This document shows positions 1 through 64,000 of a stretch of DNA of 64,000 nt, one piece after another. A program made the translations under genes and the position numbers. Location: positions 372,001-436,000 of the forward strand of contig NW_002476236.1 in the NCBI RefSeq assembly GCF_000189635.1, read 5' to 3'. Below the pieces are notes generated by a model, which had not been told where the DNA came from, ran no database searches, and saw only the letters and a program-made list of their open reading frames with translations. The DNA is from Tetrahymena thermophila SB210 (taxonomy: Eukaryota; Ciliophora; Oligohymenophorea; Hymenostomatida; Tetrahymenidae). Positions within the stretch are counted from its first letter, which is position 1; each line of letters opens with the position of its first letter.

Positions 1-2634
1 ATAGTACAATTTCAGAAGTACAATTAATTTAGGAATTCTAGAATCCAATACTTGGAAGCTTCATTTAAGCAGAGTTTTACTTTTAAACAAAGGTTACATA
101 AACATTTGTCTCATTTGAAGTGCAATCAGATGGATAAATATTAAAAGGAGTTGTTCTAGATAAGTAGGTATTATTTTTTACTTTTAATTTTTGCTCAAAA
201 TAATCTGATTAATACACTAAATCGATTATTTGAAAATTTAAAGAAAATTAATTGCTTTACAGTATAAAATAAATACTCATTTTTGTTTTTATTTAAAAAG
301 AGCAAAAAAAGTGGAAAGTATTAAGATGAAAAAATGATTCCTTCACCCTATGCAGAAATAATAGAAGATATACATGACATTATTAGATTAAACCTTGGAT
401 TTATGTATCCTGGATAATACATGAAAATTGTAATTAAATATATAGAAGAATTAGAGCGACAGGAACCGAATGTTTGGAAATTCACCTTACCTACTTAAAA
501 TAGCAAAAATTAAGGGAAATATGATAATATATTCTTAGATTTTAGTGACTGCCCAGATTTTAATTTTGAAAGCTAAAATTTAGTAACATACGACTGGAAA
601 ATAAATGGACAAATATTTTCTTCAGAATAGATTAAAAATATTTTTAGTGTGAGTCATTAAAAAGATTTAAATATACAGCATGTAAAAACAGAAAAAAATG
701 ACTATCTCACTTATTTCTCTCTTGACTATGGAAAAAATACTAAAGAAAACAAAGATTTTGTTCTTCTTATCACTGAGGAAATAGATAAAGATAAAAATCA
801 ATCTAGAACATTTATAGGATATGATCCTTAGGATTTAATAAATCCTTATGCAGCCTTAATTCGTTTTTCTCCTCTTATAGTTATAAACCCAGATGAATCG
901 AACTCTTCTTGCAGTAAAAAAACTAGAACTCACCCTCAAAACTCTCAAAGTCAATTTTTAAAAAATAATAACTAATAGCTTTCATCAATCGAAGAAAGTG
1001 AATTTGAAGAAAACTAAAATGAAGAATTAAATAATTAATCAGAAAATAAATAATCTTAGTAATCAGATCAGACATAAAGCAGTGAATAGTAATAATAATA
1101 ATAATAAAATTAGTAAAAAAAGATAGAAAGATATATATTAATTGTTATTGAGGATATTCTATCTTCTAATTAGTTTAGTATAGATAATTATTAATTATTC
1201 ATTAAAAATATATTACTTGAATTAATTAATTAGATTTCAGATTATAAATATAGACAATAAATTAATATATTTTTAATATCTTCTCAAGAAATGGTATTTA
1301 CAGAAGAAACAGATATTAATCTTTAAAATGTTGATGATATATCTTAGATTATTTCAAAAAAAATTTAAATTAAAAAAGTTGATGAAGCTGCAAAGCTACC
1401 TATTGAAAAAATATTATCAAAAGTTTAAAATAAATCTAAAAAGCAGTTCTTGCTGCTTGTTGGTGCAGGAGAATTTTGGAATATTAGCCAAATATTGTAC
1501 TACTTAGGACTCTAAAAAAAGCTATCAGTGTATGGTATAGGTATTGGTAATCGCTATTCAATTTAATTATTTTAAAGATTAGAATAAATGAATTGTGGTA
1601 GAACCTTTATAGTTAATAGAATTGAAGATGTGAACCAAGAAATCAATAAAATTATTATCGAAATAAATGCACCTAAATTTAAAAAATTTACTATCATTTA
1701 TGATTAAAAGATTGTTAACACAATGAGTTCGATAATAGATAATATAAATACCATAAGTCTCACAAAATCATATTAGCTGAATGTTTTTTTTAACAAAAAT
1801 TTGTAAAAACTCATAAAATATTCTAAAAAAAATTAAATTGACAAAATTTGCTTTAGTTTGGTTGTAGTAGATGAAGAAAATGTTGTTTACAAAACAAAAG
1901 CTAAAATTTACTTTAATCAAATAATTAAAACAAATGTCTTTCACAAACTTGCTGCTAATTAATAAATATAATCCTACTTAGTTAATGCTCTTTATAAACC
2001 TGAAGGATTCTAGAATCTATCTCTTATAAGGTAAGGGACTAGTGCATATGAAAGAATTTTGTATTTTTCTGTTAAATATCAGATTCTGTCTGAAGTTACA
2101 ACAATGTACTTACTAGACTCTTAATTCTTTGCTTGCTCAAAAAATTTAGACCAATAAATAAAAAATGTTTAGTCTTTCATAATAAAATTATAATTAGAAT
2201 AATCAGTGGATGAAGATGAATTAAATATTTTCAGCTTGTTAGAAAATCTAAAAATTAAGAATAAGAATGTTAATGAATTTTCTTATATTATCTTTAAATT
2301 GGAAATTGACTCAAAGAATAATAAAAAATAATAAACAAAATAAAAGTAACCCAACTAAACAACAGAATAGACCTGCACGTTAAATTTAAATCCTCTAAAT
2401 ATAATAAACATGACATACCAAAAAATTTAATAATTCAAAATTATTGGTATTAAATCTGAAATATATTCTAATCAACTCTACAACAAAAAAAAGAATGAAA
2501 AGGGTCAAAGTTATTCAGATATTGTTAGATTTTTAAAAGACTATACAAGGAGTATATTGGACCTTAACCTTAAAGCCATCATATTATATTTGGAATACAC
2601 AACATTTTTGCTATTTACATTAATTTTTACATGA
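1..2634 (+). CDS. VIT-VWA domain protein, 5' end outside the window
   Basis: The reading frame is free of TGA from base 1 to the TGA at 2632-2634, with TAA/TAG as Gln. An internal ATG at 334 would give 766 residues. However, the region after it (LGFMYPGQYMKIVIKYIEEL) matches only the C-terminal part of a VIT domain, so the real start lies upstream. A likely intron runs from about 164 or 168 to 262 or 300. Numbering from Met334, NKDFVLLI and PYAALIRFSP fit the VIT-VWA linker, followed by a Gln/Asn/Ser-rich spacer. A VWA-like fold comes next, starting at YILIVIEDILSSN (about residue 266) and ending at VYGIGIGNRYSIQLF. The MIDAS residues are degenerate: EDILSSN stands where DxSxS is expected, and GAGE where TDGE is expected. 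Family members act in protein-protein interaction; the exact role here is unknown. The domain call is by eye from motif order. Confidence 0.7.
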
Positions 2635-2919
2635 AATAAATTTAATGCTGATAATATTCAGAATTTGTTAATCAGCAAATAACATGTTTATAATTATTTT
2701 GCTTCATTAAAATGAATTGTATTTTATATTAATTAATTTTTTCTATCATGTTTAACAAATTTATAAGATCTAAAGGCTTTTATAATTGAAATGTTTAATA
2801 TATATTTTGACTAAATTTCTTTAATTTATAATTTATAATATTAATATCATATAATTAATTTTATTACAAAAATATAGTGAACACGCTTGAAATTATTTTA
2901 AAATTTATTTATTTATCAT

Positions 2920-4074
2920 TCATTATATTTAAGGTTGAGGTTTATCGAAATCCCAAACCAATACTCTTCCATCCCAGGAAGTAGAAGCTATTTATCTGTC
3001 ATTATGAATTGAAAAGTCCAATCCCATTACAAATTCAGTGTGCTTGTTATGTGTGAATTTGAGTGGCTAAACTGGATCACTAGTATCCCAAACGCATACA
3101 TTCATATCATAAGATGAAGAAGCTAAAATGGACTGATGGAAAGGTGAATACTTTACACGTTTTACAGGGTATCTGTGCCCTCCTAAAATATTAAGAGGAA
3201 ATTTCAAGTTTTTGAGATCCCATATACGAATAGAAAGGTCAGTGGAACAAGTAGCTAGGATATCTTGATATTTATTAAAATCACAGCTAAGTATTTCGCC
3301 ATCATGAGCACGAAGACCTGCAATACTCTTGTTTGGTGTATTTAAATCCCATAACTTAAGGGTGCTATCTGACCCAACAGTAGCAAATATACCATCATTA
3401 ACAGGGTGCCATGTTGCTTAATAACATTAACCTATATGTGCAGGTAATTCGAATAAGCATTTCATCACATTTAAGTCCCAAACTTTGACTCTTCCTTCTT
3501 TGCCTGAAGAAAGGAATATATGAGGTTACTTATAAGAACATTCTCCGCTATTGATTTCTTTTATATGGCCTTTAACTTCCTTAACGATAGCATTTTTTTA
3601 TAAATCTATTTATTAAAAACGTTTTCATTCTTAATCTACATTTGATATTTATTTTTCAATTTAAGTTATTTATTTTTTCATCTTTATGATAGCAAATATG
3701 CTAAATATTTTTTAAAATTATTATATTGGCAGATATAATAAAATCTTATATTAAAGAAGAAAATGGAAATAATGTAAAAATAAAATACCCCATAATGTGA
3801 TCATTCCATTACCGCAGCAAGTAATGAGTAAGTTTTCGTTTAATTCGGTCCAACAGCAATCAATAACTGAATCAGGAAGTTCAAAAGAGTTTAATACATT
3901 CATCTATCCATTAGGAAGCATGCTTAAAACTAACTATTTTCCTTTTCCTACTATACCAAAATTAGCAGAACTACTTACTGCTATTCTTGTTGGATCAAAT
4001 AGAGAAAATTTTACTGACATACCACATAGGTCTGTCTTAAATGCAGCTTGGTATGAAACTGGGTTAGGATTCAT
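2920..4074 (-). CDS. PEX7: Peroxin-7 (PTS2 receptor), WD40 protein
   Basis: Two exons, 4074-3789 and 3605-2920, joined by a 183-nt GTATT...TAG intron, give 323 residues, the same length as human PEX7. Exon 1 encodes VKFSLFDPTRIAVSSSANFG and ENLLITCCGNGMITLW, matching the PEX7 N-terminus. The splice restores the repeat end as LWDLQKN. Exon 2 carries the remaining WD repeats, with WDL/WDT ends, AHDGEILSCDFNKYQ, RVKYSPFHQSILASSSYD, and near the C-terminus HTEFVMGLDFS, a PEX7 hallmark. The protein binds PTS2 signals in the cytosol and carries cargo to the peroxisome with PEX5 or PEX20-type co-receptors. The start ATG is the first in frame. Reading straight through the intron meets an in-frame TGA, which supports the splice. 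The opposite strand of exon 1 is open by chance only. Confidence 0.93.
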
Positions 4075-4991
4075 CTAACTAATGCTTTTTTTTTAATTGC
4101 AATTTGCAAAATATAAATAAATATTAACTTTTTTAATTAAAATCAAATTTTCTGCAAATTATTATTTAATGTCCAAATGATTTTTTAAAGTCGATATTTG
4201 ATGGGAATAATACGTAATACGTATCTTTATTGAATATTATATCATAGTTAAGAGTTTACTAAATTTCTATTTTTGATATCAAGAATTTCTTATTAGAAAT
4301 AGTAATTAATATTTTAAATAATTCTAATGAATAAATATCAAATTTTATAAATTTTTAAACATTTTATTGATTTTAAAAGAATTTTTTCACTAGAGTTTAA
4401 TGCTTAATCCTACCTTTTTTTATTAATTATCACATCCTAAATTTAAAAAGTGTATTATTATTTATTATTTTCTCTCAAATTCAATATTTATTAAAACCTA
4501 TTTGAAAAAATAGAATAGATTTTAATGATATTTAATTATTTGTTGGAAATTTCATTTTAAGACAGATTAAAATTATACATTATATTTTTTTATTTTTTAG
4601 AATTTAAAATGTAAAAAACTGATAATAAAATTTGTTTTTATAAATTTCAAATATGGTTAATTTAAAAAAAATATTTATATTCTATGTAAATTACTTAAAA
4701 AATATATTTTATAATAATTTATCTATTTTATCTTAAACAAATTACAAAAAGTGGCAATTAATGAGAAAGGTATTCTTTTCAAACACTTATATGAAATATA
4801 TTTTATCTCAATAAATCTACTTCAATTTGCATCAATAGATCATTCATATCTAAAATTAATGATATAAACCTAAATAAAATAAAGATTCTTTAATAAATTT
4901 AAAAGAAAAAGATATTTATCTATTAACTAAAAAATTTTGCAAATATATCCTCAAGTAGTATAAGAATAATATAAGAAGAGTAGAAATAAAA
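4075..4991. other. Intergenic, shared upstream region of PEX7 and eIF2B-epsilon
   Basis: About 0.9 kb of very AT-rich DNA lies between two divergent genes. Both promoters must be here, but I see no recognisable motif and no coding signal. Confidence 0.6.
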
Positions 4992-7900
4992 ATGAAGAAG
5001 TAGACCCAAAAGCCTATAGATAAAGAAAAAATAGAAGTACCATATTAAACAATAGGATTAATAAAAAATAATGCTATATCTAATAATTTGCATATTTAAT
5101 TTTACTAATAAGCAAATTTAAAATATTATTTTGATTCTTCAATGATATCAACATTATTTTTAACAAATAGATTAGAGAAAATTTCTAAGCTGTTCTCCTT
5201 GCTGATACATATGTTACTAGATTAGCACCTATCACAAAAGAAATTCCTAAAGTAAGTTTAAAATTAACTTTAAAAATGCAATGAAAAAAATGTTTTATTT
5301 GTTTTATTGCGAAATTTAAAAAATAAATCTTTAAAATATGTTTAAAATAGTAAATTAATAGCTAAAAAGCAATTATATAAATATAATAATTTATAAAACA
5401 ATTTTACATTAAGTAAGTACTAACATGCTTTTTTATTATTAATTAGTGTCTCTTACCTGTAGCAAATGTACCTCTGATTGAGCATACAATTAATTGGCTT
5501 GAAGCAAATAAAATTTATGAATTGTTAGTTGTTTATACATCACACAGCTAAAAAATAGAATAATATTTCTCTCAAAGAGATAAAAGTAGCATGAAAATAC
5601 AGTTAATACATGCTCATGATGCAAAAACGTAAATAAAAATACCTTTAAATATGAAATTATTTTTTATAAAATAATTGTTATTTAAGCTAATTGGAATATA
5701 TATAGCACAACTTAGTATTAAGAAAATAGATTATAATTTTTAAGAAGAATGAGTATTTAATATAAATCAATATTTCTTAGCATTTAAATAGAAATTTAAA
5801 AATATATAATAGTGTGCATTAAAGAATAGATTATTGAAAGGCTTATATATAAATTGAAAATAATACATTAAATTTTAAAGTAGAAGTAAATATTTAGTTT
5901 TTATTTGCTAATTAAAAAAGTGTTGGTGATGCTTTAAGAGAATTGTAATACAAGGGTGTAGTTTATGGAGATTTCCTTCTTTGCTATGGAGACATGGTTT
6001 CAAATATTAAATTGCAAAGTGCTATTAAGCATTTCTTATGGAAGAAGAAGGAGAACTCTCTTAATATTATGACTGCTATTCTTAAAAAGAGCCACCCATT
6101 TGATAGTAATAGAACTTATTAAGATGACGATTTTGCATTTGTCGTTGAAAAACAATCAGGGGATATTCTTCAAATTGAAAACATAAACAAGGAAGATTAT
6201 TTTGAATTAAATTTAGAAAGACTTAAAGTCTCTAAGGGTGCTGCACTTGGCTAAAAAATTCATTACAACTACTTAGATAATTAAATATACATTTGTTCTT
6301 TGGATGTTTTAAAGGCTTTTTAAGAAAACTTTACATTCAACTCTTTTAGGGAAGATTTTATGAAAGAGTTGTTAACTGCTGAAATTAATGAAGAAAAGAT
6401 TAGTTCATATATAATATCCGACTCGGAGTATGCTTTAAGAGCTAGTGATCCTAGACTTTACTATAAAATAAATTAATCAGTTATCAAAAGGTAATAAAAC
6501 CAACAATCTATTAAACATTTGATCCAAGTTTTTATTTTTTCTTTCAAAGTTAATTTGAAAAATTATTAATTATATTTAATTTGGATTGGAGCTAATGCTC
6601 TATGCACATCAAAAACGATTGATATTAATTTAATTTAGTTTTTTAATTAAATAAATAATTGTGCTACTTATTTAAAATAATTATTAATATTACTTAATCA
6701 TTCATTTAAAATTAAAAAATATTATTGAGTGCTTTAGTCATTGATAAAAGATATTTTTTTAATGAAATATCAAATAAATTAATTTTATTAAGAAAAATTA
6801 TTTGAAATAATTTCTAAAATTAATTCTAATAGATTTTTAACAATAAACAAATAGAATTACATAAATACACATAAAACATTTAAAAAAATGTTTCATGATT
6901 TTAGCTACTTAATAAAATTTCATAATTTGCTAAGAATTTAGATAAATAAATATGTTAAGAACATATACTTTATTTTATTTTCTATCATTCTTTTATTTTA
7001 GCTCTTTTCCAAATATTTTGATTTGTTTATCATACTTTAAAAGTCTTCCACCTTTGATAATAAAATACTTGAATTAGTTTACTTATTGTTCTATTTTACT
7101 AATTTTAACTGTAAGTTTAATTTTGCAAATTTGAGTAAAAAAGAATGATATAAACCTCACCTTTTCTTTATAGAAACATTATTTAATATATATATAGAAT
7201 ATCTTACATTACTGATATTAAATTTCTCAAAATTGACCTAATATTTATAGAAATAAAACTATATTTACCCGCTTATTTATTATAAAAAAAGATACACTTA
7301 TCCCTTTACTGTTAATAAGATGATGGCTTATTAGAAATAAAATATTTTAAATTAAGACTTTAATATTTTCATGGGGAAAACTACTAAAATAGCACACAGC
7401 ACAGTGATTGGAAATAATTCATGTATAGGAGATGCTACTTAAATTGGTGATAATACTAACGTTCAAGCTTCTGTGATAGGAAAAAACTGTAACATTGGAT
7501 CAAACGTTTAGATTCAAAGATGCATTATTCAAGATAATGTCATAATTGAGGATGGCACTATAATAAAGGACTCAATCATATGCAATCATGTAGTGATAAA
7601 AAAGAATTGCATTGTTAAAGAAGGATCAATATTGTCATACAATGTAATTACAAAGCAAGATATAACACTTCCAGAATACACTATGGTAATTAAAATTTTT
7701 TCTTTTTTTAAGCAATACTTATTTGTAAATTTTGCAATTCTGGTGATAAGAAATTTTGATAAAAATCAAAGTCGAACTCAATTAAAAAATATTATTAATC
7801 ACTCAATATAATCTTTAAGTGAATTACACCATACAATAATTAAGGCATATATATATTTTCCCCCAATCTCAAAAATATTAAAGTGAATTTATAATCACAT

Positions 7901-10900
7901 TAATTTAAAAGTTAGCATTTATAACAAAAAAAAAGTTTTCTTTTTGATTACATACATAATCTGTAAGAAGATGGACATATTTTTAAATCTTTTTGATCCT
8001 AGTATTTAAGCATTAAAATTTTAATAATGATGTGCAAAGTATTTAAAAAACTTAATTCTTAATAGCTGGTATGTCAAACATTATGTAATTAAACGCTTTA
8101 AATTTAAGTGATGGAAAATTTTTTGCTTTTTTATTTATGCCTAAATTATCATTGAATGAGTAAGTGTTTTGTTTTTATAGCTAAAAAAATAAAGAAAATT
8201 TATTCTTTAAGCTTAAACCTCAACTGATTGATAAATACCCCTAAATTTAATATTTAAGTTATGTGGGCATAAAAGAGTATAATACTAATTATTATCTCAG
8301 CAGATATTACCTTAACAATTATTTTTATAGAACTTTTTAAAATCTTTCTAGTTAGTTAATAAGTTAGTGTATATCTTTTTTAATAATTTTTTAAGTTTCC
8401 CCATATAATACGCATTTTGATTTTGTATTTTATTCATGAATTATAACTAATTAGATTTTAGTTTCGAAATTGAAATTCAACTATTCTATCTAAATTTCAT
8501 CACATATTTAAGCATATCTTATTTTTGCTTTTCTATGTAACAATAGCAAAATAATTCTTAGTTGTTGCTATAAAATTTTAAGTTCTTTAAAATAAAAATA
8601 AACACTCGTCAAATGAGTTAATTTTCAATAAACCAAAAACACATCAAATATTTGTATTTTTTGGAAAACTTTATTTGAGGGACATATTTTCATAATTTGA
8701 ATGCCTAAACCTAAATTTTTAATTGAATTAAATTTATTTATATTGTTGAATTTCATAGCTCATATACAATAAAGTATGTTGAATTGCCTTGAAAAAAAAT
8801 TTAAATTGATAATAAATAGATTTTCCTCTGGTAGGATGCTTGAACAAGCAAAAAACAATATTTAACTTATTTTATTTATAATTTTGGAAAAAAAGATTAA
8901 GAAAAGTACTTTTAATAAACTTACATTTAAATTTTATGGAATATATCGTTGAAAATATTCCCAAAATCTAACTATTCAGGATATTTATACTGATTAATTT
9001 TAAATATTTTGAACAGTAGAAAGAAAATATTAAATAACTAACTAGCAAACGAAATTAAATATGACTTTTTTCTTTTTTATTAAAAATATTAACTAGTCAT
9101 AAATAGCAAAAAAATACCGTGAAAAAAAATAAGATAATAAAAATTTTGGCAAATGAAAAAATACGCTAATTAAAAAAAAAGAGATATGATATTCCTATCA
9201 AAAATTAATCTAATTTCTCATATTTATCAAAAACGTGATTGAGTTTTCTTAAATAAAAACTATATTAAATAATAAATAGAAGGTTCAGTTTCTTTAATTA
9301 CTAGAACTTGTTTCTATCATATCTATTACAAATCTTTATAATTTAAATTTAAATTAGTCTTTTTTCTTCTTATTTAATCTTTTTAATATACTAATAATTT
9401 TTATACTCCTCCCATACATACATACCTACCTCCCTCCATTCTTGAAATTGTTTTTGAGTTTTCAAATAGATACCTTACACTAAAATTAAAAAGTTATGTT
9501 TTTTTACCAAATATTTTAGATAATTAGCGAAATTCTTAATAAAAAAATTTTATAAAGTAAATTTTATGGCCTTTGTTTTTATCAACAAAATATTTTTATT
9601 TCAAAATTTGCTTAGAAATATTTTCTTTTTCTATATTAAGTTAGTTAGTTAGTTAAATATACTCTCAAAATAAAAACTTATAATTGCCAAACAGCATTTA
9701 TTTATAATTTAAAAATTTGGTTCCTTAATGAGCGAAAAGGAGCTAAATTTATAGAAACTGTGGACTAGAATAGTCAAAAGTGTATTATACTCATAAAGCT
9801 GTATATCTTTGGTAATATAATAGTAATATGTAGTAATCTTTTACTAATACTATTGCACAATTTTTCCTTATTATGATTTTATTTGAAATCAATCAAATTA
9901 AGAGGAAAAAATCAATACTAAGAATCTAGCATACCTATCAATGATCAATGATCGGGTAGATTTAAAAATAGATACAGTAAAAATAATTTAAGGAAATTTA
10001 ATTTCAAACAAATCTAATAGACATTGAAACTCATTACTTATTTTTGATTTTATTTAATTATTTATTAATTAATGGTTAACACATAACCTTACCTTCTCAT
10101 CTTAACATTTTATTTAAAGACTTTATAAATATATTTACAAATATCCAAAAATACAATTTTTTAATTGCGAAAATTATATTATTCTTAATTTTACAATTTT
10201 CCAGTCTATCCCCAGAACTATTAATCAGCTAAGTTGCATTAAATTATCAATAATATTTGCTTAATATAGAACAAAAAATAACCCTTATCTTTACTTACAC
10301 TTTAAATTTACTCAAAATTGACTATTTTCAAGAATTATGAATATATAAATAAATTTTTAATCTAGATAGATTAAAATAGCATCAACTTACTATCTTTACC
10401 AAATATTAAAAAAATTTAATTGTTAAACAAATACAAGAGTTACTCAGATGATTTTTTATTGCAAATAAAATAGATTAATATTATTTTAAATTATAATTTT
10501 GCTCTCATTAGGAATTTTTAAGGCTGATTGTTGTTTTAAATTAAAAAGATTGTAAGTAGTTCTAGATAGAGTAAAATGAAAAATTATCAATATTTTTACA
10601 CCTTCTATTTCTAGATAAATATTATTTTAATCAAACCAAAGCACAAACTTTTTAGGCTAATCACTTACAATTTTCCATTAAGAACCCATCACTTAGAATT
10701 ATTTATTTTTTGATTACACATAAAAATATTGAATTATACAACTAATTTCAATAATCAATTCTAAAAATTATTCAAAACTTATATTCTAAAATTCGACAAA
10801 ATGTCGCTTTGCAAAAATTCAACTAACTCATTTTCCTTTTAAATTGAAAGCTTAAACTACTTATAATATCTTAGTCTACCATTTTTTACATAGCTTAAAT

Positions 10901-13356
10901 TATTTGAATCATTCTTAAATTTCTGTTAAATTAATTTTTAATATTAACAAGGCCACAACCTTTGAGTACGATAAGGATTTGATAGAAGAAAATTAAGAAG
11001 AAAGTAGTAAACTGTTTGAAAAAGGTGTCATTTACGCTGCATAACTATTCATACAAAATGAAGCTATGTTAGGCTATAATCAACATGAAATAATAAAAAA
11101 TTATGAAGATGTAGATGACTTAGTCCATGAAGAAAAAGAAGGATCTGAAGAAGACATTGGTTAAAGAGAAGATGCCATATTTTAATAATTAGCAGAAGAT
11201 ATAAGACAAATTATTCAAGAAGCTCTTAATGATCCTCCTAAGACTGATCACAGCATAGTTGAAATACACAATCTTAAGGTAAATTTAAGATAGTAACTAT
11301 TGAAAGTTTATAAATGAAAAAAATATTAGCACACATTTTACAATTTTTGTGTAACAAAATATGATTAGCATCTAATCAGGAAAAAATTTAATTAATTTAT
11401 TGATATTTAATAAAACAATTGAATAATAACCACATCAACGAATTAAAATTTATTCAAGGTTGCAGAAAATACAGAGGGTTGGAGATGCATTCAAGTATTT
11501 GTTCCTGAAATTCTTAATGGCTTAATAGTAAAATTTAAAGCGAGTGCCAATCCATAAGAAAGAATAGGTCACATAAAAACAGTAAAAAAAATGATAAAAA
11601 TTATTTAAATCACTTAAAATTATATATTTCTAATAGATTTTTATTTAATTTTTTATTTAGTGCAGCTTAATAAACATATTTATAATTTTGAATAAAAAAA
11701 GCTGCTTGGAAATTGGAATAAGCTGTTCAGGAAATTTGTTCATTCTGATGAAGACTCTCTCATTTTCATATCAGAAATAGAAGTAAAATTACATACAATT
11801 AATGATTATTAAAATGTCTAATCGTTACATTTACAAAAATCTTAAACCTTGATTACTTTACTTATTCTCATTATATTATAAAATTATTCACACTAATTAG
11901 ACATTAATCTTTTTGTTAAAAATTATAAATTTGCTTATTAATTAGCTTATTTAATATGTTTAACTAAAAAAAAGTAATTCTGCATCACTCACAAGGATTT
12001 CTACGACTTCCTTCACATCTTCTTATAGGTATAAATTGAAAATAGAGGAAATATAACATTTTTGAAAATATGGAAATTACAGACTTAAAGAAATTTAATT
12101 ATGCAAATTTTTATTTAAAGTATTTATTTTGAATATTTAGTAGTTTAGGTGATTTTTGGTACCCTAAATACATACATATATAAAACACCTATAAAAAAAT
12201 CCAAATTCACTTAAATTTATTTTTGAAGGAACGAAGTTTTGATGATTGTTTTTTTAGATTCAAATTCCAAAAAATCATTATGGAAAAATTTTAGTAATAA
12301 AAAAAATCAATACCTAAGATAAACAAAATATTAATTTTATACTTGCATCTTAACAAGAAAAAAAAGTAAGTATTATCTTAACTTACCCTCTATTTTTCCA
12401 TATCTTTAATAAGGAAACTTAAATGAATATTTAGCAGTTAAATTCAGTAAATTAAATACTAAGAATTCAATTAACCACCACACATTATTTTAGGAATGGT
12501 ATATTAGTTTTTGTTTTATACAAGTCTTGATGCACATTCAGAAAATAGTGTTTTTAATTACTTTAATAAATTATTAGGGTAGGTTTTATTTTTATTTGAA
12601 AGATATTTCTTTCTTGCTTCATTTAAATAATCCCCAATCTATTATAATTATACTATTTTATGATAGAAAAGAAAAAAGTTGTTTTGATTAGATTACAATT
12701 ATCTAAGCATTTTTTTTGTTTACATCATCTAGCAATTCATCTCTATTTACTTTCAATTAGACATAATTGCAAATTTCAAGAATTCTTAAATTTTAACTTT
12801 ATTTATTTATTTTTTCTTCATTTTTTCTCTGAGAAATGCATGAAATAAACATAAGTGAATAAAAATAAAATTTTCAAAAATGTTATATCATTTATATAAA
12901 ATTATTCAATTTAAATTTTATTCATTTAACAAATTTATTTTTTAAATTTATAACAGCTTCTCTTTTAAAATGAAATTTTAACTAAAGAATATATATTAAA
13001 CTGGGTTAATGAAAGAAGAAACTAAAGTAATGACGACCAAAAACATTTCCTTGATTTAGTAATTTTGTTACTTTTATTTATATCTCTCTACCTTTCTTTT
13101 ACAATGCTAATTGGAATTTATTATCCATAATCTAAATCAAATTATTTTAATGAGTTACAAATACTAGAAGCCTAAACTGGCATATGGCAATAACTAAAAG
13201 GAGCATTTCATTATTTTAACACAAGTGAATTTTCATATTTTTATTATTTATTAGTGTAAAGATTTTATCGAATGGTTGGAATCAGATGATGATGATGAAG
13301 AGGAAGAAGGAGATGATGATGATGACAATGGAGAAGATAATGAAGAGGAGAATTGA
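4992..13356 (+). CDS. EIF2B5: Translation initiation factor eIF2B subunit epsilon
   Basis: Eleven exons with consistent phases: 4992-5036, 5171-5251, 5447-5628, 5921-6490, 7292-7685, 10952-11278, 11459-11581, 11666-11782, 11975-12028, 12957-13058, 13255-13356. They encode 698 residues (human about 721). Residues about 15-290 form the nucleotidyltransferase-like domain (FQAVLLADTY, CLLPVANVPLIEHTINWLE, VYGDFLLCYGDMVSNI). Residues about 310-424 form left-handed beta-helix repeats (VIGNNSCIGDATQIGDNTNV) ending DITLPEYTM. After a 3.27 kb intron comes an acidic linker with MLGYNQHE, then the C-terminal W2 HEAT domain with NEILTKEYILNWV and FIEWLESDDDDEEEE, the two aromatic/acidic boxes. This is the catalytic subunit of the guanine nucleotide exchange factor for eIF2 in the cytosol. 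Exons 6-11 align with the epsilon C-terminus, which supports one gene across the long intron, but cDNA would be decisive. Confidence 0.9.
7686..10951 (+). other. Unusually long intron 5 (3,266 nt) of the eIF2B-epsilon gene
   Basis: It begins GTAATT directly after the codon for Met in TLPEYTM and ends TTAACAAG before the Ala codon of ATTFEYDKD. The other introns of the gene are 84 to 928 nt. Most of the sequence is low-GC and non-coding. It includes a CT-rich tract near 9410-9440. One possible small nested reading frame (8071-8439) is listed separately. A second short coding-like stretch begins at ATG 9728 (MSEKELNLQKLWTRIVKSVL) and has a GTAATA donor nearby, but it is too short to call. Confidence 0.65.
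8071..8439 (+). CDS. Possible small nested gene inside the eIF2B-epsilon intron
   Basis: ATG to TGA with no internal TGA gives 122 residues. It starts MSNIMQLNALNLSDGKFF and includes KLKPQLIDKYPQIQYLSYVG. The central part has clearly more G+C than the flanking DNA and ciliate-like codons (GGA, GGC, GAG, AGC). I recognise no domain. Because only TGA is a stop, a frame this long can arise by chance in such AT-rich DNA, so this is a candidate only. The alternative is plain intron sequence. Confidence 0.22.
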
Positions 13357-16300
13357 TTTAATATTAATCCCAAATATTTTTTTGTAATTTAATAAGTTGG
13401 TAGCCTGTTTTTATTAAACTTGGCCTTGCCTGGAAGGCACAAGAAAGTATTTACCTCAGTTGTTATTTTTTTATGTTTTACGTGTTCTTTAATAAATCAA
13501 AAATTCTTAGATGAATTTCTCATTTTTTTTGAAGATATTTTAAACTTACACATATTTTTTTAATCAAAGAACGATCTAGAGATTAAAAAGTGCAAATCGT
13601 AAAAATAAAAATACACTTTTTAAAAAGTATTTTCGTGAGCTGCCATTTGTAAAATTACCAGTTAAAACAAATAACTTTTATTTTTCCAGTTCTTATAATA
13701 TTAAAAAATATTTAAACAAAAATAAAAATCATCGTTTCTTAAATTATACTTTTTTGATTTGTTTTGTTAATACTTGCTAAAAGAGTGATTTTATTTCGAA
13801 AAAATTATTTAATGAAACTCTTCAAGAAAATCTTCTAACAAGTTAAAAATATTATTATATGTTATTTTTAAGATAAATATCACGTTTAAATTAGATTTTT
13901 TTAAGAATGGTGGCATTCTTGAAAAGGAATAGGAAAGTTTGATTACAATTTTTCTTTTTGAAAGAGGTAAATTATTGATCTACTGGCAGCGATTACTACT
14001 ATAATTTATAAATTAAGTGAATTATATCTGTAAAATAAATAATATAACACTAGAGATATATATTAGTTTTTGTTATTAATTAATACCAAAACATACAGAG
14101 CAAAAAACGATGAGCATAGCTTAAACATTAGCTAAATTTACTGTGCAAGATATGGTGCCATATTCATTAAATCTAATTTGTATTTTATTAATTATTTGCT
14201 CTTTTTGAATTTTTTCTTGACATATTTAAAACCAAAGAATGTTTAGTAAAACAGAAAAATCCTTCTCGGAGGAATATAGAAAAAAATATATCCTAAAGAA
14301 AAATGCCCAATTTGGTTAATTGACGCAAGGACAAAACAGAAATATAATCAAAATGCTATTTCTTTCCCTTCCACAAATTATTCAATTTAACTGCAAAAGC
14401 TCACCAGCCTAAGAAATGATATAGATCTCTCTTTTGTTTGTTTTTAATTAGTTGTACAAATCTTCTGTAAGTTTTATTAAATCAAAGTCAGTTGATAAAT
14501 TCTCATGAAAAATTAGTATTTTAATCCTCTAATATATCTAAATTTAAGAAAATTAAGAGTCGATTCAATTAATCAAAAGTGCTTATCAAATTAAATTACT
14601 CATAAGGAAGAGAGTTAATAAATGTAAGTAAAATTTATCATATTTTTTGATTTTCGAAAGATTGTTAATTAGAAGGAAAGAGTAAGAATAATTTCTAACA
14701 ATCCTAGTAGCATAAATAATGCTACGAAAATCTAACTTTGCAAAATTTTAACAGTTCGGAATTCTTATTTAGTAAAGGCGAAATTCGTTTCCTAAAAAGT
14801 ATTTTGTTAAAGACACAAATGTGGCTATAATTCGATAGTATCTTTTTTATATAGTAAAATACATACATTTATAAAGTTATTTCTTTTTGATGGAGGAAAA
14901 TAACTTCAAAAAATTGAAAAAAATTTAGGAAAAATTTAATCAAATTTACGTATATATTGCTTTAAATCTTAAAGTAAATTTTTGCTTTTAAAAGCCCTTA
15001 TTGAGGGGTGGGGCAGTGCTTGATTGATTTATTGCTTGCTTAATATCAAAAAAGATTATTTGAATTTCATTAATCTAAAAAGAAGTAAATTAATAAGCAG
15101 ATTGGAAAGCGAATGCGTATTAAAAATATTATTTATTATATGTCTAGATGCTAAAATTTAAGTAGATTAATACGTTTTTTTAAATAATTTTTTTTTCAGA
15201 AATATTATGAAAGAGTGCTAAGACTCAAACGTTTTCTCAAAAATTTTAATAAAAGCAACAAATGGTAAAAGAGGGAGATGGATTTATTAGCAAAAAACTA
15301 AGTCCATGTATTTTTACTTTGGTACATATAAATTATGTGGGCTACTTAGGGGAATACGCTTTAGTTCGACAGCATATAAAAGTAGCAAATAAAAGTAATT
15401 CTTATTTAGAATTATTAAGGAATAGAAAGTAGAGCAGTAGATGGTTATTTAAAAAAAATTGCTTAATTTATCAAAAACTAATTTAAACAAATAAATACCA
15501 GCGGGTATGCTTTATTAAATTTAAGGTTTGACAAAGTAAAAGGAGAGAGCGCTGACTATTATTTATCTTAATGTAAGGGTTAGCTAATATAAAAATAAGG
15601 CTCATCAAATAGGTCTATAAGTATATGAGCAGTAAATACTCTGCCCTGCTGCTAACTGCTTAGCATTATATTTTACAATTGAAAAATATAGCAACAACAA
15701 TACCTTTATCTGCAAGTCTAGCCCGTATGCTCACTATCTATATTCAATCAGATTTTATAGCTAAGTTGAGACTGATATTAATTTAATAACTTTAATAAAA
15801 CCTGCTTTTATCTTATTTTTCTTAGGAAAAATAAAAAGGTGCTTAGTTTCGTAAATTTTAGCGATATCAAAAAGCTTTAATAATAATTGTTTGTACTGAG
15901 TGGTTTTTGAATGAAAGAAAGCAATAAATAAAAATAGGCTAATCAATCACCTCTTTTTTAATTTTAAGACTCAATTCCAAACTATTAAAATAGTGCTTCT
16001 ATTATATAGATGATTAATATTAGCTTATACCAAGCATTTATTTTTGGCTGAAAAGAATTTAAATAGAAAATTACAAAATAACATGAAATACTTTATAATA
16101 TTACTGTGCCATCAGCTTTAGCAAAAATCATTGCTGCCCATTTTTTCAATCAGCAAGGCTTTAGTAAAAAAAAAAACTTGTAAAAAATAACTAGTTTGTA
16201 CACATACTAGGTAATCGCTAATTCAAATAAGTATTGTTTTATTATTAATTAAAAATTTGCTTCTTTTTGTGCTTGATTATACTTGATTTAATCTTTCTAT

Positions 16301-16578
16301 AAACACTTCAGCAAAAAATCTGATAATTGTTTAGTAAAAAAATAATTCAAATATTGAAGAAAAAAAAATAATAAAAAAGAAGCAGGTTCTTCTGAGAATA
16401 TTAATTATTAAAAAAACAACTCTAAATTAAGAACATCTCTTTGCTAATTAATTTAAAGCACACATAACTCACAACAAATCCTTTCAATAATCTTTTTAAT
16501 TTTTAATTGCTAAAAAATATTCATTCAAAATTCCACCTCCATAATCCTCTCATCAAAATAACGCAAATACTCATAAAT
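13357..16578. other. Intergenic region with a raised-GC patch
   Basis: No confident gene. A hairpin lies just downstream of the eIF2B-epsilon stop (listed separately). Two short coding-like pieces occur at 14110-14160 (MSIAQTLAKFTVQDM) and from ATG 14240 (MFSKTEKSFSEEYRKKY), without a consistent join. From about 15,000 to 15,950 the GC is higher and two overlapping frames stay free of TGA for some 90 to 145 codons. One begins at ATG 15262 (MVKEGDGFISKKLSPC). No domain is recognisable and neither frame is compelling. Confidence 0.5.
13419..13443 (+). other. GC-rich hairpin downstream of eIF2B-epsilon
   Basis: Stem CTTG-GCCTT pairs with AAGGC-(A)-CAAG, giving nine base pairs with one bulged A and a six-base loop, GCCTGG. 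It lies 63 nt after the stop codon, in otherwise very AT-rich sequence, so it is probably in the 3' untranslated region. Function is unknown. Confidence 0.35.
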
Positions 16579-18459
16579 ATGATTCCCTTGACCGTTAAAG
16601 AACTCTTCTAGCAAGAATTCGATGCCATCTACTTAGAAGATAAAATTGCTCTTGCTGAATAAATTTCCTTTTGTATTTTAAAAAAAATTGAAAATTAGAC
16701 AACCCACAAACTTAAACTTATATGCTCCAAGCAAAAGTGTCAATTTAGTATTAAACTTGAGCTTAGTCCCATTGAAAATAAGTATTATCTTCGTGATATT
16801 CATGCTGAGCACAATCACCATATTTCTAAGGAAAAATTTGAAGAAAAAATGCTTACTGGCAGACTTCTTAAATATTCTGACTTTATTTATAAAAACTATT
16901 TCCTTCTCGAATCTGAGTTCTGCTCCAAGCCTAAACTCATTTTAAAAGATTTGAAAACCAAGCACAATTTAGACATACTTTCAGGTAGCTATAGTGCTGC
17001 CTAAAAATAAAAACTAAAAAAGAAATTTGATAACATTGTCTAACAACTCCGTCTTAAAAAGAATCGCTAATTAGGTATTCCAGACTCTGCAGCTACCACT
17101 ACAGCTCTTGGTTCTTCAGCCATTCTACCTCATATCCCTTCAGGTTCTGGATGTGAAGGTCTAAACTCATCAATGCAACTTCCCAGCATTCCTATGAATT
17201 AAGTAAAAAAAATTTCTTCAAACAGCTTTGTAAATAGAGATGCTGCTCACTCTCTTTCTACTGCAATCTTGGGAGATTCAACCAACAAATCTTCTAAGAA
17301 GCGTATTACATCTGGCTCAAGCTCTAATTTTGACTTTTAAAATGCCGATACTCTTAACTAAGCATGTGTTTATTCTCCTCCTTAAAACAACTCCTCAAAC
17401 TCATAGATGATCAGTCTCCAAAAAGGAAACTTGCCTCATTTCGCTATGATTAATAATAACTTTGCAAATCCTCATTTCTAACTTACATTATTATAATAAT
17501 AGCATTTATTATAATAATAACAATAAATTTAACTTTAATAATAGTAATAACAATAATTATAGTAACAACTAGCCATGAAGAAAATGTCACCCCAAGTGAT
17601 CTCTGAAGACTCTCGCTCAGCTAGTTTCTGTAAAGTTGAAGATCTAGGTGAATAATCTGTCATGTCTTCAAATAATTTAGAATCTTCTTTACCTCGTAAA
17701 ATAGTCAAATAAAATAGCCCAGTAAATACATTCGCAAATCCCATAAACGGATGCCCCATCCCCTCAGGTTTACTTTTACAACTTCCCTTTTAATAGTAAT
17801 AACAGAACTTTAGTGGAAACCCTTCTATTCCTGCTCAAGCAATGGGCCCATAAATTCTTGGATTTCCAAGCAACTACGATATTGGAACAATTTAGTAAAA
17901 TGCATAGACTTAATAATCCCAAGCCCCATAAACAGCTGAGTAATAAATAATGATTAAATTACAAGAAAATCAAATTTAGTAAGAAAAAATAAAATAAGAA
18001 GAGCTATAACTAAAGCTGAGACTTTAATAATAGTAATAATAACAACAATAAATTTAATCTTAATAACAATAAATTTTCAATCCATTTAACTCATTTTTGT
18101 TATAGGGAGCTATTCCTTAACAAAATATCTTGCAAAACCCATAGCTTATGAATTTGCAAATGTTAATTTAAAACTAATAAGCTGGTTTGTCAGGTATTAA
18201 CTCAAACTCAAATCCAGCCTTAGCTAAGATTCCATAGAATCCCTTGATTTAACAAGGAATTCTCCCTTTATTATCTGCAAGTTAAGGAATTCCTACTTTT
18301 AATAGTACCGCATAAGTAAATGGAGCACTACTCCAAACACTTCCTGATTAAAGTTTATTAATGAATAAGCCTGAATTATCTGCTAGTCATGCTTTAAGAA
18401 ACTTGCAGGCTACTTCTTTCTTTTCTAACTCTGGAATGATACCTGCTTCTAGTGTTTGA
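16579..18459 (+). CDS. FAR1/WRKY-GCM1-like zinc finger protein with poly-Gln tracts
   Basis: A single exon encodes 626 residues. The N-terminal part has C49-x4-C54 and H78-x-H80 in the context ICSKQKCQF...DIHAEHNHH. This is the spacing of the FAR1-type finger of the WRKY-GCM1 superfamily, which binds DNA in FAR1/FHY3 factors and Mutator-like transposases. The rest is low complexity: Ser/Asn/Pro-rich stretches and several Gln tracts (about residues 305-330, 400-405, 485-510), encoded by mixed TAA, TAG and CAA codons. No transposase catalytic domain (DDE) is visible. The likely role is a nuclear transcription regulator, inferred from the finger plus Gln-rich activation-like regions. GC is higher than the surroundings and codon use is typical for the window. 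The start ATG follows an A-rich leader. Confidence 0.75.
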
Positions 18460-21400
18460 TTAGGAAAATTGTAAGCTCAAAAAATAGAAAATAAGAAAAT
18501 ATTCAAGTAACTTATAAATCAAAATTAACCATCAAATACCTTTTTTCTTTTAAATCTGATATAGTCAATAACCATGATATAATAAACAACTTAATATTTA
18601 TATTCACACAAACCTAAGTCTAATTTTTAGATTTTTGTTAAATCAGAGCTATGCATTCATATAGATAGATAGATATAAAATGGTTAAACTCTAACACAAA
18701 ACAACTTAAAGTATGAAGAAATAGTTAAATTATAAAAAAATTTCAAAAGCTAATAGTAGAATCACAGTCTTTAATTTATGAACCATTAAATTAATGAATG
18801 AATAGCTAGTTAGCTGAGCATCAATACAAATAAATAAATAAATACTCTCTTATTACTTTTCTCAAAACAATATTACTCTAATTAATTAATAAATAAATAT
18901 ACAGCAAATCCTATTCAAATTTCAATACAAAACTCTATATAAGATTTAATTTAAAATATAAGTATATTCTTTAATCTATTTGTAAATAAATAAATACTTG
19001 TGTTTATATATATATTTATTTTATTTAGAAATTAACAACTATCATTACTTAATTTACGAATAGTTCTTATTCTTCCATTCGTATTTACCTTTATTATTCT
19101 TTAAATTAACAATCTGAATTACAATTATACCAAAATTTACTTAAGAATCAAATCATAAATTTTTTATGCAATAAATTTATCTTTGATATATCTTTTTCCT
19201 TGCTATTGAAAAATTAGTGATTAAATTGGATGATTTTAATATTCAGCCTTATCTATTTTATATTTTTTTCCAAAATTTACTTAACCTTTTTAAAAAAAGT
19301 TAGTTTTTAATTCTGATAATTTGTAACAAACACTCTATGATAACTAAGCAATATCTAAAAAAAAGTCATTCATTGTGTAAAATATTGAATTAATGTAAAA
19401 AAAAAATTATCAAAATAGAAAGACCATTTTATGTAGCCTCTTTTCCTTAAATTTTATTCATTAATATATTTCTATTTAAAGCTTTATTTCTATTTTAAGT
19501 TAATTATTTATACGATAAATAAAATTCGATTGTGAAAATATTACTTATTTTTACCTTAATGCATAAAATAAAAAAAATCTTCGAGCAAAAAATAGCCTCT
19601 ATAAAATTTTTATAATTTGGAATAAATCAAATTTTAGCTTTTAATGCATTAATTTAGGATATTAGTTAAATATATAGTTTATATTTTTTTATTTTCGAAT
19701 GACATTTGGATTAATCTGATGACTGAATTCTTTTGATTTTACAAATTATAAAGCAGTTGAAATTGTTATTTTTAACAAATGAAATATTGATAAAATGTAT
19801 GCTCCTAACAAATAGCATAGAAATTATAAATGATAAAATTTAGAAAGTATTACTATAGATTATAAAAATATTTGTTTTTATTAATTTATATGAATTAGCA
19901 AAATAAATTTCTATGAGTTTGCAATAAATAGGACATATATTGTTAGTAAGATAGCTAGTTAGTTAGATAAATAGATAATGAACAGTTTTTAATGTGTATG
20001 TAGGAAATATTGAAGAAAAAAGAACTATCACTAAATTTTCATGAAAAAAAATATAAATAAAAGATTTAGTATATTTTAATTAAAAAAATCCGATATTAGG
20101 GCTGTAACTAATCCTAATTTTTAATGCAAAATTTTATAATGTTAATGGCTTATTTTTCAGATCAGGAGAGATATGGAAGAATAAATAATTTGCGCCTAGT
20201 TTAAAGGAATAAGCAATCAAATCTAGTTAGTACTATTATAAAATTACAAAAATTAAATAAAATTATTACTTCTAAAAGATTTATTATGGTTTTATATAGG
20301 GCTGGTAGCTACTCACATTGTTATTATTGAATTTTTTATTCTATTAATAACTAGCGAGTGAGAGTGTGTGAAAAAACTAAAAAATTGAAACCTAAAATCA
20401 TTACAATTTGCAAATTTAACAATCAGTTTGTCTATTTTTATGAGATTAATCTTTTTAGAATCTACCATTAAACTTTAATATGTAAGAAAGTTATGGAGTT
20501 CAATGTTTATTATGAGATCAAAAGAGAAAAATTTTTAAGTTTTATAAAATATGAATTTTGCTCAAAATACTTTTTAAGTCTAGAGTGTAATTATAATTTC
20601 TTGATCGTGAAAGAGATGAAAAGGGCATTAAACAAAAGTAAAATCTAATTTAGTTACTCTTCTTTTTAAAATTATTTAAAAGCTTGAACTAATATCTATA
20701 AATTTCTATTTCACTTTTATGTATGTAAGCAAATTAGGGTGATTTAAATTGCTAATCTTGCAATATAAATTAAATCTTGTAACAGTATAATCATTTTCCT
20801 TAATTTTATCATTACTAAAATTAAATCAACTCTGGTGGTATTGTGCCTCTTACTTAAAAAAATGAGTAATAGAATAAAAAATCACACGAAATACATTAAT
20901 TTATTTGTAAAAAAATTCAAATAAGCACTCTTTTGTTTTTTTAGCAGACCTATGATTAAAAAACAGTAATTGCTTTTTAGCAAAAGTGAATGATATTTTG
21001 TAAAAGAAATGAATTTCTAGAATAAAATTTATATCTTCATAATATGTAATCTGCAATTATTAATTCCCTAACTTTGTATAAGCAATTCTAGTACTTTATT
21101 TATCTTACACTTAAGTGATTTAGTAATTAAGGAATTAAATTCATCTCCCTTATAAATGCTATAAATTTTTAATTTCTAACATGTTTAGCTAAATCCCATT
21201 CTTTTCAAGAAAGTATTTCTAGGGGAAAAACTAATCAAAATAAATTTACCATTATCACTCCCTTCATAAACAGTCTAATATTTTCCATAAATTTTTTAAT
21301 AAATTAAGAAACAAATAATAACCTTAATTAAAGCTAAAACGATGCTATTATCATTTGTTTTTTGTGGGGAAAAAAAACCAAGATATATATGTTATTAGCA

Positions 21401-22819
21401 GTATTATAATAATAAAAAGGCAACTAGCCTATATCAAATAGAATTGGATACCAAATGTAAATACGTATCAATAAATTATTAATGCAATATCGTGTTTCTT
21501 TCATGAAAATATTATTTATACTACTATTTACTTTCAAATATTTTTTTTTAAAGCACATTAGTAATTAAAGCATACTTGTGTGTGTGTACTAATTACTTAA
21601 AAAAATTGCATTTTGAATATTAGTATTAATGTAAGATCCCTAAACATAATAATAATAAATAAATAAAGAAATAATAGTGAAAAAATTAGCAATCTAAGAC
21701 AATTTAAGTATAGAATTTGTAATTCACAAATTTAAAATAAATCTTAAATAAAGGGTTCGACTACTTATTTATAATCTTTAGAAAAAGTAATAATTATTAT
21801 GTAAAAATATGTAACTAGCATCTTTAAGCAGTATAGATAAATTCTAAAAATATAATAAATATTTTTAATTAATTTATTCATATCGAAACCATTCATTCAT
21901 TTTGCTATTAAGTTAACTAAATTAATTTGATTTTTTTGATATTAGTTTTTTTAATGAAAATTAAAAACAAAAAAAAAGATCACATCTTTTTTTATAATCA
22001 AAATACTTAGCATTCAATTTTTAAATGTATCTAATAATGATAAAAAAATTTATAAATTTTAAATTTAATGTTACTGATAATTATTTAAGCATCTTAAGAT
22101 CGGATCAACCACGTCATCAATTATCTTCCCATCATCACTTATTTTAGAAACTTACTTACATATTTTGGATTAAAATAACTAAATAACGTTCTAGTTTAAT
22201 AAACAAAAAACTAATTTAAACCATGAAAATATTTGATTTTATGCAAATACAAATTCACACTCTTGAATATTATCAAATAAAGCTATATTTAAAGCAAAAA
22301 ATCAAAACATTTTTATAATTTTTTTGATAAGCATAACTTAAAGTTGATGGAGTTAGCAAATTATTAAATATCATTATTCATTTATATCACTTATATTTAA
22401 TCAAAACAACTGAGCAGATAAATATAATAGACAAAAGTTATAATGAATATAATTTATGATATTTTCTGAAATCATAAAGATTGAATTAATTTATTTATTT
22501 ATTGATTTAATTTGCTATATGAATGATTGACTCTAATTTAAATGATTCAATAACAAGTGTTTGTAACAAAATAGGAACCTAACCAATTAGCAAACTCTTT
22601 TTTAATTAACTTCTTTATTTTAGGATATTTTGTTTTCACATCTAAGCAGTATTAAAAAACTTCAAAAATAACTAACAAAGCCAATCAAATACTAAAAGTT
22701 AAAATATTTTAGTTGCAAAAGAATTAATTTCATTTGTAGTTGTATTCAAAACTAACTGAAAAATTACACATACCTATTTTGAAATATATCTAAACAAACA
22801 TTTTTATCATCAATAAAAA
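18460..22819. other. Long intergenic region, 4.4 kb
   Basis: Very AT-rich, with no confident gene. A GATA run occurs near 18,660-18,675. A 62-codon frame at 20173-20361 (+) starts MEEQIICAQFKGISNQ and ends in a hydrophobic segment, but could be chance. On the minus strand, about 22,160-22,085 reads KISDDGKIIDDVVDPILRC, an isolated exon-like patch with higher GC and no partner exon that I can find. Confidence 0.5.
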
Positions 22820-23473
22820 ATGAATAATAACATAAAGTATGTAGCTATAGGAAATGCAATTAGCACTGAAATTGTTCTCTAAGAGACATTAGATCCTTCA
22901 AAAAAAGACAATTTTGAAAGGGAAGCAATTAATATTTTAAAAAAGGAAATAGGTACTCTTACCTCTCCAAGCTCTGTAAATAAAACACTCAAAAAAGATT
23001 CAACAAGCGGTATTATCTATTATCGCTCAACTTAAGACGGAGAAGTGATTTATTTTGTAATTGCAAAGCCTACATATTCTTACAATAGAATTTAAACTCT
23101 AATAGCAGAAATGGCTAAACTCAATTCTTAGAAAATGGATGAAAGAAAGCTCTCTAACTGCATTTACGATGTATTGAGATAATATGATGCTAATCCTTAA
23201 GAAAAAGACTCTCTATAAATAGCAAAACAAAATATTGATAGTTTGACAAATAATGTAAAAGAAAATGTAGAAAAGGTTATGAAAAATCAAGCCTAATTAG
23301 GAGACATAGAAACTAAATCTAGATCTCTCTCAGATACCTCTCGAATTTTAGTAAATTAATCTAAATAACTCGAATAGCAAATGAGAAACAGAAGACGTCG
23401 TATGTATATGATAATTGGATTTATACTCTTGCTATTTACTATAGCAATGATAGTTTTTTTTTCATCTGACTGA
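22820..23473 (+). CDS. Longin-type R-SNARE (VAMP7-like synaptobrevin)
   Basis: A single exon encodes 217 residues. Residues 1 to about 125 fit a longin domain (YVAIGNAISTEIVLQ, GEVIYFVIAKPTYSYNR). Residues about 138-190 form the SNARE heptad region (NVKENVEKVMKNQAQL), a basic RNRRRR patch follows, and residues about 195-214 form a C-terminal transmembrane anchor. Such proteins sit on vesicle membranes and pair with Q-SNAREs to drive fusion in the endosomal, lysosomal or secretory pathway. Aligned with VAMP2 NVDKVLERDQKL, the zero-layer Arg is replaced by Asn156, a non-standard residue. Subfamily placement (VAMP7 rather than SEC22 or YKT6) rests on the longin domain together with a true membrane anchor. 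Confidence 0.88.
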
Positions 23474-25573
23474 GAGAAATAAAAATGCCAATAATAAAAA
23501 TAAATTGAGAACACCAAAATTTCAATTAAGTAGAATTAAAATTACGTTGAGTATAATGAAAATTATGGGCAATAACATTAATATTTAGTCAAAATAGCTA
23601 AAAAATTCAACTGAATTCAATTGAAATTCTACATAATAACATCAAAATCATTATTATCCTCTAACTTAAAACCTTAAATAAATAGGCTAAAAAACAAAAT
23701 AAACTATATATGTCATTAAGTGTGTGTATATAAACAACTTAGAACCTTTATTTTTTATTTATTTTAAATAATTTTAGAGAAATACTAATATCTTATATAA
23801 ATATATTTGATTTTAGTTGAGTCCTTCATCTCCAAAAATAAAAAATTTTAATTTATGAAAAAGTTTTAAGTCAAAAAAAAAGCAAAAGCTAAATTGGGTC
23901 TATAAGCTTACAGATAAGAACTTTAGTTTTTTTTTAGTAATAATTTATTGAATAATTTTTCCATCAATTGTAATTACATCAATATTTACAAGAAATAAAG
24001 AATCTATAAATATTCTTAAATTATTCTTTTTTATGCAGTTACCTATATAAAAGATAATAAATTTAATAAATAAAATATTATACAATTGAAGTGTGTAATT
24101 AAATTTTATTGGAGTAAGCTAGTGTTTCCTTTTTATTTAATTATTTATTTTGTTATTTGCTTATTTAGTTCGAATTGTTGTTCCTAAAATGCTAATTTAC
24201 TCATATTTCATGTAATCTCATTAATTCTTCAAAAATTAAAAATATAGTAAACTAATTCCTATTTAAAATTTTGAAGTGTAATATATTATAAAAATTAAAC
24301 TCGTACTCAGTTTATTTTGAATACCATCTCTCGATTTTAAATAAATCAGAACTAGCATCAAAAGTTAGCATAGTATTTATTGATAAACTTTAATTTTGTT
24401 TAATATCAGCCCTGAATCATTTTCAGAAAGCAATAATTTACTTCTCGAAAAAAAAAAAAAATTGAATAATTACAAGAAAAAGAATGTAAATACACCTGAT
24501 AACTATTCTTAATTTAGTTGGTTCAAATTAATAAACTTTAAGGGATTGCTAATTTAAATGTAAATTTGCTTAAGTAGTATCAATGTTTTATAATTATTTT
24601 CAAGTAAGAATATATCCTAAACCATCAATTTTTTATTTGCTTATCTTACACAATAACTTTCAAAAAATACAGATTTATGATTAGGATTTTTATGTGATTA
24701 CAAAATTTTTCCCCACCCTATATTTAAGAATTAGCACTACATTTAACAAGGACTAATATTTCTCAATATTCGTTGAATTATTCATTAATGAAATGAATAA
24801 ATACTTTACACATAAATTCTAATTGGTTCCTAAAGTGTAAATTATTTCAATAAAACCAAATATTTAAATTATTCATATTAAATTTAATAACAAAATTCGT
24901 GTGAATAGGATAAACGATTGAAATATTTTCTATTGTTATTTAGATATTTATCAGAGCAGCAAGCAAATAGTTAATACTCTGAAAATGAGAAATACAAATA
25001 TTTATCTATCTTTAAATTAAATTATTTGCTATTAGCAAAAACTCAACTTTCAAAAAATTAGCAATTAAGAATTCATAAAATCAAGCAAACATTTTTTCAG
25101 CTTTAAAGAGCAAAAAAAAAGATATCAATTTAAACAATATTATGTAGAGACTGCTTAAAACAAAATTCATTGTTGTTATTTAGCTTTTCTTCTAAATAGT
25201 TTTTTACATTTTTTTAAAAAAAATTAAAGCTAATTTTGCATCTCTAAATTACATTACATTTGCTTAATTTTACAGTACTTTAAACGCTAATGGCTAATTC
25301 TAAATTTTAATCATTAATACTTTTGATATTTTTGGTAGTATTTTTATTCTGTAAATTAATTAAGTATTTTTGAATTTAGTAAAATCAAGCTGATTTAATC
25401 ACAAAACAATAAGTCCATTATCATTAATATTTAACAACGCTTTATGTATTTTTGTGTATGGAAATTAGCTTTAACTGATAGAACAATGTAAAATAATACA
25501 CATATTATAAATATCTTAAAAATAATAATTTAATCATAAATTTGTCTAAATAAGATCAATTACTATTTCTCAA
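23474..25573. other. Intergenic region between convergent genes
   Basis: 2.1 kb of very AT-rich DNA downstream of the SNARE and kinase genes. I see no coding signal, repeat or RNA gene. It should hold both 3' untranslated regions. Confidence 0.6.
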
Positions 25574-28679
<3,106 letters not shown>

Positions 28680-31600
28680 CTTTACTAATTTGAATTTAGT
28701 TTTTATTTTTATAAATGGTATATTTATTTTGTTAATCTATAATTCTAATAAGCTAAAAATTATTAAAAAATCTTAAAATAAACACTGATTTATTTTTGAT
28801 ATGAATATTAGCGTTATTAATTCAATAATAAATAAGTAAAATTAATAGAATTAAGTAGTCATTATAAATTTTTGCAAATAAAAAAATAAATGTTTGTTAC
28901 TTTGTAATATAGAAATAGTTTTATTAAAATTTATTAACATTTTTTGAATATTTCAAATATTTATTTATTTTTTAAGAATTGATTCATATAATACTTGATG
29001 AAAACATCTTACAGCATCTGAAATAGTAAAAATATTTATTTCTTTCTTAATTTGTATAATTTATGTAAAATTTGTCTTATATGTTTACCTTTTTTTACCT
29101 CAATTTAAAAAAATATAATTAAAATTTTAAAGTAATAAAATTATTTATAATCCCATAAATATATATTAGCATATTTTAGCAAGTGATATTTGGAAAAACT
29201 ATAAAATAGGAAGAATAAATAAAAAGTTAATCTAAATTTAAAAAATTTAATAATTTATAAAAAGGAAATAATGTACTAAATTAAAAATTATGAAGATAAT
29301 TGAAAATCATTATTTTATTTTAGTGATATTTATAAAAACGTTTTAAAATCATTAGAATAAGTTAAAATAAATAATTTTTTTTTATTAAAACAAAATATAT
29401 AAAAATTAAATAAAAAATGGAAGAATAGACTTTTTAAATAGATATCAAAAATTAAAAAATAAAATAGAATTGTAAATATAAATATATTATAATCATATTA
29501 ATTCTAAATTATAAACTTATAAATAAAACTTAAGGCTACTACTACTTTGGTGTGGAATTTATAGCTTTTTAAATAAAGTTATTTATTAAAAAATTTTGTT
29601 TAATTTTTATTTTAATTTTAGTAATCAGAAAATAAAAATGGCATACCTAATTTTGTTTTTAATATATTAAAAGATTTAAAATCTACATTATTGCGCTCGA
29701 AATTGATAAATTTGGGTAAATTCTTATTATTATAAGTGAAATATGAATTACAATATCAACAAAAAAGTGAAAATTGGTTTTTAATTTTTCTAAAATATCA
29801 GAAATAAATTAAATTCAAGAGTAATAAATTGACTAGAGGAGGTTTTTACAAAATATTAAAATATTTGGTCTATTTTGATATTTTTTAAAAATATTATTTG
29901 AATGAAAAATAAAAACAAAGTTTTTTTCAACCACCTTTTAAGAATAAAAGATAAATTTTTTTATATTTAGGATTTTATTTAAAAATTTATAAATTTTTGA
30001 TAATAATGTTAATAAACTTATTTTATGAAGTTATTTTTCAAAAAATATGTTACAAATTCTGCTTTTATTAATTTTGAGTTGAAATAAATAATTTTAGTTA
30101 TCTGAGGTAGTTTTAGATAAAATTAACTACTTTATTTTATCATATTTAGACATTCATTAGTTAAATATTTTGTGGAAGCTATTAGATTTATTCAATAATG
30201 TTTCTTTTTCTATCAAAAAAGTGTAATTAAAATAAATTCATTTATAAATGTTTATTAAGTCATTTATGAGGTGTCAAAAATGTTAAATTAGATTTTTGAT
30301 TTTCTTACATCTAAATTTAGTTCAATTAAATTGTTTGATTACATAATATTTAAAAATTAATAATAAGAATTTCATTTTCCAAATTAAGATTATTAAAAAA
30401 TGTAAAATCTTTGATTTAGAAATTCGAATTGAAAACCATACATTATTAATTAATTGATGGTTGATAATAAAGTTAAGCTCAAGAAAGTTTTGATCATTAC
30501 ATCAAATTAATTACATTTCTAATATTACATTTAAGACGTTTTACATTTTTTTTCAATAAAATGGGTATCCTCAAAAAATTTTGAATATCTTTATGCTTAG
30601 AATTTTTTGGGTGTTTTCTCCTGCAAGAGTGAAATGATAGGTTCACATTTTAAACTTTGTATTTTGTAAAAAGTTTTAACTACTGAGAGTAAACTGATAC
30701 TTATAATTTTAATTGCATTAATGTAAGCAATAATCAAAAATATTTGATGAAACAAAATTTGTATAGCAAACTTGAATTTATCAGAAATATATCTTAACTA
30801 AAAATACTTGGTTAAAAATAAACATGCTAAATGCAAATTATTAGCTTTTTAAATTAATGAAATTTGATCATAAGTCCATCAAAATTATAAAAAATAGGGT
30901 GAACAAAGAGCGCTAATTACCACTAATAAAATTTGTATAAAATAATTTTAGAGATTTACAAAAGTTGTTTAAATGAAAAAGAAAAAATAAATATTTGTCT
31001 AATTCGCATTTTAAAAAATGTAATTTTATTATTTTCAAAAATTGAATGATTAAATAGTTATTTTTGTAACAAAATCTAGCTCGCATTAAGCTATCAGCAT
31101 GACGCATATGAATACAAGATTAATTTATAAAAAAGAATATCTTGATTGATTAGATCAAAGATGTCTAAAATATAATCTACTGTTTAAGCTTTTTTAAATT
31201 AAGAATAGTATTATATTTTTTAAATTTTAAGCTTACAAATTTTCTATAACTAGAGACCAAAAAAAATAAGAAGCGAGCTTAATTAATTTCAAAATTTATT
31301 AGTGGTTAATAATAAAGTGTAACACTTATAGATAAAATAGCACAATTATTCAGTTTGTTATTTAGAGAAAGAAAGATTGTAAATATAGTTAGGGTGATGA
31401 TATTTATTATAAATGACGTTAGGAATAGTCATGAAGAGATAAAAATTAAAAAAATAATTAAAATAAAAAGAATAGTGCTAGATTAATTTACTGGAAATTG
31501 ATCTAAGATAAATCAAAATTAATAATTTATAACTTTTTAGTTCAATATAATTTCTTTGAAAGATGATTGAAAATTAATAAAGAATCATCTGTAAAAATAG

Positions 31601-32787
31601 AAGTATATTTAATTATTATATAGAAAGGACTTAAATTAAAAATTTGTGGGTAAATTAGCCTAATTCAAATAGCTTGCGCACTATCTTCTGATTAAAGCTG
31701 TTCAAATTTTCTGATTTGAAATATAACTAATTGAAAAGTGGAGTGTAAAACTCCGCTGTATCGAGTAACTTTAATTTCTTCATTAATTTTTTATTTGTTT
31801 AAAAGAATAAGATATTTAAATACAATAAGATAAACAAAATATAATGGAATGAGAGTAAAATGGCACTTGGTACAGCATTATACTTCACAAAAACATATTA
31901 TAACTTAATAAATATATAAAAAATATTTTTTATTTTGTTTTTTTCAAAGAGGGTATCAATAATTGCTCCAAAAAGTAAGAAATATTGAAAGCAATTCTAA
32001 TTTATTCAAAAATACTTAAAGTTAAAAGAAAAGAAAAAATGCATTAAAGAGATTTAACATTTTTGTAATTAATATTTTTCGTTTCAATTTATTTTTTACA
32101 TGAATATTTTGTTAATAAATAGTTTCATTTAGTAATTGATGAATAACATATATTGCGAATTTTTTTAGATGCAATGTAACCATATTTATAGAAGTCGTAA
32201 ATCTAAATAAATTCTTTAAATTAAGCCAAACAAATATATTAGCAAATTCTAGCATCAATATACCAATTTAACACTAAATTAGTTCAAAAGAACTTAGGAT
32301 TAGTATTTTTTACATATTTATTATCTGTACTAATATTTTTATAAAATAACTCAAATTACACTCGATATTTCTCATATTTACTCATAGATTTAATTTTAGT
32401 ACTTTTGAGAAAATGCACAGTCTGTCCGTCTGTCCATACGACAGGCTAGTAAAAAAAAATTTTATATTTTATTAATCTAGCATTTAATGAAAAAACTTAT
32501 GATTAAGAGGTGAAATAGCTATATTTACAGTAGCATATTAAATTAGAAAAATAATCAACAATTAATCAGCCATTTAAAATTAATATTTAAATAGAATTGT
32601 TTATACGAATGTTTTTTATTTCAGAAATTTAATTTTAAGGAAAAGATTACAATAAATTGATTAAAAATAAAGTAAATCAGGAATATTATCATAAAATAAA
32701 GTACCCTTTATTTATTTACAATTGAAAGTTTAGAAACAATCAACCTTCTACATTTTAAACCGAATTTGAATGAATAGCAGTATTAAA
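28680..32787. other. Long intergenic region, 4.1 kb
   Basis: Very AT-rich, with no confident gene. On the minus strand about 29,025-28,985, after a TTTCAG acceptor-like site, there is an isolated exon-like peptide, DAVRCFHQVLYESILKK, with no clear partner. Short GC-richer patches occur near 31,670-31,770, including a GGAGT/ACTCC hairpin at about 31,739-31,757, and near 32,410-32,446 (CTGTC-rich). An ATG at 31860 opens a short frame starting MALGTALYFTKTYYNL. None of these is enough to call a gene. Confidence 0.5.
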
Positions 32788-34194
32788 ATGACATTCAAGC
32801 CTTTTGAATACCAACTTATATAAAAGAAACCATCTTCTAAAGATAGTTTTACAAATTTAAGTAAGAAAATAAACAAAGCAAAAAAATCTAAGAAAATTTG
32901 TAAAGAATCTTCCCAAAAAAATTGCTAAAGAGATGAAGCAGAATTATATGTGCTTTAAGGAAATGTAGTAATTGATATTAATACACTATTTTAAAAGACT
33001 AACTAGCTAAATTAGCTAGTATATGAAAGCTAATATGATGGTTAGCTATTATATAATAATTCTTCAAAGAAGACAGAAAGAATTCAAAGCCCAAAAATTT
33101 AAAATACAGCATCTTATTTTTTTTATCAGAACATGTAAAATTATGGAGGTATAATTTCCGCCGTTGAATATTTCAAGAGATCTGATACTTTAGAAGTTAT
33201 GTATGACTCCATGGTTGAAGGCTTTTATTTAAACTAATTCCAAGCTGTAATTAGTAATCTTTAAGAATACTGTTAGAAATCCTCTTAGTTTAGCAATAAC
33301 TCTTAGATGGCTGCACTTTAATCACAGTTGATAAAATATTAAGAAATTATTTCCTAAAATTAGTCCGTAAACGACAACGATGCTGCAGTCAGAAATTAAT
33401 TGTTTGATGTGAGTATGAAAATAGCTCATCAGTATCTCATCGAAATAAACGGCAAGTAAGGTTAAATAGACTTAAACTATTTTCCCTAATTTCATAACTA
33501 TAAAACCAGCCTAAGTTCATTTGATACTGAAAAAGCTCATAATAATTAACTCTTCTTCTATAATGGTCTAAAAAGAACTGAGTATGGCTACAGTATAGAT
33601 AGAAAGGGCCTAAATAAAAACTTAATTGACCTGCTTAATATCGGGGAAGAAGTATTACAGCAAGTTATTTTAAGGAAGGGCTTCATAAATTTCTTGACTG
33701 CAGACTCAAACTTAAAACTGCTTTAATTTGATTTAGAATCAAGAATTATCCTTTCCCAGTAGTTTGCAAGTAAAACATGTGACTTATCTTCTATAAAAGG
33801 TCGTCGCATATCAGCAGAAATAATTACTTTGGACTTAATGTATATTCCATGCGAAATAGTAGTTGACTTAATTTAAATTTCGTTTGGAAATGAAAGCTGG
33901 TCACAAAATTACTTGATGCTCTTTTATATAGAAATTAGTGAAAGCGAGTAATAAAGAATTAAATGCTTGCGTGAATAATCAAGCAGCTTAAAAAATATTT
34001 CTTAATAACAGCAGTAGCAACAACATTAATAATAACAATCAATACATATGCATTTTTAAAATTGTTTGGAAGGTATTAATACAGATATTTTATATGACTA
34101 AGGATATTCGAACTTATCAGAAACTTTTATTAACAATTTTTATCCTGACCAAAGCTATTAATCTTCCTTTAGTTCAATCAATGGGCCTAATTGA
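32788..34194 (+). CDS. Uncharacterised protein with a Gln-rich C-terminal part
   Basis: Open from ATG 32788 to TGA 34192-34194, 468 residues, single exon as read. It starts with a basic, Lys/Ser-rich region (residues about 14-45). A middle part follows with EVMYDSMVEGFYLNQFQ and IDLNYFPQFHNYKTSLSS. Next is a globular-looking segment, QQVILRKGFINFLTADSNL...ISAEIITLDLMYIPCEIV, ending FGNESWSQNYLMLFYIEI. The C-terminal part has a Gln/His tract. I recognise no family. The segment around residues 290-390 could be a small alpha-beta sensor-like fold, but that is a guess. Coding character stays strong up to the TGA and then continues in another frame (34271 onwards), so the true C-terminus may be longer. 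Confidence 0.65.
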
Positions 34195-34270
34195 TTATTT
34201 ATTGTCCATCACTAACAAACATCATTCTTCTATTAAAATTAATTAACTAAATTAAAAAATGTAATTATAG

Positions 34271-34660
34271 CCAAGCTGAATTAGTTAGTCTTCACAATAT
34301 ATCTTAGACTAATACTAGACAAAAGTATCAATCTTAATCAAATCAATTAAATTCTTAGATAAAGAAGCAATATTTCTTTGAAATTAAATATGAGTTACTA
34401 TAATTTTAATCTTCTTCCTCTCATATTGAAAAATTAAAAAGAAAACAAGCTATTATTAACAAAAATTCATTTTCAATAAATTCCTTTTTGAAGCTTCATA
34501 ACAACTCAAAACAAGTATTTATTGTTAGTTTCAAAAAGAAAAAATGTCTTTCGAGACATGTCTAAAACAACAAAAAATGCCTATTATAAATCATTTTTCA
34601 TCAAAAAGATAGACATATATTGCCTCGTCATATGTTTTGCGGAATTTTCAAAAATTTTGA
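34271..34660 (+). CDS. Coding-like stretch, probable further exon of the upstream gene
   Basis: After an acceptor-like ATTATAG at 34264-34270, one frame has clear ciliate codon use and stays open for over 130 codons (AELVSLHNISQTNTRQKY, SSSSHIEKLKRKQAIINKN, RHILPRHMFCGIFKNF). It is in a different phase from the gene ending at 34194. No GT donor of the right phase lies close before that TGA. Possible explanations are a non-standard donor (for example GTTCAA near 34172 joined to AG at 34283-34284), a frameshift in the genome or assembly, or a separate gene. The right end is not defined: the frame stays open into microsatellite DNA up to a TGA at 35016. Confidence 0.4.
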
Positions 34661-34881
34661 TTTATAAAAAACACAACATATATAATTAAATATCAAATAC
34701 CTTTAAAGTTATTTATAAAAAATTTATTTTATTTATTTACCTCTATAAAAAATATATAATTTTATAAAATTACTCTCAATGCTAAATTTATAATTTATAA
34801 GACCTGAACAGTTTTTTAATGCATTCATAATTCATATATATTCAATAAAAAGCATATATAGTTCATTTTATTAAAAAATAA

Positions 34882-34940
34882 ATAAATAGATAGATAGATA
34901 GATAAATCTATACATCCATACATACATCTATCCATCCAAA
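34882..34940. repeat. Microsatellite (ATAG)n followed by CATA/CATC units
   Basis: ATAAATAG units lead into four or five GATA units, then imperfect CATC/CATA units. Simple tetranucleotide repeat. Confidence 0.8.
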
Positions 34941-35570
34941 CACTTTATGACAAAAATATTTCATGTCCCATTTAGTTAAAAAAGCAATAATTTCAAACTA
35001 ACTTTGTTTGCTATCTGAAAAAAGATAAATTCTATTATGTTTATTATCAAAACTCAGATAGCGAATAAAATTAAACTTCATTGTTTGTGATATTTTGAAA
35101 GCAAATATTTTTTTCTTCAAAAATATACTCAAGAAAATAAAAAAAACTGTTTAATTTTTAGTTATATATAACATTGTTCAGAATTTTGCAAAGCAAGTAC
35201 CAAAAATCAAATACTTTATGATGTATTTTTAAATTTTTATGATTAAAATTTATCAATCAATTGCTCATAATATAAATATTGTAATAAATATATTACAAAA
35301 ATTTCAGTATTTTTAAGTTATCTATAGTTTATCTAAGCTTAACGTTGGCATATTATTTAAAAAATTATAAAATTTTAGTTATTAAATAAATTTGTTCTAT
35401 GATATTAAAGTTAAAAAAGAATGCTGTTTCTAAAGATAAAAAGTTTACATCTAATTCCGTTAAATTTTGTTGCTGATTATTTTTACTTGTTTGAAAGATA
35501 ACATTAGAAAAGTATTCTCTTTTTTGATTTTTTAGATGAAAAACAATTTGAAAATAACATATTTAGACGA

Positions 35571-35633
35571 TAGTTAGATAGACAGATAGACAGATAGACT
35601 GATAGATAGAAAGATATTTAGATAAAAGTAAAA
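35571..35633. repeat. Imperfect GATA/GACA microsatellite
   Basis: A run of GATA and GACA tetranucleotides with scattered substitutions, about 60 bp long. It is the second such repeat within 0.7 kb. Confidence 0.75.
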
Positions 35634-37689
35634 TATATCTTTAGACTAGATCTTTGAAATTTAAAAAAATAAGGGATACATTTAAAATTCAATTTAAAAT
35701 AGTAACAAAACACCAACATATTATTCATTTTAGAATACAGATTACTTATTCATTTTATCTATTTATTGAGTTTTTCTTCTAGTTTAGTCAATTTTTGTTT
35801 ATTTTTAAATAATATGGTAAATTTTTGCTAGATATTTAAAGAAGCAAAAGCTGAATTACAACTTAATTTTTTGAAAAATATTATAGATAATGCTTTATTT
35901 CCAACTTAAAAACTTAATCACTATTTTTAAAAAAGGCATTTTCGTATACCTTATGCTCTATTTTTTCATTTTTACTAATATAAGAAATTAAAATTTTTGT
36001 CTGAATTCTATATTTTATAACCTATGATAACCTCTTCGGTTCAATTTATTACTTGTTAAGTAAATTAATTATTGAAAAAATGCTTATGTATACAAAAAAT
36101 CAATCATTTGCATAGGAATTTAAAATTATTTGTTAGGAAAAAAATTGCTTTTTAATAGAAAATATAGCAACAAATTATAAAAGTATAATTTTTTATGGCT
36201 CTTTATATTTATAACTAAATGATACTCATCAAAAATATACTAATTTGTATTTTAAATATGTGATTATGATTGTATTAGTACATTTTTGTATATTTTCATA
36301 AGTCATTTTAGATTTTAATAAAATTAACTTAATATTTTTAACAAAATGATTTATTGCCATTTCATATTGTTAACTATATTTGTAAGTAACTTTGATTAAG
36401 GTATATATTTGAACAAATTTAGGCTTTGGTTAAATTATTTTGTAAATTAGAAAAAAATATACTATATTATTTTTAGTTATTGAAAGCGATTATTAATTTT
36501 AATTACAATCTATTATTTTGATTATTAAAATTTTTTCTTTCTTCCTCTTCTTATTTACACCTGATACAATCAATTTTTACTTTAAAAAAAACTCCGCAAT
36601 CAATAATTTTAAAATAAAAATGATTGATGTAAAAGCATATTACAAACCTAATTTAGAATATTTTAAATCGTAATAGGATAAATTTTTTACCTCCAGAATT
36701 ATGATATTAAGCATTACTAAATACACACATTTATAATCTAATAAATATTGATACCAATCAATTCTTTTTTCATTACATAAATGAATCAGGCTGGTTTTAA
36801 ATTTATTAAAAAAAAATCAGAGTTAATAGAAACAAATTTTACTACTAAAAAAACTTATCCTTTATTCTTACATAATTATTAATTGATAATCTACTTGACT
36901 GATATTAAAAGCTGATCGCTTGTTTTCAAAATTTTCTATTTCAACAATTTTTTTTTTGAGTTAATTTAATTATTTTTTTCACTTTGTTTCTATTACTTAT
37001 TAGTAATATCCTCAATAGAAGCATAAATTAATTCATTAAAATCAAATTCTCCTCCATAAAAAATAAAACAATTTTATTACGAAATACATTTTTAAAATTT
37101 ATTGTGGTAACAATTTTGTATTAACAATGCATTATCATCAATAATGTTTTTTAAGGTAACATTTTATTATTTATTACTAATAATTATTTACTAGCTAGTA
37201 TAAACTGCTTTTAAATTATTAAAAGAACCAATATTTTTTATAAATATATGCGTATATTTTGCTAATAATTATAGCTTTTTAATTAGCTAATGCATTTTTG
37301 AAATATAAAAATATTTTATAAATCAACAAACACTAAATATAATTTTTTTAAATAAATTAATTTAATATTTTGTTTTTTTATTTTTAGATTGATTTTCAAA
37401 CAAGTTTAGATTCTAAAAATAGTTAATTAATTTTATGTACTAATTCAATCAATACTCCAAATTTATAAATTAGATCTAAAAAAATAAGCTTCTGCTGTTA
37501 ATTATTAAATTTAAAAATAATTAAAAGTGTTAAAAATATTTAATTATTTGTAAAAACGTTTAGTTTTTAAAATAAAGTTATTTTAAACAAATATATAAAT
37601 AAAAAGTTAATTTTTATCAAAAATAGTTATTTATGCATGCAGTAAGTAAAATATTTTATTTTAATTGAACATAAATTCATTCAGCTTTT

Positions 37690-39305
37690 TCACTTTTTTT
37701 GTTTAGTTTATTCTAAATCTTCACAGATAACTGATGAAGATGTAAAACCTGCACTGATATTCAATACATTTTATTTTTTAAATGTTGAAATCATAATTGG
37801 ATGCTCGCTAAATGAACGTTTCTTGTTACCTAATTATCCATAATCATTTTCACCCCATTCTGTAACAACTCCTGCACTTAGCAAGGCAATACAGTGGTGA
37901 TTACCGCAACTAATTTTATTAATTCTTACATTTTCTTTTTGTCCACTTGGGTTTTTGACTTAGAAGTTTGAGAGACCTTCGATCTTAACAACATCAGAAA
38001 GATGACGAAGGAATCCTGCACCTAATTCACCCTTGTTATTATGTCCACATGAAAATACCTCAGTCTCTCCACTGTGCTTATTTTGAGTGACTATAACAGT
38101 GTGCTCTTCACCTGCTGCTACATCAGTAACTAAGCTGAAATCAAGCATTTTTTATATCTTTAAAGGTGTAAAAATACTTATAATTGGTTCTTCAGCTCTA
38201 GAGAATTATTCTTCTTAGCTCAATTACATATTGGAGTTTGAACCCCATCCATATAATTAACCTTCTTCAGTTATTGCAAGTGAATGATTGGAACCACAGC
38301 ATATTTTTTTAATACGTGCATTCAAAGATTCTATTTTTCTTGGATTTTTAACTCTACGTTCATAGAAAGGAGGAGCAGTAGAACGACTCATAGACCCTAA
38401 ACCACATTATCCATAAGTATCATCTCCCATAGAAAATACTTCTCCCTATTGAGTGAGTGCTAAGAAGTGATCAACTCCTGTAGAAATTTATTAGATATTT
38501 GGTGGAAGACTCTTAACTTGACGCATTGAGTTAGGATCAATTTATGTTCCAACTACTCTATTTCTATCGTCTACTTTTTTTTAAATAGTCCATTAATAAA
38601 CTTCTCCTTTGTCATTAAGAGCCCATACAAATCCTGTAGTAAATGAAACCTAAATATAATTGTTATTTTTCTTATCTAATTGAATTATGTCATTTCTGTA
38701 ATTGTCTGTTTCTTAATTTTAATAGTTTGCTTCGAGAGTAGGTTTGTTCCAAGCATAAATATATCCATTAATATCAATACCGGCTTCATTATGTTCTCCA
38801 AAAATTACTAATAAAATTTTAAAAGAAATATTTTATTTAAAACTTTATTTATAATCTGCTTTAGCATTAAAATATAAATTTGTATGTTTAGGCTATCTTT
38901 TAATTTAGTAAAAACAAAACACTGTATTTTTTATACAACAACTTTTGTTGTTGACTTTCAAAATTCAATCAGTAGCATAAAATCTTTATAAATTCCATTT
39001 ACTTTAAAATTTTTAACAAAATAAATAAACGAATACAATTTAAAATTATTACTTTCCTTCATATTTTTATTTTCCTTTCCTTGGAATGTTTTAATAAGCT
39101 TAGGTTCGAAGTTTTTGTATTATAACAAAGCATCTGGCCTTGCTTAATAAATACCATTACCCCAAATATATGTTTTTGTAGGAAGACTTTAGTCTGATTT
39201 CTTTTTATTATTCAATAAATTCTATGCAGGATTTTCATTAGAGAGGAAAATGGTTGCTACTAATGAAACACCTAAATTTCTGCTTGAAAATAACTTTTTA
39301 TACAT
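37690..39305 (-). CDS. RCC1-repeat (beta-propeller) protein, probably mitochondrial
   Basis: Exons 39305-39053 and 38807-37690 with a 245-nt intron encode 456 residues. RCC1-type repeats are clear: YIWGNGIYQARPD, IFGEHNEAGIDINGYIYAWN, GVDHFLALTQQGEVFSMGDD, CGSNHSLAITEEGQLYGWGS, FSCGHNNKGELGAG and CGNHHCIALLSAGVVTEWG. The N-terminus MYKKLFSSRNLGVSLVAT is basic and hydrophobic without acids, which suggests mitochondrial import. That fits the FMP25/RCC1L-like group of mitochondrial RCC1 proteins rather than nuclear RCC1, but the subgroup is inferred. The frame is also open upstream of the chosen Met with a coding-like peptide (SSPKDYPTKTYFS) but no ATG before a TGA, so a further 5' exon is possible. 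Confidence 0.85.
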
Positions 39306-40873
39306 GCTAAAATATGTCTTTGTAGGATAATCTTTAGGAGAACTTTTTAAAGTAAATTTAGATTTATTAATTATTTGTTTATTTTTACTTTTATTATTTT
39401 ATTGATAGAATTAGATACAATTATAACAAAAATAAATTCTTATATTTTCTTTAATTATCAAAAACTAACTTCAAATAAATGTTAGTATGTTTGTTTGTTT
39501 TCTTTCTTTCTTTCTTGCTTTTTTCTGCTAAGATTAACATTTGTATCTTTATGCATTAAATCTAATTATAAATGTTAATTTTCAAAATGAATATCTTAAC
39601 TTAAAATGGAATTATCTAGAAGTAGCCTTGCAATGTTAATTTTTTCATTAATTTAATGAATGGTAAATTGTTTATCGTTTAAAAATTATTTTTTTAATAA
39701 AATAAGCTTTTTCATTATATAAATATCAAATTATTTTAATTTAAAACCAAAAAATAAATTTTTAAGTCAATTAAATTTAAGTAAAATTAAATAAATTTGA
39801 ATTTATTAAATTTAAAAATTATTCTTTGATGAAGTTATACCAATTTATAATTTTAAAATGAAGATTAAAGATAAATATTTAAAACTAAATAAAAATTGCA
39901 AATATTTTTAAATAATAAATCTAAAATGCAAACATCATTAATAAATAAACTTTAACACTATTTTAAATATCTTAAACGACACTTTCAATCTATTAAAAAA
40001 AAAATTAATAGCTATTATGTACAAATTAAAATAGATTGACATTTAATTTAATTTGAATATATTTATGACTAGTATTCATATTTAAATTATTAATTAATTC
40101 ATTTTATAAAAATTTTGATTAGAATTTGAAATAAAATTAAATTAATAAGTCTTTCTATATTTATATAAAAATTTATTCTGGATTATTAAATATAATTATA
40201 TTAAGTTTTTAATAAATAATATTTTATATCCTTTTATATCTTCGTAATTTCTATTATATATTTAAAGTATTTGATTTAAATTATTTAAAAATTCAAAATA
40301 AAATAAAAATAACCTAATTTAAATAGTAAATAATGCATTCTCAAGGTAAATTTAAAATATATATGCAAGTATTTTTTTCATTAACACTTATATTCATTAA
40401 AATTTGATCTGGTATTACTATTAGGATATATTCATATTTAATTTTCTTATCATAAAGATGGAAATATTAATTATTAATATTATCATATAATTTTTAGATC
40501 AGTTTCTTAGAAAATACCTTTAGAGTTAACTTCATTTTTTAATTATGTAATAAAGAAAAAAATTATTATTTAATTTAATAAAAATGGTAGTGATGTAAAT
40601 ATTAGGTTATCTCTAATTATAATTAGTCATCTGATCAGCCTCTTATTATAACAACTTTAATTATGGCATACTCTTTTTAAATTACATAAATATGATTAAA
40701 TTAAGTAATACTCTTAATTAATAATCAACTTGATTTTAATGATAGCCAATACAAATCAAAATTTAATTAATTATTATCCTGCTTAGGATTAGCTTGTCTA
40801 ATCAACTTAATATTTTTTAAATATAAGAACAACATACAAAAATTTATTAAAATATATAAAAACAGATCTAAAA
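39306..40873. other. Intergenic region between divergent genes
   Basis: 1.6 kb of extremely AT-rich DNA between the RCC1-repeat gene and the otubain gene. A short TTTC run occurs near 39,500. No coding signal seen; promoters of both genes must lie here. Confidence 0.6.
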
Positions 40874-42784
40874 ATGGGTAATTAGCAAGATAAATAAGGG
40901 AAAAAATTCAAAAATGCGCTTTAGGTAATTAAAAAAATGAGCATAAAATCAACTAAGAGATTTGAAGAGCTATTTTACAAATGCAACACTGATGAAATAT
41001 AATAAGTAAGCCAACCATTAAATCTATCCTAAAAAATAAAAGAGTATGTAAATACTGAAATCATTTAAACATTAACAGAATTTAAAAAGCAGTATTCGTT
41101 ATATAGAGAAGTCCGTGGAGATGGTAATTGCTTTTATAGATCTGTTTTTTACTTATATATTGAGCACCTGATAGTAATCAATTAAAGCAACCCTAAAGAA
41201 GCAGAAAAAAGATTAGATCAATTAATTTAGATTTCTGCTGAATTAGATAAGTTCATTATTACCTCCTCTATACCTTTAGAATTAGAAAAATTTTTATATC
41301 ATGCTAGTAAATTTTTTTAGTGCGGCATTTATTCTATACAATTAGACATCATAAATAACCCTAAGCTATTAAATGTTGATTAAAAGATATTGCATCTGCA
41401 AAATTTTATTAACACATACCCTATTTTTGATTTTTCTACTATTCTTTTGATGAGAAAGGTAGCTCTTCTAGGATACGAAAAATTCTAATAACAAATGCAA
41501 CACTTTTATTTAGGAAATGAAATATAAACGATTAAAGATTATTCGATAGAGGGATAAAACTGCATAATGAAATTGATCAGTGAGTATTTATAAATACCTA
41601 TCTAAATTGAAAATGTCTAAGCAAAATTTGTAAATACAATTTAGTTTATTCCTGAATTTACAGTAAAGGATGAAAATTTTGTTGAGTTTCCTACTTTACA
41701 TCTATTTTTTAGACCAGGTCACTATGATATTTGCTATCCTATAGATTATGCTAATAAGATTTACTCAAAGCCAAATATGCAAAAGTCAGAAAGAATAATA
41801 ATAAAATAATAGTAAAAGCTTGAGAGTTAAACTCCTAAGACAGGAAAAAATTTTAGTTTTGATTATACATTAAAAGATAATTGCTTCTTTTGTAAATAAA
41901 ATATTTTTATGCTAATTAATGAAATGAGAATATGCTAATAATGCTATAATCAAAAAATAGGCCAAGGTGAATTAAATAATTCATGTAAAATATGCTAAAA
42001 ATCTAACCAAGAAGAAACTACTCGACCCTATTGCCTTTGTGAGTAATGTGAAGAAGAATATTTAGATTTTTCAAATAAGACTATAAATTTTATAATAGCT
42101 AGTTGTAATTAAACAACACCTGAAAATTCTAATTTAAATATATAAGAATAAAATAAATAAAATTCTTCAAAAATAATATAGTTATCAAATTCTTTGGAGG
42201 AAGAACAATTTTAATCTCTAACTGAAGATACTACAACACTTTAAAGTAATCAGAATATATAAAATAAAAACAATTTTACAAGTAATTTGTTATTATCATA
42301 TGAATTCATAAATCATACTAAAACTCCAAATGGTTTAGAATAAAATTAATAGTTAAGCTAACTTCCAGAAAATAATACCAATTCAGACTAATAACCTTAG
42401 TAACAATAAATTATTTTTTTAAATGATAGCAACAACTTATAAAAACCACAAAATTATTATTCAAATGACGTATTAAATTGCACTAAAAATGAAGGAAGAA
42501 AGAATACTTTAATTGATGAAAATATTTTATTAATGAATTCATATATTTAAGAAAAAGATTTGTATATAAATTAAACTACTTCTAAGTGCATCAGATGTGT
42601 GCTTTGTCTTAATTAAATTAAAGAATTCAAAGTAAACAATTGCAAAAGACATATCATTTGTACATATTGTTCAGAAAATTAACAAAATTTAAATTAATTA
42701 TGCTATTGTAGCTAACAAAATCCTAATCAACCTATATAATAATAGAATTTATAACAATAATAATATTAATAAGTTTCATTATGA
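40874..42784 (+). CDS. Otubain-like (peptidase C65) deubiquitinase with Cys-rich regions
   Basis: A single exon encodes 636 residues. Residues 78-90 read REVRGDGNCFYRS, the otubain active-site box, with Asp83 and Cys86. The His box LFFRPGHYDICYP places His283 and completes a D-C-H triad as in OTUB1. Residues 30 to about 295 fit one otubain domain, which cleaves ubiquitin chains. Two Cys-rich regions follow. The first (about 337-395) has CFFC, CQQC, CKIC and CLCEQC. The second (about 572-614) has CIRCVLC, CKRHIICTYC and CYC. Both look zinc-binding, and the second resembles a RING or related finger. Between and after them lie Asn/Gln-rich stretches. The fusion suggests a link between ubiquitin binding or ligation and cleavage, which is inference. 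Intact catalytic residues suggest an active enzyme. Confidence 0.85.
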
Positions 42785-43184
42785 AACAAGCATAATTGAC
42801 ATAAATATAACTATATAACTAAGTAATTAACAAACAGTTTATTTATAATAAATACAACATCTATAAGCAGTAAAAATAATTTTAACAATTATTAATAAAA
42901 ATTTTACCCATTTATGAATTTTTTTTTAATTATTAAAAAATAAAAATTATTTAAAATAGAATTAAATACTTGATAAAATTATTTAATTAAAACTATTTTA
43001 AATATTTTTTACAATAAAATTTTCTTTTGCTTCATGCCTTTCATAACTTTTAGTTAATTTATAATTTTATGTTTGTATAAAATTTTCAAATTTTAGATAT
43101 AATTTGAGTAAAAAATTTATTAAAAGTAGACTTATTATCAAATATACAAATACTGATAAAGATAAAATATTATTGTTTAAATAA
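42785..43184. other. Short intergenic region between convergent genes
   Basis: 400 bp of AT-rich DNA holding the 3' ends of the otubain and TLC-domain genes. Nothing else seen. Confidence 0.6.
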
Positions 43185-44394
43185 TCAGAAAATATTTTGC
43201 TTTGCTTCTTTATTTGCATAAGATAAATCCTTAACTTTAGCATTTTCTGAAAACCAGAAATAAGAGATTTTCTTTTATTTTCTTTCTTTGAGTTGCTTGA
43301 ATTTTCTTAAAAGTATTCCATACATTCTTTTAATAAATAAATAATAAATTGGTTAATTATAAATTTAAAAAAATTATATTTATTTACTCTTTAATGTAAT
43401 ACAAGGATTGAACAGTTAAACCTGTACATATAAACTTAACAATAAAGGGGCACTTTTCAGCTTATATACAGTGAATCCATAATGCAAAGGGAATCATAAT
43501 TGAACGAGCGATAATATAGGAAACCATGTAAACAAGCTCAAGAACTTCATATATTTTGGTATATCTTAGGTTAAAGCTTCTCAATATGACTCTTGCATGC
43601 ATAGGGAAATTAGAGACTTCTGCGAAAAACAATCCCACTAATTTTAAAGAGACAAATTTAATACCAGAAATCGAATTTATTTATCAAAAATATAAAATTA
43701 AACTAAAATTAATCAATCATTAATCTTAAAATTGTATAATACAATTATCTATTCCACAATAAAAATTTAATTTATAATATCTATCTCTATCCTTAATATT
43801 GTGAAATTGTTAACTAAATAGATAATTTAATTAATTGAGTATCATTAAATATTCCTATCAATAAATAAATTATCTTTTAAATATTAACATAATTTTGGGA
43901 GATTTCTCCTTTGTATATTTTTAAACTCTTCATATATGCAAATTCATTTAAAAATACTTACATAAAGCTTCGGTAGCACCATAATGCTAAAAAACACAGC
44001 TTCCATATCCAAGCAAGACCATAGTGTGATGTGCAAAACAACCAAAATCAAGTAAGCCATAATAGAAACAAGCTATACTATCATATAAGAAGTAAGCTGA
44101 AGAACCTATAATTGTACCCATCTAGTAATTAGTATTTAAAGTGCCAAATTAAGGATCATCTTTCAATATCCATCTCAATGAGTAGATAAAACATCCTAAT
44201 CCATGGATAATAGAAATAATTCTATTCTTAGTATCGTCACTTTTACGCTTATCTAAACTCTTAAACTTAACAGTTTCGTTAACTATATAAAAGAGAGTGA
44301 ACCAGAAAACAACTCCATAAGCAAGGAATTTGAGTTGATCGATCTAGTTAGATACGAGATCTAAGTGTCTAAAAGGGATATCTAAATAATCCAT
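43185..44394 (-). CDS. TLC-domain (TRAM/LAG1/CLN8) multi-pass membrane protein
   Basis: Exons 44394-43962, 43637-43388 and 43326-43185 in consistent phase encode 274 residues. Hydrophobic segments and sequence fit the TLC family: FLAYGVVFWFTLFYIV, IISIIHGLGCFIYSL, AYFLYDSIACFYYG, then FGCFAHHTMVLLGYG with the conserved His-His, FAEVSNFPMHARVILR, and later IIARSIMIPFALWIH. The family includes ceramide synthases, TRAM and TLCD lipid-related proteins of the endoplasmic reticulum or plasma membrane. The pattern is closest to the TLCD4/TMEM56-like group, not to ceramide synthases, which is a judgement by eye. The C-terminal tail (LLRKFKQLKERKQKK) is basic and probably cytosolic. The substrate is unknown. 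Confidence 0.82.
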
Positions 44395-46115
44395 GTCTAT
44401 GTGCTTATATTTAATATTAAGTGATATTGGTTTTCTAAGAAAGTATTTCTACTTTTACAATAAATTCAAATACTAATTAATTAATTAATTTGTTTATTTT
44501 TATTCTCAAAATTATAATTTCCTTAATTTTAGAATCTAACTTAAAATTACGTCAAAATAAATTAGTATGGAACTTAGATATACAATTTTTAGTTTAAGAT
44601 TTTTTGATTTATTAATCAATCTTTAATGTTGGCTATGAAAGTTAATTGTATAAAATCTAGTAAATGACATCATTAACTAATAATTAATAGATCTAGAAAA
44701 TACTAATAAACCTATGTATACTATAAAAGTTAAATTTCATCTCAAAATGAGTAACTTGGCAATTTTAAATCATTATTAATTATTTTTGACTTTGCTTCAA
44801 ATAAAATTTTTCCAATTTTTAAGTTTGAAATTCATCAAAATTATAAATTAATTTTAATTTAATATAAGTATTTTAATATTTTTAATGCTTTCTTTAGTAT
44901 TTAATGAATATATTTAAATAACTTTTAACTTCTTATCATTTAAAAAAAAAGTAGAAATAAGTACTTAAAAATGTATGGTATTAATAAATTCATAATAATA
45001 ATTATTAATAATTATTTAATCCAAATATTACTAATCATAGATTTTATTTGTTTCTTTATTTGGAGCCATTATTTATTCATTCGTAAATTTAAACAACTAA
45101 GTAAGAATATAACTAAATTATTTGTTAGTAAAATTAATTTTCAGTATAATATTGATAAATAAATGATTTTTTTATTAATTTTATCTTTTAGTAGAAAATT
45201 TAAAATTGCTATTTTGTTGGTTTAATTTTTTATTATTCCTTAAATTTTTAATTTAAAAATTTTATTTAAAATAGTTAAAATTATTTATTTGTTTGCATAT
45301 TATTTATATTTTTATTTTATTTTCTTTTAAAAATCTTTAAATTAAATTAAACAACTAAGTAAGAATAAAACTAAATTATTTGTTAGTAAAATTAATTTTC
45401 AGTATAATATTGATAAATAAATGATTTTTTTATTAATTTTATCTTTTAGTAGAAAATTTAAAATTGCTATTTTGTTGGTTTAATTTTTTATTATTCCTTA
45501 AATTTTTAATTTAAAAATTTTATTTAAAATAGATAAAATTATTTATTTGTTTGCATATTATTTATATTTTTATTTTATTTTCTTTTAAAAATCTTTAAAT
45601 TAAATTTTATTTGATAAATATTGATATTTTGCTTTTATTATATTTATATGAAAAGATATGAATATTTGTTTTATTAGTTTTTATTTATTTTGTTCTCTAT
45701 TTTTTTATTGAATTATTTATCATTTTTAAATACATTTTTTGTTAGTTTAATTTGATTTGTTAATATTAAATAAATATTTTAATAAATCCTTTTATTTAAA
45801 ATCTTGGTTAAATTTATCTGTTTGTTTTTTTGTTTTTTTTCATACTTTACTTAAATTAAAAATAACTTAAATTTAATTTTATTTGATAATTATTTGTATT
45901 TAGATTTTATTTTAATAGCTATCCAAATGTTGACAATATATTTAAGTTCATTTCTATCAAAAAGCAATTAAAAAATAATATTTAGGTTAAATGAGAATAG
46001 AAATAATTAATAAGCAGTTAAAGATTATTAACATATTTGATGAAAAGTATGAAACTTTTTACATACATTTTATTCATACAAATATCTTTTTAAAATCAAT
46101 AGTTTTTAATTCATT
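44395..46115. other. Intergenic region with a tandem duplication
   Basis: 1.7 kb of extremely AT-rich DNA upstream of the TLC gene and downstream of the two-pass membrane protein gene. Apart from the 258-bp tandem repeat, nothing is recognisable. Confidence 0.6.
45091..45606. repeat. Two-copy 258-bp direct tandem repeat
   Basis: Copy 1 is 45091-45348 and copy 2 is 45349-45606, directly adjacent. I count only two substitutions between them: GAATATAAC versus GAATAAAAC, and ATAGTTAAA versus ATAGATAAA. Both copies start AAACAACTAAG and end AAATTAAATT. It is non-coding, and the near identity indicates a recent duplication, or an assembly artefact. Confidence 0.92.
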
Positions 46116-47615
46116 TCAGAATTCGTGGTTAGGCTTTTCGAATTTCTTTTTAGCCATTTCACCTCTAGCTAAATCATTAAAGTGTTCTTCAGCAGACAAG
46201 GGAACATCCTTGAAGAAGTATTCACCGTAACCAGGATTTTGTCTTTCTTGTTCAAAGATCCATTCTCTTTCTTGTAAGATGCAGTGAGAATAGAACTTCT
46301 TAACAGTGAAAATAGTAGTTTTATAGTAGAGGTAAGCAGCTTAATTTTAAAATAATAAAATTAAATATCTTCAATGTTTATCTTTTTTTTTTTTTGCAAA
46401 TGAATGAAGTAATAAATAAATCAACTAGCTATAATTTATTATTTTCTAAAATAATTTATGAATCTTAAATTTATTTTTATTCCAATTTATCAATCAATAT
46501 TTATTTATTTTAGGTATCTTTTTTCTAATCAAATAATTTCGTTTATTTTTTTTTTATTGAAAAGCATTTAAAAATCTTTAGCTTTTTAATTAGGTATCGC
46601 TAAACTTACATAAACTTTTTTATAAGTCAATTCTATTTTACTTTATCTATCATAAAATTTTATATTTATATAAACGCTAATTCAATTATTTTATATCTGA
46701 TATCTAATACTCATAAAAGTTTTATAGCTAATCCTTTTTATTTTTATTTTTAAAAATTTGAAATTCTTACTTAAACCATAGAAACCGACAGCACCAAGAG
46801 TACCAAGAGGACCGAATCTTAATTATAATAAATATAATTTAATTATAAGGAATGAATATGAAGGAATAAATGCTCTAATATGCCTTTCTTTAATATGATA
46901 AATATCTTCAATTAATTTCGCTAACTTTTTTGGGCATATTTTATTTCAAGCATCTTAATTTTATTTTATTCCTTCAAATTATGAATGAATGCTTACTAAT
47001 GGAAAAATTAGGTCTATGAAATCTTTGTAATACCGTGGCTTCCAACAGGAAGGATTTGTCTGCACCATTTTGAAGCTATAAAATTTAAAGAATAATCATT
47101 TAATATTTGATTAAGCATTAAATAACTCAAGTACCAGTAGCCATTCCAAGAGTACCAACAATCCAGAGGGCAAAAGCTCTAGGGAAAGTGATAGCCTTGC
47201 AATCTCTTTATAAGAAATCATCCCAATTTCTGGCATACATCCATCTAAATAATAGTTATACAATATGTATTAATAAAACTTATTTCAAAACTGTATGTTT
47301 ATTAAACTAATGATGCAGTCATGTTTATTTTTTTGACACTATTTATGCCATTTTCGCTAAGATATTTTGATTTGATCTTAAATGCATCTTAACTAATCAA
47401 AGAAAAGAGATGGAGATATATATATATAAGCTTATTCTTTACTTCTTATAAGTATCAACTACGTAAGTTCTGTGATCAGTCAATTTACCTTCTCTAAGAT
47501 TTTCAACAGCGATATTCATAAATTGCTTGAAAGCAGGGTTATCACCATGCTCGTAGAAGGTATTAGGATCATACAACTTCTTTAATTCTTCTTCTGAGGC
47601 TGTTCCTTTCTTCAT
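46116..47615 (-). CDS. Small two-pass membrane protein, possibly mitochondrial
   Basis: Five exons in consistent phase (47615-47443, 47244-47135, 47075-46997, 46817-46771, 46339-46116) encode 210 residues. The N-terminal part is acidic and soluble (KKLYDPNTFYEHGDNPAFKQ, DHRTYVVDTYKKWMYARNWD). Two Gly-rich hydrophobic segments follow: RAFALWIVGTLGMATG and FGPLGTLGAVGFYGLTAYLY. The C-terminal half is charged (QEREWIFEQERQNPGYGEYF, DVPLSAEEHFNDLARGEM). Codon use is of the highly expressed type (GGT, GCT, AAG, ACT). I do not recognise the family. The architecture resembles ciliate-specific respiratory-chain or ATP synthase subunits of the inner mitochondrial membrane, which is inference only. The start is the first ATG in a good A-rich context. 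Confidence 0.75.
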
Positions 47616-48488
47616 CTTAAGATCTATTACTTTATCTTCTTATTTATTTTCACTTTTTATTATTAATATAAATATTTTCTCTTTTCAAGATTGCTTTAGA
47701 TTTTTTTCTTCTTTCTTTTGCTTCTAATATTTTTTTTTTCACATTTTTCCTTTTATATTAGCAAACCAGCCAAATGAGAGATCAATCAATAGATATTTGA
47801 TTTTTATTTTATTATCTTCATTATTTTTTTATTTATTGTTGTTTGTTGCTATTTTTCTTTGTATATCCATCCAACTCTACCATTTTTATTTACTTACAAT
47901 AGATACTTAATAAATATTTCAAAAATATTGTTTAAGAAATATACCTTTAACAAAAAGTTTTAATTTTTATTTTTTAATTTAATACATTTTATTTCTCACC
48001 AAAGATATATCTTTAATTTTTTAACTTAAATTAAAAAAAGAATTGATTATTTTTAAATTAATAACAATTTTATTTAATTTAATAAAATTCACTTAATTCC
48101 AGTTAGAATTTTTCATTTTTAAAGCTTTTACTTAGTTTAAATTTTAGTAATTCTTTTATTTAAAAAATTTAAAAAGGAAATTTATTTTATGGCAATTCAA
48201 CCAAAGGCAAAGTTTTATTTAATAGGAAATAACTAATTTTTGTTGTAAAGCCAATATCCAATAATACAATAAAAACTAGTTAGCTTATTGGTATAATATT
48301 ACCTTGAAATTAACTTTAAACATTTCTTTAGCTCAAACTCATATGCAATTTGCTTGATAATAATAATTAAAATTTTTCATTTATTATTTTAATTATAAAG
48401 TAAAATTTAGGAATCAACATAAAAAATGAAGAGAGTTTTACATAAAAAATACTGTTAAGCAATGAAGATAGAAAAAAAATATTGAAAA
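47616..48488. other. Intergenic region between divergent genes
   Basis: AT-rich upstream region of the two-pass membrane protein gene and the SNF2-like gene. A T-rich block lies at 47,690-47,860. The SNF2-like gene could start at an earlier ATG (48426) inside this stretch if a further intron is used. Confidence 0.55.
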
Positions 48489-50013
48489 ATGAAGAAGTAT
48501 TTGAATTAAAAATTTTTTTATTTTTATTTTTTTCATTAAATCAAATTAGATTTAAAAGCTGATCAAAATCAAAGACATCCCAAAGTTTTTAAAATAAATT
48601 ATATCTCTACCCAAGTATTAAGTAGACTAGACTCAAATTCAAAAAAAAGTAAAATACTAAAATGAATTAATTAAATTGAAATAAATTAAACATAAAAGAT
48701 TAAATAACTAAGTGATGTTAAACCTTCTAAGTATTTTGTTTAGTTTTTTATTGATTACATAGAAAAGCAAGGTAAGATTCTTTTCCTAGATGATGAAGTA
48801 TTTAAATTTACTATTTAAAGAGCTATTATTTTTAAAAATATTTATAAAATAGATATTTCCAAAGGTAGAAACTATATCATTTCTAATTAAAATACTTTGT
48901 TTAAATTATGAGAAACCCTGCTTGATCGTAACTGATAGTTATAAAGTAAACTTTAATCAGCTTAAATAAAAAATTTACTATTGCTTTTATAAAGGTAGAT
49001 AATTGGAAAATAAAAGTATAAAAATGGATTCCTAACTAAAAAATATCAAAAATCTAAAATTAAAACGATACTGTTTAATCATGTCCATTAGTTATCATAG
49101 TTAACTACGAGCACTTTTAGAATAATTATGAATGTCTGAGTGTTATAAATTTTGAATTTCTAATACTTGACATTCATGTTGATTAGATTAAAACAAATAA
49201 CTATGATAGCTTATGTAAAATAAGAAGTAATACAAAATCAGTAATTATAATTGAAAATTATGAGAGATTAAATACTATTGAAGACTACTGGTTATATCTT
49301 GCAATCCTGCATTCAACAATTTTCAAATTTGAAAGATTCAGCAAATTATAAAAAAGATATGCAATACTAGATCAAAATTCAGTCTCATATTAAGAATTTT
49401 CTTATATTTTATCAGAATTTTTTCAAACAAACAAAAGTAGAGAAAATCATAAAATTGAGAGTCAATCTCTTTTTTAAAAATTTAGCATAGAATTAAATCT
49501 CAAGTAAAAAAAGTAGGTATAGTTAATTTAAAGACAATTCAATGGATGGGAAATATAAGAATTTGCTAATATTGGTTATCATACTAATGAAGATATTAAT
49601 ACATACTTTTAATATCTAACTAATTTAAAAGAATAACATAAAAATACTCTCTTAAAATATTTAAGTTTATTGAAGAGAAAGACTCTAGTTATAGCAGATG
49701 GAGATTAAGTATTGTGTAAATTATTCAAAAAGTATAAAAATGTATAATTTATTTCATCAGAATCTGATCTTAGTATAGTCAGTCTGAAGGAATATGGTTA
49801 AATCTTGATTCTAGAAGTAAATTAATCCATTAAAAAAAAAATGAAAAAACTTATAATTTATATTATTTTAATAAAAAGATTGATCAAAACTATGAGGTAA
49901 AAAAAGCATTCATCCAAAGACTTAAGTAAGATGAAATAATTAAAACGAGAATGATCTTTTTAGAAATTGCAGACACCTTAGACTCTACTTTGATTGATTA
50001 TTTTATATCTTGA
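48489..50013 (+). CDS. Degenerate SNF2-like protein (predicted pseudo-ATPase)
   Basis: Five exons in consistent phase (48489-48614, 48699-48797, 48865-49015, 49092-49816, 49879-50013) encode 411 residues. The order of SNF2 landmarks is kept but the residues are not. GKILFLDDE joins ETISFLIKIL where ADEMGLGKT-QTI is expected, so the Walker A loop is missing. KPCLIVTDSY stands for LIVVP. IIIVNYEHFQNN stands for the VITSYE box. FEFLILDIHVDQIK stands for the DEAH box. SVIIIENYERLNTIEDYWLYLAIL stands for LLLTGTPLQNNLEELWSLL. At the C-terminus, ILILEIDQNYEVKKAFIQRL...FLEIADTLDSTLIDYF stands for motifs V-VI. It is extremely AT-rich and the exon joins depend on my phase fitting. The likely role is structural or regulatory, not ATP-driven remodelling. 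A decaying gene is the alternative. Confidence 0.6.
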
Positions 50014-50455
50014 ATATATGACTAATATATTGTTTAATTTATTAAACATTACAAAACTTTATAAATCAATTCATAAAAATTAAAATATTAAATTTTACAT
50101 GTAGTCAGTAAGATATTCAGTCAATTAATTAGTGGATTAAAATTTTTAATTATAAATTGTTAAAGTTTGATTTGTTATAAAAGTTGTAATTCAAGTCAAA
50201 ATTAAAAAATAGATTCTTTTTATTTTTTGTTAAAATAAAATGTAAGACTTTCATGATAATAGAATATTTATTTGAATTGATTTGTTATCAGTTTTTTGTA
50301 TAAAAAAGTAATAAAAACAAAAGAATAGTTGTCTGGCTTGTTTATAGTAAATAATATTATTTCCTATAAATAGTTAAACAAAAAGTTTTTAATATTAATT
50401 ACTATAAAAATATAAAGTTTTATATTAATCATTTTATATATTTTTGAAAGATTTT
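50014..50455. other. Intergenic region between convergent genes
   Basis: 440 bp of AT-rich DNA with the two 3' ends. No other signal seen. Confidence 0.6.
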
Positions 50456-51433
50456 TCAAATGTAAGGAGCATAAGCTCTAGAGCAAATACCGCAAGTGTT
50501 AGCAATTTGGTCACCAGTAACCTTAGCAGAGAGTTAGAAGTAACCGTGTTCACCGAAGTTAGGACCCCAGGAGTTCTTGACCTTCCAAGATTGATTAACA
50601 GAGTCGTAACCAACAAGTAAAACACCGTGGTTGATGTTAGTGGCGCACTTAGAAAAGATACCACCAGTGTAGAATTAGAGGTTAGAAGCATCGATACCAA
50701 CGGTAACAGGGGCCTTTTGAATAGCAGTAACGAGGTCAGCGCATTACTTAATAGAAGTGTAACCAGAAACAGTCCAAGGGTGGCTCTTACCTTCAAGTCT
50801 GCACTTACCATCCTTAGCTTCATAAGGATAATCTTATTCAGTGGCCAAACCAGTTGCCTTAACGTAGTTTAAGGCAACGTCTCTTAAACCACCACCGCAA
50901 CCACTGTTTTAAGTGTCACAGTCGATTAATTATTGTTCAGATAAGTTAGGGAGGACATTTTTGTAGACAAAGTTAGCACCTTCAACACCACCAGTAGTAG
51001 CGAAAGACCAACAACCACCACAACCACCTTGATCCTTAACAGGTGTGACAGCACCCTTAGCAACCCAATCGACAACAATATCTCCATTAGCTTGAATAGC
51101 TTAGAAAGTTTCAATAGAACCTTCAACGTTTTCAATGGGATTCAAGTAAAGTTAGGCAAATTCAACAGGGGTAAGGTCCATAAACTTGGTAATACCCATG
51201 GTAGAATCTTATGAAGCGTATTCAACGTTATCGAAGAAGACGTTCATTCTGTAAGCTTCTTAGTCAGCATCTTCAGAAGAGAATTTTTTGTTGTAGGTCT
51301 TCTTGAAGCCCTTCCACATGTTAATTTAGTCATCAGTGTATCCAACTTGAGTAGACTTGTGGAGGAATAAATAGGAAGTTAAACCTAATAAGGTTAAACC
51401 TAAAGCAGCAGCAATAAGCAATTGAGTTCTCAT
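50456..51433 (-). CDS. Cathepsin L-like papain-family cysteine protease precursor
   Basis: A single exon encodes 325 residues. Residues 1-24 form a signal peptide or anchor ([20 protein letters not shown]). The propeptide has an ERFNIN-like helix ([18 protein letters not shown]) and [13 protein letters not shown], the GNFD-equivalent region that keeps the zymogen inactive. The mature domain starts near [20 protein letters not shown]. The active site is complete: Gln135, Cys141, His269 ([11 protein letters not shown]) and Asn287 ([13 protein letters not shown]). The protease acts in lysosomes, phagosomes or outside the cell. The usual CGSCW box reads CGGCW, with Gly in place of Ser. Codon use is strongly biased (GGT, GCT, ACT, AAG, TAA), which indicates high expression. 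In-frame TAA encodes Gln in SEQQLIDCD. Confidence 0.95.
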
Positions 51434-53428
51434 TATTTTATTCTATCTTATGTTTTTTAGATTAATTTAATTATATCAAATATTATTTCAATTAATAATT
51501 TTTTAAAGCTTGACTAAATAATTTTTTTCTTTGTTTGTTTGTTTATTTGTTAATGATTTATTATGAAAGAATTATAAATAAAAATCTTTAATAGTTTAAT
51601 GTATATTTTAGCTTTAAAGCAAATCTTTCAATATTTTAGTCAAAGTAAAGCTTTTTTGATTACATACAAAATGTAAAAACTGTTTTGATGTAAAAAACTC
51701 ATTTGTTTACTCATGCAAAACAGAGTTAAAAGTATATATTGATTCATTCATTTTCTAAGGTCTAGATTAAATTAATTCTTTTACATAAAAATTCTTTTAT
51801 TATTTATTAAATTGCAGAAAATTTTCTCTGAGCAGAAATCTTATTCGATATTAGAAAACCTTAATATAAAAGAAAATTATAAATAAAAAAATGTTTATAA
51901 AAGATTTGTAAGCTCAGGATAATATTTTTCATTTCATTTTACAAATGAAAAATATTTTTAATTCTTTATAAGTTGCTCAATAGTTTATTAAAGTTTCTAA
52001 AATATATATTTTTTTATTGAAGCTTTAAGTTAAAATTGATTATGGTAATTTAAAAAATGATATTAAAATAAGAATAAAACTTTATTTTTTATTTTATTAA
52101 CTTTTTAATGAGATGTAATAAAAGATTCGATTAATTTGATTTTTAATTTTATATTCTTATCTAGATTTTTCAAATCCCATTTTTAGTTATTATTTCTAAG
52201 ATTACATTAGATCCAATTTTTAATAAATTGAATTCAATAAAAGCTAATAGTAACAATTATTTCAATTCATATTAATAATTATTTTAAACTAGAAAAGTTA
52301 AATAAAAACGAGAAGTAAACTTTCAGCATTAAACTTTCAGCATAGTTTTTATAGATACTGTTTTCTTTATTTTTCAACTATGAAATGTATTTTAATATGC
52401 TTAAATTAAATGTATGAATATTTTATATTTTTATCAACTTTTTGTTATCTCAATCTTTTATAGATTTTATAAAAGAAAAAAAGATTCAATTTAATTCTTT
52501 CTTTAATTTTTAAATATAAAATCAGAATAAATGGTAAAACTTTTTTAATTAAGAAACAAAATCTTAAAATTTTTTTCATACAAACATTTATAAATTAATA
52601 AGTTTAAGAATTATAATCTAAAATAATATGAGTTGATTTAAAATTAACTAAATTATTATTCCAAAAATAATTATTAATTATTAAAGCAATTTCAAAAGTA
52701 TTAAATGCAATGAAAATTATATTCTAAATTTTATGTTTTTTTGAACATATTTAAAAATTTTTTAAAAGTTATCTTACAAATTAATAAAAAATATTAAAAA
52801 AACTTTGTAAAAAAGACAAATAAAATAAAAAATTTTACCTATTTTAAATTAAAATTTTAATATGAGCTTTTAAAATATCTAAACAAATAAATAATTATGT
52901 TTCTTTATGAATAATTTTATTTTAAGAAAATGTAATATATGAATACAAGTAATTTAATAATTAAGTAGTGCTTAAAAATTATCAGCTACAATTAATCATT
53001 AATAAACTCATATAAAATATTATCTATGTTTTTAGAAATACTTCATTCCATTTAAAAATGTAGCACTCATTTCGCAAAAATTAAAAATAGAAAATTAATT
53101 TTAAACAAAATATTAAATTAAAATTTATAATTTTTTAAAAATTTTGAATATATTTATGAATAGAATATAAAATCAAAATTAAATAAAAATAAGAAAAAAA
53201 TTTAGAGATTAATATAAAACTTATAAATTTTTGTAATATTTGAAGAATAAACAATCAGATTTATAATTAATCATATTTGAATTTAAAATAAAATTAATTT
53301 CTCATTTTCATTAACTTAATTAAAAATGTTTATATACCTCACATTTGTAAAACCTAAATCTGTATTGTTCTTTTTTTGTACACTTATTAATAATTAAATC
53401 AAAAATAACATCAATAAATATAAATAAT
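51434..53428. other. Intergenic region between divergent genes
   Basis: 2.0 kb of extremely AT-rich DNA upstream of the protease and the large membrane protein. A short direct repeat (ACTTTCAGCATTAA...CTTTCAGCAT) lies near 52,318-52,342. No gene seen. Confidence 0.6.
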
Positions 53429-56400
53429 ATGATTTAATTTATCTTTATTAGCTTTTATCTCTTTTAATTCCTAGGTGTTAGTTAAACGAAATATTTATAC
53501 CTTGAGCCTGGATAATAAGTTTAGCAAGAGAACTAAGGTATTTTTGGAGGAGAAGTTTAAGAATATATTATTATTTTGAACAACAAATATTTAGATGAAT
53601 TGGTTGATAATCATGTTATTTTTGAAATGATTAATATTAAAAATACTGCAATTACATCATACGAAGTGTTTTATTAAGATGACTTACTTGTTTAAAGGTG
53701 TAGTTAAGCTTTTTACTAAGATTTATTGGTTTGTATAGTACTGAAGGAAGATATCAATTAACTGCGATAAAGGTAGAAATATACAAAAATAAATAATTTT
53801 ACATCATTTAAAGTGAAAATTAGCTGTATATAAGACTGCTTCTTTACTTTTTTTGTTGATTTTAGTAATCCAAATAGTAATATGTTTCTTAAATATAGTC
53901 TACGTTAAATTAAACCAAGTGAAAATGAGTATCCTATTTCTCTTAGTTTTAGCAAAAAATCAATCGCCTTTGATATAATCTAAAATTAAAATGAACTTAG
54001 CCTTAAAGATATTCTTATTAAGAAAAATCTAATCATAATAAAATAACCCCTAAAATAGTAAATTTATTTCTTTTTCGTTAATAAATTAGAAAGAAATACT
54101 TATGTAAATGTAAATTCAAATAATGTTATAAAACTTAAAGATTTTATTGAATTCTACAATTACAAATAATTTTTACTAGCAAACTACTTTTTAATTTTAG
54201 GAAATGTGACTGTTTAATTTGATGAAAAAACCATTTTTTTAAAATAAGCAACATATATTAAATTTAATAGTTTTTAAAATACAACTGAACGTTTATAAAT
54301 AAATGATAGCAATTAAGAAGCATATATTGTTATATTAACTGAAAATCCTTCAGGGTTTGATATTGATGAATACTACTTCTTTGATTAATATTTACTTTTG
54401 GATACGCTTTAACAAAAAAGAATACTTTAATTTCAACAAATATGTATTGAACCTATTTTTGATGATATTTCTTTAACTATTGTTTCAACAATTAAGCATA
54501 GTTAGACGAATTATTAAGAAAATAAAATAAATTTAGAAAAATAAATGCTATATTGTGAAAAAGCATAGATAGATGAAGAAAGTATAGCTTAATTATAGGT
54601 AAAAGGTATTTCAAAGACGGTAGTTAAGATTAACAGACTTAAATATTTCGTCGAATTAGATTTTATGAGATTTAGAAATTAAGAGATTTTTTATATGCAA
54701 GATCTTACTAAATTCATATTTATTAATCAAATAGATAATTACTTCTAGATAATATTTACAATTATCCATTTTTAAAACAAGGTAAATTTATTAGTTTTAG
54801 TTTTCTAACTTAAATCAATTGTGTTTTTATTAATAAGTAAAATATAGTTGACTAATCTTCGACTAAGCAAACAATCATTTATCAAAAATTAAAACAATAA
54901 ATAGTAACTATTAGTTAAATAAAGCATCTAATCAATAAAAATGTTATTTCTACTGATTTTGGTGATGATTTATATTCTCAAGAAGACCATTATTTGTCAA
55001 TATAAATGCTTTATTAATTAGATAATTTTAAAGCAATATATTTTTGGTTTAGTTAGAAAAAAAATAAATTTTTATCTACTTTTTAAGAAGAAGATGAAGA
55101 AATTCCTTAAAATATAGAAATTATTATTGATCCTTACTAGCTCAAGGCAGAATTTACATTAGTTCTTACTGAAATCTTTATTCCGATAATTTAAATAACA
55201 GGAGGGGAATTTAATTATGAATAATAATCATTACCTCTTGCTTCCTCTTTTAATTTTAAAAAAAGCTAATTGAAATTAGAAAAAGATGGAAAAATACACT
55301 TAAAATACTAAATATACTGCTATGAATAATGTCTAAAACCTGAAATATTACAAAAAAATAGCTAAAATAATATTCTCAAAATTTCATCAAATTAATCGAC
55401 TTAACAGTATGTCAGTGTTTTAGACTTTGAATTTTAAGAATATTCTTCCCTTTACTTGTTGTTAACATTTATCAGTGATATCCATTATATATAAGAAAAT
55501 AATTTACTAATTATTGAAGTTAATAAAAACCAAATACTTTCTAAATAAATGCTGGTGTGTGAAAATTTTTTACAAAGTTATTAAAGAAATAAAAAAATGT
55601 TTTTTATTAGTAATTAAGAAGTGACTACTTTTTAGTTAGGAAAAGTAAACATTGTGAAGTAAAATCAATAATACTTTGAAGATTTAGTCCTTTCTAATTT
55701 AAAATTTCTATACTTGAAAAATAGTGAATAGTTATTTCTTACTTTCCTTTACTAATTACAAATTTTTGAGTTAAATAATTACCAAAATTTTATTAATTAT
55801 TCACCTACCACTTCAAAAATACCATAAGTAATGTTGCAAAAAGGGTATGTATTTTATGAAAAAAAGCATAAAAATGATTTAATTATATACTGCTAAGATT
55901 TTAATTAAGTGTAATCTTTACTTTTTACAGCATAGAGCTATACAATTGTTATAGGTATATAAATTTTAGTTAAAATTTTATAATTTTTTGTTTTAAAAAA
56001 TAGAAGAAATTCAAAATAGCATGACTTTCGAAATAGAAAACAAATATAAAACATATATTTTTGGACTAAAATAAATGAAAAATTAATTTTAATAAGAAAA
56101 TATTTTTTAGCTAGATATTGAGTAAGAAAAAAGTAAAAATACCTTTTATAATATTTATTATTTACTCCAAAAATAGTTTGAAGATGATTTTAGTGTTAAT
56201 GACACAAAATCAATTTACTTCAAGTCTAACTAAATAACAATCTAATACTTTCAAAAATTTGAAAATCTTTACGATCGTTATTTAACTGAAACGTAAACTT
56301 AAGTATCTAAGATTAAATTTACTATAAAGAATTATAAGTTAATTCCTTTAAATATTGATGAAAATATTATTAATGAATAAACTTTTTCAAGTATTTATAT

Positions 56401-58266
56401 ATTCTTTACTTTGAAGCTAGAAAAGAGTATAGAATATAGAATTTAACTTTCTGATGATTTCCTTTTGTTAAATTCAAACAAAATAGGAGTAGCCACATAC
56501 TCAGCTTGCTTGATTAGTTAAAATTTTTATATAGATTCAAATAAATTTTTATCAACAGAAGATTCTTTTGATATTGAATCTTAAACATTTTAAGTCAAAG
56601 ATTTGAAAAAAAACTATGAGTACTTAGTATTATAATTTTATGAATTACCAAAAAGCTTTAAAATAACAGTTAAGTTATTACCCAGATATTAAATTATAAA
56701 CAACTTAAACCAATAATTTAATTATTTTAATTATACATTCTTAATATTTGATAAATCTTTAGAGTTTAAGTGCTTATATTTTGAAAGTTAAACTTAATTT
56801 TTAATTTTATAAGCAAGTTGCTAAGAAAATTTAGTTAATATGATAAATAGTGATAAAATTCGATAAATAATTTAGCAATATTATAATTGGTACCAACATG
56901 TATGCGTTCTTCCTTATCTTGCTCACCCATCATAGTCCTCAGACTTCTCTTCAGAATATTTAATGGTAAAAATTTTTTATTAATTTATTTTAATTTTTAA
57001 AAATATTTTTATTAGTAAGAAAATAAGTATTGTGCAGTTATAATAAACTTGTTACAGAATTAGCAATAACTGGTTAATGTTAAGTTAGATTTATAATAGT
57101 AAAAATAATAAATCGTACCTATTTTTGAGTAATAGATAGACTTCATTCAATTAATTACAAACTAAATTGTATCGTTATATAAATAAGATAATGATTCATA
57201 CTAATTATATATAATATTTCTAAATTAAGACAAATTAAATATTCTCATAAACTACGTGGATGTAGATGCTAACTTAATTATCAAATAAAATTGTTTGTAT
57301 GCTTAAATAGAAATTCCCCATAGAGTCAAGTTCGTATAATTATAAAGATAACTCTAATTATAATCATAAAAGTAATCTGAATTTTATGGTGTTATACATT
57401 TAAGTAAATTAAAGTTAGATAAAGTTATTCATTTGAATTAGGTAATAAATATAAAGTTTATGTAAGAAAAATAAATCTTTCAAATTTTTTTAATTATTTG
57501 CAATAAAGGATTACTTAAATATGAATTAAAACATATTAACAAAATATCCAACTAAAGTTATAAAACTATTTTCTAGTAAAGAGATATAGTTATCTATAGC
57601 AACGATAATGTAAATACTAAAATTGATGTATAAAATAGAATAATAAATTAAAACTAAGCAATAATTCTAATTTTTAATACTAACAGTACTGAAAAACATA
57701 ACATTATTTAAATAAAATCCAATCATTAAATTCAAGCTTATTTTGATAAATATAACTTCTAATTAAATCAGATTAAGTATAAATATTCATAAAATCCTTT
57801 AAAAATAAATATTTAATTCAAATCGATAATACCAAGTTAGCTTCTTCCAGAATTTCCCAAAATAATAACTTACAAAGTATGTTTAACAAAAAAGAAAATT
57901 AAAACAATTAACAATGATTTTATGAATGAAAACATATTAATTAAAGAACCTTAAAATATCTATTGCCATTTTATGATTGAAAGATCAAGAGAGAATACAA
58001 ATTAAGAAAGAATTATTAAAGTTAAAGAATTTCAACTCATCTAAAATTTTAATGAAGAGAACTATTCAATTAAAGTATAAGCAATTGCTAAAAGAGATAT
58101 TGTTATTAATTTAGATTTCCCTGTTATTAACTTTAATATATAAATAATAAAATGCAAATATGTTACAAGTTTAATCTTGCTCATAGTATTATTAATCAAT
58201 ATCATAATTAGCATAATATTTATTTGTAAAAAATAAAAATTAATTAGTTAAAACTAATTAGATTGA
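53429..58266 (+). CDS. Large type I membrane protein, 1,529 residues, function unknown
   Basis: Five exons in consistent phase: 53429-53772, 53866-54781, 54838-55954, 56004-56965, 57016-58266. The first 19 residues are a typical signal peptide (MIQFIFISFYLFQFLGVSQ). About 1,475 residues of presumably luminal or extracellular sequence follow, rich in beta-type hydrophobic/polar alternation and Asn/Gln, with few Cys. A single transmembrane helix lies near the end (YVTSLILLIVLLINIIISII), followed by a short basic tail (CKKQKLISQNQLD). I recognise no domain. Repeated phrases such as QYVSVLDFEFQEY and TYIFGLKQMKNQF suggest a string of related beta domains, but I could not define a repeat unit. Introns are 49 to 93 nt. 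A surface or vacuolar receptor-like protein is plausible. Confidence 0.75.
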
Positions 58267-60343
58267 ATATCTAGCAAGCTATTCAGATTGTAATTATTTT
58301 ATTTATTTTTGTTAGCATTTTACATATTTCAATTATATTAATTTTCTTTTTTAAATTTATTTCTATTTAACTCCTCAAGTTAACTCACTACTCATTATTA
58401 CCTATTTTTTGATCCAAAAATTAAGATAGAGAAAATCAAAAGTTTTGATTTAAAAATAGCTAAAATAAAAATAAACTTTTAATTTTAGACAATAAAATAA
58501 TAAAATATAATAGAATTACAGAGACTTATTAATTCTCAATTTAAAAAAATAAAGATATACTTTTAATTAATTAAAAACACTAATTTTGAAGATTCTTATT
58601 CTATTATTTTACATAAACATAATAGTTAATTTAATTTTAGTATATGCTGTTCTTTAAAAAAATTTCTTTTAAAAGCAATTGATCAAGTTTTTATTAATTT
58701 AATTTAATTTATTATATTATAAATTTTCATGTAAAATTTTATTAGTGATATTTAAAATTATTTGTATAAATTATAATAAAAATTCTACGTACTTTCACAA
58801 GAGTGCTAGACCTCAAATTTTTAAGAATTTTTTTTTTTAAAAACTATAATTAACCATATCACATAGCTTCTCGTATAGAGGTTAAAGTTATAAATTTTTT
58901 ACTCAATACCAAAATAAAATATTGAAAATAAATCACTTAAATGATTTTTGAAATACCAAACAAATATGACTTAACGTTATTTTGCTTAATTTATTAATAA
59001 GAATTTTAATAAAAAATTAAATTATTTTTGTGGTTAAATAAGAAATCTAAGAATCTTTAGAAAGTATATATTAACCAATAAGATAAAAGATATATCCTCA
59101 ATACTCTTTGAGTTTTTTAGTATATTTTTTCAAAAAATTTAAATTTACTGAGGTTTTAATTTTGTTTTTTTGTAAGTCATTATTAAATTTTAAGGTTAAA
59201 AATTTTTTTCTTACTCAAAAAATCAATGTATTTTAATAAAAAAATAATGTAAAATTAAACGTACTCCAAAAAAGAATCTTGTTAATTGTGTATAAAAAAA
59301 AACAAAAATCTGGTTTTAGCTTTGTTTACAAAAAACAAAAAGTATAATAGAGGAAATTTAAATTCCAAATTATAGATCTGAATTGTGTTTAAATTCAATA
59401 TTTGTAAAACATATTATTACCATTATTGATTGTTAATTGCACTTTTTTATTTTCTCTATATTTTATATTCAAAAATTATAATTGTGCTTTGAAGTATTCG
59501 AAAATTTGTTTTACTTTTAAAATTAATAAATATCATAATAAAAGAGAAAAAAAAGCATAAATTCATAATCCTCTAAAATTTAAAATCGCCTTAACCAAGG
59601 ATAACAAGTATGGATACATGCTTAATGAAAAATTACAAAAACAATTCTATATTTCTCAATTGAGTTTTGCTCACATTACAAAAATTTTACTAAAAATCAT
59701 AATTATAAATATCAAAGAATACATAATAATAAATTATAGTTAAGGTAAATAATGAGTAGGAAAAACATAAAATCAAAAAAAAGGTTGATGCTCATGAAAA
59801 GAGATTTACTAACATGAGAATATCAATCCTAAAGGTAAAGGTATGACTTAAATTTAAGAGCTTTTAAAATATGAAGATATTAAATGTTATAAAGAACCTT
59901 CTCTATCAGAAGAAAATATCAATTAGACCTTACTATTTACGGATAAGATATTATGAAAGTACAATGTAAAAAGATTACCAAGCTATCATATTTTTATATA
60001 AGTATTAATTTTTGAATAAAAAAATTTTTGATATTTTGATATTTAACCTAAATTCTTAATCTGCCACTACTAAATAAATTTAAGGAATTTATTTTAAATG
60101 TTTTGCAATATTTAAGAACCACGATAAGGTATGATGAGGTGAATAAAATTAAAAAAAGATTATATTTTATTTATTTTTTAAAAGAAATCAAATAAATGTA
60201 TTAATTATTAAAAAATAAATTTAATATGTTTTAATTAGAGTAAAAATTATCTTTAAAATATTATATAACATACCATTTAACAACAATAAAAATATTACTA
60301 AAAATAATAAATTTATTTTTTAATTAGTTAATTAGTTTATTTT
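58267..60343. other. Intergenic region between convergent genes
   Basis: 2.1 kb of AT-rich DNA. Apart from the broken coding patch at 59752-59956, no gene or RNA signal is recognisable. Confidence 0.55.
59752..59956 (+). pseudogene. Possible gene fragment broken by a frame change
   Basis: One frame reads KKVDAHEKRFTNM up to about 59815. A second frame then continues as ENINPKGKGMTQIQELLKYE and DIKCYKEPSLSEEN to a TGA at 59954-59956. Each half has coding-like codons that the flanking DNA lacks, and together they read as one peptide with a shift near ACTAACATGAG. There is no room for a normal intron at the join. A decayed fragment of a larger gene is the simplest reading, and a sequence error is the alternative. 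I do not recognise the family. Confidence 0.3.
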
Positions 60344-63300
60344 TCAAAAGAATGCATTTTTGCAGGCTTTTTGTGCAGATTAATGGGTAGCATAAGTTTA
60401 AATTTATTACTTAGTTTTATTATCTGCTCTAGCATTCCAAGCAGCACCTTTAAGTCTAACCTATTCCACAATTTCGCCTACTTAGCTTGGAGGATTGGCT
60501 TCCTTGATTATTGCACCTATAATTTTAAAATAAATTAGTTTGATGTTTCTATAAATAAAATTTACCTAATTCATCACTCATAACGAAGATTGAGAACTTT
60601 TGAATATTGGAAATGCTTGTAGAGCTACGAGAAACATAATCAAAGCGTCCTACTAAATCGGTATAACCATCTTTAAAGAATGAGACAGTTCCATCTTTTT
60701 GCTTAGAGAAGCACTTAACATAAACCTTAGAAAGTGGTTTTTCTTCCTTGTCAAGAATCTTAATTTGACCAATATCTTCTATTAATTAGACTTATAGAGA
60801 AGTAGAGAAGTAAGTCACACTACTTTATACATTATGGGAAGATACTTCTATGCAAACATTAGACTTTACATATTTTTCTGGAATTGGAATTTACACTTTT
60901 TAAAGTCCTTTTGATATATCAAAATCAAATACTTCTGAGTGATTAGGCTTAACAAAGCTAAAGTCAGAAGCTTCGTTTGAAAGGAAGGGATTTCTACTGA
61001 ATAATATTTCAAGATCTATTAAATAGTAAGTAACAGTAAGTTTAGATATATTCTATATAGTAACGTCTAATGTAGTTTAAGCTAAGGTAACTTTTAATGT
61101 TTCGTTCGCCTCTTCTTTTTTCTTATTGGCTTGCTTAATCTTTAATTACTTTTGTTATTCCTCTGATTAATCAACTTAAGGTTCTTAGATTTATTCTTCT
61201 TCTCCATCATACTCTGCTAATTTGTTAGCAACTTCATAGAAAAGATTACGCCATTAAAAGACAGGGTGATCTAAATACTTTTCACATAACTCTCTAGCTT
61301 TCTTAAAGTTAGGGAAACCAATGAAGAAATCAAGATATGTTGTAAAGTAGTCGTATTAAAGTTGACAATTAGGAGACTGTTCAACTTAAGTTTAGTCTAT
61401 TTTTTTGAAAACATTAATTGCTTCCTCTATTCTATCTTAAAGTAAGAAGTAATAAACAAGACCTAGTTTATCAGAAACTTCCCATTTCGGTTTTTAAGAT
61501 AAATAATTTAAGAAGCTGTTATATCTCTACTTAAATTGACTATTCAAAATGTTGGACTTTTTATTTATTTAAAAAATAAATTAAATTAAAATTAAAAATA
61601 CATTCAGAGAAAATCAATTTAAACAAGATATTTTTTTAAGATGAAATAAGAATCAATATTTAAATATAAAAATTAAAATTACTTTATCAGAGTGGAGCAT
61701 ATGGACACGAGGGTTAGATAAAGGGTAATATTCGTAGAATCTATTCTTATCAATAGTTAAAGAATTTGTATTGAAATAATAGAGATAGCTTTCAAATGAG
61801 GTAGATATAGAAGGAGACTTAATTAATTCTAAGAAGGTGCTATAATCTCCATGATAAATAGAGTAAGCCCAAGTAATCGTATCAAAGACCTTTCTATTTT
61901 TTAATATTTCTACGAATTTTTGATAGAAAGACTTGTCTTTCAATAGATAGTAAATCTCATTAAATTAGAAAATATTAGTGTTAAGTATATTTTTAGTTTA
62001 AACAAACTTCAAAATATCTTCTTTTGAACCCTTTTAAAGGATTTCATTCATTGTTTCCAGATTTGAGACTGTCCTCTTTTCTTTAACATCAAAAGTACAA
62101 GGTTTGGCAAAAGCTACAATTTATCCACTCTTTGCTACGTTTGCTGGATAAATATCTTGATTGCCAGCCTATTTTTTTAATAGCAAATATTTTATAATTT
62201 TATAAATAAATAATTAATAAATAAATAAGTTACCTAAGGGAAATAGAAAAAGTATTCAATAGGCTTAGTTTAGAATGGCTCAAGAATGATATTGTGTGTT
62301 TTAGTGTAATCAGAAGTGAAGACAGGAATTGAACCAGAGGGAATTTCTACAAAGACCTGAAGCTCATGTCTTGCAGCTGAACAATTTGTTACAATAACCT
62401 AATATATTTAATGATAAAAAAATAAGTTAAATCTATATCTAATTTATTAGTATTACTTAACATCCATATCTCTTATCAACTACATACTCTGTTATTTACT
62501 TTTCATATTTATCATCTGGATTTTCATCTGAAAAGACATATCTATCATTAGGATCAAAGAACTTTTAAGTAATCAAGATGTCTTCTCTAAGCTAAGCTTA
62601 TCCTTCTTTGATTTACTTAGCAAAAATGATGCAGTTAGAATTCATAGTTATTTTAATTCCTTTTCCTTCGTATGGCTCATAGTTATGGCTTTGAGATTCA
62701 AAAGGAAGTGCCAAAAAGGCTAAAGAAGTAATCATTTATGTGTGATTTGATGTACAATAAATAAAATTAGAAGACAAGAATGGTTTTTCTTAACCATATG
62801 TAATTATATGTCTTGCTAAATCTATCCAAAAATTGTTGATTGGTACTAAATTTTTTTAAGGTTAAAGCTCTTTTTGTGAATAATAATGACGTTCACAGTA
62901 TTCTTTAGTTGTCTCTAAATTTTGATACTGCTAAATAAACCCATTTCTCTTATTTTAGTAACCAGCGTCAAAATCATCAAGTAGATGTAAAGCTTCCTAT
63001 TAACCATATGAATAATTCTGAGCTCCAAAATTATTTTATTGTGGTAATCTCCTCATTTCTTAATTTTATCTTGCAAACCTTGCTTATGGAGCAGGAGCAG
63101 CACACTACATCATAGGAAGGTGTTATTATTATTATTAATACATTTATTATGGAAATGCTTAATTCATACCTCCAAAATAACCACCAGCAGCACCACCAAA
63201 AGCATTGTTCATAGGCATAGCCTATTACAATAAATTTACATTTAAATTATTAGTAAACTATTGGATGTTTGCTTAAATACTTTATGGCATAAACATCTAT

Positions 63301-64000
63301 TATATTTCATTTTCTGTTTATCCTTCTTATTTGGCATTTAAAACAGTGTCAAATAGCTTCTTAAAGTGCGAAGTGTCATACTTCTTAATTTTGTTAGAAC
63401 TCTCCAAAAAGTTAAAAATGGACTTAGCTTCTTCCACCATATTATTTTATTTGAGGAAGAAAATCAAAAGTACAGTTTCCAAAGCATTCAAATCTGAAAT
63501 TGAGCTGGCAGATATATTTTTTAGAAGGTATTTAGAGTCGTTGATTAAGAAGTAATCTATGAAAGTCTTTTCAATTTTATTTTTAATGAAGGGCATAACA
63601 AAGTCTTAAAAGAAGGGAGGGTCTTTGCAGAAAATGAAAAGATTTAATTCATGGCATGAGTATTAGTCATACTTCTTATGCTTTTCTTCTAGAGTAAAAG
63701 TTGTCCATTTTACAAGGAACTCCCAAAAGTCGTAGCCATTAGTTTATTCTGAATCTGTTCCATATATTTTTCTTAATTCCTTTTATGCTGAAAACAATTT
63801 AGGAATAGAATCTACCAATTAAAGTTCAGTGGAAGTAAAGTCTTCAGATTTAAATTCAGAACCCTTTTAAATATACTCGTTTGTTCTGGAAATAGTAAAG
63901 AACTTATCCTTTTATTAATTCACTCTCTAGCACAAGTTTCTTGTTTAAATTTCATTTTTATCAAGTGGGACTACCTTTGTAATATCTTTTTTTAGGAAAA
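60344..64000 (-). CDS. C-terminal part of a large conserved eukaryotic protein, 5' end outside the window
   Basis: Exons 64000-62457 (open to the edge), 62398-62234, 62168-61683, 61556-60566 and 60516-60344 in consistent phase give the last 1,118 residues. The N-terminal half in the window is helical (KKYDTSHFKKLFDTVLNAK). A Gly/Gln/Ala-rich spacer (63,235-63,000) follows. Beta-type domains come next: VFVEIPSGSIPVFTSDYTKT, EYFFYFPQAGNQDIYPANV. Then FYEYYPLSNPRVHMLHS and a helical repeat part (DHPVFQWRNLFYEVANKLAE), and finally FSKQKDGTVSFFKDGYTDLV-GRFDY. I recall this last motif, and the YPANV-type region, from very large unannotated protist proteins with alpha-2-macroglobulin-like beta domains. 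That link is recollection, not proof. There is no signal peptide or membrane segment in this part, so a cytosolic location is likely. Confidence 0.8.

Follow-up and report, generated by a model that had tools for sequence, protein, structure and literature searches.

The locus analysed here is most likely BIME2, whose product Bime2 is a Tetrahymena protein in which HHpred with four Tetrahymena orthologues detects an SNF2_N domain (E = 2.2e-04), and which resembles the Rad54B subfamily profile (E = 3.7e-09). In the published account its motifs I-III are described as functionally unconserved and its ATPase activity as possibly lost, and clear homologs are reported only from other Tetrahymena species (PMC5662671). 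BIME2 expression is meiosis-specific, and the gene is required for Dmc1 foci and most interhomolog crossovers; a knockout in which 1,767 bp of the ORF were replaced is reported, and deletion leaves 76.2% univalents and 80% of elongated nuclei without Dmc1 signal (PMC5662671). Both Spo11 and Dmc1 are needed for the foci that Bime2 itself forms on chromatin. In the pull-downs reported in that study Dmc1 was not recovered (PMC5662671), and a strong direct scaffold is therefore disfavoured. A review lists Bime2 among the factors promoting or stabilising Dmc1 filaments (PMC8282021); our literature search found no later paper that revisits the Bime2 ATPase question.

Three further comparisons are informative. 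Drosophila SUUR was predicted to be defective in ATP binding, with an SNF2 domain important for its recruitment to replication forks (PMC6185109), and was later shown to have strong ATPase activity, with the Walker A mutant K59A as the negative control (PMC9917439). Since SUUR hydrolyses ATP despite its predicted inactivity, motif loss is no proof of activity loss. SUUR differs from the Tetrahymena gene in being ATPase-active, in acting at replication forks and in having an extended C-terminal region that lacks known homology. MOM1 of Arabidopsis is likewise a working protein with a degenerate SNF2 domain; however, it retains second-lobe motifs only and its SNF2 remnant is reported to be dispensable (PMC2507757), whereas the Tetrahymena gene keeps the first lobe. 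Rad54, Rad54B and Rdh54, the SNF2-family partners of Rad51 and Dmc1, are the proposed functional counterparts, but Rad54 is an active motor and a separate, intact Rad54 gene is present in the same genome (L021; best PDB match, 1z3i). A survey of 15 Tetrahymena Snf2 proteins required both SNF2 domains (PMC9786623), so a single-lobe protein was probably not included.

We analyzed a 64,000-nucleotide stretch of the Tetrahymena thermophila genome (the window; positions 372001-436000 of contig C270, one of 445 contigs that total 101 Mb). The genome reads as that of a ciliate using genetic code 6, and its telomerase RNA is identical to the T. thermophila one. The locus is a spliced gene on the + strand that ends with the TGA at 50013. 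Its long model has 481 codons, with the first ATG at 48189, and comprises the following features:

48189..48290, + strand: exon 1, predicted from frame-consistent paths; 34 codons from ATG 48189, GC 25.5%
48401..48496, + strand: exon 2, predicted; hand-picked among 59 frame-consistent upstream paths
48550..48648, + strand: exon 3, predicted; TGA-free, both flanking introns phase-0 GT-AG
48699..48797, + strand: exon 4, preceding motif I, with C-terminal KILFLDDE; own-frame codon score is the best
48798..48852, + strand: intron GTATTT..AAATAG, 11% GC, within the former motif I
48853..48945, + strand: exon 5, with IFPKVETISF as motif I remnant and PCLIVTDSYK as motif Ia in profile alignments
48946..48994, + strand: intron GTAAAC..ATAAAG, 49 bases, linking motif Ia to VDNWKIKVQKW; picked by the splice-aware profile search
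48995..49816, + strand: exon 6, 274 codons in a single unspliced frame, from the motif Ib region to the C-terminal part
49817-49878, + strand: phase-0 intron
49879..50013, + strand: terminal exon with the TGA stop; likeness to the motif VI region is visual only

The exons have 23% GC, the introns 9-18% and the flanks 15-17%. All models agree downstream of 48699 except at the motif I junction, where an intron-less alternative scores about equally but breaks the frame. Exons 1-3 are the least certain portion of the model. Neither exon 1 nor exon 3 favors its own frame in codon score, several sites are compatible as the upstream splice partner of exon 2, and exon 3 is skipped in models that begin at ATG 48489 and use intron 48585-48698 or 48615-48698. 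Reading through intron 48798..48852 yields DDEVFKFTIQ. As a separate observation, within 48798-48864 of the window the motif I intron read in the upstream frame gives VFKFTIQRAIIF, which closely resembles GLGKTIQTISLL; this region is possibly a former exon that was made an intron following a frame change.

The original prediction had placed five exons and four introns from 48489 onward. Such a model does exist, because 22 paths from 48489 end in exon 4, but we prefer a start at 48189. ATG 48189 is the origin of all but one of the 59 paths into exon 3, the exception beginning at 48426; among the 279 paths that end in exon 4 with at most two introns, 180 start at 48189, 77 at 48426 and 22 at 48489, seven of the last group carrying one intron. 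A start at 48489 gives 414 codons with intron 48585-48698 and 424 codons with intron 48615-48698. We favor 48189 because exon 1 has the higher GC content (25.5% versus 18.3% for 48489-48614) and because of the published deletion, if the gene is BIME2: 1,767 bp is too long for the 1,525 bp available from 48489 and is accommodated by the 1,825 bp span from 48189.

That the frame has stayed open was claimed previously and is upheld by our counts. The 481 codons before the stop contain no TGA, compared to 9 in one alternative frame and 25 in the other; about 9 would be expected from composition, and zero has p of about 1e-4, a value biased by the selection of the splice path for openness. Exon 6 alone contains no TGA in 274 codons, versus 4 and 12 in the other frames. 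The codon score is higher in frame than in either alternative frame or in any of 500 shuffles, and the signal is below that of the tested SNF2 paralogs.

Pfam hmmscan and phmmer against PDB, using a first hand-joined protein with wrong junctions, returned no SNF2 match, and Pfam PF00176, run against the entire genome, found 33 places, the BIME2-candidate locus not among them. We therefore wrote a splice-aware profile aligner, with a profile built from 13 of the genome's intact SNF2 genes (from 19 loci; L027-L029 and L031-L033 excluded). With an intron cost of 12 and no frameshifts, the locus scores 140.2 against the first-lobe profile (z = 6.6), compared to a mean of 72.5 and a maximum of 96.6 for 126 half-overlapping segments of the rest of the window on both strands. 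Lowering the intron cost to 8 gives a score of 149.9 (segment maximum, 120.3; z = 5.3), a value reached by none of 200 dinucleotide shuffles (maximum, 133.6). An HMM of the 13 SNF2 paralogs gives 28.0 bits (E = 1.6e-7), the highest decoy reaching 10.4, and an HMM of 68 viral SNF2 proteins, which is independent in that it played no part in splice-site choice, gives 38.1 bits (E = 6.7e-11; best among 2,000 shuffles, 7.3). By hhalign, residues 118-348 align with a probability of 96.8%, a region that includes exon 4, and phmmer with the corrected protein now finds SRCAP (E = 0.0046), the remodeller ATPase 5jxr (0.011) and ISWI 6pwf (0.02) in PDB. Pfam SNF2-rel_dom gives the corrected protein 5.9 bits (E = 8), under the gathering score of 24.9. 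These profile comparisons confirm that residues ~118-348 of the long model share homology with RecA lobe 1 of SNF2 remodellers and the start of the inter-lobe linker, and the SNF2 evidence within exon 6 is independent of splicing choices. The lobe appears closer to SWR1 and ISWI-type paralogs than to Rad54, at poor resolution. We found no near relative elsewhere in the genome, no close relatives in viral contigs, and nothing in an SNF2 ORF scan of the genome contigs. AlphaFold on exon 6 alone, as a single sequence, gave a mean pLDDT of 33.9 and no fold.

The positions of catalytic motifs II and III read as follows:

49169..49180, + strand: motif II position, where DIHV replaces DEAH in the sequence
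49253..49273, + strand: motif III position, where ENYERLN replaces (T)GTPxxN in the hhalign and A4 alignments

Across 48189-50013, none of the three + frames contains motif I GxGKT, motif II DExH or motif III (S/T)GTP. The central claim of the original prediction, an SNF2 relative that has lost its ATPase motifs, is thus borne out: the first-lobe homology is real, GKT is gone, DEAH has become DIHV and GTPxxN has become NYERLN. The losses comprise the two motif I glycines, the catalytic motif II Glu and the motif III GTP; the motif II Asp is the sole invariant column in alignment A4 (35 rows), and IFPK may preserve the lysine of motif I. That prediction had also traced a succession of SNF2 landmarks from motif Ia to motif VI. 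Its first-lobe part was detected, but motifs IV-VI have no support in four tests covering the C-terminal ~130 residues, none of which gave a signal for a second RecA lobe. The splice-aware second-lobe profile gives z values of 1.1 and 2.0, with 15 of 200 shuffles matching or exceeding the locus, and no GGxG or RxGQ-type pattern of motifs V/VI occurs in any + frame of 48189-50013. Candidate landmarks of this lobe (KTLVIA.., IDQNYEVKKAFIQ..) look plausible by eye and were dropped for want of any profile support.

Another degenerate SNF2 gene, of SMARCAL1-like type, lies outside the window on a different contig (L033; G000:C60, about 543.5-545.7 kb). Its first lobe scores 207 against a three-locus SMARCAL1-like profile (reversed control, 95; reverse-complement, 75) and its second lobe 120 (reversed, 85; reverse-complement, 68). 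DEAH is kept, motif I reads LNSCKT, motif III reads SSCC, and motifs V/VI are lost. Three further loci, L027, L028 and L029 (on contigs C311, C279 and C182), we take to be the SMARCAL1-like family. The T. thermophila survey counts two Smarcal1 proteins (PMC9786623), versus the three SMARCAL1-like loci here.

Gene order and gene features indicate that the locus is most likely BIME2 (TTHERM_00530659). CFAP74 is TTHERM_00530270 (PMC8175508), and its Pfam domain PF24771 matches best (62 bits) at C270:304587-304769, with a second piece adjoining; two other contigs carry three weaker matches that also exceed the cut-off, and a search with PF24770 gave no match. The locus (C270:420.2-422.0 kb) is on the same contig, ~116 kb to the right of this match, and the 39 gene numbers from CFAP74 to BIME2 over that distance correspond to about 3 kb per gene. 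Within the window, the neighborhood contains:

37690-38964, - strand: RCC1-repeat protein (RCC1-like domain, 196 bits)
40130-42784, + strand: otubain-type C65 peptidase (65 bits)
50456-51475, - strand: papain-family protease (Pfam), the right neighbor
52943-59755, + strand: stretch taken as one gene, the second gene rightward
59919-64000 and on into L118, - strand: large gene with ORFs over ~7 kb, proposed CAGE3, two genes past the locus

In the stretch 52943-59755, Pfam gives no match for the first ORF, and the 572-aa ORF has no paralog. A 544-aa ORF of the large minus-strand gene matches loci on contigs C282 and C242 with 37-42% identity (five of five candidates scored in the paralog search); the gene has no meaningful PDB match, and a scan of the genome contigs for CAGE relatives found no bacterial relative. 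CAGE3 (TTHERM_00530680) is described as a 1,890 aa protein, one of three paralogs, that forms part of a megadalton cage (PMC12485934), and the large gene fits this description as a putative CAGE3. Taking 52943-59755 as a single gene, TTHERM numbers 659, 660, 670 and 680 fit four successive genes because of this neighbor order. The locus thus lies between TTHERM_00530270 and TTHERM_00530680, the CAGE3 call itself being indirect. It resembles BIME2 in gene-order position, in its genomic span from 48189 and in having an SNF2_N domain, detected by sensitive methods, with motifs I-III unconserved. It differs, in a comparison by features, in that the published Rad54B likeness is not singled out here and the lobe appears nearer to SWR1/ISWI-type paralogs. 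If the identity holds, the degenerate SNF2 gene appears to be already known, having been described in 2017 with the same defect. Nor is such a remodeller, which had been called unusual, without precedent: SUUR, MOM1 and Bime2 itself were already published as degenerate SNF2 proteins. What we add to the published account is modest: a gene model in which an intron within former motif I preserves the frame, the absence of a recognisable second lobe, and an apparent likeness nearer to SWR1 and ISWI than to Rad54. None of these is decisive.

Other explanations must be weighed against this identification. The identity with BIME2 is based on gene order and features, and gene numbering is only roughly linear, so the locus might be a separate, undescribed degenerate SNF2 gene located near BIME2; we regard this as quite unlikely, given that the order fits on both sides, with CFAP74 to the left and a CAGE3-like gene two genes on, and that published BIME2 size and features agree. 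A decaying remodeller pseudogene, in which a 1-base frame break near 48864 parts DDEVFKFTIQ from motif Ia, draws on the near equality of the read-through model (m2) and the spliced model, 37.9 versus 38.1 bits with the viral HMM and 31.8 versus 28.0 bits with the paralog HMM, and on a codon signal weaker than that of the paralogs. Decay nevertheless seems very improbable: the 481 codons lack TGA (on a path chosen open), the 274-codon exon is open by itself, the codon signal persists, the introns of the spliced model are GT-AG and low in GC, and the deletion phenotype is strong if the locus is BIME2.

The remaining two alternatives concern the nature of the protein. Bime2 may be degenerate in sequence and yet still an ATPase or translocase, as SUUR, predicted to be inactive, proved to have strong ATPase activity, and the possible persistence of the motif I lysine (IFPK) would suit such a protein. 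With the motif I glycines, the motif II catalytic Glu and the motif III GTP lost, and motifs V and VI not found in any + frame, we consider retained activity unlikely. An unrelated Tetrahymena orphan protein that resembles SNF2 by chance would account for the lack of SNF2 matches in Pfam and the first PDB search, for a corrected protein far under the Pfam cut-off and for the single-sequence AlphaFold model without a fold; against it, five separate tests concur (E = 6.7e-11 with the viral HMM), making coincidence exceedingly improbable.

ATP-driven translocation is unlikely because the P-loop glycines, the catalytic Glu and the second lobe are all missing, and Bime2 would be unable to work as a translocase in the manner of Rad54. 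Its remnant lobe may instead provide an ATP-independent contact with DNA or chromatin, and this contact could help Dmc1 filaments load or persist. Based on the combined evidence, we propose with good confidence that the locus is BIME2, a single-copy gene encoding ~414-481 residues derived from an SNF2 ATPase, in which the lobe remnant would serve as such an ATP-independent contact helping Dmc1 filaments. A tentative extension, which we think may well be wrong, is that a single-lobe, ATP-independent Bime2 of SWR1/ISWI-side remodeller origin might have replaced an Rdh54/Rad54B-type translocase as the partner of Dmc1.

If the identity holds, interhomolog crossing-over is the already known job of this supposedly dead remodeller. 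The finding raises the question of whether an SNF2-kind Dmc1 accessory factor can work without ATP hydrolysis, and our gene model, together with the lack of a recognisable second lobe, narrows a test of ATP independence in bime2 deletion cells.
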